Positions 1 to 64,000 of a DNA stretch of 64,000 nt are shown here, in pieces; within the stretch, counting starts at the first letter, position 1, and the number at the start of each line of letters is the position of its first letter. A model generated the notes under the pieces. That model worked only from the letters and a program-made list of their open reading frames with translations. It was not told where the DNA came from and ran no database searches. Position numbers and translations under genes: made by a program. Source of the stretch: Sphingomonadales bacterium 12-68-11 (GTDB lineage: Bacteria > Pseudomonadota > Alphaproteobacteria > Sphingomonadales > Sphingomonadaceae); NCBI GenBank assembly GCA_002279825.1, contig NCCV01000003.1, forward strand, positions 62,001 through 126,000, written 5' to 3'.

Positions 1-584
1 ATCTCGGCATAGGCCGCCTGCCACAGCAGGAAGTTCGACAGGCGCACTTCGCCGCTGGTGCGGATCAGCAGGTCGAGCGGCGGCAAGTCGGCGGTGTCGA
101 GATGCGCGGAGATGCTCTCGGGCGTGATCTCCCCCTCCCGCGCAGCCAGCGCCGCGGCGCGCGCGATCTCCTGCTGCGATCCGTAGTTGAGCGCCACCGC
201 CAGCGTGCGCTTGCCTTTGGAGGTCCGCGCCAGTGCGTCTTCGAGGCTGGCGACAATATCGGGCGCCATCGCGCTGTAATCGCCGATGATATGCAGCCTC
301 ACGTCGTTGGCGATGAATTCGGGCAAGTCGGATTTGATGAACCGCCGCATCAGCCCCATGAGGTCGGAAATCTCTTCGTCGGGGCGCTTCCAGTTCTCGC
401 TCGAGAACGCATAGAGCGTCAGGCAGTCGAGCCCGAGCGGTTCGATCGCGCGCACCAGCCGGCGCACCGCTTCGACCCCGCGCTGGTGGCCCATGACGCG
501 AGGCAAATGGTGCTGGCGCGCCCAGCGGCCGTTGCCGTCCATGATGATCGCGACGTGGCGCGCGCCGTGGTCGGAACTGTCCAT
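1..584 (-). CDS. uppS: Isoprenyl (undecaprenyl) diphosphate synthase, 3' end outside the window
   Basis: The product condenses isopentenyl diphosphate onto farnesyl diphosphate in cis to make the C55 lipid carrier for peptidoglycan and other envelope polymers. The frame read from the ATG at 582-584 gives the family start MDSSDHGARHVAIIMDGNGRW, with the catalytic Asp in DGNGRW near residue 16. Later come YAFSSENW and the prenyltransferase signature RTSGEVRLSNF near the window edge. The last 50 or so codons lie beyond position 1. It is the distal gene of the rpsB-tsf-pyrH-frr-uppS series on the minus strand, separated from frr by a palindromic repeat. Family assignment is secure; the C-terminus cannot be inspected. 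Confidence 0.93.
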   Translation of the reverse strand, partial: MDSSDHGARHVAIIMDGNGRWARQHHLPRVMGHQRGVEAVRRLVRAIEPLGLDCLTLYAFSSENWKRPDEEISDLMGLMRRFIKSDLPEFIANDVRLHIIGDYSAMAPDIVASLEDALARTSKGKRTLAVALNYGSQQEIARAAALAAREGEITPESISAHLDTADLPPLDLLIRTSGEVRLSNFLLWQAAYAE

Positions 585-597
585 GACCAAGTCAGTG

Positions 598-665
598 CCG
601 TTCGTGTCGAGCGAAGTCGAGACGCCGTTTGGCTCGCGCCTCTCCACTTCGCTCGAGGCGAACGG
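598..665. repeat. Palindromic repeat, family A (copy 1)
   Basis: An imperfect inverted repeat: the left half reads CCGTTCGTGTCGAGCGAAG and the right half ends GCTCGAGGCGAACGG. The same unit recurs at 23655-23720 and 50337-50400. This copy lies in the frr-uppS gap on the transcript of both genes, so its RNA could fold into a long hairpin. The paired inverted arms resemble REP/REPIN elements. The right arm here (CTCCACTTCGCTCGAGGCG) has diverged from the other copies. Confidence 0.8.
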
Positions 666-685
666 AGCGTGGGGCAATCCGGCTG

Positions 686-1243
686 TCACTGCGTGAGGAT
701 TTCCTTCTCCTTGGCCGCAGCCACCTGGTCGACTTCGGCGACGAACTTGTCGGTCAGCTTCTGGACTTCGTCCTCCATCCGCTTGCGATCGTCCTCGGAG
801 ATGTCCTTCTTCTTCTCGTCTTCCTTGAGGGCTTCCATGCCGTCGCGGCGGACGTTGCGGATCGCGATTTTGGCGCCTTCGGCATATTTGCCGGCGAGCT
901 TGGCGAGTTCCTTGCGGCGGTCCTGCGTCAGGTCGGGCAGCGGCAGGCGCAGGGTCTGCCCGTCGATGATTGGATTGAGCCCGAGGTTGGCATGAGAAAT
1001 GCCTTTTTCGACCGGGATCACATTCGCGCGGTCCCACACCTGCACGCTCAGCATGCGCGGCTCTGGCGCGGATACGGTCGCGACCTGGTTGAGCGGCATC
1101 ATCGAGCCATAGACTTCGACCATGACGGGATCGAGCAGCGCCGTGTTGGCGCGCCCGGTGCGCAGGCCCGACAGGTCGCTCTTCAGGCTGTCGAGCGCGC
1201 CAGCCATGCGCCGTTCGATATCGCTCTTGTCGTATTTGGCCAT
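686..1243 (-). CDS. frr: Ribosome recycling factor
   Basis: RRF splits post-termination ribosomes together with EF-G. The 185-residue product has the usual family length. It shows GLRTGRANTALLDP near residues 25-38, the GLNPIIDG segment in the middle, and the conserved basic and acidic C-terminal helix ending in EKEILTQ. It starts at ATG 1243, one base after the pyrH stop, so the two genes are cotranscribed and probably translationally coupled. Downstream lies a family A palindrome and then uppS. Nothing unusual is seen in the protein. Confidence 0.97.
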   Translation of the reverse strand: MAKYDKSDIERRMAGALDSLKSDLSGLRTGRANTALLDPVMVEVYGSMMPLNQVATVSAPEPRMLSVQVWDRANVIPVEKGISHANLGLNPIIDGQTLRLPLPDLTQDRRKELAKLAGKYAEGAKIAIRNVRRDGMEALKEDEKKKDISEDDRKRMEDEVQKLTDKFVAEVDQVAAAKEKEILTQ

Positions 1244-1244
1244 G

Positions 1245-1967
1245 TCACGCTTCCTTCCGCACTATCGTCTGGACGCCCATGCCCGAAAGGATGCGCGCCA
1301 GGTTGCCCTTCTCGCGGATCGAGAACACCACGATCGGGATGTCGTTGTCGCGGCACAGCGCCACCGCGGAGGCGTCCATGACCTTGAGATTGCCAGCCAG
1401 CACTTTGTCGTAACTGACCGTATCGTAACGCTGCGCAGCGGCGTTTGTCTTGGGGTCGCTGTCGTAGACCCCATCGACGCTGGTGCCCTTGTAGAGCGCG
1501 TCGCACTTCATTTCCGCCGCGCGCAGCGCCGCGCCGCTGTCAGTGGTGAAGTACGGCGCGCCCACCCCCGCGGCGAAAATCACCACGCGGCCCTTCTCCA
1601 GGTGCCGCTCGGCGCGGCGCCGGATCACCGGCTCGCACACCTGGTCCATCTGGATCGCCGACTGCACGCGGGTCTGCACGCCGATCTGCTCGAGCGCATT
1701 CTGCATCGCCAGGGCGTTCATCACCGTCGCCAGCATGCCCATGTAATCGGCCTGCGCCCGGTCCATGCCGCGCGCCGCCCCGGCCATGCCGCGAAAGATG
1801 TTGCCCCCGCCGATCACCAGGCAGATCTCCAGCCCGGAGTTCTTGGCCGCCTTCACTTCCTCGGCCAACTGGGCGACGAACTGGGGATCGATCCCGAACG
1901 GCTGCGCACCCATCAACACCTCGCCCGACAGCTTGAGCAGGATGCGCTTGGTGTTGGGCAGGAGCAT
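1245..1967 (-). CDS. pyrH: UMP kinase
   Basis: This enzyme phosphorylates UMP to UDP in pyrimidine nucleotide synthesis and belongs to the amino acid kinase fold. The 240-residue protein has the phosphate-binding [10 protein letters not shown] at residues 12-21, GGGNIFRG near 53-60 and the nucleotide-binding DSDPKTN near 168-174, all typical of bacterial hexameric UMP kinases. An intrinsic terminator lies between tsf and this gene, so pyrH-frr-uppS may also be driven from a promoter in 1968-2045. The neighbourhood tsf-pyrH-frr is widely conserved in bacteria. Confidence 0.97.
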
Positions 1968-2045
1968 GAAGGGGCGGTCCTCTCCGCAGGCGACGCTGCG
2001 CTCTTATAGGCTGCGCAAAGCCGGTGCCAAGGGCGCGGCGTTGAT

Positions 2046-2078
2046 AAGAAAAACCCCGCGCCACGCGGACGCGGGGTT
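2046..2078 (-). terminator. Intrinsic terminator after tsf
   Basis: On the minus strand a perfect 9-bp stem, AACCCCGCG paired with CGCGGGGTT, closes a 9-nt loop and runs straight into TTTTTCTTAT. It sits 20 bases past the tsf stop and before pyrH, so it should end or attenuate the rpsB-tsf transcript. Confidence 0.85.
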
Positions 2079-2098
2079 CGATAGCCAGCGCGAAGCGC

Positions 2099-3022
2099 TC
2101 AGCCCTTAACTGCGGCGGCCACTTCGGCGGCGAAGTCGGTGACTTCCTTCTCGATGCCTTCGCCGAGCTGGAAGCGGACGTAGTCCTTGAGCACGATCGG
2201 CGTGCCCGCGGCCTTGCCGGCCTGGGCGACGACGTCGGCGATCGGGGTCTTGTTGTCCATCACCGAAAGCTGGCTAAGCAGCGCGTTTTCCTTGGCGTAC
2301 TTCTTGACCGCGCCGTCGACCATCTTGGTCTGCACGTCGGCGGGCTTGCCGCTCTCGGCCGCCTTCTCGGCCGCGACCTTGCGCTCGCGCTCGAGCACTT
2401 CGGGGTCGAGCCCGTCGGCGTCGAGCGCCTGCGGGAACGCGGCGGCGATGTGCATCGCCAGGCTCTTGCCAAGCGGCTCGAGCACGTCGGCCGGGGCCTC
2501 GCTCTCGAGCGCGACAAGCACGCCGATCTTGCCGAGGTTCGGCGCCTGCGCGTTATGCATATACGGCGTGATCAGCCCCTGGCCGACCTCGACGCGCTTC
2601 ATGCGGCGCAGCTGCTGGTTCTCGCCAATGGTCGCGACGTTGTCGGTGAGCTTCTCGCCGACCGTGCCGCCGCCCGGGTAAGCGGCTGCCTTGAGCGCCT
2701 CGATATCGTCCGAACCCTGCTGCAGCGCGACTTCGGTGGTCTTGCGCACGAAGTCCTGGAACTGGTCGTTCTTGGCAACGAAGTCGGTCTCGGAATTGAC
2801 CTCGACCGCGACCCCGGCGGTGCCGCTGACGGCCACGCCGACCAGGCCCTCGGCCGCGGTGCGGCTGGACTTCTTGGCCGCCGCGGCCAGGCCGCGCGCC
2901 TTCAGACTGTCGACTGCGGATTCGAAGTCGCCGCCGGTCTCGTCGAGCGCCTTCTTGCAGTCCATCATGCCGGCGCCGGTGCGCTCGCGCAGGTTCTTCA
3001 CGTCAGCGGCCGTGTAAGCCAT
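2099..3022 (-). CDS. tsf: Translation elongation factor Ts
   Basis: EF-Ts exchanges GDP on EF-Tu. The 307-residue protein begins with the UBA-like EF-Tu binding helix bundle containing [16 protein letters not shown]. It then carries the diagnostic [10 protein letters not shown] segment near residues 77-86, which contacts the EF-Tu nucleotide site. The C-terminal core follows, including the HIAAAFPQ stretch. It lies 100 bp downstream of rpsB with a strong hairpin in the gap, and a terminator follows. Length and order are those of a normal proteobacterial rpsB-tsf pair. Confidence 0.97.
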
Positions 3023-3067
3023 CGTTCTATCCTCTAGGAAAAATTTGGGTCTCTCGAAGAATTCGAG

Positions 3068-3095
3068 GCGCCGGGCCGATAGATTGGCCCGGCGC
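3068..3095 (-). other. Stem-loop in the rpsB-tsf spacer
   Basis: A perfect 10-bp inverted repeat, GCGCCGGGCC with GGCCCGGCGC around an 8-nt loop, lies between the rpsB stop and the tsf start. No T-tract follows on the minus strand, so it is not a classic terminator. It could be an mRNA processing or attenuation element adjusting tsf relative to rpsB. The role is inferred from position only. Confidence 0.5.
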
Positions 3096-3121
3096 TGTGA
3101 ATTGCAATCGTGACCGGCCGA

Positions 3122-3970
3122 TTACGCTTCGGCAGGGACCTCGGTCTCGGCGACCGCATCGTCGGCAGTGGCAGCGGCGAGCGCGGCGTCATCGGACGGG
3201 GCGGCTTCGGCGGCCGGCGCGACGAGCGCCGGTTCCTCAGGCGGCAGGTCGAGCGCGCCGACGTCGGCGCCCGAATCAACCACGCCTTCGGTCCGGCCGG
3301 TCGTCGCGGCCTGCGCGATCGCTTCACAATAGAGGCGCACGGCGCGGCTGGCGTCGTCGTTGCCGGGAATCGGGAAGGCGATGCCGTTCGGATCGACGTT
3401 GGTATCGAGAATCGCAACGACCGGGATGCCGAGCACGTTGGCTTCCTTGATCGCCAGCTCTTCCTTGTTGGCGTCGATCACGAACATCACATCGGGGATG
3501 CCGCCCATGTCGCGGATGCCGCCGAGCGACATGCGCAGCTTGTCGAGCTCGCGGGTCAGCTGGAGCACTTCCTTTTTGGTCAGCCCGGCAGTGTCGCCCG
3601 AGAGCTGCTCTTCGAGCGTCTTGAGGCGCTTGATCGACTGCGAGATGGTCTTCCAGTTGGTCAGCATTCCGCCGAGCCAGCGGTGGTTGACGAAGTACTG
3701 GCCGCAGCTGCGCGCGGCCTGGGCGATCGGCTCCTGCGCCTGGCGCTTAGTGCCGACGAACAGCACCTTGCCGCCGGAGCGGACCGTACCCGCGACGAAC
3801 TCAAGCGCGCGCGCGAACAGCGGCACGGACTGCGACAAGTCGATGATGTGAACACCGTTGCGCGCCCCGAAGATGTAGGGCTTCATCCGCGGGTTCCAGC
3901 GGTGGGTCTGGTGGCCGAAGTGCGCACCAGCCTCGATCAATTGCTGCATGGTGACAGTGGGAACCGCCAT
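3122..3970 (-). CDS. rpsB: 30S ribosomal protein S2
   Basis: S2 binds late to the 30S platform side and is required for S1 association. The 282-residue protein has the family start [20 protein letters not shown] and the [12 protein letters not shown] segment at residues 24-35. It also carries the coiled-coil region around LKTLEEQL and the [15 protein letters not shown] block. From about residue 230 it extends past the core with an Ala/Pro/Glu/Asp-rich acidic tail, which is common in alphaproteobacterial S2. The spacer upstream (3971-4325) holds its promoter on the minus strand and an unrelated promoter on the plus strand. Confidence 0.97.
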
Positions 3971-4188
3971 AATCGTATCCTTTCCGGTTTGACCTCTGGA
4001 AGGCGGGGAACCGGCTGCGGAGATCCCGCGACCGGCACCGGCATGATGTGCCTTCCATGTGAATTTTGCTGCATTTTCGGACCGAACGAGCGGCCACCTG
4101 ACGCGGCAAGCGGCGCCCTTAGCGGCGAAACGGGTGAAAATCCAGCCTCAATTCGCCGCGCGGCGAGCGCGTGCCGCCGCAATAATGC

Positions 4189-4217
4189 TTGACGCACCAG
4201 AACAAATCATGAACATA
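4189..4217 (+). promoter_or_regulatory. Predicted LexA-controlled promoter (SOS box) for the small ORF at 4326
   Basis: A direct repeat GAAC-AAATCAT-GAAC occupies 4200-4214. It matches the alphaproteobacterial LexA site GTTC-N7-GTTC in its reverse orientation. It sits inside the 17-bp spacer of a candidate sigma-70 promoter, with TTGACG at 4189-4194 and AACATA at 4212-4217, where a repressor would block polymerase. No other GAAC/GTTC pair with N7 spacing was noticed in the gaps of this window. The -10 match is weak, and binding is inferred, not shown. Confidence 0.55.
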
Positions 4218-4325
4218 GAGGAACACCAAGCGGACACGGCGGAACGCCCTTCGCCATCCACGTGTTTTCCACAGGCTCCCAACAGGCTTGTCCTGGACGG
4301 ATAACACAGTTCGAGGACCCATTCG

Positions 4326-4544
4326 ATGCTCGCGATGCTGATTGTGTTGCTGTTCGCCGTAACGACCGGTTTTGCCCTCGCCGTGGTCGGCGATGCCGTG
4401 CGCAAGGGCTACCGCACCTCGGTTGCGATCCAGCGCGAGCTGGCCCGCACCGAGCCGCCGGCTCCGCTGCGCCGTTCGCGTGTCAGGACTGCAACCGTGT
4501 CGCGTCGAACGGCGCAGGTGCGTCCGCTTTGCGCTGCCGCTTGA
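4326..4544 (+). CDS. Small inner-membrane protein, possibly SOS-induced
   Basis: The 72-residue product starts with one strongly hydrophobic segment (LAMLIVLLFAVTTGFALAVV, residues 2-21). An Arg-rich, presumably cytoplasmic tail follows. A good ribosome site, GAGGA at 4313-4317, is 8 bases ahead of the ATG, and the only promoter candidate upstream contains a LexA-type site. Its last 62 bases overlap the 3' end of pssA on the other strand. I do not recognise a named family. In Caulobacter the LexA-regulated small membrane protein SidA inhibits division, and this gene could be a functional analogue, but that is speculation from size, topology and the operator. Confidence 0.55.
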   Translation: MLAMLIVLLFAVTTGFALAVVGDAVRKGYRTSVAIQRELARTEPPAPLRRSRVRTATVSRRTAQVRPLCAAA

Positions 4545-5151
4545 TCCGCGCATAGCGGGTCAGCGCGTAAGGCATCAACGCCAGGTAGAGCAGGCACAGC
4601 GCCGCGAGCGTCCACCACGGTTCGGTCAGCAGCGCCGCGAACATCAGGCCCGTGAGCGCGATAGCCGGCAGCCGGATGTCGCGCCGCGGCCGAATCGACG
4701 TCCAGCTCAAAGTCGCCAGGTTCGAAATCATCAGCACTGCGATGGCAGTCATCCAGACCGCGACCAGCGCGGGATGCCGGAACACCGCCTCCCCGGTCGC
4801 AAGCCACAGGTAAAGCGGCAGGAACGCGAGGCCGGCGCCGAGCGGCGCGGGTACCCCAGTGAGGAACCCGACCGACTTGTGGGGCTGCTCGGCCATGTCG
4901 ATCTGGGCGTTGAAACGCGCGAGGCGCAGCGCGCAGCAGATCGCGAAGGCCAGGCTGGCGAACCAGCCGAACCGGGGCAGGTCCTGCAGCGACCACAGGA
5001 ACATGACCAGCGCCGGCGCCATGCCGAAACTCAGCGAATCTGCCAGGCTGTCGAGCTCGGCCCCGAACCTCGACTGCGCCTTGAGCAGCCGGGCGATGCG
5101 CCCGTCGATCCCGTCGAGCAGCCCGGCAAGCACGATCGCGAACACCGCCAT
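4483..5151 (-). CDS. pssA: CDP-diacylglycerol-serine O-phosphatidyltransferase, start codon not identifiable
   Basis: PssA makes phosphatidylserine from CDP-diacylglycerol and serine in the inner membrane, feeding Psd. The CDP-alcohol phosphotransferase motif D-G-x2-A-R-x8-G-x3-D-x3-D is complete in the segment from DGIDGRIAR to SLADS, followed by several membrane helices. The coordinates use the first in-frame ATG (5149-5151), but this cuts into the first helix. The same frame upstream encodes the family's N-terminus ([19 protein letters not shown]) back to about 5370, yet contains no ATG, GTG or TTG. The 5' end therefore appears damaged together with the psd 3' end. The 3' end overlaps the small plus-strand ORF. 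Confidence 0.85.
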   Translation of the reverse strand: MAVFAIVLAGLLDGIDGRIARLLKAQSRFGAELDSLADSLSFGMAPALVMFLWSLQDLPRFGWFASLAFAICCALRLARFNAQIDMAEQPHKSVGFLTGVPAPLGAGLAFLPLYLWLATGEAVFRHPALVAVWMTAIAVLMISNLATLSWTSIRPRRDIRLPAIALTGLMFAALLTEPWWTLAALCLLYLALMPYALTRYARIKRQRKADAPAPFDATRLQS

Positions 5152-5186
5152 GTCCCACCGCCCGTCGATGGCGAAACGGATCCCGG

Positions 5187-6050
5187 TCAGCCCCGAGCAC
5201 AGCGCTGCGGCAGTGATGGCATTGGGGAGCAGCGCCCGCAGCGCCAGCCCCCTGTCGATCTGTCTGGGATCGAGTGGCCGCGTGTCGCCGTGCCCGTCGG
5301 TGGTGAGCGGCTCGGCTTCGCTGGCCCGCGGGCCGAGCCAGGCCGGGCCGGGATCGATCGGGCGATCCTCGTCCCGAGCAGGACCCGCGAATCGGTGCCC
5401 TGCGGCAGGTAGACGTCGACCCGGCTGCCGAAGCGAATGAGCCCGATCCGCTGCCCGGCGGCGACGATGTCGCCTGGCTTGACGAACGGCACGATCCGGC
5501 GCGCGACCAGCCCGGCAATCTGCGTGAGACCCAGCGGACGCCCGTCGGGCCGCTCGATCAGCACATGCTGCCGCTCGTTCTCCTCGCTCGCCTTGTCGAG
5601 GTCGGCATTGAGGAAGCGCCCCGGCACATAGACCACGCGGCGCACCGTGCCGCCGACCGGCGCGCGGTTGATGTGAACGTCGAACACCGACATGAAGATC
5701 GAGATCCGCGTGACCGGCTCGGTGCCGAGACCGGGCCTGCCCTCCGCATCGCCGGCCTGCAGCTCGCGCGGCGGCAGGACCTGGCTGATCAACGAAACCA
5801 TCCCGTCGGCGGGCGACACGATCAGGTCACCGCCCTGCGGGACCACGCGTTCCGGGTCGCGGAAGAACGCGAAGACCCCGAGCGAGAGGAACAGCATCGG
5901 CCAGCCGACGATCTCCCAGTCGAGCAGCAGCAGCAGAACGAGCGCTATGCCAGCGGCAATCAGCCCGAACTTGCGCCCCTCGGGATGAATCGCCGGCCAT
6001 TCCCATTCGGCATTACCGCGGCCGCGGTTGTCGCGTATTTCGCCAGACAT
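5187..6050 (-). CDS. psd: Phosphatidylserine decarboxylase, C-terminus apparently frame-shifted
   Basis: Psd decarboxylates phosphatidylserine to phosphatidylethanolamine using a pyruvoyl group made by self-cleavage. The short-type enzyme is recognisable. It has an N-terminal membrane helix (residues 30-62), [10 protein letters not shown], and the [12 protein letters not shown] core. The cleavage site [11 protein letters not shown] has its Ser at residue 209. After VLLG (residues 223-226) the reading frame turns into a Pro/Arg/Ser-rich run with no family similarity, and it stops inside pssA sequence. The expected ending with a GETV-like motif is missing. The catalytic part is intact, so activity is possible. 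A deletion or base error near 5370 is likely. Confidence 0.85.
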
Positions 6051-6149
6051 CCGATGTTACTAGGGACTGTCCGCGGCGGCCACAACCCGCGGCAGGTCTG
6101 CGCGCGGTGAACCGAGTTGGCACGGTCCGCGCTGATGCGCGGCGGGGGC

Positions 6150-7268
6150 CTAGGGCGCTGGCAGCACCGCCGCTTCGGCTTCGAGCTCGGCGCGGGGCCG
6201 CGCCGCCTGGTTCCGCTTGTGCAGCGCCGCAGATAACTTGCGGCCCAGGCGAATGAACGGGCGTTCGACCAGAAGCACCGAAGCGACCACTGCGATCGGC
6301 AGCAGCCATAACGGCAAAGGGCCCTGCCGGTAGAGCGCGGGGTCGGCGAGGAACAGCTGCTGCCACAGGTACAAGCTGTAGCTCGCCGTCCCGATCCACT
6401 GGATCGGCGGCAGCGCCATGACCGTGCGGACCCAGCCGAGCTCGCGAGCGGCCGCCACCACATAGAGGATCAGAAACGGCGTTATGAGTTGCATCGGCTT
6501 GGTGGGCGCGAACACCGGCCCGAGCATCAGCGCCAGCCCAGCCGCTATCCACAGCGGGCTGTTGGCCCACCGGGTCAGTCCCGCACGAAGGCGTCCCGAC
6601 AGCGCCCACAGCGCACCGAGCCCGATGCAGGAGAACGAGATGTAGTTGCTGTGGAAGCTGAACGGCATCACCAGGAACAGGATCAGCGCGGCGGCGATGC
6701 CGGCGCACAACAGCAGGCTCCGCCGTGTCGCCACGAGCAGCAGCAGGGCCGGCCAGAACAGATAGAACTGCTCCTCCACCGACAGCGACCAGGTGTGCGC
6801 GACCCACCACTGGCAATCGACCAGGCCGAGATTGCAGGTGAAAGTCGCCGCCGAGACCATGCTGGGGCCGTCGAGCGCGATCAGCCCCAACCCGTCGCAT
6901 GCGAGCAAGCCGGCGTAGAACAAGACCAGCGGCGGCATGATCCGGCAGATTCGCCGAACGTAAAACGCCAGCAGCGAGAACCGCCCCGTCGCGGCTTCCT
7001 CTTTGCGCAGCAGCAACGTGATGATGTAGCCGCTGATCACGAAGAAGATCAGCACGCTGGTTTCCGAGAGCGGCCCCACGAGGCGCTGCAGATAGGCCGC
7101 GCCCGGATAGCTCGCATCACTCCAGCGGAACGCCACCGCGTGGGTGAATACGACCCCCAGCGCCGCCACCGCGCGCAAGCCGTCGATAGTGGTGTCGCGC
7201 GTATCCGCCACTCGGTCCCCGAAGCGCTGCCTGACCGCTCCCGAAGCAGCGAAGCCCGGAGGTGTCAA
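6150..7268 (-). CDS. Acyltransferase 3 family membrane protein (OafA/YrhL-like)
   Basis: These integral membrane enzymes transfer acyl groups to extracytoplasmic sugars of lipopolysaccharide, exopolysaccharide or glycolipids. The 372-residue protein begins the domain with TIDGLRAVAALGVVFTH near residue 27, containing the catalytic-site His. It has about ten hydrophobic helices, including FFVISGYIITLLL and the HTWSLSVEEQFYLFWP signature. The substrate cannot be told from sequence. It stands alone, 99 bp upstream of psd on the same strand, and diverges from the methyltransferase at 7454 across a 185-bp gap that should hold both promoters. Confidence 0.88.
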   Translation of the reverse strand: MTPPGFAASGAVRQRFGDRVADTRDTTIDGLRAVAALGVVFTHAVAFRWSDASYPGAAYLQRLVGPLSETSVLIFFVISGYIITLLLRKEEAATGRFSLLAFYVRRICRIMPPLVLFYAGLLACDGLGLIALDGPSMVSAATFTCNLGLVDCQWWVAHTWSLSVEEQFYLFWPALLLLVATRRSLLLCAGIAAALILFLVMPFSFHSNYISFSCIGLGALWALSGRLRAGLTRWANSPLWIAAGLALMLGPVFAPTKPMQLITPFLILYVVAAARELGWVRTVMALPPIQWIGTASYSLYLWQQLFLADPALYRQGPLPLWLLPIAVVASVLLVERPFIRLGRKLSAALHKRNQAARPRAELEAEAAVLPAP

Positions 7269-7453
7269 CGCGGCCGGGCTTCAGAACGAGCGCCTGTGCC
7301 GCGATGACGCGGCGGGTCAACCGAACCTTCGCGGCGACGCCAGCACGCGCGCCGCCGGGCGCCGCTGTCGCATACTGCGACAGCGACAAACTCTCTCCTT
7401 GGCGAGGCGGGGCGATTGAGCGAGGTTAACTTCGGTACAGGGGGATTCGCAGC

Positions 7454-8449
7454 ATGGATAACGAGCAGATCAAAGCCACGATTCTGGAATACGTTCAGGG
7501 CTCGGACCACCCTGATCTCGATGTCTACCGCCGCGACGTCAAACCCGAGCTGCTCGACCTCTGGCTGCGCCGGCTGGACCAGTATGGCGCGCTGGGCGGA
7601 TTCCAGGGGCAGCACATCCTCGAGGCGGGCTGCGGGTTCGGCTGGGACGCCGTCGGGCTGTCGCTCAAGTTCGACGCGAAAGTCACCGCCACCGACATTC
7701 TGCCTTCGATGATCGACGGGGTGACGCAGTGCCTGGCGGCGATGGCCGCCAAGGGCAAGCCCCTCAATGTCGAGGCCCGGCAAGCCGACATCTGCACGCT
7801 CGACCTGCCCGACAACTCGCTGGGCGGCATCTTCTCGAGCGAAGCCGTCGAGCACGTCCACAGTCTCGAGGCGATGTATGCGAACTGCCTGCGCATGTTG
7901 AAGCCGGGTGCGCGGCTGCTCATCGTCAACGACAGCAACTGCTACAATCCCGAGATGCGCGATCGGAACCGCGAGATGTGGGTCGAACGCGACGAATCCT
8001 TCGAACACGCCCAGTGGCTGAAGGAAGAAGTGCGCCCGGTCGAGCACGCCAACGCCAAGCCGTATCAGGCCATGCGCGAGGATATCATCCGCGAGGCCGC
8101 GCCCGAACTGAGCTCAGAGCAAGTCACGAAGATCGCTCGCGCCACCGCGGGGCTCGTCCGGCCCGAGATCGTCGCCGCGGTCGCGGCTTACCAGCGGGAC
8201 GGCAGCGTGCCGGTGCGTCCGGAAAATTCCTGGTGCCGCAACCCGGAGACGGGCGAATACGCCGAGCGCCTGCTCGATCCGTTCGAGATGCGCGACGGCT
8301 TGCGGGCGGCGGGCTTCCGGACTCAGCTACGGCACCTGTTCACCAAGATGCCGCACCGCCTTCTGAACGGCATCGCGATCCGCCCCATCAACGAAAAGTT
8401 GTTCGGCATGCGGCCGCAGTTCGTGCTGGTTGCCGAAAAGCCGGCCTGA
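7454..8449 (+). CDS. Class I SAM-dependent methyltransferase
   Basis: The 331-residue product has motif I LEAGCGFGWDAVGL near residues 55-68, an acidic ATDILP strand, and the post-motif segments FSSEAVEHVHSLEAM and LRMLKPGARLLIVND. This is a standard Rossmann methyltransferase. A C-terminal extension of about 130 residues (WCRNPETGEYAERLLDP and beyond) probably shapes a specific acceptor site. The acceptor is unknown. It may belong with the divergent acyltransferase in envelope glycan modification, but this is guilt by proximity only. The 5' context shows a purine-rich GGGGG ahead of ATG 7454. Confidence 0.85.
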   Translation: MDNEQIKATILEYVQGSDHPDLDVYRRDVKPELLDLWLRRLDQYGALGGFQGQHILEAGCGFGWDAVGLSLKFDAKVTATDILPSMIDGVTQCLAAMAAKGKPLNVEARQADICTLDLPDNSLGGIFSSEAVEHVHSLEAMYANCLRMLKPGARLLIVNDSNCYNPEMRDRNREMWVERDESFEHAQWLKEEVRPVEHANAKPYQAMREDIIREAAPELSSEQVTKIARATAGLVRPEIVAAVAAYQRDGSVPVRPENSWCRNPETGEYAERLLDPFEMRDGLRAAGFRTQLRHLFTKMPHRLLNGIAIRPINEKLFGMRPQFVLVAEKPA

Positions 8450-8505
8450 TCCTGGCGACGTCGCGGCGCCACCTCTCCGGCGGTGCCGCGTGCGCTGCGC
8501 GATGC

Positions 8506-8594
8506 TGGTGGACAGGGCTGGATTCGAACCAGCGTACGCTTGCACGGGCAGATTTACAGTCTGCTGCCTTTAACCACTCGGCCACCTGTCCACC
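8506..8594 (-). tRNA. tRNA-Tyr (GTA)
   Basis: Read on the minus strand, a 7-bp acceptor stem GGTGGAC/GTCCACC is closed by discriminator A. The anticodon loop CTGTAAA gives anticodon GTA for tyrosine. There is a long class II variable arm and a canonical T arm with GGTTCGAATCC. The CCA end is not encoded. It sits between the methyltransferase and rlmB. Confidence 0.97.
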
Positions 8595-8707
8595 GGAACC
8601 CGCGTGTTGCAGGGGCCTGGCGGGCCCCTCCGGCCGAGAGGCACGCCCCATGACGAAGCGGCGCTTGCCTGTCAATGGCGGCGCTGGCAGGAGCCGGGCG
8701 GACAGTT

Positions 8708-9496
8708 ATGGACAGACGGAACGACAAACGCGGCCTGCGCGGACAGGCGGGGCGGATGCGCGGCGGACGCGGGTCCGGCCGGGCGAGCCCAGGCTCGGTG
8801 CGACTGTGGGGCCGGCACGCGGTCGAAGCGGCGCTGCGCAACCCCGATCGTCAGCACCGCAAGCTCTGGGCGACCCGCGAAGGCCTGGCCTCGCTGGACG
8901 GCGAACTGCCGGCAGGCTTTCCGCTCGAGTTCGCCGAAGTCGCCGACCTGGCGCGGCTGGTCGCCCGCGATGCGCCGCATCAGGGGCTGGTGCTCGAATG
9001 CGAGCCCCTGCCCGATCTGCATCTCGACGATGTGCTCGGCGGCGAGCCCGGCCGCCCCATCGTGGTGCTCGACCAGGTTACCGATCCGCATAACGTCGGC
9101 GCCATCTTGCGCTCTGCGGCTGCGTTCGGCGCCGCCGCATTGGTAACGCAGGACCGCCATGCTCCGCCCGAAAGCGGCGTGGTCGCCAAGTCCGCCTCGG
9201 GCGGGCTGGAGATCGTGCCGTGGGTGCGGGTCGTGAACCTGGCCCGTGCGCTCGAGGAAATGGCCGAGGCCGGCTACTGGCGTCTCGGCCTGGCCGGCGA
9301 GGCCGATGCGACCTTCGCCGCAGCGCTCCCCGAGGGGCCCGTGGCGCTGGTGCTCGGTGCCGAAGGCGAAGGCCTGCGCCAGAACATCGCCGCGCATTGC
9401 GACGCCCTCGCCCGGCTACCGATCGGCAGCGCGATGGAGAGCCTCAACGTCTCCAACGCCGCCGCGATCGCGCTTTACGCTGTGGCAACGCGTTAG
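8708..9496 (+). CDS. rlmB: 23S rRNA (guanosine-2'-O-)methyltransferase, RlmB/TrmH family
   Basis: A SPOUT-fold enzyme that methylates a ribose in 23S rRNA (G2251 in E. coli). The three knot motifs are present: LDQVTDPHNVGAILRSA, LVLGAEGEGLR and LPIGSAMESLNVSNAAAI. An N-terminal substrate-binding domain begins at LWGRHAVEAAL. The start at ATG 8708 gives 262 residues, with a basic Arg/Gly-rich leader before the domain. An upstream in-frame start at 8675 is less likely because the added residues are not conserved in type. The exact target nucleotide is inferred from the family. Confidence 0.9.
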   Translation: MDRRNDKRGLRGQAGRMRGGRGSGRASPGSVRLWGRHAVEAALRNPDRQHRKLWATREGLASLDGELPAGFPLEFAEVADLARLVARDAPHQGLVLECEPLPDLHLDDVLGGEPGRPIVVLDQVTDPHNVGAILRSAAAFGAAALVTQDRHAPPESGVVAKSASGGLEIVPWVRVVNLARALEEMAEAGYWRLGLAGEADATFAAALPEGPVALVLGAEGEGLRQNIAAHCDALARLPIGSAMESLNVSNAAAIALYAVATR

Positions 9497-9538
9497 GGTC
9501 CATAGCACACGGCGGGTTCAAAGGGGGGATCTGACGAT

Positions 9539-10414
9539 ATGTCCGGAATACGCACGTGGATCGCTTGTGCCTCGCTCGCGGCGCTCAGCCTGCTGGCTTC
9601 GGCCTGCATTCTCGCGCCGGGCAAGTTCGATGCCACACTCGACCTGCGGCGCGACGGGCACTTCAGCTTTACCTACACCGGCCAGATTCACCTCTTGGCG
9701 CTGAGCGAGCTGGCCAGCATGGCCAACCGCGCCGACGAAGACGAGGAGTTCGTCGAGCAGCCGTGCATCGACGACGAAGACTTCGAAGAACGCCCCTGCA
9801 CCGCAGAGGAAGCCGCTCAGCAGCGCGACGAGTGGGAGGCGGACAGCGCGGCCCGCAAGCAGCGCGCCGAAGACAGCAGCGAGGCGATGCAGGCCCTGTT
9901 CGGGGGTATCGATCCCGCCAATCCCCAGGCCGCCGAAGAACTCGCGCAGCGGCTCCAGCGCCAGGAAGGCTGGAAGCGAGTGGACTATCGCGGCGACGGG
10001 CTGTTCGATGTCGAGTTCGCCATCGAGAGCCGGCTCGGCCATGATTTCATGTTTCCGACGCTCGAACGCTTCCCGATGGTGAACAGCTTCGTGCTCGCCA
10101 ACTTGCGGCAGGGAAATCAGGTGCGCATCGAAGCGCCGGGCTTCGCCGCGCAGGGCGGCGGCAATCCGTTCGCCGGCATGATGAGCGGTATGGCGGGAAT
10201 GGCGAGCGTTGCGGCCGGCGCTTCGGGCTCTGGCGCCAACCTGCCCAAGATCCCCGACCTCGACGGCACGTTCCGGATCGTCACCGACGGGCGTATCCTT
10301 GCCAACAACACCGACGAGGGCCCGGCCGAGACGCCGCGCGGCCAGGTGCTCGAATGGCGCATCAACGCCCGCACCCAGTCCCCGCCGATGGCGCTGATCG
10401 CGCTCGGCGATTGA
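9539..10414 (+). CDS. Uncharacterised lipoprotein
   Basis: The 291-residue product has a lipoprotein signal with lipobox LLASAC, so residue Cys23 is the predicted lipidation site. After that comes a beta-rich stretch (KFDATLDLRRDGHFSFTY), a highly acidic segment with two CxxDDEDFEE-like pieces (residues 70-95), and a helical segment. A Gly/Met/Ala-rich linker (GGNPFAGMMSGMAGMA) and a C-terminal domain follow. The opening beta segment is reminiscent of LppM/DUF3153-type envelope lipoproteins, but I cannot establish homology. It follows rlmB by 42 bp on the same strand, and a terminator follows it. Confidence 0.75.
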   Translation: MSGIRTWIACASLAALSLLASACILAPGKFDATLDLRRDGHFSFTYTGQIHLLALSELASMANRADEDEEFVEQPCIDDEDFEERPCTAEEAAQQRDEWEADSAARKQRAEDSSEAMQALFGGIDPANPQAAEELAQRLQRQEGWKRVDYRGDGLFDVEFAIESRLGHDFMFPTLERFPMVNSFVLANLRQGNQVRIEAPGFAAQGGGNPFAGMMSGMAGMASVAAGASGSGANLPKIPDLDGTFRIVTDGRILANNTDEGPAETPRGQVLEWRINARTQSPPMALIALGD

Positions 10415-10435
10415 GCGCCCGGGAACGCGCGCAAA

Positions 10436-10471
10436 CGAAGGGCCGCAGCGGCGATCCGCAGCGGCCCTTCG
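10436..10471. terminator. Bidirectional terminator between the lipoprotein gene and HU
   Basis: An inverted repeat CGAAGGGCCGC...GCGGCCCTTCG separates two convergent genes. T-rich tracts are short on both sides (CGTGTT on plus, CGTTTG on minus), so the efficiency is uncertain. The position just after both stop codons supports the call. Confidence 0.7.
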
Positions 10472-10510
10472 TGTTACCCCGCCCGTCGAAAATCGACGGC
10501 ACTCAAATGC

Positions 10511-10783
10511 TCAGTTGCACGAATCCTTGAGGCCCTTGCCAGCCTTGAACTTCGGCTGGCTCGACGCCTTGATCGGCATCGGTTCGCCGGTCCGCGGATT
10601 GCGGCCGGTCGAGGCCTTGCGCTTGGCAACCGAAAACGTCCCGAACCCGACCAGGCGAACCTCATCGCCCTTGGACAACGCACCGGTGATCGTGTCGAAG
10701 ACGCCTTCGACCGCTTTGGTCGCGTCGCTGCGCGATAGGCCGCTGGCATCGGCGACGGCGCCGATCAGTTCGTTCTTGTTCAT
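10511..10783 (-). CDS. hup: DNA-binding protein HU
   Basis: A 90-residue histone-like protein that bends and wraps DNA as a dimer. It has the family start MNKNELIGAVADASGLS, the conserved GFGTFSVAKR turn and the beta-arm GRNPRTGEPMPI with the intercalating Pro. HU is favoured over IHF because of the lysine-rich arm and the C-terminal FKAGKGLKD. It lies downstream of lon on the same strand with a 243-bp gap. The lon-hup order is common in proteobacteria. Confidence 0.96.
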   Translation of the reverse strand: MNKNELIGAVADASGLSRSDATKAVEGVFDTITGALSKGDEVRLVGFGTFSVAKRKASTGRNPRTGEPMPIKASSQPKFKAGKGLKDSCN

Positions 10784-10992
10784 TGATGGAAAACCCCCTC
10801 GCTGCTGTTTCTCAGAACCGAATTCTTGAATCGCCTCGCGATCGCCGGAATTGAGCGAGTTTTACTGCGCGAGTCAAAGGCAAAGCCGCGAAACGGCGAG
10901 GGTTTGGGGCAATTCTGGCAGTTTTGCGGCCGAACGGCGACCAGCCTCCGATACGCATGCCGCCATGCTCGCAAGGCATCCCCGGGGCGGCC

Positions 10993-11019
10993 GCGAGTCG
11001 CTGCGTTGCAGCAACTCGC
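10993..11019 (-). other. Stem-loop in the lon-hup spacer
   Basis: A two-part inverted repeat, GCGAGT..GCTGC / GCAGC..ACTCGC around a short loop, starts within 35 bases of the lon stop. No T-run follows, so this may protect the 3' end of lon mRNA rather than terminate. The rest of the 10784-11026 gap should contain the hup promoter, but I see no clear consensus. Confidence 0.4.
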
Positions 11020-11026
11020 GTCTCGT

Positions 11027-13423
<2,397 letters not shown>

Positions 13424-13533
13424 AGCCGGTCCGATCTTTATGGCGCGCGATCCCGGCGCCATCCTTGAACCGAATATGGGTGCGGCGCCCGGCACCTGCA
13501 ATCCGCCCTGTCCGCGCAGCTGTGGACGGCGTC

Positions 13534-14655
13534 TCAGTGCGGGAAAAGCGCGCCGCGCGGCGCCAGCACGTCGGGCAGCCAGGTCCGCCGGACGAGGATC
13601 AGGGCCGCCACCAGGCAGCCGCCGAACAAGGCTCCTTCGAGCGCCCCGCTGGCGAGCTGCGTGACGGCGCCGAAGCCGTCGTCGCCGAACAGCATGCCGA
13701 TCCGCTCCGGGCGAAGCCGCGAGGCGGGAAAGCTCTCGGCCAGGAGCACCAGGCTGCCCAGCATCAGCCGGCCGCCGAGCAGCGCGCACAGCAGCCCCCC
13801 CGCCCCGCCGCAAGCCGCGCCGATCGCCAAGCCGCGCCGCAACGAGGCGCCGCTCCGCTGCGCCAGCCAGGCGCCAAGGCCGACCGCCGCGCCGACCAAG
13901 GCCCCTTCGGGGGCGCCGGTGATGTCGCCGGGGGTGCGACCGAGCAACAGGTTGAACGCATCGAGCCCGAGCAGCTTGACCGCGCCGCCGACCGCGAACC
14001 CGCCCGCCGCGCCGCCGCCCACGGTCCACCACCAGGCGCGCGAGGGCGCGAGGCCGGCCGCTGCTATGCCGAACGCCACGCCAGCGCCGCCGCTGAGCGC
14101 CACCAACACGGTCAGCGCCACCAGCACCACGATCAGCGAGGCGGCGCCGGTCCCGTCCCCGAGCGGCTGCGAGGCGCCGGCGAAGCCGTAGATCAGCCCG
14201 CCGACCAGGCCGGCCAGGCCGCCCCCGATCGTGCCGCCGAGCCCCAGCAGCCCCGCGGCACGCCATGAGAGCGGCGCCGGGGCGGCGGCCCTAGCCTTCG
14301 CCGGGCCCTGCCCTACCGGCGCGACCTCGGCGATGAAGCGATAGCCGTGCTTGGGCACGGTCTCGATGAAGCGCGGCTGCGCGGCGTCGTCTCCCAGTGC
14401 CTTGCGCAGCGTGCGGATGCACTGGGTGAGAGCCTCGTCGGTCACCGGAATGCCCCGCCAGACCTCGCCCATGAAGCGGTCCTTGGAGACCAGCCGGCCC
14501 TGTTCGCTGACCAGCAGGATCAAGGCGTCGAGATAGCGCGCGTTGAGTTCTACCGGGCCGGACGCGCCGTCGAGCCGCCGGTCGGCGGGGTCGAGCGCGA
14601 ATTCGGCGAAGCGGAAGCCGGGGATTTGCCCGGGGGGCGGCATTGTTCGGTGCAT
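13534..14655 (-). CDS. Membrane-embedded winged-helix (OmpR/CadC-type) transcription regulator
   Basis: Residues 15-110 form a winged-helix DNA-binding domain of the OmpR/ToxR type. It runs from FRFAEFALDPADRRLDG through LVSKDRFMGEVWRG and ALTQCIRTLRKALGD to the wing FIETVPKHGYRFIAEV. No receiver domain precedes it. The remaining 260 residues are Gly/Ala-rich hydrophobic segments, roughly six to eight membrane helices, ending RGALFPH. It is the last gene behind the OMF-MacA-ATPase-permease series, 93 bp after the permease, so it may regulate or sense the exported compound. One-component CadC-like regulators usually have one helix and a periplasmic sensor; this polytopic tail is unusual. Confidence 0.8.
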   Translation of the reverse strand: MHRTMPPPGQIPGFRFAEFALDPADRRLDGASGPVELNARYLDALILLVSEQGRLVSKDRFMGEVWRGIPVTDEALTQCIRTLRKALGDDAAQPRFIETVPKHGYRFIAEVAPVGQGPAKARAAAPAPLSWRAAGLLGLGGTIGGGLAGLVGGLIYGFAGASQPLGDGTGAASLIVVLVALTVLVALSGGAGVAFGIAAAGLAPSRAWWWTVGGGAAGGFAVGGAVKLLGLDAFNLLLGRTPGDITGAPEGALVGAAVGLGAWLAQRSGASLRRGLAIGAACGGAGGLLCALLGGRLMLGSLVLLAESFPASRLRPERIGMLFGDDGFGAVTQLASGALEGALFGGCLVAALILVRRTWLPDVLAPRGALFPH

Positions 14656-14748
14656 CCTCAGGCTGCGGCTCGGCGCGGAGGCTAGGCGTTCCGGCCTGGC
14701 CGAGGCAAGCGGCGCTTCGGCCGCCGGCGCGATACGCCCGCAATCCCG

Positions 14749-15945
14749 CTATTCGTGCCGCAGAGCCTCGATCGGATCGAGCTTCGAGGCCCGCCGCGCT
14801 GGGAAGTACCCGAACACGATTCCGATCAGGGCCGAGATCGCGAAGCTGAGCCCGTTGATGAACGGATCGAACACGAACGGCAGCCCGAAGGCGCTCGACA
14901 GCCCGATCGAGAGGCCAAACCCGAGCGCGATCCCGACCAGCCCGCCGAAACAGCACAGCACCACCGCCTCGGTCAGGAACTGCAACTGCACCTCGCGGGC
15001 GAGCGCGCCGATCGCCAGCCGGATGCCGATCTCACGCGTCCGCTCGGTCACCGATACCAGCATGATGTTCATGATCCCGACGCCGCCAACCACCAGGCTG
15101 ATCGCGGCGATCGCCGCCACCATAATGGTCAGCGTTCCGACCGTGCTGGCCACCGTCTCGTTGATCTGGGCGGTATCGACGATGTCGAAGTCGTTCGCTT
15201 GGCCCTCGAGCAGCACGCGCCGTTCGCGGATGAGGTCGATCAGTGACCGGATCATCGCGTCGCTCGAATAGGACGCGTCGTAGGACACGACCATGTAGCC
15301 GATCTTGTCGTTTCCGGTGAAGCGGCGCTGCGCGTTGGTCAGCGGCATGAACACCGCGTTGTCATCGTCGCCGCCGCCGCCGACCGAGCCGCGCGTGGCG
15401 AACACCCCGATGACCTGGCAGGACACGTCGTTCAGCCGCATGCGTTCGCCAAGCGGGCTGTCGTTGGGCGGGAAGATTTCTTTACGCACCGTCGGGCCGA
15501 TGATGCAGACGTTGGCCCCGGCGGTTTCTTCGGCGGCGGTGAAGCGGCGCCCTTCGTCCAACTCGATGCCGCGCGCATCCAAGAATTCGTTGCCGACGCC
15601 TTCGACCTTGCTCTGCCAGTCCTGGCCGTTGTGGATCGCGACGACGTTGCGCTCGACCTGTCCAGCGACCGACTTCACCCCGGCGATCTGCTCGCGCACG
15701 GCTTCCACGTCGCGCTCGTCGAAGGGGCGCGGAGGGCCGCGGTCGGTCTCGATGGGGAACACGAAGAACACGTTCGAGCCGAGCGAGTTGATCTGCCGCT
15801 CGATGTCGGCGGTGACGCCCTTGCCCAGCGTGACCATGGTGATCACCGCCGCGACGCCGATGATGATGCCGAGCGTGGTCAGGAAACTGCGCAGCACGTG
15901 GCGCCGGATCTCGCGCAACGCCAGGATCAGGGTGGTGCCCCACAT
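14749..15945 (-). CDS. MacB-type ABC transporter permease
   Basis: The permease half of a MacAB-like tripartite exporter. The 398-residue protein has a first transmembrane helix with SFLTTLGIIIGVAAVITMV and then a large MacB-type periplasmic domain (residues 45-265). The FtsX domain follows with three helices, including VGGVGIMNIMLVSVTERTRE and the ending ARRASKLDPIEALRHE. Its ATG overlaps the stop of the ATPase gene as ATGA, so the halves are coupled. In E. coli MacB the ATPase and permease are one chain; here they are split. Confidence 0.93.
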   Translation of the reverse strand: MWGTTLILALREIRRHVLRSFLTTLGIIIGVAAVITMVTLGKGVTADIERQINSLGSNVFFVFPIETDRGPPRPFDERDVEAVREQIAGVKSVAGQVERNVVAIHNGQDWQSKVEGVGNEFLDARGIELDEGRRFTAAEETAGANVCIIGPTVRKEIFPPNDSPLGERMRLNDVSCQVIGVFATRGSVGGGGDDDNAVFMPLTNAQRRFTGNDKIGYMVVSYDASYSSDAMIRSLIDLIRERRVLLEGQANDFDIVDTAQINETVASTVGTLTIMVAAIAAISLVVGGVGIMNIMLVSVTERTREIGIRLAIGALAREVQLQFLTEAVVLCCFGGLVGIALGFGLSIGLSSAFGLPFVFDPFINGLSFAISALIGIVFGYFPARRASKLDPIEALRHE

Positions 15946-16664
15946 CAGCGCGCCTCCACCGGGGTTGGGGCGCGCTGGCCCCGCTCGACCCGCTCGACCA
16001 GCCCGTCCTTGAAGTGGACCACGGTCTTGGCGAAGGCGGCCATCTCGGGCTCGTGCGTGACCATCACGATCGTGATCCCAGCCCGGTTGAGCTCAACGAG
16101 AAACTGCATGATCTCGAGCGAGCGTTCGGAATCGAGGTTTCCGGTCGGCTCGTCGGCGAGCAGCACTTCGGGATCGGTGACCAGCGCGCGCGCGATCGCC
16201 ACGCGCTGCTGCTGGCCGCCGGACATTTCGGCAGGAGTGTGATCGGCCCACGGCACCAGGCCGACGCGGTCGAGCGCCTTGAGCGCGGCGGCGCGGCGCG
16301 CGGACTTGCCTTCGCCGCGATAGATCAGCGGCAGTTCGACATTCTCGACCGCCGTCGTGCGCGCCAGCAGGTTGAAGCCCTGGAACACGAACCCAAGGTA
16401 CCGGCGCCGCAGCAGCGAGCGCTCGTCGCCGCTGAGCGCCTGCACTTCGGCACCGAGGAAGCGGTAAATGCCGCTGGTCGGGGTATCGAGGCAACCGAGA
16501 ATGTTCATCGTCGTCGACTTGCCCGACCCCGACGCGCCCATCACCGCCACGAAATCGCCGCGCGCGATGGTCAGGTCGACCCCCTTGAGCGCCTGGAACG
16601 CGGCCGCGCCCTGGCCGAAGGTCTTGGTAATCCCTTTCAGTTCGATGATCGGCTCGCCGCTCAC
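15945..16664 (-). CDS. MacB-type ABC transporter ATP-binding protein
   Basis: A 239-residue LolD/MacB-like ATPase with Walker A GASGSGKSTTMN and Q-loop VFQGFNLL. The signature is MSGGQQQRVAIARAL, Walker B is VLLADEPTGNLDS, and the H-loop is in VMVTHEPEMA. The start is a GTG at 16662-16664 overlapping the adaptor stop codon (GTGA); the frame upstream of it belongs to the adaptor gene read out of phase. It energises substrate capture from the periplasm by the adaptor and outer membrane factor encoded just upstream. Confidence 0.94.
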   Translation of the reverse strand: MSGEPIIELKGITKTFGQGAAAFQALKGVDLTIARGDFVAVMGASGSGKSTTMNILGCLDTPTSGIYRFLGAEVQALSGDERSLLRRRYLGFVFQGFNLLARTTAVENVELPLIYRGEGKSARRAAALKALDRVGLVPWADHTPAEMSGGQQQRVAIARALVTDPEVLLADEPTGNLDSERSLEIMQFLVELNRAGITIVMVTHEPEMAAFAKTVVHFKDGLVERVERGQRAPTPVEAR

Positions 16665-17962
16665 TCGGCGTTCGCCTTGAGCGAGGTGACCACTTTCATG
16701 CCGGGCTTGAGCGCGGCGGAGGTGACCACCGTGTAGCGCCCGTCGCTCTGGCCGGTGACGACTTCGACCTCTTCCAGCGTACCGTCGTCCTTGAGTACAT
16801 GGACCGTCTGGCGGCTGCCGCGCCCGATCGTTGCCCGTTCTTCTTCGCGCTCGAGCCCGAACTCTTCGTTGCCGAGGTCCACGCCCGCGGCGGCATCGTC
16901 GGCCTCGGGCTCGAAACGCAGCGCCCCGTTGGGTACCAGCAGCCGCCGCCCGGTGCTGGCGGTCGCGATATTGGCTGTGGCAGTCATGCCCGGGCGCAGC
17001 AGCCCATCGGTATTGGCGACCGACAGGCGCGCCTCGTAGTTGATCACGGACGTGCCCTGTTGCGTTCCCTGCTGTTGCTGGTTGGCCGTGGCAGTGTTGT
17101 TTGAGGCGAGCGCGACGCGCTCGACCACGGCCGGGAACTGCCGGCCGGGATAGGCATCGACCGTGAAACTCGCCTTCTGGCCCTGCTCGACCGCGCCGAC
17201 ATCGGCCTCGTCGATCGCAACCCGCAGCTGCATTTGCGAGAGATCCTCGGCGATCACGAACAGCGTCGGAGTGTTGAAGCTGGCGGCCACGGTCTGCCCC
17301 GGCTCGATCTGGCGCGCGAGCACCACCCCGGACACCGGAGAACGGATGACCGCGCGGTCGCGGTTGGTCATCGCCGACGAAAGCTGCGCTTCGGACGCCG
17401 CGACGCTCGCCCGAGCGGACGCAATCGCGGCGCGCGCACGCTTGACCGAGGCATCGGCGGCCTCGAGCTCGGTGCGCGAGGGGACCTTGCCGTCCGATAG
17501 GCGGAAGACCTCCTGCAGCCGCGCGAGCTGCGCGCTGTCGACGTCGAGCGTGGCGGCCGCCTGCGCCACCGACGCCCGCGCCGCGTTGACGTTGGCCTGC
17601 GCCTGCCGGATCTGGTCGTCGATCACATCGGTATTGATCTGCGCGAGCACTTGGCCGCGCGCGACCCGGTCGTTGACATCGACCAGGACGCGGTCGATCC
17701 GGCCGGACACCTCCGAGCCGACATCGACCTGGTTGGTCGGGCGCAAGTTGCCCGTCGCCGTTACCTCGATGTCGAGCGACCGCTCGGCGACCGCTTCGCT
17801 GATGTATTCCGGACGCTCTTCGCCGCGGGTCAGCGCGTAAACAACCAGCGCGCCGATCACGAGCGCGGGCAGCCAGTACTTCATCCAGCGCCGCCAGCGC
17901 GGGCGCTGCTTGGTGCCGAGGAACTCGGCAAGGTCGGTCTGGGGGGCGGTCGTCTGGTTCAT
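16661..17962 (-). CDS. MacA-type periplasmic adaptor (membrane fusion protein)
   Basis: The 433-residue protein has a short cytoplasmic N-terminus, one membrane helix (YWLPALVIGALVVYAL, about residues 29-44), and a beta-barrel/lipoyl segment starting TATGNLRPTNQVDVGSEVSG. A long helical hairpin follows (residues 105-210), and the second lipoyl half is RSPVSGVVLARQIEPGQTV. This is the HlyD/MacA architecture that bridges the inner-membrane ABC pump to the outer membrane channel. The ATG overlaps the outer membrane factor stop as ATGA. A Gln-rich insert (NQQQQGTQQGT) sits in the distal barrel. Confidence 0.93.
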   Translation of the reverse strand: MNQTTAPQTDLAEFLGTKQRPRWRRWMKYWLPALVIGALVVYALTRGEERPEYISEAVAERSLDIEVTATGNLRPTNQVDVGSEVSGRIDRVLVDVNDRVARGQVLAQINTDVIDDQIRQAQANVNAARASVAQAAATLDVDSAQLARLQEVFRLSDGKVPSRTELEAADASVKRARAAIASARASVAASEAQLSSAMTNRDRAVIRSPVSGVVLARQIEPGQTVAASFNTPTLFVIAEDLSQMQLRVAIDEADVGAVEQGQKASFTVDAYPGRQFPAVVERVALASNNTATANQQQQGTQQGTSVINYEARLSVANTDGLLRPGMTATANIATASTGRRLLVPNGALRFEPEADDAAAGVDLGNEEFGLEREEERATIGRGSRQTVHVLKDDGTLEEVEVVTGQSDGRYTVVTSAALKPGMKVVTSLKANAE

Positions 17963-19383
17963 CGCGGGGTCCCATCGCGTATCGGGAGGGGGCTGATCGG
18001 AAGCGGATAATCGGCCGGAGCCCAGCCGCCGCCGAGCGCCTGCGTCAGGCGGACGAAAGCGCTCGCCCGGTCGGCCTGGGCAGACGCTAGCGCGTTGCGG
18101 GCCGAGAGCAGCTGGTTCTCGGAGGTGAGCAGATTGCGGAAGTCGGTCAGCCCGGCTTGGTACAAGCTGCGCGCGAGCAGCGCCGAATTCTCGGCAGCCT
18201 CGAGCGCCTCTACGAAGATAACGACGCCTTCGTCGGCTTTCCGGAGATCGACCGCAGCGGTCTCGACGTCCTCGAGCGCGCCGAGGATCGACAGCCGCCA
18301 ACCCGCGAGCGCGCCTTGCGCGGCCGCCTCGGCGCTGTCGATCTGTGCGCGCGTCCGGCCGCCGTCGAAGATCAGCTGGCTGACGCTGCCGAGCAGATTG
18401 CCGGTGATCACGTTGAACAGGTCGTCGAACCCCAGCGACGAGGTGCCGATCGAACCGCCGAGGCGCACCAGCGGCATGAGCTGGGCCCGCGCCACGTCGA
18501 CGCGCGCGCTGCTCGCGATCAGGCTCGCTTCGGCGGCGCGCACGTCCGGCCGGCGGCGGAGAACTTCCGCCGGGGCTTCGAAGCCCGCCAGCGCGGGGGG
18601 TTGCGGTATGGCGGCGGCCGCTTCGAGCCGTCGTAGCACCCGTCCCGGCGGTTCGCCGATCAGGGTGGAGATGGAATTGGCGGTCGCGGCGAGATTGCGT
18701 TCGAGCTGCGGGATCGTCGCCGCGGTCTGCGCGCGCTGGCCGCGCGCCTGCTCGGCATCGAGACTCGAGACCAGCCCAGCCTGCACGCGCCAGCGCGCGA
18801 TCTGGAGGTTCTCGTCCTGGTAGCCGAGCGTGTCGCGCGCGATCGCCAGTTGCGTCGCGGTCGCGCGCGCCGAGATCGTCGCCAGCGCAACCTGCCCGGC
18901 GATCAGCCGCTGCAGGTCGGCGAGCGAATACCCGGCCGCGGCGAGGTCCGCTTGCGAGGCCGCGACGTTGCCGCCGATGCGGCCGAACAGGTCGGCTTCC
19001 CAGCTGGCATCCGCGCCGAGCGATACGAAGGGATCGCCCGAGGCGTTTGCGCCGATGTCCTGCGAGCCCTGACCGCTGGCGGAGATTTGCGGCAGGAAGC
19101 CGGCGCGGGCCCCGGCGAGCTGCGCGCGCGCCTGCTCGAGCCGGGCGGCGCTCTGGGCGAGATCGAGATTGTTGGCGAGCGCCGCTTCGACCAGCTCGGT
19201 CAGCAGCGGGTCGCCAAGCAAGGTCCAGTATTGCCCGAGATCGACCGAGGCGCGCGCGGGATCGGTCTCCGCCCAGTCGGCGGGGAGCGGCAGTCCGGCC
19301 TCGGGTGGAGCCAGATCGGGCCGGGCGCAGGCAGTCACGGCCAGCGCCAGTACCGCAACCCCGCCCCTCTTCAACGACCCCAT
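17959..19383 (-). CDS. NodT-family outer membrane efflux lipoprotein
   Basis: The TolC-like channel of the exporter. The 474-residue protein has a signal ending in the lipobox ALAVTAC (Cys18). It carries two outer-membrane efflux repeats, the first around YWTLLGDPLLTELVEAALANN and the second with AQLMPLVRLGGSIGTSS, and long coiled-coil helices. It is the first gene of the four-gene export operon, which is transcribed from a promoter in 19384-19564. The cargo is unknown; MacAB systems move macrolides, peptides, siderophores or glycolipids. Nothing in the operon points to one of them. Confidence 0.92.
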   Translation of the reverse strand: MGSLKRGGVAVLALAVTACARPDLAPPEAGLPLPADWAETDPARASVDLGQYWTLLGDPLLTELVEAALANNLDLAQSAARLEQARAQLAGARAGFLPQISASGQGSQDIGANASGDPFVSLGADASWEADLFGRIGGNVAASQADLAAAGYSLADLQRLIAGQVALATISARATATQLAIARDTLGYQDENLQIARWRVQAGLVSSLDAEQARGQRAQTAATIPQLERNLAATANSISTLIGEPPGRVLRRLEAAAAIPQPPALAGFEAPAEVLRRRPDVRAAEASLIASSARVDVARAQLMPLVRLGGSIGTSSLGFDDLFNVITGNLLGSVSQLIFDGGRTRAQIDSAEAAAQGALAGWRLSILGALEDVETAAVDLRKADEGVVIFVEALEAAENSALLARSLYQAGLTDFRNLLTSENQLLSARNALASAQADRASAFVRLTQALGGGWAPADYPLPISPLPIRDGTPR

Positions 19384-19564
19384 ACAAATCCCCCAGGCGA
19401 TCTGTCGCCGTCTACAGATGCAGCGTTATAAGGCAGTAACACAGCAAATGTCCACGCCGTCTGTCGGGCTTAGTCGAACATCCGTCGAGAGGTCTTACAG
19501 CCGAGTTGTCGGAACCGCGCACCGCTCACGCTGGCGCGCGAGCGGCGGGCCGATCAAGCGCAAC

Positions 19565-19903
19565 TTACCCCATTCCGGGCAGATTGAACCCCGGCGGAAG
19601 GCCGAGACCCTGCTGGACTTTCTGCATCTCGGCGTTGGCCGCCTGGTCCGCCTTGCCGCGTGCATCGTTGAACGCTGCTGCCACCAGATCCTCGAGCATC
19701 TGCTTGTCGGCCGGGACGATCAGGCTGTCGTCGATCGCCACGCCGAGGATGCGGCCCTTGGCGCTGCAGCGGATCTTGACCAGCCCGCCGCCCGAGACGC
19801 CCTCGACCTCGAGCTGATCGAGTTTGGCCTGCGCTTCGCCCATCTGCTGCTGCAACTTCTGCGCGGCTTCCTGCGCCGCGCGCATCATCTCTTCCATGTT
19901 CAT
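19565..19903 (-). CDS. YbaB/EbfC family nucleoid-associated protein
   Basis: A 112-residue DNA-binding protein of the YbaB/EbfC family, which binds DNA as a dimer. The start MNMEEMMRAAQEAAQKLQ at ATG 19903 matches the family. The core VSGGGLVKIRCSAKGRI and the LEDLVAAAFNDA helix are present, and the Met/Pro/Gly-rich tail GLPPGFNLPGMG is typical. It lies 10 bp downstream of dnaX, an association conserved across bacteria. recR, which often follows, is absent; the outer membrane factor gene begins after a 180-bp gap. Confidence 0.95.
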   Translation of the reverse strand: MNMEEMMRAAQEAAQKLQQQMGEAQAKLDQLEVEGVSGGGLVKIRCSAKGRILGVAIDDSLIVPADKQMLEDLVAAAFNDARGKADQAANAEMQKVQQGLGLPPGFNLPGMG

Positions 19904-19913
19904 GCCAAAAACC

Positions 19914-21665
19914 TCACGCTCGTTTGCTCCAGTTTCGGTCGCCGCGCGGCCGCTCATCGTCTTCGATCAGTTCCGCCTCGGGAAAGGCCGCGAAGGTCGC
20001 TTCCACCAGCGGATCGGCCCGGACCCGTGCCGCGGCGGCAGCGGCGGCTTCCAGTTCCAATTCGCGGAGCGAAGCGCTACCCTCGCCCTCGCCGCGTTCG
20101 ACTTGCCAGCGTTCGCCGGTCGCCTGGCGCAACGCATCGCGCAGCTCGGGAGCGGGATCGTCGCCAAGCCCCGGCACCGGCGCATAGACCAGCCGGCCGG
20201 GAACCAGTTCGATCACCCTCACCCAGTCGCGCATCAGCGCGGCGACCCGAAGCTGGCCGGCGCGCTCGACCTGCTCGCACAGCGCGCGCCAGTCGACCGA
20301 AGCGGCCGGCCCGGCGCTTGCCGCGGGTTCGGTGGCCGCCGGCGCTCGCGCCACCATCCCCTCGCCGATCTGTTTCGCCAGCGTGCCCGGATCGGGCAGG
20401 TCGGCGGCATGCAGCACGCGCAGCAGCGCCATCTGCGCGGCGATGAGCGGATCGGGGGCCTGGCGCACTTCGTCGTGCCCCTTGAGCAGGAGCTGCCACA
20501 GCCGGTGGACCTGGCCTGCCGACAAGCGCCCGGCCCACGCGTCGATCGCTTCGCGTTCCTCGAGCGTGGGCGCATCCGCCCCCGCCTTTCCAACCTGGGC
20601 GACGGCGATGCGGTGCACCAGCTCCATCTGCGAGCGGAGCAGCGCGACCGGCTCGACGCCGAGCGCGTGGTGCCGTTCGACCTCTGTGAGCAGCGTTTGC
20701 GGATCGCCATCCAGCAGCGCGCCGAACAGCCGGCGCTGCCCGCTCTTGTCAGCCAGGCCGAGCATGTCGCGGACCCGTTCGGCCGTCACTTTGCCTTCGG
20801 TGTCGAGATCGGCGTGAGCGATCGCCTGGTCGAGGATCGACAGCCCATCGCGCACCGAACCCTCGGCCGCCGAGGCGATCATGTGGAGCGCCTCGGCCTC
20901 GGCCTCGACGCCTTCCTGGCGGCACACGCTGGCGAAATGCTGCTGCAGCATCGGGGTCGGGATGCGCCGCAGGTCGAAGCGCTGGGTGCGGCTGAGCACG
21001 GTCACCGGAAGCTTGTCGACTTCGGTGGTGGCGAACAAGAACTTCACATGCGCGGGCGGCTCTTCGAGCGTCTTGAGCAGCGCGTTGAACGCGTTGCGGC
21101 TCAGCATGTGGACTTCGTCGATAATGTAGATCTTGTAGCGCGCGCTGACCGCGGCGTAGCGCACCGCCTCGATGATCTCGCGCACGTCATCGACGCCGGT
21201 ATGACTGGCGGCGTCCATCTCGATCACGTCGATGTGGCGGCCCTCGGCGATGGCGACGCAAGGCTCGCACACGCCGCACGGATCGATCGTCGGGCCGCCC
21301 TGGCCGTCGGGCCCGACGCAGTTGAGCGCCTTGGCGATCAGCCGCGCCGTGCTGGTCTTCCCCACCCCGCGCACCCCGGTCATCAGGAAGGCATGCGCCA
21401 GCCGCCCGCGCGCAATGGCATTGGCCAACGTGCGGACCATCGGCTCCTGCCCGATCAGCTCGGAGAAGGTCTGCGGCCGGTACTTGCGGGCGAGCACGCG
21501 GTAGGGCTGCGTCGCCGAAGCGGCGGGCGCAGGCTCCTGAGGCGCCGGACTGCCGAACATCGCCGCCTGGCCGGCCGCCTCCAACTCGGCGGCGCTCAGC
21601 CTGGTGGTCTCGGCGCTGCCCTCGCTCGCCGGATCGCTGCCTGGGATGTCGCCTGAATCGGTCAT
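19914..21665 (-). CDS. dnaX: DNA polymerase III subunits gamma and tau
   Basis: The clamp-loader motor of the replicative polymerase. The 583-residue protein has Walker A TGVRGVGKTSTARLIA, the zinc motif CGVCEPC, DEVHMLSR (Walker B) and the SRC-like segment LSRTQRFDLRRIP. The C-terminal part (residues 375-560) corresponds to a short tau domain with YAPVPGLGDDPAPELRDAL and an acidic, Ala-rich end. No obvious slippery run for programmed frameshifting stands out. It is the promoter-proximal gene of the dnaX-ybaB pair. Confidence 0.96.
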   Translation of the reverse strand: MTDSGDIPGSDPASEGSAETTRLSAAELEAAGQAAMFGSPAPQEPAPAASATQPYRVLARKYRPQTFSELIGQEPMVRTLANAIARGRLAHAFLMTGVRGVGKTSTARLIAKALNCVGPDGQGGPTIDPCGVCEPCVAIAEGRHIDVIEMDAASHTGVDDVREIIEAVRYAAVSARYKIYIIDEVHMLSRNAFNALLKTLEEPPAHVKFLFATTEVDKLPVTVLSRTQRFDLRRIPTPMLQQHFASVCRQEGVEAEAEALHMIASAAEGSVRDGLSILDQAIAHADLDTEGKVTAERVRDMLGLADKSGQRRLFGALLDGDPQTLLTEVERHHALGVEPVALLRSQMELVHRIAVAQVGKAGADAPTLEEREAIDAWAGRLSAGQVHRLWQLLLKGHDEVRQAPDPLIAAQMALLRVLHAADLPDPGTLAKQIGEGMVARAPAATEPAASAGPAASVDWRALCEQVERAGQLRVAALMRDWVRVIELVPGRLVYAPVPGLGDDPAPELRDALRQATGERWQVERGEGEGSASLRELELEAAAAAAARVRADPLVEATFAAFPEAELIEDDERPRGDRNWSKRA

Positions 21666-21765
21666 CGTCGGCCCGCTATCTAGGAGCAGCGGATGCGCAT
21701 GTCGAACGATTGGCCCGTACCGTGTATCGCCGCCGCTGCCGTCGCTATTTCAACAGGAGCCCGCC

Positions 21766-22254
21766 ATGCCGATCCATCCCGGACGCTTTGCCGCCGCACA
21801 TGCCGGTCCGATCGTGGTGTTCCTGATCGGGATGCGCATCAACCACTTCCACAAACCGGGCAAATGGCTGCCGGTGGCGCGCGCGATGCCGGCGATGCTG
21901 CGCGAGCTCTACGCTGACCCGGCGAGCGGCTTCCTCGGGGCCGAGACCCTGCTGGGCGGCGTCCGCGTGCTGTTCATGCTGCAGTACTGGCGCGATTTCG
22001 ACAGTCTCGAGGGCTATGCGCGCGACCCGGACCGCGTCCATTGGCCCGCCTGGGCCGCCTTCAACAAGGCCGTCGGCGGCAACGGCTCGGTCGGCATCTT
22101 CCACGAAACTTATTGCGTGGACGCCGGCCGGTTCGAGACGATCTATGCCAACATGCCGGCCTTCGGGCTCGGCAAAGTCTCGGGTGTGGTGCCGGCGACG
22201 GGCTCGCGCAACGCAGCGCGGGAGCGCATGAAGGCATCTCGCCCCGAGACCTGA
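21766..22254 (+). CDS. DUF4188 family protein
   Basis: A 162-residue protein with the family's paired signatures: VVFLIGMRINHFHKPGKW near the N-terminus, then MLQYWRDFDSLEGYARD and GNGSVGIFHETYCVDAGRFETIYANMPAFGLGK. The dimeric alpha/beta-barrel look and the conserved His and Arg residues suggest a monooxygenase-like fold. The biochemical role is unknown. It is read divergently from dnaX, and the ATG at 21766 follows CAGGAGC. It is followed directly by the SRP RNA on the other strand. Confidence 0.85.
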   Translation: MPIHPGRFAAAHAGPIVVFLIGMRINHFHKPGKWLPVARAMPAMLRELYADPASGFLGAETLLGGVRVLFMLQYWRDFDSLEGYARDPDRVHWPAWAAFNKAVGGNGSVGIFHETYCVDAGRFETIYANMPAFGLGKVSGVVPATGSRNAARERMKASRPET

Positions 22255-22266
22255 TTTCGACAATTA

Positions 22267-22353
22267 GGAGCCGGGCGACCCGCTGCCATCCGTTGTGGCT
22301 GCTTCCTTCCGGACCTGACCAGGTTGGCGGACGCGAACGTCCACCCGACTCCC
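22267..22353 (-). ncRNA. ffs: Signal recognition particle RNA, small bacterial type (4.5S)
   Basis: The minus strand carries the universally conserved SRP domain IV core GGTCAGGTCCGGAAGGAAGC, where the GGAA tetraloop and symmetric loop bind Ffh. The flanks pair as GGGAGTCGGG with CCCGGCTCC to form the long hairpin. Length is about 87-90 nt, with no Alu domain. It pairs with Ffh and FtsY for cotranslational membrane targeting. The ends are set from the stem and may be off by a few bases. Confidence 0.95.
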
Positions 22354-22390
22354 GCCGCGCATATGGCGGGGGAGCGATCAAAACGCAACC

Positions 22391-22669
22391 TCAGCGGAAG
22401 TTGTCGGCGTAGGCCTGCAGCTTGAGGCGGCGCGGGGGCGGCTGGTGGACCACAGCTTCGATGCCGTATTTCTCGGCGTAGGCGACTGCCGCTTCCTTGC
22501 TCGGGAACCGCAGCTGGAGCTGCTGGCGGGTGTCCCCGCTGCCCGGCCAGCCCATCAGCGGATCGGGCTTCTTGGCTTCGGCCGGCACGAAGTCGAGAAT
22601 CCACTGATCGGTGAGCGCCTTGCCCGATTGCATGGCGTTCTTGGGGCGCTGGAAGATACGGGCCTGCAT
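22391..22669 (-). CDS. NADH dehydrogenase complex I accessory subunit, NDUFS4-like
   Basis: A 92-residue protein of the ETC complex I conserved-region family, the bacterial counterpart of mitochondrial NDUFS4 (18 kDa). It starts MQARIFQRPKNAMQSGKA, a highly characteristic opening, and continues with WILDFVPAEAKKPDPLMGW and the ending RRLKLQAYADNFR. The gene is far from any nuo operon here, as is usual in alphaproteobacteria. I chose ATG 22669 over the upstream in-frame start at 22720 because the extra residues are not part of the family and would overlap hrpB. Confidence 0.92.
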   Translation of the reverse strand: MQARIFQRPKNAMQSGKALTDQWILDFVPAEAKKPDPLMGWPGSGDTRQQLQLRFPSKEAAVAYAEKYGIEAVVHQPPPRRLKLQAYADNFR

Positions 22670-22716
22670 GGGCAGCGCTTTCACTCGGTTGCGATCCGAA
22701 ATCAAGGGGCCTGAAA

Positions 22717-25203
22717 TCACGAGCGCAGGAACGCGTTCTTGGTCTTGAGGCTGGGCGCCTCGGTCCAGGGTTCGTCGGGCCAGCGGTGCCGCGGATAGCG
22801 CCCCTTCATCTCCTTGGCCACATCGCGCCAGCTGCCGCGCCAGAAGCCCGGCAGGTCGCGCGTCGCCTGGAGCGGACGCCCGGCCGGGCTGGTCAGCTTG
22901 AGCAGCAGCGGCGTGTCACCGATCAGCGGGTGCGAATCGAGCCCGAACAGCGCCTGGACACGCACCTCGACGCTCGGTGCATCGGGCCCGGCATAGTCGA
23001 TCGCGTGATGCGTGCCAGCCGGCGTGGCGAACTCGCGCGGGGCCAGCCGGTCGAGCCGCTGGCGCGTCTCCCAATCGAGCAGGCCAAGCAGCGCCTCCGT
23101 TACGTAGCCCTTGGGAAACGCTAGGTCGCGCCGGCCCTGCAACAGCGGCTCGAGCCATTGCGCGGCGCTGGCGGCGAGCGCCTCGGGCGCCAGTTGGGCG
23201 ATACCGAGATAGCCGGCGCGGGCCAGCAAGGTTCTCGGCAGGATATCCGGCAGTTTCTCCAGAGCGTTTTCCACAAGCAGCGCGGCCACGGCAGCGGCGT
23301 CGGGCGCCGGATCGGGACCGCTCGCGAGCGTGATCGCGCCGAGCCGCCGCTCGAGCCGCGCCTCGACCCGCGCTCCGCTCCAGCGCAGCACCGAGCTGCG
23401 TTCGATCTTGCCCGCCAGCCATTGCTCGACCTCGGCGGTGGTCAGCGGCAGCGCGGCGGTAATCCGCGCTGCCTGGGCGCGGCCTTGCGCATCGCCGATC
23501 GCCAGCCATTCGCTCGTCGCCAGCGGGGATGCCGGATCGAGCGCATAACCGCGCCCACCGGCGGAGAGCCAGCTTTCGCCCGAGGCATCTCTGCGACGCG
23601 CGAGATTGTCGGGCAGCGCGAGGGCGAGAAGAATGCCCAACGGAACCTGGACATCCGTTCGTGTCGAGCGAGGTCGAGACACCTCGCGCGAGGCATCTCG
23701 ACTTCGCTCGATGCGAACGGAGTCTGCTTTAGCAACGCGATTTGCCCAGCCCTCCGCCAGCTTCCGCGCGGAATTGGCACGCGGCGAACGGTCGCCGTCC
23801 CACCGCGCCAGTCGCTGCACCAGGTCCTCGCCCTTGCCGCCGAGTCCGCGTTCCTGAAGCAGCAGCGCCAGCTTGGCGGCCGCCAGCGCCGCCCGGTGTT
23901 CGGCGCCGAACAGCAGCATGGCCGCCTGCCAGGGCTCCATCGGCAAGGCAGCGATCCGCCGACCGCGCTCGGTAATCCGCCCCGCCCCATCCAAAGCATC
24001 GAGCTGTCGCAGGCGATCGCGCGCCGTCGCGACCGCCGGTACCGGTGGCGCGTCGAGCCACGCGAGCGATGCGGGATCGGCCACGCCCCACTCCGCCAGC
24101 GACAGCAGGAGCGGGGCGAGGTCGGCGTTAGTGATCTCGGGCGGGTCGAACGCTTCGCGCCCGGCATGCGCGGCCTCTTCCCACAGCCGGTAGGCGACCC
24201 CCGGGCCTTGCCGCGCGGCGCGACCGGCCCGCTGCGCCGCCGCGGCCTGGCTGGCCCGGCGCGTCACGAGATGCGTCACGCCGGCGGCGACGTCGAACTC
24301 GGCGCGGCGCGAGAGGCCGGCGTCGACGACCACCGAGACGCCTTCGAGCGTAATCGAGGTCTCGGCGATGGCCGTGGCGAGCACGATCCGCCGCCGTCCC
24401 TCGGGATCGCGGCGGATCGCGGCGCGCTGCGCGGCCGGCTCGACCTGGCCGTGCAGCGGCAGGATCGGCACGTCGGGCAGGCGCCCGGAGAATTGCTGGA
24501 CGAGCCTCTCGCGGGTGCGCTCGATCTCGCCGACACCGGGGAGGAAGGCCAGCAGGTCACCGCTCTCCGCGCGCCAGGCGGTCATGACCGCGCTCGCCAT
24601 CGCCTCGTCGGTGCGCTGCTCCGCGCGGTGGCCGAGCCATTCGATGCGCAGCGGGTGAGCGCGCCCTTCGCTTTCGATCACCGGCGTGCCTGCTCCGAGC
24701 AGGCCGGCAAACCGCGCCCCGTCGATCGTCGCCGACATCGCCACGATCCGCAGGTCCCCGCGCAGTGCGCCCTGGCTGTCGAGCGCCAGCGCGAGACCCA
24801 GATCGCTGTCGAGATGACGCTCGTGCGCCTCATCGAACAGCACCGCGGAGACGCCCGCGAGCTCGGGATCGGCGACGATGCGGCTGACGAAGATCGCCTC
24901 GGTGACCACCAGGATGCGCGTTGCCGCCGACTGCTTGCTGTCGAGCCTTGTTACATAGCCGGCCCGCTGGCCCACGGGCTCGCCGAGCAGCTCCGCGATT
25001 CGCTCGGCTGCCGCGCGCGCGGCCACCCGGCGCGGGCTGAGCAGGATCACCAGACCGTCGCACCACGGCTCGCCGAGCAGCGCCGGCGCCACGGCGGTGG
25101 TCTTGCCCGCGCCCGGCGGCGCGATCAGCACCGCGCCGCGGCGTTCGCGCAAAGCGGCCAGGAGGTCGGGGAGGACGGCGTGGATGGGCAGCATCCCGCT
25201 CAC
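22717..25203 (-). CDS. hrpB: ATP-dependent helicase HrpB with an in-frame repeat insertion
   Basis: A DEAH-box RNA helicase-like protein of 828 residues. Motifs in order are PPGAGKTTAVAPALL (I), FDEAHERHLDSD (II, DEAH), VAMSATIDGARF (III), VVDAGLSRRAEFD and QRAGRAARQGPGVAYRLW (VI). The C-terminal HrpB domain ends YPRHRWPDEPWTEAP. Between the helicase core and C-terminal domain, a family A palindrome (23655-23720) is translated without breaking the frame. This adds an Arg/Ser-rich stretch with SVRIERSRDASREVSRP before VPLGILLALALPDN. The insertion is at a surface or linker position, so function may be kept. HrpB's physiological role is poorly known. Confidence 0.93.
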   Translation of the reverse strand: MSGMLPIHAVLPDLLAALRERRGAVLIAPPGAGKTTAVAPALLGEPWCDGLVILLSPRRVAARAAAERIAELLGEPVGQRAGYVTRLDSKQSAATRILVVTEAIFVSRIVADPELAGVSAVLFDEAHERHLDSDLGLALALDSQGALRGDLRIVAMSATIDGARFAGLLGAGTPVIESEGRAHPLRIEWLGHRAEQRTDEAMASAVMTAWRAESGDLLAFLPGVGEIERTRERLVQQFSGRLPDVPILPLHGQVEPAAQRAAIRRDPEGRRRIVLATAIAETSITLEGVSVVVDAGLSRRAEFDVAAGVTHLVTRRASQAAAAQRAGRAARQGPGVAYRLWEEAAHAGREAFDPPEITNADLAPLLLSLAEWGVADPASLAWLDAPPVPAVATARDRLRQLDALDGAGRITERGRRIAALPMEPWQAAMLLFGAEHRAALAAAKLALLLQERGLGGKGEDLVQRLARWDGDRSPRANSARKLAEGWANRVAKADSVRIERSRDASREVSRPRSTRTDVQVPLGILLALALPDNLARRRDASGESWLSAGGRGYALDPASPLATSEWLAIGDAQGRAQAARITAALPLTTAEVEQWLAGKIERSSVLRWSGARVEARLERRLGAITLASGPDPAPDAAAVAALLVENALEKLPDILPRTLLARAGYLGIAQLAPEALAASAAQWLEPLLQGRRDLAFPKGYVTEALLGLLDWETRQRLDRLAPREFATPAGTHHAIDYAGPDAPSVEVRVQALFGLDSHPLIGDTPLLLKLTSPAGRPLQATRDLPGFWRGSWRDVAKEMKGRYPRHRWPDEPWTEAPSLKTKNAFLRS
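23655..23720. repeat. Palindromic repeat, family A (copy 2), inside hrpB
   Basis: The inverted arms CCGTTCGTGTCGAGCGAGG and CTTCGCTCGATGCGAACGG flank a GC-rich centre. The copy matches the intergenic ones at 598-665 and 50337-50400, with a few changes. It lies entirely within the hrpB reading frame, and all its codons are sense in that frame. Confidence 0.85.
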
Positions 25204-25231
25204 CCAAACTTCCGTTGCAATACCAGACCGC

Positions 25232-25354
25232 TCAGTCGCTTAAGCGATCATGCCGATCGCGGAGCTGAATCTGCCGGTCGATCCAGAGCGCCAGCGACGA
25301 TATCGCGGCCACGATCAAACCGCCCCAAAGCATGATTTCCGCAATCTCACTCAT
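25232..25354 (-). CDS. Small single-span membrane protein (40 residues)
   Basis: This ORF runs from ATG 25352-25354 to TGA 25232-25234 and encodes one hydrophobic helix (MLWGGLIVAAISSLALW, residues 8-24) followed by a charged tail (RQIQLRDRHDRL). Its ATG overlaps the stop of the preceding 117-residue ORF as ATGA, strong evidence for coupled translation. Base composition (about 56% GC) is lower than its neighbours. No family is recognised. It is last in the ispB-coiled coil-small protein series and sits 28 bp before hrpB. Confidence 0.6.
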   Translation of the reverse strand: MSEIAEIMLWGGLIVAAISSLALWIDRQIQLRDRHDRLSD

Positions 25355-25704
25355 CTGTCGTAGGTACCACAGCTCATTGCGATCCGGAACTGCCGATCAA
25401 GATAGGCCTTGCGCTGGACGGGCGAAAGGTCGGGATTTAGCCGTTCGTCACGGAGAGCGGCATGAGCCGGAGGGCACACGGTCGCCGTGTCATCGACCAG
25501 ATCGGTCATCACCGTGTAACCGCCGCCGATTGCCGCTGTAATGAGACTGCCGCCCGCCACCGCTTCAAGGAAGATCCGGCGCAGCGGCTTGGGTGCCTCC
25601 CTGACTTCACGATCACGCCGCAGATTCCGATTCTCGCGTCGCAGAACCCGGTTCTCCTCGCGGAGCCGATCGACAGTTTCGCCGTCAGCCTCGGAGGGGA
25701 CCAT
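25351..25704 (-). CDS. Coiled-coil membrane-anchored protein of unknown function
   Basis: The 117-residue product has three parts. Residues 12-42 form a charged coiled coil (VDRLREENRVLRRENRNLRR). One hydrophobic segment follows (FLEAVAGGSLITAAIGGGYTV). The predicted external tail contains two Cys (VCPPAHAAL and MSCGTY). The start ATG 25702-25704 overlaps the ispB stop by one base (TGATG), and the stop overlaps the next ORF as ATGA. Leucine-zipper-like EENRVLRREN repeats suggest dimerisation. No named family is recognised. GC content is lower than that of ispB or hrpB. Confidence 0.7.
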   Translation of the reverse strand: MVPSEADGETVDRLREENRVLRRENRNLRRDREVREAPKPLRRIFLEAVAGGSLITAAIGGGYTVMTDLVDDTATVCPPAHAALRDERLNPDLSPVQRKAYLDRQFRIAMSCGTYDR

Positions 25705-26726
25705 CAATACCCTCTGCTCACCGCGAACCGCGCTGCCTCGATCATCGCCGCGCGGGCTTTGCCGTCGGGGAAAATCGCCAGCGCGTCGCAGGCGCGCTCG
25801 GCATAGTGGCGGGCGCGTTCGCGGGTCGCGCGGACCGCGTCGGTGCCGCGGATCAGCTCCACGGCGTGAGCGAAGTCTTCATCCTCGACCCGGAAGCCGG
25901 CGACCGCTTCCTGCCAGAAGCGGCGCTCTTCCGCATTACCGCGCGCGTAAGCGAGGATGACTGGCAGGGTCATTTTGCCTTCGCGGAAGTCGTCGCCGCG
26001 GTCCTTTCCCATCTCGGCGGTGCCGCTGTCGTAGTCGATCGCGTCATCGACAAGCTGGAAGGCAATCCCGAGGTTGCGGCCGTAGTCGTCGAGCGCGCGC
26101 TCCTCCGCCTCGCTGCATTCGGCGACCACCGCGGCGATGCGGCTGGCGGCGGCAAACAGCGCGGCGGTCTTGGCGCCGACGATGTGCAGGTAGCGCTCCT
26201 CGCTGGTCTCGATGCGCCGCTGGGCGGTGAGCTGGTCGACCTCGCCCTGCGCGATCACCGCGCTCGCCGAGGAGAGAATCTTGAGCACTTTGAGGCTGCC
26301 GTCCTCTACCATGAGTTCGAACGCGCGGGCGAACAGGAAATCGCCGACCAGCACCGTTGCCGGATTGCCGAACACGATGTTCGCGGTTTCCTTGCCGCGG
26401 CGCATCTCGCTGCCATCGACCACGTCGTCGTGGAGCAGCGTCGCGGTGTGGATGAACTCGACCGAGGCCGCGAGCTTGTGATGGCGCGCGCCCTGATAGC
26501 CGACCAGCTCGGCGCCCGCGAGCGTGAGCATCGGCCGCATCCGCTTGCCGCCGCCGGCGATCAGATGCCCGGCGAGCGTCGGAATCAGCGGGATTTCGCT
26601 CTGCATCCGGTCGAGGATGATGGCGTTGACCGAATTCATCGCGGTGGCGGTGAGCGAGAGTATGGGAGTGAGCGAAGGCTGCGCGGCGTCCGGTTTGACA
26701 GGCAGCGGGACGACCTCGGCGCTCAT
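25704..26726 (-). CDS. ispB: Polyprenyl (octaprenyl/decaprenyl) diphosphate synthase
   Basis: A trans-prenyltransferase that builds the all-trans side chain of ubiquinone. The 340-residue protein has GGGKRMRPMLTLAG near residue 59 and the first Asp-rich motif LLHDDVVDGSEMRRG. The GDFLFARAFELM segment and the second motif QLVDDAIDYDSG follow. Small residues before the first motif are consistent with a long product; C50 (Q10) is likely for a sphingomonad, but chain length is inferred. It diverges from the chorismate mutase gene across 62 bp. Two small ORFs are coupled behind it. Confidence 0.94.
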   Translation of the reverse strand: MSAEVVPLPVKPDAAQPSLTPILSLTATAMNSVNAIILDRMQSEIPLIPTLAGHLIAGGGKRMRPMLTLAGAELVGYQGARHHKLAASVEFIHTATLLHDDVVDGSEMRRGKETANIVFGNPATVLVGDFLFARAFELMVEDGSLKVLKILSSASAVIAQGEVDQLTAQRRIETSEERYLHIVGAKTAALFAAASRIAAVVAECSEAEERALDDYGRNLGIAFQLVDDAIDYDSGTAEMGKDRGDDFREGKMTLPVILAYARGNAEERRFWQEAVAGFRVEDEDFAHAVELIRGTDAVRATRERARHYAERACDALAIFPDGKARAAMIEAARFAVSRGY

Positions 26727-26788
26727 GCCCGGGCCATGACCGCTCCCCGCGACCTTGGCAAGTCACGAATCCCTGCTAGCGTGAGCCG

Positions 26789-27094
26789 ATGGCCAGCCAG
26801 CTTCATCCGCCGCAAAGCGACCCGGTGCTCGCGAGCTTTCGCAAGAGCATCGACAACATCGACGCCGCGCTGATCCACATGCTGGCAGAGCGGTTCCGGA
26901 TCACCCAGGCGGTCGGCGAATACAAGGCGCAGGCCGGGCTACCCGCCAGCGATACCAGCCGCGAGGCGCGCCAGATCGAGCGCCTGCGCGCACTTGCCGT
27001 CGATGCCGATCTCGATCCCGAGTTCAGCGAGAAGTTCATTCGCTTCGTGATCGACGAAGTGATCCGGCATCATCGCCAGGCAGCCGGCAAGTAG
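26789..27094 (+). CDS. Chorismate mutase, AroQ type
   Basis: A monofunctional 101-residue AroQ mutase converting chorismate to prephenate for Phe and Tyr synthesis. The all-helical motif is clear: FRKSIDNIDAALIHMLAERF, then QAVGEYKAQAGLPASDTSREA with the active-site Lys. The C-terminal helix is KFIRFVIDEVIRHHRQ. There is no prephenate dehydratase fusion and no secretion signal. It leads a two-gene unit with the VOC protein 10 bp downstream. Confidence 0.93.
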   Translation: MASQLHPPQSDPVLASFRKSIDNIDAALIHMLAERFRITQAVGEYKAQAGLPASDTSREARQIERLRALAVDADLDPEFSEKFIRFVIDEVIRHHRQAAGK

Positions 27095-27104
27095 CGGGAG
27101 ACCC

Positions 27105-27476
27105 ATGGCGGCGCATCCCCACCACGGCATCGTCGCGATCCTGCCTTGCACCGATATCGAGGCCAGCACCGCCTTCTATGCGCGGTTGGGGCTGTCCGTC
27201 CTCTCCGATCACGGCCGCTATCGAATCCTGACCGACGGCAAGGGCTGGCAGCTCCATTTGTCAAGCGAAGGGCCGCCGGGGTGGGTGGTCCCGGGCCGCA
27301 ACCCGGACGGGCTCTACGTTTACGTCGAGGACGTGGACGGGGTGGCCGAGCGGATCGGCGATCTGCTGCTCGGCGGCGGACCCACGCACCGGCCGTGGGG
27401 CATGTACGAAGTCTCGGTGTCCGATCCCGACGGGACGCTGGTGCGGATAGGCTGGCCGAGCCGACCGGCAGGCTAG
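27105..27476 (+). CDS. VOC superfamily protein (glyoxalase/bleomycin-resistance fold)
   Basis: A 123-residue single-domain protein of paired beta-alpha-beta-beta-beta units. It opens GIVAILPCTDIEASTAFYARLG and ends YEVSVSDPDGTLVRIGWP, which contains the usual C-terminal metal-site Glu or hydrophobic pocket strand. Members act as dimeric ring-opening enzymes, drug-binding proteins or isomerases. The length and the LHLSSEGPPGW segment resemble bleomycin-resistance-type binders. The actual ligand is unknown. It is 10 bp behind chorismate mutase and convergent with the histidine kinase gene. Confidence 0.83.
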   Translation: MAAHPHHGIVAILPCTDIEASTAFYARLGLSVLSDHGRYRILTDGKGWQLHLSSEGPPGWVVPGRNPDGLYVYVEDVDGVAERIGDLLLGGGPTHRPWGMYEVSVSDPDGTLVRIGWPSRPAG

Positions 27477-27477
27477 G

Positions 27478-28791
27478 CTACGGCGCGCGCGGCAAGCGCA
27501 GCCGCACCAGGAGCCCGCCCAAGTCTTCGCTTTCGTCCAGCTCGACGCTGCCGCCATAGATCTCCACCACGTCGCGAACGATCGCGAGACCCAGGCCGGT
27601 GCCGGGCTTGCTGGTGTCGAGCCGCGCGCCGCGCGCGAACAACTGGTCGCGCGCGGCCTCGGGAATGCCGGCGCCGTCGTCCTCGATCCACACGCTGCAC
27701 AGCCGATCCGACGGGCGCGGATCGACAGTCACGAACACGCTGCCGCCGCCGTACTTGGCGGCGTTTTCCATCAGGTTGCCGAGCAGTTCGTCGAGGTCCT
27801 GACGCTCGATCGCCACTTCACTGGCTTCCGAGCCGTCGCGGTCGAAGCGGACATGCGGGTAAAGGCGCGAGATCGCGCGCTCGACCCCTTCCACACTGGT
27901 CATCGCGTTCGCGCGCGACAGTCCCGAGGCGCGTCGGCCCACCGCGCGCGCGCGGGCGAGGTGGTGATCGACCTGGCGGCGCATCGTCGCGGTTTCGCGC
28001 AGCACCGTTCGGTCGAGGTCGGAAGCGCGCGCGTGCGCAGCACTGTTGAGCACCGTGAGCGGCGTCTTGAGCGCGTGCGCCAGATTGCCGGCATGCGTGC
28101 GCGCCTCTTCGGCCTGACGCTCGGAATGGGCGAGCAGCGCATTCAGCTCCTCGACCATGGGCTGGACTTCCTGCGGCAGGGGGTCGGTCACGCGATTGGC
28201 GCCGGCGGTGCGGATCTGGGCGATCGCCTGCCGCACGCGGCGCAGCGGGCCGAGCCCGTACCAGGTCTGCAGCATGGCCATCAGGAATAGCCCGATGCCG
28301 AGCGCAGCGAAGCTCCATACCAGGATCGAGCGGATCCGCACGATCAGCCGGTCAGGTTCGTCTTGCGCCCCGGCCACGGTGAACTGCCAGTCGACCGGGC
28401 TCCCCGGCAGGCGGATGGTCTGTTCGACAACGCGCAGCGGCTCGCCTGCGAACTGGTCCGAATCGTAGTACATCGGCGCTGCGCTGGCCTTGCGCCCGCT
28501 GATCTGGAGCGTGCGATCCCACAGCGAGCGTGACGGGTACGGCTGCTTGTCCTTGCCGTCGATCTGCCAGTAGAAACCGCTATTGGGTTCGAGGAAGCGC
28601 TGGTCGGCAAGCTGGCGGTTGAACAACACGTCGCCATAGGGATCGATCTCGGCCGAGGTGATCATCGCGGTCAGGATGTAGCTGAGCTGCTCGTCGAACT
28701 GCTGCCGGACCAGCCCGGTGAGCGTTCGATCGAGCGCCACGCCGCCGCCGAGCAGCAGGATCGTGATCCACCCCGCCGCGATGACCATCAT
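27478..28791 (-). CDS. Sensor histidine kinase (PhoQ-like)
   Basis: From ATG 28791 the protein has 437 residues. It has a first helix VIAAGWITILLLGGGVAL, a periplasmic sensor of about 140 residues, and a second helix SILVWSFAALGIGLFLMAML. The HAMP region follows, then the phosphoacceptor segment NLAHALKTPLTVL. The ATPase boxes are NLMENAAKYGGG (N), WIEDDGAGIPE (G1) and GTGLGLAIVRDV (G2). The frame is open further upstream but no ATG, GTG or TTG lies in the gap after the response regulator, so the N-terminus could begin 20 residues earlier only with a rare start. It is cognate to the response regulator just upstream. Confidence 0.9.
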   Translation of the reverse strand: MMVIAAGWITILLLGGGVALDRTLTGLVRQQFDEQLSYILTAMITSAEIDPYGDVLFNRQLADQRFLEPNSGFYWQIDGKDKQPYPSRSLWDRTLQISGRKASAAPMYYDSDQFAGEPLRVVEQTIRLPGSPVDWQFTVAGAQDEPDRLIVRIRSILVWSFAALGIGLFLMAMLQTWYGLGPLRRVRQAIAQIRTAGANRVTDPLPQEVQPMVEELNALLAHSERQAEEARTHAGNLAHALKTPLTVLNSAAHARASDLDRTVLRETATMRRQVDHHLARARAVGRRASGLSRANAMTSVEGVERAISRLYPHVRFDRDGSEASEVAIERQDLDELLGNLMENAAKYGGGSVFVTVDPRPSDRLCSVWIEDDGAGIPEAARDQLFARGARLDTSKPGTGLGLAIVRDVVEIYGGSVELDESEDLGGLLVRLRLPRAP

Positions 28792-28840
28792 CCGGCGCGA
28801 GAGGCTGCCGGTATGCGGCCGCGTGCGCTCCGGGGCGGCG

Positions 28841-29521
28841 TTACTCGCCGCGGCCGGGCTCGTCGGGGTCGTCGAGGCTGTATCCGAGGCCACGGATCGT
28901 GGTGATGACGTTGGCGCCGAGTTTCTTGCGGATGCGGGTGACGAAGACTTCGATGGTGTTGGAGTCACGGTCGAAATCCTGGTCGTAGATGTGCTCGATC
29001 AGTTCGGTGCGGCTGACGACCTTGCCCTTGTGGTGCATCAGATACGACAGCAGCTTGTATTCCTGCGCGGTCAGCTTGACCGGCTCGCCCGCCAGCGTGA
29101 CGCGCCCGGAGCGGGTGTCGAGGCGAACGGTGCCGGCGATCAGTTCGGACGAGGCATTGCCCGACGAACGGCGGATCAAGGCGCGAAGGCGGGCGATCAG
29201 TTCTTCGGTCTGGAACGGCTTGGCCAGGTAGTCGTCGGCGCCGGCATCGAGACCGGCGACCTTGTCCGACCAGCTGTCGCGCGCGGTCAGCACCAGCACC
29301 GGGAACTTGCGCCCTTCGCGCCGCCACATGCCGAGCACTGTCAGCCCGTCGATCTCGGGCAAGCCGAGGTCGAGGATCACCGCGTCGTATTCCTCGGTCG
29401 AGCCGAGGAAGTGGCCGTCTTCGCCGTCGGTGGACAAGTCGACGGCATAGCCGGTCTGCTCGAGCGTCGACTTGAGCTGCTGGCCGAGCGTCGGCTCGTC
29501 CTCGACGATCAGGATGCGCAT
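28841..29521 (-). CDS. OmpR-family response regulator
   Basis: A 226-residue PhoP-like regulator. The receiver domain has the acidic pocket VEDEPTLG, the phosphoacceptor Asp in AVILDLGLPEIDG and Lys in LAKPFQ. The C-terminal winged helix includes KLTAQEYKLLSYLM and NTIEVFVTRIRKKLG, ending IRGLGYSL. It precedes the kinase gene by 49 bp and follows a PepSY-domain gene by 91 bp. The three form a cluster like the rhizobial FeuP/FeuQ loci. Regulated genes are not evident. Confidence 0.95.
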   Translation of the reverse strand: MRILIVEDEPTLGQQLKSTLEQTGYAVDLSTDGEDGHFLGSTEEYDAVILDLGLPEIDGLTVLGMWRREGRKFPVLVLTARDSWSDKVAGLDAGADDYLAKPFQTEELIARLRALIRRSSGNASSELIAGTVRLDTRSGRVTLAGEPVKLTAQEYKLLSYLMHHKGKVVSRTELIEHIYDQDFDRDSNTIEVFVTRIRKKLGANVITTIRGLGYSLDDPDEPGRGE

Positions 29522-29612
29522 CTGAAGTCCCCTGGCTTATGCGGCCCACGATGTGGTCCTTCGGGTCCAACGCGTCAACCGAGGCACCGTTTCCCGCGGG
29601 GATACGCGCGCG

Positions 29613-29933
29613 CTATTTGGAGATGCGCAGCACGCGCCCGGTGCGGGCATCGACATCGACCCAGGTGACTTGCCCGTCTTTCATGTACTTGAGGCGATAA
29701 GCGCTCGCCCGGTCGTCGAACTCGAAGCCGAGATAGTCGTGCCCGCGCATTTGCGGCATGATGCGCTGCTCGATCTCGCGCGAGGTCAGCGCGCGGCCGG
29801 CCTGCATCTGGGCGCGGGCGCGTTCCTGGTCGCCGCGCGTCTGCTGCTGCGCCGCCGCCGGAGCAACAGCCCCGGCGGCGATCAGGGCCCCAAGCGCGAG
29901 GGGGGCAACCAACGAGGCGAAAAAGGTCCGCAT
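29613..29933 (-). CDS. Periplasmic PepSY-domain protein
   Basis: A 106-residue secreted protein with a signal peptide ending in the AVAPAAAQQ region (about residue 28). A single PepSY-type fold follows, with YLGFEFDDRASAYRLKYMKDG and the ending TWVDVDARTGRVLRISK. In rhizobia a small periplasmic protein, FeuN, restrains the FeuQ kinase. By position, this gene could play a similar role for the kinase two genes downstream. The regulatory link is inferred from synteny and domain type. Confidence 0.82.
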   Translation of the reverse strand: MRTFFASLVAPLALGALIAAGAVAPAAAQQQTRGDQERARAQMQAGRALTSREIEQRIMPQMRGHDYLGFEFDDRASAYRLKYMKDGQVTWVDVDARTGRVLRISK

Positions 29934-30012
29934 GACGCCGGTGTGCCTAAGGCGTTGGCATTGAACAAGGTCTGAATGCTGGGCAGGCGCAATGTTCAGC
30001 CGGCGCTTTGAC

Positions 30013-30726
30013 CTATTTGGTCAATTCGTAGCGCACCGTCAGCGTCACGCCGGCTTCGACCTGCCCCGGCACGACCGGAGTGGACGCATCCGCCGCTTCG
30101 CGCAGCGCCATGCGGTACATCGGCACCGGGCCGGGGCTGGAGACCGCCTCCTCGATGCTCAGCAGCCGCGAGCCGCTGTGGCCGGTGGCGCGCGCGTAGT
30201 CGGCGACCAGCGCGGTCGCACTCTCGAGCGCGCGCGCGCGGGCCTGGCGGCGCGCCGCGGTATCGTCGTCGAGCGACCAGTCGGGCCCGGAAATGTCGGT
30301 CGCCCCGGCGGCCACGAGCGCGTCGAGGACGACGCCGGTGCGGTCGATCCGGCGCAGAACCACGCTGACCCGGTTCGAGGCCTGATAGCCACGGAAGACC
30401 TGGCGCTGGGTGCCCTGATCGTAATCGTATTGCGCGCCGAGGCTGACGCTGGTGGTCTGGATGTCGCGCTCGGCAATGCCGAGCTGGCGGATCCGCGCGA
30501 CCACCGCGCTCATCGCCGCGGCATTCAGGCGCATAGCCTCAACCGCGGTGGGGGCTTGTGTGGTCACGCCGGCGCCGACACGAGCGATGTCGGGCGCGGC
30601 ATCGACGCTGCCCTGCACGGTCAATTCGACCACCGGGCCGGTGGCCTGGATCTGCACGTCGGCAGCAGCGGCCGGCATCGCCAGCGCGGAAGCAGCGGCG
30701 GCGGACAAGAGGGCGATGCGAAACAT
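30013..30726 (-). CDS. SIMPL domain (DUF541) periplasmic protein
   Basis: A 237-residue protein with a cleavable signal peptide ending ALAMPAAAADV. A SIMPL/DUF541 domain follows, recognisable by AAPDIARVGAGVTTQAPTA, the IQTTSVSLGAQYDYDQG segment and the terminal strand VTLTVRYEL. Family members include Brucella BP26 and E. coli YggE, which are linked to oxidative stress and channel-like assemblies, but the exact function is unclear. It has its own promoter region divergent from the Uup gene. The 79-bp spacer to the PepSY gene shows no terminator. Confidence 0.88.
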   Translation of the reverse strand: MFRIALLSAAAASALAMPAAAADVQIQATGPVVELTVQGSVDAAPDIARVGAGVTTQAPTAVEAMRLNAAAMSAVVARIRQLGIAERDIQTTSVSLGAQYDYDQGTQRQVFRGYQASNRVSVVLRRIDRTGVVLDALVAAGATDISGPDWSLDDDTAARRQARARALESATALVADYARATGHSGSRLLSIEEAVSSPGPVPMYRMALREAADASTPVVPGQVEAGVTLTVRYELTK

Positions 30727-30848
30727 GGGGTACTCCTCGATGTAGATTGGTCGGCCGCTGACGTGGGACCGCTTACGCCGGGCTGAACAAGCGGCCCCGC
30801 CGTCCGTTCCTTGCAGGGCCCCGCCCCTTCCCCTACCTGCGCCCGCTT

Positions 30849-32636
30849 ATGGCCGAACCTCCGATCCTGTCCTGGGAAAATCTCGCCCTGCAGCAGGGCG
30901 GCCGCTGGCTGTTCAAAGATCTCGATGTGCATATCGGGCCGCGCGACCGGCTGGCCCTGATCGGCCGCAACGGCGCCGGCAAGACCACGCTGTTCAGGCT
31001 GATCGCCGGGCAGATCGAGGCCGATCGCGGCACGCGCTCGGTGCAGCCGGGCACGCGGATCGTGGCGCTAGAGCAGGATCCCGACTTCAGCGGGTGTGCA
31101 ACGCTGATGGATTTCGCGCTCTCCGGCGACGATGCGCCGGCGCGTTACGAAGTCGAGGCGATCGCCGGCCAGCTCGGCATTGCGATGGACCGTCCGGCGG
31201 CGACCGCCAGCGGCGGCGAACGGCGCCGCGCCGCGCTCGCCCGCGCGCTGGCGATGGACCCCGACCTGCTGCTGCTCGACGAACCGACCAACCACCTCGA
31301 CCTTGCCGCGATCGACTGGCTGGAATCCTGGCTGATGCGCTTCAAGGGCGCGTTCGTCGCGATCAGCCATGACCGGACCTTCCTCAAGCGACTGACCAGC
31401 GCGACGCTGTGGCTCGACCGTGGCGCGCTGCGGCGCAAGGAAGTCGGCTTCGGCGGCTACGAGGCGTGGGAAGAGCAAGTCTATGCCGAAGAGGCGCGCG
31501 CGGCCGATAAGCTCGACGCCCGGCTCAAGCTCGAGGCGCACTGGCTCGAACGCGGCGTGACCGCGCGGCGCAAGCGCAACCAGGGCCGGCTCGAAGCGCT
31601 TTACCGGATGCGCGCGCAGCGGGCATCGATGCTCAATCCGGCGGGGACCGCCAAGCTGGGTCTGGGGCATGACGACGAAGTGCGCACCAAGTCGGTGATC
31701 GTCGCCGAGAATGTCTCCAAGCGTTATGGCGAGCGGCCGATCATCAAGAACTTCACCTTGCGTATCCAGCGCGGCGACCGGATCGGCGTGGTCGGCGCCA
31801 ACGGCGCGGGCAAGACCACCCTGCTCAAGCTGCTGACCGGAGAGCTGGCGCCCGACGAAGGCGAAGTCACGCTGGCCAAGACGCTCAATGGCGTGATGAT
31901 CGACCAGCAGCGCAGCCTGCTGACGCCCGACAAGCGCGTGCGCGACGTGCTCGCCGAAGGCGGCGACTGGATCGACGTGCGCGGCGTGCGCAAGCACGTG
32001 CAGGGCTATCTCAAGGAATTCCTGTTCGATCCCGCGCTGGTCGATACGCCGATCGCCGCGCTGTCGGGCGGCGAACGCTCGCGCCTGCTGCTGGCGCGCG
32101 AATTCGCCCGCCGCTCGAACCTGCTGGTGCTCGACGAGCCGACCAACGACCTCGATCTCGAAACGCTCGACCTGCTGCAGGAAGTCATCGCCGACTACGA
32201 AGGCACCGTGCTGATCGTCAGCCACGACCGCGACTTCCTCGACCGCACGGTCACGGTGACGCTGGGGCTCGACGGCAGCGGCATGGTCGACGTGGTCGCC
32301 GGCGGCTATGCGGACTGGGAAGCCAAGCGAAAGGAACGGCACGCGCCCGAGCGGCGCGAAGCGGCCAAGGCGCCGGCCACCGCGCCCGCTCCGCCACCGC
32401 CCCGCAGCGCCAAGCTGACCTACAAGGACCAGCGCGACTACGACCTGCTGCCGGCCCGCATCGAGGAACTGGACGCCGAGATCGCTCGCGACGAGGCCGC
32501 GCTGTCGGACCCGCAGCTCTATACCCGCGATCCCGGCGGTTTCGCTCGCCTGACCGCCGCGCTCGACCGCGCCAGGGCGGAGAAGGCCGCGGCGGAGGAA
32601 CGCTGGCTTGAACTGGCGGAAAGGGTCGAGGGCTAG
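30849..32636 (+). CDS. uup: ABC-F ATPase, Uup-like
   Basis: A soluble, tandem-ATPase ABC-F protein of 595 residues. First domain: GRNGAGKTTLFRL, signature SGGERRRAALARAL, LLDEPTNHLDL. A basic linker (ARRKRNQGRLEALYRM) follows. Second domain: GANGAGKTTLLKLL, LSGGERSRLLLAREF, LVLDEPTNDLDL. The end carries a charged coiled coil (YDLLPARIEELDAEIARDEA), which marks the Uup subgroup that binds branched DNA or ribosomes. It has no membrane domain. It stands alone and is convergent with the MCP-like gene. Uup is favoured over EttA because of the C-terminal coiled coil. Confidence 0.9.
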   Translation: MAEPPILSWENLALQQGGRWLFKDLDVHIGPRDRLALIGRNGAGKTTLFRLIAGQIEADRGTRSVQPGTRIVALEQDPDFSGCATLMDFALSGDDAPARYEVEAIAGQLGIAMDRPAATASGGERRRAALARALAMDPDLLLLDEPTNHLDLAAIDWLESWLMRFKGAFVAISHDRTFLKRLTSATLWLDRGALRRKEVGFGGYEAWEEQVYAEEARAADKLDARLKLEAHWLERGVTARRKRNQGRLEALYRMRAQRASMLNPAGTAKLGLGHDDEVRTKSVIVAENVSKRYGERPIIKNFTLRIQRGDRIGVVGANGAGKTTLLKLLTGELAPDEGEVTLAKTLNGVMIDQQRSLLTPDKRVRDVLAEGGDWIDVRGVRKHVQGYLKEFLFDPALVDTPIAALSGGERSRLLLAREFARRSNLLVLDEPTNDLDLETLDLLQEVIADYEGTVLIVSHDRDFLDRTVTVTLGLDGSGMVDVVAGGYADWEAKRKERHAPERREAAKAPATAPAPPPPRSAKLTYKDQRDYDLLPARIEELDAEIARDEAALSDPQLYTRDPGGFARLTAALDRARAEKAAAEERWLELAERVEG

Positions 32637-32640
32637 CCTC

Positions 32641-34044
32641 TCACAGCAGGTAGCCGAGCTCGTAGAGCCCCCAGCGCCGGCCCTCGAAGGTCAGCGGCAC
32701 GAACACGCTCCTCAGCGCGCGGAAGCGCCCCTCCCCGAGATCCTGGCGGTAGGCGTAGAGGCAGAACGCGCCCTCGCTGTCCAGCGCGCGGCGCGTCTGG
32801 CTGTCCATGAAGATCTGCCGGTTGCGGCTGAACTCGAGATTGCGCCGCCGCTCGCCGTGCTGCTGCGGCTGGCTGCGCTCAGTGATGTGCGTGGGCAGAT
32901 AGCCGTTCATGTCGACCAGGCAGCAGCCGACCACCGGGCGGTTGTGATTGGTATAGCGATCGAGGATCGGGCGGATACGCGCGTCGGCGAAACCGGCGAA
33001 GCCGTTGTCGTATTGCACCGGATCGGTATCGGGCCGCGGCCGATAGGCTGTGTCGAACAAGTCGGCCTCGCTCAGTTCGCCGCGGCGCAAAGCCGCCTCG
33101 ATCAGAGCGGTCACTTCCTCGGCGCCTTCCATCGCCAGTGCGATAAAGCGCGTGTTGCGGGTGGGCACCCCGCCGTGGGCGACCTGGTTGAGCATGTCGT
33201 TGGCGCGCGTTTCGAGTTCGTCGAGCTCACGCCGCGCCTGCTCGGCGCGCTTGGCGCTCGCCGCCGCCACCTCGCGAAACTCGGCCAGCCCTACGTCGAG
33301 TTTGGCGACCTCGCGCCCGGCGCTCTCGTTGCAGTCGGCGATCGCCTGCGATCGGTCGCGGAACTGCTGCACCAGCGCGGCCATCTCGGTCAGCGCGCCG
33401 CGCATCTGGTCGACGTGGCGGGTGGTTTCGCGGCCTGCGGCGATATTGGCCTTGAGCGGACCGATCAGCGAGCCCGCGGTCTGTTCGAGCCGGGTGATAT
33501 TGCGGCCCACTTCGGCCGAGGACTGCGCGGTGGTGACCGCGAGGCGGCGGATCTCGTTGGCGAGCACTTCGAACGGCTTGGTCGCTTCGCCGCCGCGCGC
33601 CGCCTCGATGCGGGCGTTGAAGCTCAGTAGCTCGGTCTGCTCGGCGATTTCCTTCAGCGAGCGCGAGATGCCGCCGATCGTGCCGAGGGTGGCAAGGAAC
33701 GACTGCAACTCGTCGTCGAGCCCGACGACATTGCGGACCAGAGCGGAAACCTGCTCGAGCGACTGCTGCGCCACCAGGTTGCCGCGGTCGAGCACCTGAT
33801 GCGCGACCACGGCGGTGTGCAGCAATTCGTCGGTCGCCTCGCGGCTCTCGGACTGTCCGCGGTTGAGCGCCTCCATGGCCTCGACCAGCCCACCGAGCCG
33901 CTCGGCTTCCGCCGAAATGTGGAGGTTGAGCCGGCCGGCGACGCCCGCGGTGGCGCTGCACTGCGTGGCGATGTCGCCGGCCTGCTCGCCAAGCCGCGCC
34001 AGCAGCAATTCTACTTCCGGCGAAGCCGCGTTCGTCCCGTCCAT
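32641..34044 (-). CDS. Soluble methyl-accepting chemotaxis-like protein
   Basis: A 467-residue protein with no membrane helix and no HAMP domain. The N-terminal 290 residues are long helices including the MCP hairpin tip IAEQTELLSFNARIEAARGG, followed by EVLANEIRRLAVTTAQSSAEVG. The C-terminal 170 residues form a different domain (FDTAYRPRPDTDPVQYDNGF, then CCLVDMNGYLPTH and a closing RRWGLYELGYLL), probably a cytoplasmic PAS or Cache-type sensor. The sensor follows the signalling coiled coil, the reverse of classical receptors. No chemotaxis genes are nearby. The input is unknown. Confidence 0.82.
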   Translation of the reverse strand: MDGTNAASPEVELLLARLGEQAGDIATQCSATAGVAGRLNLHISAEAERLGGLVEAMEALNRGQSESREATDELLHTAVVAHQVLDRGNLVAQQSLEQVSALVRNVVGLDDELQSFLATLGTIGGISRSLKEIAEQTELLSFNARIEAARGGEATKPFEVLANEIRRLAVTTAQSSAEVGRNITRLEQTAGSLIGPLKANIAAGRETTRHVDQMRGALTEMAALVQQFRDRSQAIADCNESAGREVAKLDVGLAEFREVAAASAKRAEQARRELDELETRANDMLNQVAHGGVPTRNTRFIALAMEGAEEVTALIEAALRRGELSEADLFDTAYRPRPDTDPVQYDNGFAGFADARIRPILDRYTNHNRPVVGCCLVDMNGYLPTHITERSQPQQHGERRRNLEFSRNRQIFMDSQTRRALDSEGAFCLYAYRQDLGEGRFRALRSVFVPLTFEGRRWGLYELGYLL

Positions 34045-34135
34045 GTGCGGGGACCGTGCCGCACTGCCGCATCAAAAGCAAACCGGTATGCTGCGATGCA
34101 ATAAGATTTGCCCACAGCCGCCTTCCCTGAGCCGG

Positions 34136-34897
34136 CTAGACGTTCAGTTCGCGGGTCTCGTGGACGATCTCGCGCGGGACGCTGGCGAACATCAGTTGGG
34201 CGGCGGGGCGCGCCGCGATTTGCTCGAGCCAGCGGATCAGGCCGGGCGCGTCCGATGGATTGACCAGCTCGGCGAAGCCGAATTGCAAGCCGTTGGCGAT
34301 TGCGAAGTTACAGATGTCGGCGAGCGAGTAGGCCCCGCCCGCGAGCCACTCGTGATCGCGCAGGTGATCGTCGAGCCGGCGTACCGACACCGCGACCTTG
34401 CGCATTTCCTCGTCGAGCATGTCCTGGGGGAAGCCTTCCCGAGCGCGGCGCCATTTGACCTGCTGCTCGGGGACGGGGATCGCCTTGAGCTTTTCCTCGA
34501 ACTCGGCATCGGTCAGCTTCTGCGCCATCTTGCCGACGTAACGGTGCCAGCCGATCGTCGAGACGCACCAGCAGAAGTATTCATCGACCCACTTGGTCCA
34601 CACCCGCATCTGCGCGCGGTCAAAAGGATCCTCGGGCCGCAGCGAGGCCGCGGTCGGGTGCGCGTCCTCGAGATACTCGCAAATCACCGTGCTTTCGGTG
34701 ACGATCCGCCCGGCATCTTCCAGCGCGGGCACCTGACCGCGCGGATTGATCGCCTTGAACCAGTCGGAATGATGCTCGAACTTGGCGGGGTTGAGCTGGT
34801 GGACGGTGAACTCGCGCCCGAACTCGAACTTCTCGAACAGCGTCAGCATCGGCTTGAGCGAATTGGCCGCCGGGCCGAAACTGTAGAGCTTGAGCAT
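34136..34897 (-). CDS. Glutathione S-transferase family protein
   Basis: A 253-residue protein with a thioredoxin-fold N-terminal domain (MLKLYSFGPAANSLKPMLTL; GSH site INPRGQVPALED and ESTVICEYLED) and a helical C-terminal domain (LAGGAYSLADICNFAIA). The typical catalytic Ser/Tyr near residue 6-10 is YSFGP/AANS. Substrate is not predictable. ATG 34897 is chosen because it begins at the family's first strand and follows GGGAGAC; the longer upstream frame is unrelated. It is a single-gene unit, divergent from the small secreted protein at 34985. Confidence 0.87.
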   Translation of the reverse strand: MLKLYSFGPAANSLKPMLTLFEKFEFGREFTVHQLNPAKFEHHSDWFKAINPRGQVPALEDAGRIVTESTVICEYLEDAHPTAASLRPEDPFDRAQMRVWTKWVDEYFCWCVSTIGWHRYVGKMAQKLTDAEFEEKLKAIPVPEQQVKWRRAREGFPQDMLDEEMRKVAVSVRRLDDHLRDHEWLAGGAYSLADICNFAIANGLQFGFAELVNPSDAPGLIRWLEQIAARPAAQLMFASVPREIVHETRELNV

Positions 34898-34984
34898 GAT
34901 AGTCTCCCAACGTCGTTTCGCTTCGCTTAAGGCATTTTGAAGCGGCGAACAGCGATGATATGCTGCGCCCGAAGGAGAGCTTCC

Positions 34985-35338
34985 ATGCGCCTGATCGTTC
35001 CCATCCTCGCCCTGTTTTCGGCTGCCACCGTCACCGCCGCGGACGCGCCACAACCCGCTCCGTCGGCGGCTGAGCGCTCTCCCGGCACCGTCATCCAGGC
35101 GCCCGGCGCCGGCCCCCGGGATGGCAAACCCTGCCGCGACACGCTACAAATGGTGCGTGCGGAAGGCGGGTTACCCTCGCTTGATCGAGAGAACGCAAGA
35201 CCCGGCGAAGAACTGTTGATCGCGGCGGTCGATCAGCGAATCGACGGCTGCTCCTACATGGTGATGCGCAACGATACTGCCGATGTCCGAGCGGTGCCGA
35301 CCGCGCCCGGCACCCCTGAAGTGCGCCGGATTCAGTAG
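34985..35338 (+). CDS. Small secreted protein of unknown function
   Basis: A 117-residue product with a strong signal peptide (MRLIVPILALFSAATVTAAD, cleavage near residue 18) and a good ribosome site GAAGGAG. The mature part is Pro/Ala-rich and then has two Cys (KPCRDTLQM, DGCSYMVMRND) that could form one disulphide in the periplasm. No family is recognised. Its end overlaps the 3' end of the DUF1343 gene by 7 bases on the opposite strand. Confidence 0.65.
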   Translation: MRLIVPILALFSAATVTAADAPQPAPSAAERSPGTVIQAPGAGPRDGKPCRDTLQMVRAEGGLPSLDRENARPGEELLIAAVDQRIDGCSYMVMRNDTADVRAVPTAPGTPEVRRIQ

Positions 35339-36531
35339 AGCCGCAGGTTCGCCGTCTCGACGATCCACGCCGCTTCATCGGGCGCGGCCACGGCTTCAAG
35401 ATCGTCCACCGCCGCCGCCGGATCGTCGACCCAGTCGCGCAGGTCGGGTCCGCCGTTGATCACGTCGATCGCCAGCCGCTCGAACTCGTACTCGTAAGCG
35501 AAATCGCGCCACAGCGGATACTCGGGATGGAGCGTGCGGATCGCCTTGAAGGCGAGCGCCTGAAGCCGCCAGGGCCGGAACACGGCGTGGTCGTAGAACG
35601 CCCCTTCGGCGTGGACCATCAGCGCGTTGCACAGCGTGCCGGCGTGCTTGTGGAAGGTCGGAGTGAACCAGCATTCGCGCAGCGTGCAGCCGGCCAGCCA
35701 TTCGGGCGCAAGCCGGTGCATCTCGGCCAGCACCGCGCCCGCATCGATCCCGGGGGCGCCGAACAGCACTTCGAGCGGGCGGGTGGTGCCGCGGCCCTCG
35801 CTGAGCGTGGTGCCTTCGAGCATGACCGTGCCGGCATAGGCGCGCGCCATGTTGAGGCTTGCGGCGTTCGGGCTCGGGTTGATCCAGATACGGCTGTCCG
35901 GCCAGCCGAATCCGGGCGCAGCTTCGGGCAACCAGTCGTGCATCTCGATCACGCGGTAATCGACATCGAGATTGAAGTGCCGGACGAACCAGTGCCCCAT
36001 CTCGCCCATCGTCAACCCGTGGCGCATCGGCATCGGGCCCGCGCCGACGAAGCTCTCTTGCCCCGCGCGCAGCATGGTGCCTTCGATCGGGCGTCCGGCC
36101 GGATTGGGCCGGTCGAGCACCCACACCGCCTTGCCGTGGCGCGCCGCTTCCTCGAGCAGATAGAGCAGCGTGGTGCAGAAGGTGTAGATGCGGCAGCCGA
36201 GGTCCTGGAGGTCGAACAGGAACACGTCGGCCGCGCTCATCATCTGCCCGGTCGGGCGGCGCACCTCGCCGTAGAGGCTGAACAGCGGGATGCCGTACTT
36301 CGCGTCGGTCTCGTCCGCGCTCTCGACCATGTTGTCCTGCTTATCGCCTTTGATCCCGTGCTGCGGGCCGAACGCGGCGGAGACGTTGAGCCCGGCGGCG
36401 ATCAGGGCGTCGAGCGAATGGGCCAGGTCGAGCGTGACCGAGGCCGGATGCGCGACCAGCGCGACGCGCTTGCCTTCGAGCGGGCGGCGCAGCTCGGGCT
36501 CGGTCAGCAGGCGGTCGATGCCGAACTTCAT
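35332..36531 (-). CDS. DUF1343 protein, NamZ-type exo-beta-N-acetylmuramidase family
   Basis: DUF1343 proteins include Bacillus NamZ, which removes terminal MurNAc from muropeptides. The 399-residue product has the family blocks GKRVALVAHPASV and AFGPQHGIKGDKQDNM. Further blocks are FLFDLQDLGCRIYTF, VLDRPNPAGRPIEG and WINPSPNAASLNMARAYAGTVMLEG (split here by position). It begins MKFGIDRLL with no signal peptide, so it looks cytosolic, consistent with muropeptide recycling. The motif usually read FGPEHGF is FGPQHGI here. Its ATG overlaps the DOMON-like stop (ATGA). Confidence 0.87.
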   Translation of the reverse strand: MKFGIDRLLTEPELRRPLEGKRVALVAHPASVTLDLAHSLDALIAAGLNVSAAFGPQHGIKGDKQDNMVESADETDAKYGIPLFSLYGEVRRPTGQMMSAADVFLFDLQDLGCRIYTFCTTLLYLLEEAARHGKAVWVLDRPNPAGRPIEGTMLRAGQESFVGAGPMPMRHGLTMGEMGHWFVRHFNLDVDYRVIEMHDWLPEAAPGFGWPDSRIWINPSPNAASLNMARAYAGTVMLEGTTLSEGRGTTRPLEVLFGAPGIDAGAVLAEMHRLAPEWLAGCTLRECWFTPTFHKHAGTLCNALMVHAEGAFYDHAVFRPWRLQALAFKAIRTLHPEYPLWRDFAYEYEFERLAIDVINGGPDLRDWVDDPAAAVDDLEAVAAPDEAAWIVETANLRLY

Positions 36532-37064
36532 GCCGCGGGCGCTGCCGGAAGCGTAGCGGCGAAGCAAGCGGGCGCGTGGAAATCCGGCTTGTCCTCGGGA
36601 TGGGCCAGCGCCCAGTAGCTGACGGTCCCGCCCGCTTCTTCGATCACCGCGCTGAGGCCGAGCGTGCCGCCGCCTTCGGGCAACCCGGCAGCGGGGATCG
36701 CCGCGTCGAAAATCGCGAACGTACTGCCGTGACGCAGCGCGCATTCGGGTTCGCGCGGCATGGCCCGCTCGCGCATGCCGAGCCGGTAGCCGTCGAAATC
36801 GTAAGCGTTCCACCGCTCGGACGGCGACAGGTTGAACTCGGTGTAAGCCTCACCGCCGGAGGGCTTGAGGAACGCCTCGAAGCAGGTCGTGCGCCACAGC
36901 TCGTCGGCGCGGCCCTTGCCCGAAAAGGCCGGCACGACCAGCCCCTGCGCGCCCTCGATCCGCCAGCGCAGCCGCAGCCACTGGGCGTCGCGCCCGACGA
37001 TTCGCGCGGTGATCGCGGTCACGGCGGCAGGCGGGACGCTGGGGTGCGGCTGGAGCGGGTGCAT
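36528..37064 (-). CDS. DOMON-like domain protein
   Basis: A 178-residue soluble beta-sandwich protein of the DOMON-like group, recognised by WLRLRWRIEGAQGLVVP, LWRTTCFEAFLKPSGG, YTEFNLSPSERWNAYDFD and the closing SYWALAHPEDKPDFHAPACF. Such domains bind haem or sugars. The start at ATG 37064 (MHPLQPHPSV) is preferred, since the longer frame is basic and not conserved. It overlaps the DUF1343 gene by 4 bases, so the two likely work together, perhaps on cell-wall sugars. Confidence 0.83.
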   Translation of the reverse strand: MHPLQPHPSVPPAAVTAITARIVGRDAQWLRLRWRIEGAQGLVVPAFSGKGRADELWRTTCFEAFLKPSGGEAYTEFNLSPSERWNAYDFDGYRLGMRERAMPREPECALRHGSTFAIFDAAIPAAGLPEGGGTLGLSAVIEEAGGTVSYWALAHPEDKPDFHAPACFAATLPAAPAA

Positions 37065-37213
37065 CGAGGCTGCAATGCCTATCCGTTCGCAGCGGGCAGC
37101 GCCAGCCGCCTTGCCCCGCCGCCGTCGCACCGGTGCGGCAGGCCGGCGCAAGCTGGCCGGCATAGCGCGCGCCTGATGACGGACGCGCAAACTGTGCTAA
37201 GCGCCCCCGCGCC

Positions 37214-38446
37214 ATGAGCCAGTATCGATCCGATCTCCTGCGCGTCCTCTCCGAACGCGGCTACATCCACCAGATGACCGATGCCGAGGCGCTCGACGCC
37301 TTGGCCGCGAAACAGGTCGTACCCGGCTATATTGGCTTCGACGCCACCGCGCCGAGCCTCCATATCGGCAGCCTGGTCCAGATCATGATGCTCCGCCGGC
37401 TGCAGCAGGCCGGGCATAAGCCGGTCGTGCTGATGGGCGGCGGCACCACCCGGATCGGCGATCCGACCGGCCGCGACGAGAGCCGCAAGATGCTCAGCGA
37501 CGCGACGATCGAGGCCAACATCGCCTCGATCCGCACGGTGTTCGCCAAGCTTCTCAAATTCGGCGACGGGCCGACCGATGCGGTCATGGTCAACAACCAC
37601 GATTGGCTGGGCCGCCTCGGTTACATCGAGCTGCTGCAGGAAGTCGGCACCCACTTCACTGTCAACCGCATGCTGAGCTTCGATTCGGTGCGTCTCCGGC
37701 TCGAGCGCGAGCAGCCGATGACCTTCCTCGAATTCAACTACATGATCCTGCAGGGCTACGATTTCCGCCATCTGAGCAAGACGATTGGGTGCCGGCTGCA
37801 GATGGGCGGCAGCGACCAGTGGGGCAATATCGTCAACGGCGTGGAGCTGACCCGGCGGATGGACGGGCAGGAGGTCTATGGCCTGACCACCCCGCTGCTC
37901 ACCACCGCCGACGGCGCCAAGATGGGCAAGACCGCCGCCGGCGCGGTGTGGCTCAACGAGGCGCAGCTGCCGGCCTACGATTTCTGGCAGTACTGGCGCA
38001 ACGTGGACGACCGCGATGTCGGGCGGTTCCTGCGGCTGTTTAGCGACCTTCCGCTGGACGAGATCGCCCGGCTCGAGGCGCTCGGCGGCGCGGAGATCAA
38101 TCAGGCCAAGATTGTGCTCGCCAACGCAGTCACCCGGCTGGTGCGCGGCGAGGAGCAAGCGCGCGGCGCCGAGGCGACGGCGACCGCGACGTTCGCCCGC
38201 GGCGGGCTCGGCGAGGATCTGCCGGTGCTCGACGTGCCCGCAGACGGCGTGCGCCTTGCCGCGGCGCTCACCGCGATCGGGTTCACCGCGTCGGGCGGCG
38301 AGGCCAAGCGCAAGATCGCCGAAGGCGCGGTGCGGATCGACGATGCGCCGGCCGATGATCCCGCGTTCCTGATCGCGCTTGCCCCCGGCGAAGAGCGCAA
38401 GCTTAGCCTCGGGCGAAAAAAACACGGGATTCTACGGGGGACGTAA
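37214..38446 (+). CDS. tyrS: Tyrosyl-tRNA synthetase
   Basis: A class I synthetase of 410 residues charging tRNA-Tyr. It shows the HIGH-type motif LHIGSLVQIMML, the tyrosine pocket segment NRMLSFDSVRLR and QGYDFRHLSKTIGCRLQMGGSDQWGN (split by position). The KMSKS equivalent is AKMGKTAAGAV, and a C-terminal S4 RNA-binding domain has SGGEAKRKIAEGAVRID. This is the TyrS type with the KxGKT loop. It is divergent from the DOMON-like gene. Confidence 0.96.
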   Translation: MSQYRSDLLRVLSERGYIHQMTDAEALDALAAKQVVPGYIGFDATAPSLHIGSLVQIMMLRRLQQAGHKPVVLMGGGTTRIGDPTGRDESRKMLSDATIEANIASIRTVFAKLLKFGDGPTDAVMVNNHDWLGRLGYIELLQEVGTHFTVNRMLSFDSVRLRLEREQPMTFLEFNYMILQGYDFRHLSKTIGCRLQMGGSDQWGNIVNGVELTRRMDGQEVYGLTTPLLTTADGAKMGKTAAGAVWLNEAQLPAYDFWQYWRNVDDRDVGRFLRLFSDLPLDEIARLEALGGAEINQAKIVLANAVTRLVRGEEQARGAEATATATFARGGLGEDLPVLDVPADGVRLAAALTAIGFTASGGEAKRKIAEGAVRIDDAPADDPAFLIALAPGEERKLSLGRKKHGILRGT

Positions 38447-38522
38447 ACGGCGCCTTTACCCTTTGTACGGCAAGAGGCGGCACGGGGGAGTGCTGGCAGA
38501 CGTAAAGGAGGGCGCAGTCGAT

Positions 38523-38861
38523 ATGCAAGGCGGAGCCCAACTGTCCGTAACCGACCTGCGACGCGCCACGCGTCATCCCGTCGATTACGCGGTGATCGGC
38601 GAGCATCGCCTGCGCGGCGACGTGAACCTGCACATCTGCAATATCTCGATGACCGGCCTTATGGTCGACGGTTCGCCGGGCATCGACCGCGGCGACCGGA
38701 TCATCGTGCGTCTGCCGTCGATCGGCCGGATCGAGGCCTACTGCATGTGGACCGCCGGCGACCGCGCCGGCTTCCAGTTCGAGCGGATCATCCGGCACGA
38801 CGACTTCCAGATGATGATCAGCGAGTTGCAGCCCAACCCGCGCCTGCGCCGCAAGGGCTGA
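38523..38861 (+). CDS. PilZ-domain protein
   Basis: A 112-residue single PilZ domain. The c-di-GMP loop appears as RRATRHPVDYAVIGEH (RxxxR-like, with R20-region Arg residues), and the second motif NISMTGLMVDGSPGIDRGD resembles D/NxSxxG. The start at ATG 38523 has AAAGGAGGGC 10-15 bases upstream. An upstream GTG in frame is possible. It is read 77 bp after tyrS in the same direction. Whether it binds c-di-GMP depends on those loop residues and is not certain. Confidence 0.82.
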   Translation: MQGGAQLSVTDLRRATRHPVDYAVIGEHRLRGDVNLHICNISMTGLMVDGSPGIDRGDRIIVRLPSIGRIEAYCMWTAGDRAGFQFERIIRHDDFQMMISELQPNPRLRRKG

Positions 38862-38933
38862 ACAACGGTTCCTTCCACCTAGGGTAGTTTCGGCGCGCTT
38901 GGCACCTCGCCGCCCGCCTGCCATGGCGCAAGC

Positions 38934-40222
38934 GTGACCGAAACGCTCGCGGAACCCACCTCCCCGCTCCAGATCCCCGACTACCGGCGGCTGTGGCTGG
39001 CGCGTTTCCTGGCGGTGTTTTCGACCATCTCGATGGTCGTCCTGATCGGCTACCAGACTTACGACGTGGCCCGCGACGACTACGGCATGGACCCGGCGGC
39101 GGCCGCGTTCATGCTCGGGCTGCTCGGGCTGGCGCAATTCGTGCCGCTGTTCTTGCTGACCCCGTTGGCGGGCGCGGCAGCCGACCGCTTCGACCGGCGG
39201 CATGTGGTGCTGTTCGCCAACCTGGCCGACAGCGCGATAGCGCTGGCGCTGGGCGCAATCACCCTGCTCGATGCGATGACGTTGCCGCTGCTGTTCGTGC
39301 TCGCCGCCGCGCATGGCGGAGCGCGGGTGTTCAACGGCCCCGCGCTGAGCGCCATCGCCCCCAACGTGGTCCCACCGCCGCTGCTGCCACGCGCGATCGC
39401 GCTCAGCTCGATCGCCTGGCAGGTCGGCTCGGTGATCGGGCCGGCCGCGGGCGGCGGCATGTTCGCGGTGCACGCCTCGTTGCCCTATTTCGTCTCGTCG
39501 GCGATGCTGCTGGTCTCGGGCCTGCTCATTTCGCGCATCCGGCCAGTGCGCGCGCTTCAGGAAGGTCCGCCCGCCCATCCGCTCAAGCGGATCACCGAAG
39601 GCTTCAGCTTCGTGTGGAAGGAGCGCTTCCTGCTCGGCTGCATCTCGCTCGATCTGTTCGCGGTCTTGCTCGGCAGCGCCACCGCGATGTTGCCGGTGTT
39701 CGCGCGCGATATCCTGCAAGTGGGTCCCGAAGGTCTCGGGATCATGCGCGGCGCGCCGGCGGCTGGGGCGGCGCTGGTCGCGCTGTGGCTTTCGTTCAAG
39801 CCCTTCAACACCAATGTCGGGCCCAAAATGCTGTGGGCCGTGGTGGCATTCGGAGCGGCGACGGCGGCGTTTGCGCTGTCGCGCAACTTCTGGCTTTCGC
39901 TCGCCCTGCTGGCCGTGCTCGGCGCGGCGGACATGTTCTCGGTGTTCATCCGCAATTCGCTGATCCAGCTCAACACGCCCGACACGATGCGCGGGCGGGT
40001 ATCGGCGATCTCGGGCCTGGCCATCTCGGCCTCGAACGAACTCGGCGAACTGCGCGCCGGGCTGCTCGCGGGGATCATGGGCGTAACGGCGGCGGTTGCC
40101 ATCGGCGGCGTGGGTGCGATAGTCGTGACCGCCGTCTGGGCCGTGATTTTCCCTGAGCTGCGTAAAGCAAGGACCTTCGCCCCGACTTACTTGCACCAAG
40201 ATAGCGCCAAGGAGCCCGCAGC

Positions 40223-40226
<4 letters not shown>
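38934..40226 (+). CDS. MFS transporter (EntS-like, MFS_3 family)
   Basis: A 430-residue, 12-helix major facilitator protein. It starts at GTG 38934 with the short cytoplasmic leader [16 protein letters not shown], and helix 1 with [17 protein letters not shown]. Motif A occurs as [16 protein letters not shown] between helices 2 and 3. The paired half shows [20 protein letters not shown]. The family exports siderophores and drugs. Its stop overlaps the cysK start by 4 bases, so the two are cotranscribed, which might mean sulphur-metabolite export, but this is only positional. Confidence 0.86.
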
Positions 40227-41143
<917 letters not shown>

Positions 41144-41183
41144 GGGCTTCCCCTCGCCGCGATGACCTTGTGAGAGAAATCCG

Positions 41184-41696
41184 ATGAACGACAGCCTGTA
41201 CGACGCTTCCGCGCCGGTGTTCGTGACCGGGCTCGTGAACATGCGCGCCTGGCTTGACAAGGCCGCGCAGGACGGCTCGCCCGATGCGCTGATGGAGGCG
41301 CGCCTCGCGGAAGACATGCGGCCGCTCCCGGCACAGTTCCAGATGGCCTCCGACAGCGCCAAGAACGCGATGGCGCGGCTGATCGGTATCGATCCCCCGG
41401 CGATGCCCGACACCGAGACGAGTTTCGCCGAGCTCCAGGCGCGCTGCGAAAAGACGATCGCCTTCATCGAGAGCATCGATCCCGAAGCGCTCGACGGGGC
41501 GGAGGAGCGCGAGGTCACGCTGAAATTCCCGGGCGGGATGGGCTACCGCTTTACCGGGGTCGACTACCTGCGGCGCTTCGCGCTGCCGAACTTCTACTTC
41601 CACGCATCGATGGCTTACGCGATCCTGCGCAACCAAGGCGTGCCACTCGGCAAGCCGGACTATCTCCGTCACCTCGGCCAGCCGATCCAGCTCTGA
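41184..41696 (+). CDS. DUF1993 family protein
   Basis: A 170-residue helical-bundle protein of DUF1993, related in fold to DinB/YfiT. It shows ASAPVFVTGLVNMRAWLDKA, then AKNAMARLIGIDPPAMPDTE and KFPGGMGYRFTGVDYLRRFALPNFYFHASMAYAILRN (read in pieces). The conserved His in the last helix could be a metal ligand. The function is unknown. It follows cysK by 40 bp and precedes the damaged hydrolase gene by 9 bp. Confidence 0.87.
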   Translation: MNDSLYDASAPVFVTGLVNMRAWLDKAAQDGSPDALMEARLAEDMRPLPAQFQMASDSAKNAMARLIGIDPPAMPDTETSFAELQARCEKTIAFIESIDPEALDGAEEREVTLKFPGGMGYRFTGVDYLRRFALPNFYFHASMAYAILRNQGVPLGKPDYLRHLGQPIQL

Positions 41697-41705
41697 AAGA
41701 GGCCG

Positions 41706-42328
41706 ATGTCCGTTTTCGAAGAACTCGCCTATTCCGATGGCCCAACCGCGCTGACCGGACTGCTCGCCCGCCCTGCCGGTCGCGCGCGCGCGGCGGTGCT
41801 GGTCATGCCGACGATCATGAACGCGACCCCGTCGGTGGAGGCCAAGGCGCAGGCGCTGGCCGAACTCGGCTACCTCGCGCTGATCGCCGACTTCTACGGC
41901 CGCACGCCAGCCGATTTCGACGACGCGCGCACGCTCGCGGCGGCGATCCGTCCCGAGCCGATGGTCTATCGGTTGCGGCTGCGGGCGGCCTTGCGTGCGC
42001 TCGCCTTGCGGCCCGAGGCCACCGACCTGCCGATCGCCGCGATCGGCTTCTGCATGGGCGGGCAAGCCGCGCTCGAACTGGCGCGCGACGGCGCGCCGCT
42101 GTTCGCCGCGGTCAGCTTCCACGGGCTGCTCGATACCGGTCTGCCCGCCGATCCCGGCGGCATTCCCGCGCGCATCCTGGTGTGCCACGGCGATGCCGAT
42201 CCGATGGTGCCGCGCAGCCAGGTGCTGGCGTTCTGGGAGGAAATGGACGCCGCGCAGGCGCAGTGGCATTTCCACAGCTGCAAAGCTGGGCGGCAATGTT
42301 GGAACTGTTCGACGAGGTGCTCGGTTAA
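41706..42328 (+). pseudogene. Dienelactone hydrolase, 3' part deleted and frame-shifted
   Basis: The first 190 residues are a normal alpha/beta hydrolase of the DLH family, with nucleophile Cys116 in GFCMGG and Asp163/165 in HGDADPMV. After WHFHSC (residue 192) the family's next part, a loop with the catalytic His (HAFTDP-like), is absent. A different frame from about 42280 still reads the normal ending SWAAMLELFDEVLG and a TAA at 42326-42328. In the current frame translation instead runs on into the FAD gene, giving a 654-residue fused ORF. A small deletion with a frame change is the simplest reading; a sequencing error is possible. The remaining protein should be inactive as a hydrolase. 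Confidence 0.75.
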
Positions 42329-42335
42329 AGACCCG

Positions 42336-43670
42336 ATGACGGGGGCTTCCATCGATCTGATCCAGCGCGGCGATCCCGGCTACGATGCCGAGCGCGCGCG
42401 TGTCATCTGGAATAAGCGGCTCGACACCGCACGGGCGCCCGAGGCGATCGTGACGGTCCGTTCCGCCGAGGAAGCCGCCGCCGCGGTTCGCTACGCCCGG
42501 GAGCGCGGTCTTCGGGTGTCTCCGCGCAGCGGCGGGCATCACTACGAAGCGGCTCCGCTGCGCGACGGCGGGCTGCTGCTCGACCTGGGCGGGCTCGACT
42601 TCATCGAGATCGACGCCGAGGCGCGGACCGCGCGCGTCGGTGCGGGCGTCCAGGGCGGCGCGCTGGCCGAGGCACTTGCCGCGCACGGGCTCGCCTTTCC
42701 CGTCGGCCATTGTGTCGATGTCGGCCTGGGCGGTTATCTGCTGGCCGGCGGATACGGCTGGAACGCCGGCGAATGGGGCGCGGCCTGCGCCAACGTCATC
42801 GCGATCGAGGCGGTCACCGCCGACGGCGCAGTCGTGCTCGCCGATGATGAGCGCCACCCGGACCTGGTATGGGCAGCGCGCGGCCATGGGGCCGGGTTTT
42901 TCGCGGCGATCACCGCCTACCACTTGCGGGTCTTCCCGGTGCCCGGCGCGATTGTCGCCTGGCGCTGCGCCTTTACGGCAGCGAGCGCGCCCGTGCTCGC
43001 CGACTGGCTGACCGCCGCCGCTGCAGCCGCGCATCCCGCGGTCGAGATCGGCTGTTTCCTGATGGACCATTGGGAGACCGGCGAGCCCGCGATCGTCCTG
43101 CGGCTCTCGGCCTGTGCCGATGACGAAGCGGAGGCGCACGCCCGGCTCGCCTCGTTCGCCTCGCCGCCCGCCGCCGCCGAGAAGATCGGCGAGATCAGAG
43201 CCGAGGCGGTGGCCTTTACCGACCTGTTCAAGATGTCGCCGATGCCCGGCGGCAAGCGCGTTGCAGCCGATCACATGTGGAGCGACGCGCCGCTCGGCGA
43301 CCTGCTGCGCGCGACTTGGCAACTCGCCGCGGCAAGCCCGCATTCGACCGTCGACCTGATCGGCTTCGGCGGCGGCGCGCCGCCCGCCGGCCCCGCGCAC
43401 GGCGCGCTGTCGGTCGGCGGCGGGACCGGCGCGGGGATCTACGCGATCTGGGACGATCCCGCCGACGACGCGGCCAATCGCGACTGGGTGCGGCGCATCG
43501 ACGCCGCGCTAGCGCCGCTGCGCACCGGCCGCTACGTCGGCGAGGCCGACCTCACCGCAGGGCCGGAGCGGCGCGCCGAGTGCTTCACCCCGGAGACGCT
43601 CGAACGCCTAGAGGCGATCCGCACCCGCTACGATCCCGACCGGCTGTTCTTCGCCTATCCCGAGGGCTGA
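42336..43670 (+). CDS. FAD-binding (BBE-like) oxidoreductase
   Basis: From ATG 42336 the protein has 444 residues. The PCMH FAD-binding domain begins TARAPEAIVTVRSAEEAA. It has the flavinylation His in RVSPRSGGHHYEA, and a Cys in GHCVDVGLGGYLLAGG at the place where berberine-bridge enzymes have their second covalent link. A BBE C-terminal segment follows, ending TRYDPDRLFFAYPEG. Substrates are usually sugars, alkaloid-like or phenolic alcohols; the one here is unknown. The ATG lies in frame with the upstream damaged DLH ORF, so read-through could yield a fusion. Its 3' end overlaps the acyl-CoA dehydrogenase gene by 16 bases. Confidence 0.85.
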   Translation: MTGASIDLIQRGDPGYDAERARVIWNKRLDTARAPEAIVTVRSAEEAAAAVRYARERGLRVSPRSGGHHYEAAPLRDGGLLLDLGGLDFIEIDAEARTARVGAGVQGGALAEALAAHGLAFPVGHCVDVGLGGYLLAGGYGWNAGEWGAACANVIAIEAVTADGAVVLADDERHPDLVWAARGHGAGFFAAITAYHLRVFPVPGAIVAWRCAFTAASAPVLADWLTAAAAAAHPAVEIGCFLMDHWETGEPAIVLRLSACADDEAEAHARLASFASPPAAAEKIGEIRAEAVAFTDLFKMSPMPGGKRVAADHMWSDAPLGDLLRATWQLAAASPHSTVDLIGFGGGAPPAGPAHGALSVGGGTGAGIYAIWDDPADDAANRDWVRRIDAALAPLRTGRYVGEADLTAGPERRAECFTPETLERLEAIRTRYDPDRLFFAYPEG

Positions 43671-45391
43671 AACGCCTCAGGCGGAAGCGCCATGAGGCCC
43701 GCCGCGCCCGCCACCGCCTGGCGCCGCAGAGCCCCCACATCGGGCAGATGCCGGAGTATGAAGTGCCGCGCGACCGCCAGCTTCGCCGCGCAGAATGGTT
43801 CGTCGGCCCGTGGGAGCGCGGCCTGCGCGAGGCGCAGCCACATCCATCCAACCGCGACCAGCCCGAGCAACTGGAGGAACGGGTAAGCGCCCGCACCGAC
43901 CTCATCGGGATTCTCCCGGCCGGCGGTGACCAGCCACAGCGCGGCCTCGCGCGCTTCGTGGACGGCCTCGCGAAGGGGTGCAGCCAGCTCATGCAGTTCG
44001 CCGGGCGCCACCTCGCATTCGCCCTCGATCAGGGCCAGGAAGCGTTCGGCCACTTGTCCGCCGTCGCGCGCCACCTTGCGCGCCGCGAGGTCGAGCGCCT
44101 GGACCCCGTTGGCGCCTTCGTAGAGCATGGCCGCGCGCGCATCGCGGACAATCTGCTCCATGCCCCATTCGGCGATATAGCCGTGCCCACCGAACACCTG
44201 CTGCATCGCCACCGCGGTCTCGAAGCCCCTGTCGGTGCCCCAGGCCTTGATCACCGGCGTCAGCAGCGACACCAGCGTTTCGGCCGAGGCGCGCGTCTCG
44301 GCATCCTCCGCGCGGTGCGACAGGTCGATCTGCGCGGCCGTCCATAGCACGAGCGCGCGGAAGCCCTCGGTGAAGGCGCGCGCATCCATCAGCAGGCGGC
44401 GCACATCGGGGTGGACGATCAGTGGATCCGCTTCGGCAGTGCTCCCGGCTGCTCGGCCCTGCCGGCGCTCGAGAGCGTACGCGGCGGCGCGTTGATAAGC
44501 GAGCTCGGCCTGCGCCAGGCCCTGGTTGCCGCACGACAGCCGCGCCGCGTTCATCATCACGAACATCGCCGCCAGCCCGGCGTGCGGCTCGCCGATCAGC
44601 CAGCCGATCGCACCGTCGAAATGCATCGCGCACGTCGCGCTGCCCTTGAGCCCCATCTTGTGCTCGATCGCCCCGCAGGTAGCGGCATTGAGTGCGCCAT
44701 CGGCAAGAACTTTAGGCACCAGGAACAACGATATCCCGCGCGTTCCCGCCGCAGCATCGGGGAGCCGCGCCAGCACCAGGTGGACAATGTTGTCGGTCAG
44801 GTCGTGTTCGCCGCCCGAGCAGAAGATCTTCTCGCCGGTAATCGCGTAGCTGCCGTCTCCGCGCGGCACCGCGCGGGTGCGCAACAGGCCGAGATCGGTA
44901 CCGGCCTGCGGCTCGGTCAGAGCCATCGTGCCGAGCCATTCGCCCGAGACCAGCTTGGGCAGGTAGGCATGCTTGAGCTCGTCGCTGCCGCTCGCCAACA
45001 GCGCCGCGACCGCCCCGTGAGTGAGGCCGGGGTACATCATAAACCCCTGGCACGAGGCGTTGAGCAGTTCCTCAATCGCGCTCGCCAGCACATGCGGCAG
45101 GTCCTGCCCGCCGTAAGCTTCCGGCAGCGCCAGCGTGCCCCAGCCGGCCTCGCAATAGGCTTGGTACGCCTCGCGAAAGCCGGACGGCGTCGCCACCGTG
45201 CCGTCCGCATAGCGCGTGCACCCCTCCCGGTCGGAAACCGCGTTGAGCGGGGCGATCCGGTCGGCGCAGAACCGTCCGGCCTCCTCGAGAATGGCGTCGC
45301 CCAGATCGCGGTCGAGCGCGTGCTCGCCGAGCTGCAGCATGTCCCACAGGACGAAGCGGATGTCCGCGAGCGGCGGGGTATAGTCGGTCAT
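43655..45391 (-). CDS. Acyl-CoA dehydrogenase (DMSP-lyase-associated/AidB-like long subfamily)
   Basis: A 578-residue flavoprotein, longer than classical acyl-CoA dehydrogenases (about 390) because of an extra C-terminal helical domain. Motifs include LPEAYGGQDLPHVLASA and the MALTEPQAGTDLGLLRTRA active-site lid. The segment VQALDLAARKV follows the catalytic-base position in MLYEGANG. The FAD-binding SRQAF-type helix is QQVFGGHGYIAEWGMEQ. The substrate is probably a medium or long acyl-CoA. It follows hisI by 9 bp on the same strand, an arrangement without obvious metabolic logic. Confidence 0.9.
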   Translation of the reverse strand: MTDYTPPLADIRFVLWDMLQLGEHALDRDLGDAILEEAGRFCADRIAPLNAVSDREGCTRYADGTVATPSGFREAYQAYCEAGWGTLALPEAYGGQDLPHVLASAIEELLNASCQGFMMYPGLTHGAVAALLASGSDELKHAYLPKLVSGEWLGTMALTEPQAGTDLGLLRTRAVPRGDGSYAITGEKIFCSGGEHDLTDNIVHLVLARLPDAAAGTRGISLFLVPKVLADGALNAATCGAIEHKMGLKGSATCAMHFDGAIGWLIGEPHAGLAAMFVMMNAARLSCGNQGLAQAELAYQRAAAYALERRQGRAAGSTAEADPLIVHPDVRRLLMDARAFTEGFRALVLWTAAQIDLSHRAEDAETRASAETLVSLLTPVIKAWGTDRGFETAVAMQQVFGGHGYIAEWGMEQIVRDARAAMLYEGANGVQALDLAARKVARDGGQVAERFLALIEGECEVAPGELHELAAPLREAVHEAREAALWLVTAGRENPDEVGAGAYPFLQLLGLVAVGWMWLRLAQAALPRADEPFCAAKLAVARHFILRHLPDVGALRRQAVAGAAGLMALPPEAFQPSG

Positions 45392-45400
45392 CGGGAGTAC

Positions 45401-45772
45401 TCAGTCGGCTCGGCGCACGAGACGGTCGCCGTCCAGTGTGCGGTAGAAGCAGCTTACCGCACCGGTGTGGCAGGCCGGGCCGGCCGGCACCACGCGCAGC
45501 ACCAGCGCGTCCTGGTCGCAATCGACACGGATCTCCTCGACCTGCAGCGTGTGGCCGGAGGTTTCGCCCTTGAGCCACAACCGGCCGCGGCTGCGCGAAT
45601 AGAAGTGCGCCAGGCCGGTGGCGCAGGTGCGCTCGAGCGCCTCCTCGTCCATATGCGCGACCATCAGGACCTCGCCGCTCCGGGCATCCTGGACCACCGC
45701 GGTGACGAGGCCAGCGGCATCGAACCGGGGCATGAACGCACTGCCCTGCTCGCGGTCGATCTCGCCGTTCAC
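45401..45772 (-). CDS. hisI: Phosphoribosyl-AMP cyclohydrolase
   Basis: Third step of histidine synthesis, a zinc enzyme opening the adenine ring of PR-AMP. The 123-residue product has [28 protein letters not shown] and the metal-binding [11 protein letters not shown]. The Cys pair is in [12 protein letters not shown]. The GTG at 45770-45772 ([16 protein letters not shown]) keeps the family's N-terminus. An internal ATG at 45733 is also possible. It is separate from hisE and from the rest of the his operon, which are not in this window. Confidence 0.93.
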
Positions 45773-45879
45773 TCCGTCCAGTCCTTTCCGCCAGGGCCCA
45801 ACCCCCGAAATTTGTTGCAGGATAACCACATACTTGGTGCAAAATCCATGCTGCGCCGCGAACAGGCTTTGTCTGCGAA

Positions 45880-46092
45880 CGGTTCGATGGGATGAAGCCC
45901 TTCGCGGCATTGACGGGCCGCGTCCGACCGGCAGCGCCGGAAAGCGCCAAGGAAGGGGGGTCTCGGCACCAGTCCGTAAGGATGGGCCGGGGTACATGAG
46001 GGATTGGGCCGCCGCGCCAGGGGGGTTTGGCGCGAAGCCCAGCGATTTTCGTCACGCGAACGCCCGGGGCCAACCCCCGGGCGTTTTGCTTT
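45880..46092 (+). ncRNA. Candidate non-coding RNA ending at an orphan terminator
   Basis: This 213-base stretch holds no coding ORF on the plus strand, yet it ends at a plus-oriented intrinsic terminator. It contains hairpins such as CCGGC-AGC-GCCGG and CGCGCCA...TTGGCGCG. Flanking genes are on the minus strand, so the terminator has no gene to serve unless an RNA is transcribed here. I could not match it to a known RNA; a 6S-type RNA or a regulatory leader are possibilities. The 5' end is arbitrary. Confidence 0.35.
46061..46092 (+). terminator. Intrinsic terminator on the plus strand
   Basis: A perfect 9-bp stem, CGCCCGGGG with CCCCGGGCG around a 5-nt loop, is followed by TTTTGCTTT. On the minus strand only two T follow, so it is directional. 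It ends 8 bp before the comF stop codon. Confidence 0.75.
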
Positions 46093-46099
46093 CAAAGAC

Positions 46100-46831
46100 C
46101 TAGAGCGCTTCATCGAGCACGCGTGCGAAGCACGCGATTCGAACTTCGGCGGCGCCGGCGCGCTTGAGTGCAGCGACGCAGGCAGTGCTGGTGGCGCCGC
46201 TGGTGAGCACGTCGTCGACCAATACCACTTTGGCTCCGCTCAACTCTGTGTGGCGCCGCGGCGCGACCGCGATCGCCCCCGACAGCGCCCGCGCCCGCGC
46301 CGCGCGGCCCAGCCCGCCGAGCGTCGGCGTGGCCTTGCGGCGCACCAGCCCGTCCACCACCAGCCGCCCGCCGCGCAGCTTGACCAGTTCGCCCGCCAGC
46401 AGTGCCGACTGGTTGAACCCGCGCCGCCACAGCCGCCAGCGGTGGAGCGGCACCGGGATGATCAGGGTGTCCGGGCCGGTCTGCGGCAAGCGCGCCGCGA
46501 TCAACCGCGCGAGCAACGACGCGAGCGCGATCCGCCGGCCGTGCTTAAACGCCAGCACCAGCTTGCGCGCGGCGTCGTTGTAAAGTGTGGCTGCGGCGAT
46601 CCCTGCATGCCGCGGCGGATCGGCCAGGCACGGGGCGCAGACCGAGCCCTCGCCCTGCTCCGCCCCGAAGGACCGCTGGCACAGCGCGCAGGCCGGCTCG
46701 CCCGGGATGACCAGTTCGCCCCAGCACGCCGCGCAAAGCCCGTCCTGCGCGGCGAGCCCTTCGCCGCAGGCCGGGCAGCGCGGCGGGAACACCAGATCGA
46801 TGGCCGGAGCGAGCGCGTCACCGAGCTTCAT
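46100..46831 (-). CDS. ComF family phosphoribosyltransferase-like protein
   Basis: A 243-residue ComF protein. It has an N-terminal double zinc ribbon (CPACGEGLAAQDGLCAACWG and CALCQRSFG...CAPC) and the phosphoribosyltransferase loop VVLVDDVLTSGATS near the C-terminus. Helicase partners of ComF take up DNA in competent bacteria; here only this gene is present. The start MKLGDALAPAIDLVF at ATG 46831 matches the family. It is divergent from the methyltransferase gene by 47 bp, a pairing common in related genomes. Confidence 0.92.
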   Translation of the reverse strand: MKLGDALAPAIDLVFPPRCPACGEGLAAQDGLCAACWGELVIPGEPACALCQRSFGAEQGEGSVCAPCLADPPRHAGIAAATLYNDAARKLVLAFKHGRRIALASLLARLIAARLPQTGPDTLIIPVPLHRWRLWRRGFNQSALLAGELVKLRGGRLVVDGLVRRKATPTLGGLGRAARARALSGAIAVAPRRHTELSGAKVVLVDDVLTSGATSTACVAALKRAGAAEVRIACFARVLDEAL

Positions 46832-46878
46832 CGCCGCGTGTCCTTGCGCGCGGGAGCGCCGCACGGCAGGGCGCGGGA

Positions 46879-47633
46879 ATGGCCGCCGCACCCCCGACCA
46901 TCTTCTCGTCCGCGCGCCGCGCCGCCGCGCGCCGCCGCGCGGCCGCACGCCAGCGCCGGCCCGATGCCGCGCGCTTCCTGCTGGACGACATCGTCGAGGA
47001 CGCGCTCGAGCGGCTCGCCTTCCTGCGCCACGCGCCGCGGCGGGCGCTGGTGATCGGGGACTGGACCGGTGCCCTGGCGAATGCGCTTCGCGACGCTGGC
47101 GCGGAGGTCGACGAAGCCGAGCCTGGCAGCGGCTTCGACGAAGAACGGCCCTACTCGCGCGCCGGCTACAATCTCGTCGCCAGCGTCGGCACGCTCGACA
47201 CCGTCAACGACTTGCCCGGCGCGCTGATTCACATCCGCAACGCGCTGGCGCCGGGCGGGCTGGCGATCGCCGCGTTCGTCGGTGCCGAATCGCTCCCCAT
47301 GCTGCGCGGTATCATGCTGGAATCCGACGGCGAGAGGCCCTCGGCGCGGATCCATCCGCTGGTCGATGTGCGCGCCGGCGGGCACTTGTTGCAGCGCGCC
47401 GGCTGGGCCGATCCGGTGGTCGACAGCCGCACGCTGACGGCGTCGTATCGTTCGCTCGACAGGCTGGTGGGAGACCTTCGCGACCAGGGGCTGAGCAACG
47501 CTCTGGCGTCGCCTCCCCCGCCGGTCGGCAAGGCCGGACTGGCGCGCGCGCGCGAGGCGTTTGCCGCCCAGAGCGATGCCGAAGGCCGCGTGGTCGAGAG
47601 CTTCGCGATCCTGACCCTGAGCGGCCGCCACCC

Positions 47634-47637
<4 letters not shown>
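46879..47637 (+). CDS. SAM-dependent methyltransferase-like protein, NDUFAF5-related
   Basis: The 252-residue product has a very basic Ala/Arg N-terminus (RRAAARRRAAARQRRPDAA) and then a degenerate Rossmann methyltransferase core (ALVIGDWTGALANALRDAG, YNLVASVGTLDTVNDLPGAL, NALAPGGLAIAAFVG). Alphaproteobacterial proteins like this are related to NDUFAF5, a complex I assembly factor that hydroxylates an arginine. This gene and the NDUFS4-like gene could both serve complex I. The motif I glycines (GDWTG) are fewer than in strict methyltransferases. Its stop overlaps the ppdK stop by 3 bases. Confidence 0.78.
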
Positions 47638-50315
<2,678 letters not shown>

Positions 50316-50336
50316 TGTCCCCCTGCTCGCCCCTGT

Positions 50337-50400
50337 CCGTTCGTGTCGAGCGAAGTCGAGACACCTGGCGCGGCCTCTCGACTTCGCTCGACACGAACGG
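50337..50400. repeat. Palindromic repeat, family A (copy 3)
   Basis: The most perfect copy: CCGTTCGTGTCGAGCGAAG pairs with CTTCGCTCGACACGAACGG across a short GGCGCGGCC-like centre. It sits between glyS and ppdK on the minus strand, 17 bp past the glyS stop, so it could stabilise the glyS 3' end. Confidence 0.9.
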
Positions 50401-50416
50401 AATGGGACTATCTGCC

Positions 50417-52771
50417 CTAGCCCTCAATCCGTGAAAAATCGGCGACATCGTGCACTGCAGCACGGAACCGCGCAAGCAGGTCCAGCCGGGCCGATCGCTT
50501 GGCGGGATCGGCGTCGTTTACCGTGACACTGTCAAAGAACCGGTCGATCGGGGCGCGCAGCGAAGCCAGCGCGGACATGGCGCCCGCGAAGTCCTCCCCC
50601 TCGACCGCCGCACGCGCCTGAGGCCCGGCGGAATCGAGCGCCTCGATCAGCGCCTTTTCGGCCGGTTCGGGCGTGTAGGAAAGCTGGCTTTCGTGCCGCT
50701 CGGCCATCTTGGCGGCGATGACCGGTGCGAGATCGGGATCGTCGACCCCGGCGAGCGGATCTTCCTCGCCGGTCTGCGCGATCTCGCCTTCGATACCGCG
50801 CCAATCCTCCTTCTTGAGGATGTTGGCGGCGCGCTTGTAGCCGGCGAGCAGGTTGGTGCCGTCTTCGGTCGCGATTAACGCCTGGAGCGCGTGGACGCGA
50901 GCGAGCAGGCGAACGAGATCGTCCTCGCCGCCAAGCGCAAACACCGCGTCGATCAGGTCGTGGCGGACGCCGGCTTCGCGTTGCTGGACTTTAAGGCGGT
51001 CGATGAGGAAGGCCGCAACTGCGAACTGGACCTCGACCAGCCGCTCCCAGACGTTCTTGTGATCGGAACGATCCAACGCGTCGTCCATCGCACTGTGAAT
51101 CCGCTCACGATCCAGCGGCCTTGCTTCCAGTGCCTTAAGGGCAAGTGGTTCCTCGATCCACGTGCGAACCCCGCGCATGACCAACGTTACCAAGTCGAGG
51201 CGAACATTATTTGTCAACAGGACAGCGATGATCGCAATCGCTGCCCGTCGCAGAGCGAATGGGTCCTTCGACCCGGTAGGCCTCTCGTCGATCCAGAAGA
51301 AGTTCGTGAGAGTATCCAGCTTGTCCGCCAGGCTCACCGCCACCGTCACCGGTGCCGTCGGCACGTCGTCGCCCTGCCCGATAGGTTTGTAGTGATCGCG
51401 GATCGCGTCGGCGACGGCATCGGGCAGGCCCTCGGCGCGGGCGTAGTAGCCGCCCATCAGGCCCTGCAGTTCGGGGAACTCGCCGACCATGTCGGTGACG
51501 AGATCGGCCTTGGCGAGGCGCGCGGCCTGTTCGGCGAGATCGGCCAAGGTCTCCCTCTCCCCTTCAGGGGAGAGGGTCGGGGAGAGGGGGCTGTCGGAAA
51601 GGTGGCGTACGTCCCCCTCTCCCAACCCTCTCCCCTGAAGGGGAGAGGGCTTTACGATCCCCTCCTCGACCAGCCACCGCGCCAGCTTCGCCACCCGCTC
51701 GACCTTGTCGGCCACCGTCCCGAGCTTCTCGTGGAATGTGATCCGCGCGAGCTTTTCGGCGTGCTGGGCGAGTGTCTTCTTCTGATCCTGCTCCCAGAAG
51801 AAGCGGGCGTCGCTGAGGCGGGCGGCGAGGACCTTGCGGTTGCCGTCGACGATCGCCGCGCCGCCATCGCGCGCCTCGATGTTGGCGGTGCAGACGAAGG
51901 CGTCCGCTAACTTACCGTCAGAGGACTCGCAGACGAAATACTTCTGGTTCACCCGCGCGGTGAGCTGGATGACTTCCGGCGGCACGTCGAGGAACGCGGG
52001 ATCGAAGCGGCCGAGCATCGGCACCGGGTATTCGGTGAGGCCGGCGTTCTCGATCACCAGCCCTTCGTCCTCGACCAGCATCAGCCCTTCATTGAGCGCG
52101 GCGGCGCGGGCCATTTCGCGGACGATGCCTTCGCGTTCGGCGTGATCGACGATGACGTGGCAGGCGCGCAGCTTGTCCTGATAGTCGTGCGCGCCGCCGA
52201 GGGTGATCGGGCCCGGGTGGTGGAAGCGGTGGCCGAGCGTGGCGACGCTGCTGGCGACACCGCCCACTTCGCATTCGACCAGATCCTCGCCGAAAATCGC
52301 GACGACCCCCGACAGCGGGCGGACCCAGCGGATGCTTTCGGTGCTGAGCGATGTCGCGCCCCAGCGCATCGACTTGGGCCAGGCGAAGGAGCGCGCGATC
52401 GCGGGGATCGCTTCGGCGAGCACGACCTTGACCGCCCGGCCCGGCTTTTCGACGACCGCGTAGAGTACGCCATCACGCTCGGTGAGTTGGTCTTCGCTCA
52501 GCCCGGTCTTGCGCAGGAACCCTTCGAGCGCCTGCGGCGGGGCGCCCACTCTGGGCCCCTTAGTTTCCTCGCTGACGGCTTCGGTGGCTTGCGGAAGGTC
52601 GCGCGCAATCAGCGAGAGCCTGCGCGGGGTCGACCACACGGTGACCGCGCCAGGCGATACGCCGGCGGCCTCCAGCTCCTTGCGGAACAGCTTCTCCAGC
52701 TCGGCGCGCGCACCGGCCTGCATTCGCGCGGGGATTTCCTCGCAGCGCAGTTCGAGAAGGAAGTCGGTCAA
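50417..52771 (-). CDS. glyS: Glycyl-tRNA synthetase beta subunit, with an in-frame palindromic insertion and a TTG start
   Basis: The catalytic tetramer partner of GlyQ that charges tRNA-Gly. The 784-residue product is longer than the usual 690-700. It begins DFLLELRCEEIPARMQ and shows GPRVGAPPQALEGFLRKTGLS, VNQKYFVCES, AARLAKADLVTDMVGEFPELQG and the C-terminal KVQQREAGVRHDLIDAVFALGG. An insert encoded by a REPIN-like palindrome (51553-51649) follows WLVEEGIV. The start is a TTG at 52769-52771, overlapping the stop of the DUF559 ORF; the usual ATG has been lost to the insertion upstream. A patch of lower GC lies around 51030-51330. Confidence 0.94.
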   Translation of the reverse strand: MTDFLLELRCEEIPARMQAGARAELEKLFRKELEAAGVSPGAVTVWSTPRRLSLIARDLPQATEAVSEETKGPRVGAPPQALEGFLRKTGLSEDQLTERDGVLYAVVEKPGRAVKVVLAEAIPAIARSFAWPKSMRWGATSLSTESIRWVRPLSGVVAIFGEDLVECEVGGVASSVATLGHRFHHPGPITLGGAHDYQDKLRACHVIVDHAEREGIVREMARAAALNEGLMLVEDEGLVIENAGLTEYPVPMLGRFDPAFLDVPPEVIQLTARVNQKYFVCESSDGKLADAFVCTANIEARDGGAAIVDGNRKVLAARLSDARFFWEQDQKKTLAQHAEKLARITFHEKLGTVADKVERVAKLARWLVEEGIVKPSPLQGRGLGEGDVRHLSDSPLSPTLSPEGERETLADLAEQAARLAKADLVTDMVGEFPELQGLMGGYYARAEGLPDAVADAIRDHYKPIGQGDDVPTAPVTVAVSLADKLDTLTNFFWIDERPTGSKDPFALRRAAIAIIAVLLTNNVRLDLVTLVMRGVRTWIEEPLALKALEARPLDRERIHSAMDDALDRSDHKNVWERLVEVQFAVAAFLIDRLKVQQREAGVRHDLIDAVFALGGEDDLVRLLARVHALQALIATEDGTNLLAGYKRAANILKKEDWRGIEGEIAQTGEEDPLAGVDDPDLAPVIAAKMAERHESQLSYTPEPAEKALIEALDSAGPQARAAVEGEDFAGAMSALASLRAPIDRFFDSVTVNDADPAKRSARLDLLARFRAAVHDVADFSRIEG
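51553..51649. repeat. REPIN-like palindromic repeat (family B) inside glyS
   Basis: Two inverted copies of a 37-base unit face each other. The left copy has the hairpin CCCTCTCCCCTTCAGGGGAG followed by a GGGGAGAGGGGG tail, and the right copy is its reverse complement with two changes. Between them are about 20 bases. All codons are sense in the glyS frame, so it is translated as PSPLQGRGLGEG and SPTLSPEGERETL. Such REP pairs are usually intergenic. Confidence 0.85.
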
Positions 52772-53240
52772 CCTAGTGCCTCCCCGCTTGCGGGGAGGGG
52801 GACCGTGCCCCCGGCACGGTGGAGGGGGCTCTCAGCACGCGCAACTATCGCAGCAAGGGCGCAGTCCACGTCTTTCAGCACGTCCGCGGCCGGGAGGCGT
52901 AGCACCTCGTATCCGTGCTCAATCAGGTACCCGTCGCGGACCCGATCTCGCTCTGCCCTCTCCGCATTGTCGTGCGCCATACCGTCGACCTCGACGACCA
53001 GACGTGCAGTCGCGCAGTAAAAGTCGACCACATAGGGGCCAATCGGGTGCTGGCTGCGGAACTTCAGCCCAAGCTGTTTCCCACGAAGACGCTTCCACAA
53101 CATGCCTTCCGGCAGCGTCATTTCCTTACGGAGCTTTCGCGCGGTGTAAGTCTGCGGGCGGCGCGTGAACCGAGGGCCCCCTCCACCGCGCTTTGCGCGG
53201 TCCCCCTCCCCGTCCCGGGGAGGCACTTGGCCGGACATGG

Positions 53241-53244
<4 letters not shown>
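52768..53244 (-). CDS. DUF559 (Vsr-like) endonuclease-domain protein
   Basis: A 158-residue protein with the PD-(D/E)XK Vsr-like fold. It has [21 protein letters not shown], then [21 protein letters not shown] (Asp in VDFYC and the E-x-D pair in VEVDG), and an ending helix LRLPAADVL. The first 24 and last 20 residues are encoded by the flanking repeat arms. Its start overlaps the glyQ stop (ATGA) and its stop overlaps the glyS TTG (TTGA), so all three are coupled in one operon. DUF559 proteins have no established role; DNA nicking is expected from the fold. Confidence 0.88.
52775..52829 (+). repeat. Inverted double-hairpin repeat, left arm of the DUF559 unit
   Basis: Hairpin one is CCTCCCCGCTTGCGGGGAGG; hairpin two is ACCGTGCC...GGCACGGT, followed by GGAGGGGGC. 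The mirrored copy at 53176-53228 differs mainly in loops and has compensating stem changes (GCGC instead of GTGC), which suggests selection on the fold. It encodes the C-terminus of the DUF559 protein. Confidence 0.85.
53176..53228 (-). repeat. Inverted double-hairpin repeat, right arm of the DUF559 unit
   Basis: Reverse complement arrangement of the left arm: CCTCCCCGGGACGGGGAGG then ACCGCGC...GCGCGGT and GGAGGGGGC on the minus strand. It encodes the N-terminal [17 protein letters not shown] part of the DUF559 protein. Confidence 0.85.
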
Positions 53245-54176
<932 letters not shown>

Positions 54177-54287
54177 CGGCCGAGCGATTCATCTGACAGG
54201 AAGGTAGCGCCGCATATGGCGTGCGCCGAGTGGAGCCCCTACATCGGCCAAACAGGGGCCGAACGGGTGCCAGGGAACGACCGACCG

Positions 54288-55184
54288 ATGCTGCTGAAAC
54301 GTCTCGCTTCGTCCGCCGCCGCGCTGCTGCTCGGCCTGACCGGCTGCGCCGGCGTGGGGGTCGAAACCCCGCCGCCCGGTGCGGTGCCCGGTCCGGCGCT
54401 GTGGGAAGTGGCGGACGAGGACACCACAATCTACCTGTTCGGCACGGTCCATGCGCTGCCGCAAGGCAAGAACTGGTTCGACGGCCGCATCGAACAGGCC
54501 TTCGCCGCCTCGGAAGAGCTGGTCACCGAAATCGACCTCGCGCAGGCCACCGCCTCGGCGCAGTCGCTGGCCGGAGCCGCGCAACTGCCCGAAGGGCAAA
54601 CCTTGCGCGGGCTGATGGCGCCCGACAAGCGGCAAGCCTTCGAGGCCTCGCTGGTCTCCCTCGGCCTGCCGGTCGAAGCGCTCGACCGCGTCGAGCCGTG
54701 GTTTGCGGGCATGACGCTATCGTACTTGCCGCTGGCGCGGCGCGGCTACGAAACGCAGAGCGGGGTCGAGCTGGCGCTCGCTGGGCGCGCGGGCGAGGCC
54801 AAGAAGCGCGGCGCGCTCGAAACCATCGAGCAGCAGATCGCGCTGTTCGACACGATGCCGATGGAGGCGCAGCTCGCTTTCCTCGACGAGGTGGTGACGG
54901 CGATGCCCGAATCGGCCAACAGCCTGGACGCGATGGTGGCCGACTGGCTCGAAGGCGATGCGGCGGGGTTGGCCAAGCTGCTCAATGCCGAACTCGACAA
55001 TCCCGCGCTCTACCAGCGGTTGCTGACCGATCGGAACGCCAACTGGGCCGAATGGATCGACCGGCGGCTGGAGCAACCGGGCACCGTGTTCGTCGCCGTC
55101 GGCGCCGGCCATCTCGCCGGCGCGGGCAGTGTGCAGGACCAGCTCCGCAAGCGCGGCATCAAGGCGCGGCGCGTCTGGCAGTGA
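54288..55184 (+). CDS. TraB/GumN family lipoprotein (copy 1)
   Basis: A 298-residue secreted lipoprotein with lipobox LLLGLTGC (Cys20). The TraB/GumN domain has ALWEVADEDTTIYLFGTVHALP, the ELVTEIDLAQA Glu/Asp segment, and the C-terminal VFVAVGAGHLAGAGSVQDQLRKRG. The conserved GTVH and GAGH motifs carry putative metal-binding His residues, as in TIKI metalloprotease relatives. ATG 54288 is chosen for the signal sequence. A paralogue follows, overlapping by 4 bases. Substrate and role are unknown. Confidence 0.85.
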   Translation: MLLKRLASSAAALLLGLTGCAGVGVETPPPGAVPGPALWEVADEDTTIYLFGTVHALPQGKNWFDGRIEQAFAASEELVTEIDLAQATASAQSLAGAAQLPEGQTLRGLMAPDKRQAFEASLVSLGLPVEALDRVEPWFAGMTLSYLPLARRGYETQSGVELALAGRAGEAKKRGALETIEQQIALFDTMPMEAQLAFLDEVVTAMPESANSLDAMVADWLEGDAAGLAKLLNAELDNPALYQRLLTDRNANWAEWIDRRLEQPGTVFVAVGAGHLAGAGSVQDQLRKRGIKARRVWQ

Positions 55185-56035
55185 TCCGCCGCTGCCTGGC
55201 GCTGCTGGCGGCGCTCGCGCTCGCAGGGTGCGGTGAGCCCGAGCCCGCCGGGCCGCCCCCCTCCCCCGCGCTGTGGGAAGTCACCGCTGCCAACGGCGCC
55301 AAGGGCTGGCTGTTCGGCACGATCCATGCCCTGCCGGAAGGCACCCGCTGGCGGACCCCGGAGTTCGAGCAGGCGCTCGCCGACGCCGAAGTGCTGGTGG
55401 TCGAGATCGCCAATCTCGCCGACAGCCAAGCCGCGGCGAGCGCGTTTGCCGCGGTCGCGCGCAGCCCCGGCTTGCCGCCGCTGCTGGCGCGAGTCGAGCC
55501 CGCGGCAAAAGCCGAACTGATCCGGGCGCTCGGCCGTGCGGGCATGACCGAGCGCGACTTCGCAACGACCGAAAGCTGGGCGGCGGCGCTGCAGATCGCC
55601 AACGCCGCCGGGTCCGGCGACAGCGCCAACGGGGTCGACCGCGCGCTGCTGACCAGCGGGTTGCCGGTCACCGGGCTCGAGAGCTTCGCCGCGCAGTTCG
55701 CCCTGTTCGATCGCCTGCCCGAGCCGGCACAGGCCGAACTGCTCGAGCAGGCGGCGGCCGACACCTCGCCGGAGGAAGAGGGCGCCCTCGCCCGTGCCTG
55801 GCTGACCGGCGACCTGGCCGCGCTTGTCCAGACCACGGACCGGGGCCTCGCCGATCCTGAACTGCGGCGCGTGCTGCTGACGGGCCGTAACCGCGCCTGG
55901 GCCGGACGGATCGCCGCAATGATCGAGCAAGGCCGCTACCCGCTGGTCGCGGTCGGTGCCGGACACATGCTGGGGGGCGAGGGGTTGCCCGCGCTGCTCG
56001 CCGCGCAGGGCTACAAGGTGAGCCGCCTCCAGTAG
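55181..56035 (+). CDS. TraB/GumN family lipoprotein (copy 2)
   Basis: The second of a tandem pair: 284 residues from GTG 55181, which overlaps the previous TGA (GTGA). The signal peptide ends in lipobox LALAGC (Cys16). The domain mirrors copy 1: ALWEVTAANGAKGWLFGTIHALP, VLVVEIANLADSQ, LFDRLPEPAQAELLEQ, LVAVGAGHMLGGEGLPALL. The two copies keep both His motifs but differ widely elsewhere, so the duplication is old. They probably act together in the periplasm. Confidence 0.85.
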   Translation: MIRRCLALLAALALAGCGEPEPAGPPPSPALWEVTAANGAKGWLFGTIHALPEGTRWRTPEFEQALADAEVLVVEIANLADSQAAASAFAAVARSPGLPPLLARVEPAAKAELIRALGRAGMTERDFATTESWAAALQIANAAGSGDSANGVDRALLTSGLPVTGLESFAAQFALFDRLPEPAQAELLEQAAADTSPEEEGALARAWLTGDLAALVQTTDRGLADPELRRVLLTGRNRAWAGRIAAMIEQGRYPLVAVGAGHMLGGEGLPALLAAQGYKVSRLQ

Positions 56036-56140
56036 CGCTTGCCCCCGCGCCGCTTTGCCCTTAAGGGCGCGCGCTTCCCGTCATGGTCATCCCTGGAGGC
56101 GTGACGGGCAAGCACACCAACGCATTCGAAAGGCACTGAC

Positions 56141-56773
56141 ATGAGCGATGCTCTGACCCTGCCCGCCGAGCTGCGCGAACGGGCTGGCAAGGGAGCCTCC
56201 CGTGCATTGCGTCGCGAAGGCCGGGTACCCGCCGTGATTTATGGCGGCAACGACGAACCGACCCCGATCCATATCGAGGAGCGGGCCCTGCTCCGCCAGC
56301 TCAACAGCGGGCACTTCATGAACTCGATCGTGATGATCGACGTGGGCGGCAAGCCGGTCCGCACGATCCCCAAGGACGTCGCGCTGCACCCGGTCACCGA
56401 CCGGCCGCTGCACGCGGACTTCCTGCGCCTGAGCAAGGACTCCAAGATCCAGGTCGCGGTGCCGGTGGTGTTCGTGAACGAGGAAGAGAGCCCGGGCCTG
56501 AAGAAGGGCGCGGTGCTCAACGTCGTGCGCCACGAGCTCGAGCTGGTGTGCGAATCGGACAAGATTCCCGACGACATCCAGATAGACGTGACCGGCCTCG
56601 ACGTGGGCGATTCGATCCACATCAGCAACGTCACCCTGCCGCAGGGCTCGGAAAGCGCGATCACCGACCGCGATTTCACCATTGCTACGATCGTCGCGCC
56701 GTCGGCGCTGCGCTCGAGCGAGGGCGAGGACGGCGACGAGGCCGCTCCCGCCGAGGGCGAAGCCGAAAGCTGA
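56141..56773 (+). CDS. rplY: 50S ribosomal protein L25/general stress protein Ctc
   Basis: A two-domain TL5/CTC-type L25 of 210 residues. The 5S rRNA-binding domain starts [30 protein letters not shown] and the C-terminal domain has [20 protein letters not shown]. It ends in a long acidic tail ([17 protein letters not shown]), typical of alphaproteobacteria. It precedes pth with a terminator in between, an arrangement conserved in many species. There is a GAAAGGCACTGAC ribosome site before the ATG. Confidence 0.96.
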
Positions 56774-56798
56774 GCCGTTCGCCGCGGTTGAATTACAG

Positions 56799-56833
56799 GC
56801 GCCGGTCCCTCGCGGGGCCGGCGCTTTGCTTTT
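56799..56833 (+). terminator. Intrinsic terminator after rplY
   Basis: A stem GCGCCGG(TCCC)/(GGGG)CCGGCGC with a TCGC loop is followed by TTTGCTTTT on the plus strand, 26 bp past the rplY stop and 27 bp before pth. It should limit read-through into pth. Confidence 0.85.
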
Positions 56834-56859
56834 GAACCCGGGCGCTCTAGGGGCGCGCG

Positions 56860-57447
56860 ATGCAACTGTGGGCAGGCCTCGGCAATCCCGGTCCCGAACA
56901 CGCGATGGACCGCCACAACGTCGGCTTCATGGCGCTCGACGTGATCGCCGACGTGCACGGCTTCGGGCCGGTGCAGAAGAAGTTCCAGGGCTGGCTGCAG
57001 GAAGGCCGCATTGGCGGCGACAAGATCCTGCTGCTCAAGCCGGCGACTTACATGAACGAGAGCGGGCGTTCGGTCGCCGAGGCGCTGCGCTTCTACAAGC
57101 TCGAAGCGGACGCGCTGACCGTGTTCCACGACGAGCTCGATCTCGCCCCGTTCAAGGTCAAGGTTAAGCAGGGCGGCGGCACCGCCGGGCATAACGGCCT
57201 CAAGAGCATCGACCAGCACCTCCAGCAGCTTGGGGGCCCCGACTTCCGCCGCGTGCGGATCGGCATCGGCCATCCCGGGCACAAGGACCGCGTCACCGGC
57301 CACGTGCTCGGCCGCTACGCCAAGGACGAGCAGGACCCGCTAATCGAAATGCTGGGGGCAATCGCCGGCGAGGCCGAATGGCTCGCCAAGGGCGACGACG
57401 CGCGCTTCATGAGCGAAGTCGCGCTGCGGCTCCAGGACCCAGCATGA
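56860..57447 (+). CDS. pth: Peptidyl-tRNA hydrolase
   Basis: Recycles peptidyl-tRNA dropped by ribosomes. The 195-residue enzyme has the N-terminal LWAGLGNPGPEHAMDRHNVGF, with the catalytic His in RHNVGF and Asn at LGNPG, then KPATYMNESGRSVAEAL and TVFHDELDLAPFKVKVKQGGGTAGHNGLKSI (read in parts). Length and motifs are normal. Its stop overlaps the start of the MFS gene (ATGA). Confidence 0.96.
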   Translation: MQLWAGLGNPGPEHAMDRHNVGFMALDVIADVHGFGPVQKKFQGWLQEGRIGGDKILLLKPATYMNESGRSVAEALRFYKLEADALTVFHDELDLAPFKVKVKQGGGTAGHNGLKSIDQHLQQLGGPDFRRVRIGIGHPGHKDRVTGHVLGRYAKDEQDPLIEMLGAIAGEAEWLAKGDDARFMSEVALRLQDPA

Positions 57448-58838
57448 CCGCTCGGACAGCCGGGCCGAGGCACGCGCCGGTCTGGACGCTCGCCGCGGCG
57501 ATCCTCGCGTCGAGCATGGCCTTCGTCGACGGCTCGGTCACTAACGTCGCGCTCCCCGCAATCCGCTCCGATCTCGGCGCAGGTGCGGCCGACTTGCAAT
57601 GGATCGTCAACGCCTACCTGCTGCCGCTGTCCGCGCTGCTGCTGCTCGGCGGCGCGGCAGGCGATCGGTTCGGTCGGCGGCGGATGTTTCTGGGCGGGGT
57701 GGCGGGGTTTGCGCTCGCCTCGCTGGCCTGCGCGCTCGCGCCGACGCTCGAAGTGCTCCTAGCCGCGCGCTTCGCGCAAGGGGCGGCGGCGGCGATGCTC
57801 ATGCCCAACAGCCTGGCGCTGCTCGGCTCGGCCTATGCGGGCGACGCGCGCGGCAAGGCGATCGGCACTTGGGCGGCGGCCGGCGCGATCACCGCGGCGA
57901 TCGGTCCGCTGATCGGCGGCTGGTTGATCGAGACGGTCGGCTGGCGGGCCATCTTCTACGTCAACCTGCCGCTCGCCGCCGGCGCGCTGGTGCTCGGCCT
58001 CGCGCGCGTCGGCGAGACGGGCGCAGGCAAGCAGCGGCTCGACTGGCGAGGCGTCGGGCTGGCCACGCTCTCGCTCGGGGCCCTCACCTGGGGGCTGACA
58101 GTGCTGAGCGCGGCCGAGCCGAACGTCGGCGGCGGTGCGGCCGCAACGGCCGCCGGGCTGGCCGGGCTCGGCCTGTTCGTCTGGGTCGAGGCCCGCCAGG
58201 GAGAGCACGCGGCGATGCCGCTGGCGCTGTTCGGAACCTGGAGCTTCGGCGGGCTGACCGCGCTGACGTTTCTGCTGTACGGTGCGCTCGGCGCGACGTT
58301 CGTGCTGATTCCCTACGTGCTGATCGAGAACCACGGCTATTCGCCGACGCAGGCCGGCGCGGCACTGCTGCCGATCCCGGTCATTCTAGGCGCGGGTTCG
58401 CGCTTCATGGGCGCGCTGGCGGTGCGGATCGGCCTGCGCTGGCCGCTCACGGTCGGGCCGCTGGTGGTAGCGGTCGGCTTCGCGCTGACCGCGCGCGTGG
58501 AGGCCGGCGGTTCCTATTGGACCACGCTGTTCCCGGCCCTGACATTGGTCGCGCTCGGCATGGCGGGCGCGGTCGCGCCGCTGACCACCGCGGTCATGGC
58601 CTCGGTCGATGCCGAGCATGTCGGCACCGCCAACGGGTTCAACAGCGCGATCGCCCGTACCGGCGGGCTGATCGCGACCGCACTACTCGGCTCGGTGCTG
58701 GCGGCGCAAGGCGCGGCGCTGGAGGCGGCTTTCGACCGCGCGGTGCTGGCCGCGGCGGCGGCTTCGGCGCTCGCCGGGGTCGCCGCGCATTTCATGCTGC
58801 GCCCCGGCGAAATCGCCGGCAAAGCCCATCGCGACTAG
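57444..58838 (+). CDS. MFS drug exporter, DHA2 (EmrB/QacA-like) family
   Basis: A 464-residue, 14-helix transporter. It opens with SMAFVDGSVTNVALPAIRSDL, which carries the DHA2 helix-1 motif, and LQWIVNAYLLPLSALLLLGGAAGDRFGRRRMF, which contains motif A (read in pieces). FYVNLPLAAGALVLGL and LALLGSAYAGDARGKAIGTW are typical of the family. Substrates are usually cationic or lipophilic drugs; none can be assigned. Overlap with pth (4 bp) implies cotranscription, but its function does not obviously relate to tRNA recycling. Confidence 0.88.
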   Translation: MTARTAGPRHAPVWTLAAAILASSMAFVDGSVTNVALPAIRSDLGAGAADLQWIVNAYLLPLSALLLLGGAAGDRFGRRRMFLGGVAGFALASLACALAPTLEVLLAARFAQGAAAAMLMPNSLALLGSAYAGDARGKAIGTWAAAGAITAAIGPLIGGWLIETVGWRAIFYVNLPLAAGALVLGLARVGETGAGKQRLDWRGVGLATLSLGALTWGLTVLSAAEPNVGGGAAATAAGLAGLGLFVWVEARQGEHAAMPLALFGTWSFGGLTALTFLLYGALGATFVLIPYVLIENHGYSPTQAGAALLPIPVILGAGSRFMGALAVRIGLRWPLTVGPLVVAVGFALTARVEAGGSYWTTLFPALTLVALGMAGAVAPLTTAVMASVDAEHVGTANGFNSAIARTGGLIATALLGSVLAAQGAALEAAFDRAVLAAAAASALAGVAAHFMLRPGEIAGKAHRD

Positions 58839-58909
58839 CGGGACGCAGGCTGGCCAAGCGTAGCACCCCAAGCTAAGGCGCCCGCCAATCCACATACGAG
58901 GACGCTTTC

Positions 58910-60010
58910 ATGGGATTCCGCTGCGGGATCGTGGGTCTGCCGAACGTCGGCAAATCGACTCTGTTCAATGCCCTGACCGAAACGCAGGCGGCGCAGGCCG
59001 CGAACTATCCGTTCTGCACGATCGAGCCCAACGTCGGCCAGGTCGCGGTGCCCGACGAACGGCTCGACAAGCTGGCGGCGATCGCCGGCAGCGCCAAGAT
59101 CATCCCGACGCAGCTCGGTTTCGTCGACATCGCCGGCCTGGTCAAAGGCGCCAGCAAGGGCGAAGGGCTCGGCAACCAGTTCCTCGGCAACATTCGCGAG
59201 GTGGACGCGATCGTCCACGTGCTGCGCTGCTTCGAGGATGACGACATCCAGCATGTCGCCAACCGGGTCGATCCGATCGCCGATGCCGAAGTGGTCGAGA
59301 CCGAGCTGATGCTGTCCGACCTCGACAGCCTCGAGAAGCGCGTCGCCGCCGCGGCCAAAAAAGCCACCGCGGGCGACAAGGAAGCCAAGATCACGGCCAG
59401 CGTGCTCGGCCAGGCGCTCGCGCTGCTGCGCGAAGGCAAGCCCGCGCGGCTGACCGAGCCGCGCGACGACGACGAGGCGCGGGTGTTCGCGCAAGCGCAG
59501 CTCCTGACCGCCAAGCCGGTGCTTTACGTCTGCAACGTGGCCGAGGCGGACGCCGCCGAGGGCAATGCGCTATCGGCAAAAGTCTTCGCCAAGGCCCAAG
59601 CCGAAGGCGCGCAGGCAGTGGTGGTCTCGGCGGCGATCGAAAGCGAGCTGGTCGCGATGCCGGGCGAAGAGCGCGCCGAGTTCCTGTCCGAGCTGGGCCT
59701 GACCGAAAGCGGCCTCGCCCGCGTGATCCGCGCCGGCTACCGGCTGCTCGGGCTCAACACCTTCTTCACCGTGGGGCCGAAGGAAGCGCGTGCCTGGACC
59801 TTCCACACCGGCGCCAAGGCGCCGCAAGCGGCCGGCGAGATCCACACCGACTTCGAGCGCGGCTTCATCCGCGCCGAGACGATCGCATACGACGACTACG
59901 TCACGCTGGGCGGCGAGGCCGGCGCGCGCGAGGCGGGCAAGCTGCGCCAGGAAGGCAAGGAATACCTGGTCCAGGACGGCGACGTGATGCTGTTCAAGTT
60001 CAACGTGTGA
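58910..60010 (+). CDS. ychF: Redox-regulated ATPase YchF (OLA1 family)
   Basis: A 366-residue Obg-like P-loop protein that prefers ATP and is tied to ribosomes and stress. G1 is GLPNVGKSTLFNAL; G2/G3 are ANYPFCTIEPNVG and FVDIAGLVKGASKGEGLGNQF. The specificity loop NKxD is replaced by the CNVAEADA region, characteristic of YchF. A C-terminal TGS domain ends YLVQDGDVMLFKFNV. It is alone on the plus strand and followed by a palindromic repeat block. Confidence 0.96.
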   Translation: MGFRCGIVGLPNVGKSTLFNALTETQAAQAANYPFCTIEPNVGQVAVPDERLDKLAAIAGSAKIIPTQLGFVDIAGLVKGASKGEGLGNQFLGNIREVDAIVHVLRCFEDDDIQHVANRVDPIADAEVVETELMLSDLDSLEKRVAAAAKKATAGDKEAKITASVLGQALALLREGKPARLTEPRDDDEARVFAQAQLLTAKPVLYVCNVAEADAAEGNALSAKVFAKAQAEGAQAVVVSAAIESELVAMPGEERAEFLSELGLTESGLARVIRAGYRLLGLNTFFTVGPKEARAWTFHTGAKAPQAAGEIHTDFERGFIRAETIAYDDYVTLGGEAGAREAGKLRQEGKEYLVQDGDVMLFKFNV

Positions 60011-60041
60011 AAGCGCGTCCTTTGATCGCGGTCCTGTAGCC

Positions 60042-60188
60042 CCGGTCCTTCGAGACGGACCTTCGACTACGCCCTGCGGGCTGCGCTCAGTCCCTCCTCA
60101 GGATGAGCGTTACCTTGAAAATCGTTCATGCTGAGGAGCGGCTGAGTAGCTCCGAAGGAGCGTATCGAAGACGCGTCTCGAAGGACCC
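60042..60188. repeat. Intergenic imperfect palindrome (family C)
   Basis: About 147 bp between ychF and the helical-repeat protein gene, downstream of both. Outer arms GGTCCTTCGAGAC and CGTCTCGAAGGACC pair, and inner arms CTCCTCAGGATGAGCG and CGTTCATGCTGAGGAG pair. The composite fold resembles dispersed intergenic repeats of sphingomonads. It might act as a transcription barrier for two converging genes. Confidence 0.75.
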
Positions 60189-60209
60189 GAGACCGACGAG
60201 GACCGGCCC

Positions 60210-61484
60210 TTACGCCGCCTTGCTATCGATATAGGCTTCCCACAGCCGCGCGATCGGGGCGCGGGCTCCCGCGACTTGCGCGAAAGTGGCCTTGGCGGCG
60301 TCGAGCTTACCCTGCTGGACCTGTGCGATCCCGAGCCGGGTGAGCGCGCGATCGCGATCGGCGCCGCCTTTCTCGGTGGCGAGGCGAAACATCTCTTCGG
60401 CTTCGGCGAACTGCTCGAGCGAATAGAGCACGTCGCCCGCGTTGAGCGCGTCGCTACCCGTGCCGGTGCGCGCTTCGGCGACCAGCGATGGCGCGTCGCG
60501 GCGATCCTCCGGGACACGCAGATCGACGATCCGCTTGATCTCGGTATAGTACTCGTCGCCCGTGGTCAGCACACCGGCGGCGACCGCGGCGTCGAGCACT
60601 TTGGTCACTTCGTTGGACATGATGCGCGGATCGGCCGCCTCGATGTAGGCGACATACTCGCGCCGATCGGTCATCGCGTTGGCGAGCCGCATCAGCCGCA
60701 GCAGATCGAGCTGGACTTGCTTGTCATCGGCGGTCGAGCCGCCGACAATCTGCAGCACCGCGGCCCAGTTTTCCGGGCTCGGTTCGGCCGAGACCAGCAG
60801 CGCCGACCAGTCGCCCACTTTCGGCGAGCGGCCTTCGAGCGCGACGCGCAGGCCGCGGCGGATCCAGTCCGCCCGCAGCGGCTGGCCCGCCGCGCGCAGC
60901 GCCGCCAGTTCGCTTTGCAAGTAATCGAGACCCGGTTCGATCTGACCTTCGCCGAAGTAGGATTCGGCGGTCAGGCCGACGATCGCCGCATCGGTATAGC
61001 CCGCTGCCTTGGCGGCGGCGAGACCCGCGCGGGCGGCCTGCCAGTCCTTGGCATCGTAAGCGAGGCTCCCGATGAAGAACTGAACCTGGCCGAGTTGCTC
61101 GGCAGGAACCTTGCCACTGGCGAGCATCAGTTCGAGGCCCTGGCGCTGCAGCGGCCGGTCGTTCAGCTTGGTGCCAAGCACGACCAGGACGTTGCCGGCG
61201 GCATAGCGATCGTCAGCGGTCTGAGCGGCGGCAAGCATGCCGGGAATCTGCGTGCGCGCGGCAGCGAAGTCTCCCGCCGGCGCATTGGCGACATCGGCGA
61301 TCGGCTGATAGACGGCGGTGAATTCGCGCGAATAGCTGGGTTGCGGAGCTTGCTGCTGCCGCTGCTGGCGCTGCGCCTGCGCCGTGGCAGGCGCGACCCC
61401 GACCGCGACGACCGCGCCCAGAGCAAGCGCGGAAACCCACTGGCGACGCGGGGCACGGCTTTCGGTCCGGAACAAGCCAAACAT
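60210..61484 (-). CDS. Secreted helical-repeat (TPR-like) protein
   Basis: A 424-residue protein with a signal peptide (VSALALGAVVAVGVAPATAQAQ, cleavage near residue 37) preceded by a basic stretch, then a Gln-rich linker and a long helical part. Degenerate TPR repeats are visible as AAGNVLVVLGTKLNDRPLQR, DAKDWQAARAGLAAAKAAGY and RALTRLGIAQVQQGKLDAAKATF. TPR solenoids are protein-binding scaffolds, and the periplasm is the likely location. It is divergent from gyrA. The ligand is unknown. Confidence 0.8.
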   Translation of the reverse strand: MFGLFRTESRAPRRQWVSALALGAVVAVGVAPATAQAQRQQRQQQAPQPSYSREFTAVYQPIADVANAPAGDFAAARTQIPGMLAAAQTADDRYAAGNVLVVLGTKLNDRPLQRQGLELMLASGKVPAEQLGQVQFFIGSLAYDAKDWQAARAGLAAAKAAGYTDAAIVGLTAESYFGEGQIEPGLDYLQSELAALRAAGQPLRADWIRRGLRVALEGRSPKVGDWSALLVSAEPSPENWAAVLQIVGGSTADDKQVQLDLLRLMRLANAMTDRREYVAYIEAADPRIMSNEVTKVLDAAVAAGVLTTGDEYYTEIKRIVDLRVPEDRRDAPSLVAEARTGTGSDALNAGDVLYSLEQFAEAEEMFRLATEKGGADRDRALTRLGIAQVQQGKLDAAKATFAQVAGARAPIARLWEAYIDSKAA

Positions 61485-61787
61485 ACTCTGTCTCTCCTGT
61501 GGGATCTTTTACCGACTTACGCTGAGGGAAGCCGGATAACGTCACCTGGTTCCTGCCGAGATTTTCCGGCGATTGCAATTCGCAGATGCAAAAGCCGGGC
61601 TGAACGCCGTTTTAACCGCGACGGATGACAGCTCGATGCCGATCGCGTCCTCGCCGGGGGGCGGAGGTGTGGATAACGGGCTTGTCGGGTCCCCTCCCCG
61701 CCCCCATATTCTGGCTTGCGCGAGCCCGATGGCCTAGGCGCTTTCCAGCCACGCACATTGCAACGAAAAAGGGACGGGCAAACCGCC

Positions 61788-64000
<2,213 letters not shown>

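Follow-up and report, generated by a model that had tools for sequence, protein, structure and literature searches.

On its minus strand, the window, a 64,000-nucleotide stretch of the genome of Sphingomonadales bacterium 12-68-11, carries frr, pyrH, tsf, and rpsB and, after a gap, pssA and psd. The convergent neighbor of the gap, pssA (4483..5151, minus strand), encodes a CDP-alcohol phosphatidyltransferase and was identified by Pfam (PF01066, 4.2e-21; PF08009, 7.6e-10), and the identities of frr, pyrH, tsf, rpsB, and psd were read from their translations. The true start codon of pssA may lie further upstream than the annotated end at 5151. The divergent neighbor, rpsB (3122..3970, minus strand), served as a synteny anchor and is present in 38 of 40 relatives and in 170 of 170 family genomes. 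The rpsB-pssA gap holds a -35 element, a LexA-type box, a ribosome-binding site, and a small open reading frame (ORF), all on the plus strand and oriented toward pssA.

The box, GAAC-AAATCAT-GAAC (GAACAAATCATGAAC, 4200..4214) followed by an A at 4215, is an exact match to GAAC-N7-GAAC and is conserved in relatives. It ends 111 nt before the ATG of the ORF, in agreement with the initial annotation, which had reported this motif about 110 nt ahead of the ORF. The box had also been placed in the spacer of a plausible promoter. This holds for the -35 side, where TTGACG is found (4189..4194), but the -10 side is weak, and the putative hexamer AACATA (4212..4217), 17 nt after the -35 element, is covered by the second half-site of the box. 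On the 3' side of the box lies a third GAAC (4221..4224), which may represent a second weak LexA site. The expected ribosome-binding site is present as GAGGA (4313..4317), 8 nt before the ATG. The ORF (4326..4544) runs from an ATG at 4326 to a stop at 4544 and encodes a predicted 72-residue single-span membrane protein, whose C-terminal Ala-Ala-Ala and TGA stop (4533..4544) have a degron-like appearance. Its 3' end overlaps pssA tail-to-tail and antisense by 62 nt (4483..4544).

In the window alone, the single GAAC-N7-GAAC is not beyond chance, considering that 1.30 would be expected. Across the genome, the motif occurs 71 times, and the window box ranked first of these 71 sites when scored with a matrix trained on sites from 18 other genomes, with the own genome left out. 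The strongest copy of the box in this genome belongs to the small-ORF gene. The genome encodes LexA, and the motif also precedes lexA, recA, and repair genes. Boxes that are high-ranked or contain the full GAACA include those ahead of lexA, imuA, an SplB-like radical SAM gene, uvrA, uvrB, and nrdA, and the recA box is weaker than the others. The lexA box lies at 163899-163914, and the lexA domain begins at 163947. Among these genes, lexA and recA were confirmed by Pfam, and uvrA, uvrB, imuA, nrdA, and the SplB-like gene are names read from the translated sequence. The element at the small-ORF promoter has the form GTTC-N7-GTTC / GAAC-N7-GAAC, characteristic of the alphaproteobacterial LexA regulon, and the operator consensus of Caulobacter LexA has been described (PMC12700426). 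LexA of this genome very probably recognizes the motif. Based on the first rank of the window site and on the boxes ahead of lexA, recA, uvrA, uvrB, and imuA, we consider this site to be a LexA operator. Accordingly, the SOS control of the small ORF proposed in the initial annotation is strongly supported.

The promoter layout is also shared within the family. In most members, TTGAC lies 7-12 nt ahead of the box start, and the commonest offset is 11 nt (69 cases), as in the window. Many members also have an extra GAAC downstream, 18-50 nt from the start of the box; the distance varies and clusters around 30 nt. Three species from the same genus as the window (L005, L006, and L007) carry a second full GAAC-N7-GAAC 28 nt upstream of the main box. 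Two further boxes of the own genome were observed. One (L056, C9:65664-65679, GAACATAAGTGGAACA) is LexA-like; the ORF 80 nt downstream of it resembles, by eye, a DacB/PBP4-type D-Ala-D-Ala carboxypeptidase, so that the SOS response may be connected with the cell wall here. The other (L057, C2:295447-295462, GAACATTTCATGAACA) lies 34 nt ahead of an uncharacterized 115-aa ORF, another SOS candidate.

Divergent fates of box and ORF among relatives would have spoken against the initial annotation, but the two are conserved together. We compared 144 genomes of the Sphingomonadaceae in the wide sense. GAAC-N7-GAAC was found within 600 nt upstream of rpsB in 116 of them, compared with 1.1 expected from Markov-shuffled copies (maximum 4). 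With any other spacer length, these regions gave 1-12 matches. The box was followed by a membrane ORF in 113 of the 144, across many genera, and in three further genomes the pair is present but the ORF starts with GTG or the box is displaced. Most of the remaining genomes do not have rpsB adjacent to pssA. In 14 of the 19 genomes where the pair was not found at rpsB, the ORF was recovered next to pssA, behind a box that matches exactly or nearly, and in one of the 19 (G163) the pair occupies a third place, on contig NCJG01000001.1 (locus L253). A BLAST search of the ORF in 60 relatives returned a single match besides itself. The reading of the ORF as an orphan gene, based on this one other genome of 60, was overturned by the synteny and operator search.

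We also scanned named GTDB genomes for the promoter pattern TTGAC-N6-GAACAAAT-N3-GAACA, which occurs at 80 or more loci. Among the matches listed (80 loci), 54 were taken as sphingomonads by name, including Novosphingobium, Sphingomonas, Erythrobacter, Qipengyuania, Rhizorhabdus, Sphingorhabdus, and Croceibacterium, and in 52 of these 54 the ORF follows the promoter at a distance of 27-143 nt. Also among the matches listed, Bradyrhizobium, Rhizobium, and other unrelated genomes had no such ORF behind the pattern. Outside the family but within the order, this promoter layout is found ahead of uvrA or lexA, and the matches there were lexA, uvrA, or unrelated genes, apart from one weak candidate. 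At this locus (L220, genome G036, family f2), a box (GAACATAACAAGAACA) is followed after 17 nt by a single-span ORF of 60 aa that ends in YVAAE, near the 3' end of pssA, and this ORF is possibly a relative outside the family. No relative of the small ORF was found in the plasmid collection. Judging from these comparisons, the ORF with its LexA box appears to be kept in nearly every sphingomonad genome examined. The only clear absence observed, a natural loss, is in genus g108, where neither of its two genomes (L196 and L197) has a box or ORF beside rpsB or pssA. The pssA gene of this genus reads AAA AAA at the positions that elsewhere read AGG/AAG CGG.

The ORF also behaves as a coding sequence. 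Outside the pssA overlap, the pooled dN/dS was 0.30 (15 within-genus pairs), and this part of the ORF is under purifying selection. Within the overlap, the TGA stop and the last alanines are antisense to the pssA residues (I/V)(K/R)(R/Q)(Q/R). The pssA arginine at the position that sets the stop is encoded by AGG or AGA in 52 of 52 cases, compared with 4% of pssA arginine codons, a count partly forced by the presence of the stop itself, yet the stop is found at this point in 107 of 118 ORFs. The following pssA position is free of the stop condition, and here arginine is encoded by CGG in 87 of 92 cases, compared with 35% in the rest of pssA. Since these codon choices keep the stop and the penultimate alanine of the ORF, they provide a second, independent sign of a real protein. 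The Ala-Ala end is present in 104 of 118 relatives and in all 13 sphingomonad loci where pssA is not adjacent. We considered whether the Ala-Ala-Ala end only reflects its antisense position to the conserved pssA (I/V)(K/R)RQR, and this was ruled out by the AGG and CGG codon bias and by the Ala-Ala end away from pssA, in a control for which there were few pssA copies without the ORF. Selection thus appears to maintain the Ala-Ala end. Considering regulation and the reality of the protein jointly, we have high confidence, approaching certainty, that the locus encodes a true LexA-controlled protein.

Members of the family have 70-100 residues and evolve rapidly. The 72-residue single-span protein described initially agrees with the dN/dS and with AlphaFold, which modeled the window protein as one helix over residues 2-41 (mean pLDDT 84.7) followed by a low-confidence tail. 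In this protein, the transmembrane segment covers approximately residues 2-24, the helix continues to residue 41, and a basic disordered tail follows. The predicted architecture is a membrane-spanning helix at the N-terminus, extended by an amphipathic stretch, ahead of a tail that is basic and disordered. In the family, the N-terminus is hydrophobic and uncharged, its first 20 residues carrying hardly any charge and positions 7-20 a mean of 0.03 charged residues, and the tail is proline-rich and basic (mean net charge +6.6). The positive-inside rule relates such charge distributions to membrane orientation. Because the first residues are uncharged and the tail is strongly basic, an N-out/C-in topology with a cytoplasmic tail is predicted.

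As the initial annotation had stated, the sequence is not a recognizable one. No credible family match to the ORF was obtained in profile searches of Pfam, NCBIfam, PHROGs, PADLOC, and the PDB, and the same searches gave no recognizable similarity to a division inhibitor and no match to Pfam SulA (PF03846). Matches in the PDB to a designed PPR protein and stray one-member NCBIfam matches look like composition noise and were rejected. SulA (PF03846) was likewise not found in the 20 genomes searched, namely the own genome and 19 relatives. In the open-access literature on SOS division control in sphingomonads, we found no paper on the small-ORF gene.

We compared the small protein with known SOS-induced proteins. 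SulA of Escherichia coli is a soluble FtsZ inhibitor, and the likeness concerns the proposed role only, which is an SOS-induced division block removed by proteolysis. The type I toxin TisB is also an SOS-induced small membrane protein, but it is a short amphipathic pore former, whereas the small ORF encodes an uncharged transmembrane helix and a long tail. SidA of Caulobacter crescentus has only about 29 residues, and the small protein differs from it in its long basic tail with an Ala-Ala end. On the other hand, by description SidA is, like the small protein, a tiny membrane protein of an alphaproteobacterium that has a single span and is under LexA control (PMC12700426, PMC4211646). DidA of C. 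crescentus is similar in having 71 residues and a single transmembrane helix, but its induction is SOS-independent and it binds the periplasmic part of FtsN, whereas the small-ORF gene has a LexA operator (PMC4211646). SosA of Staphylococcus and YneA of Bacillus are both SOS-induced single-span division inhibitors. SosA has 77 residues, keeps one chromosomal position, evolves fast, and has a C-terminus that controls its turnover (PMC6851548), and YneA targets FtsW through its transmembrane helix (PMC13396833). However, the C-terminal parts of SosA and YneA are extracytoplasmic and sensitive to the CtpA protease, whereas the tail of the small protein is predicted to be cytoplasmic with a ClpXP-like end, and the small ORF has no LysM domain.

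We consider that the best explanation, with a probability of approximately 0.58, is a divisome inhibitor that is induced by the SOS response and comparable to SidA, SosA, and YneA, but whose topology is predicted to be reversed and whose C-terminus would carry a ClpXP-type signal for its removal. In Caulobacter, Bacillus, and Staphylococcus, septal wall synthesis is blocked, often via FtsW, by small SOS-induced proteins with a single span (PMC4211646, PMC13396833, PMC6851548). Since no SulA was detected in the sphingomonads searched, the role of an SOS division inhibitor appears vacant. A nonpolar Ala-Ala C-terminus is a signature of ClpXP substrates in Caulobacter (PMC4470285), and because a reversible checkpoint needs rapid removal of its effector, a divisome inhibitor with a built-in clearance signal is favored. 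An envelope or division role had been suggested in the initial annotation by analogy to SidA. The analogy to SidA, DidA, SosA, and YneA is good, and it is this analogy, rather than any element of the sequence, that points to such a role.

In the proposed mechanism, LexA bound to GAAC-N7-GAAC between the -35 and -10 elements of a sigma-70-type promoter would keep the gene silent, and RNA polymerase would be blocked directly because the second half-site covers the -10 element. Upon DNA damage, RecA would become active, LexA would be cleaved, and the 72-residue protein would be made and inserted via its N-terminal helix, presumably N-out/C-in. Division would then be blocked, most likely by the transmembrane helix touching the septal synthase complex FtsW/FtsI/FtsN, in the manner of SidA and YneA. 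When repair is done and LexA returns, the Ala-Ala C-terminus would let a protease, most likely ClpXP, clear the protein, and division would resume. We regard the chances as even that this is an undescribed sphingomonad SOS checkpoint in its complete form, in which a C-in divisome inhibitor has a built-in Ala-Ala degron and both the stop and the degron are kept by antisense pssA codon selection.

Other explanations were weighed against this one. A chance box with an ORF that is not a gene would agree with the count in the window and with the BLAST result, but it is effectively refuted by the comparative evidence, that is, the matrix rank, the 116 of 144 genomes against shuffled copies, the pssA codons, the dN/dS, and the listed loci with the ORF. 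It is highly improbable that the SOS transcript acts as an antisense RNA lowering pssA expression during DNA damage, with the ORF being secondary. The convergent 3' overlap with pssA does exist in nearly all genomes that keep the linkage; however, the dN/dS of about 0.3 outside the overlap, the pssA codon choices in favor of the ORF, and the conservation of the box-ORF pair away from pssA all argue against this.

Among explanations in which the protein itself acts, a membrane-active peptide of the TisB kind would lower the membrane potential and make damaged cells dormant, leaving the divisome unblocked. TisB is the precedent for an SOS-induced peptide of this type, and the small size, LexA control, and hydrophobic N-terminus would fit, but we consider it quite unlikely in view of the nearly uncharged transmembrane segment, the approximately 60 residues of tail behind it, and the purifying selection on the ORF outside the pssA overlap. 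Also unlikely, if slightly less so, is a regulator or chaperone of the envelope that is induced by the SOS response, acts for example on the synthesis of lipids or the cell wall, and does not target the divisome directly. The gene usually lies beside pssA, and HigX of Caulobacter is an SOS-induced membrane protein acting on envelope genes (PMC13384398), but the pssA linkage is dispensable, since the 13 loci without adjacent pssA keep the box as well as the ORF and its end. Several points also weigh against a divisome inhibitor. SidA has nothing comparable to the long basic tail, which is predicted to be cytoplasmic, SosA and YneA act with an extracytoplasmic C-terminus, and the ORF has no recognizable similarity to division inhibitors. 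SOS-induced membrane proteins with other roles exist, such as the depolarizing toxin TisB and the envelope regulator HigX. In addition, part of the conserved end is antisense to a conserved pssA motif, which was controlled for with few ORF-less pssA copies.

In summary, SOS-induced single-span inhibitors are known as a kind, and the small-ORF family is not described in the open-access literature that we found. Judged from sequence, its length would set the family apart from SidA, and its predicted topology and terminal signal would distinguish it from SosA and YneA. For the stop of division after DNA damage in sphingomonads, neither SulA, in the genomes searched, nor a counterpart, in the open-access literature found, was identified. 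For almost all genomes of a large environmental family, our study names one candidate gene together with its operator and the two ends of its ORF, and by analogy its small protein is probably a brake on division during DNA repair. Such inhibitors evolve too fast for BLAST, as the one other genome among 60 illustrates, whereas the combination of operator and synteny finds them almost everywhere. This route may reveal missing SOS inhibitors in other phyla.
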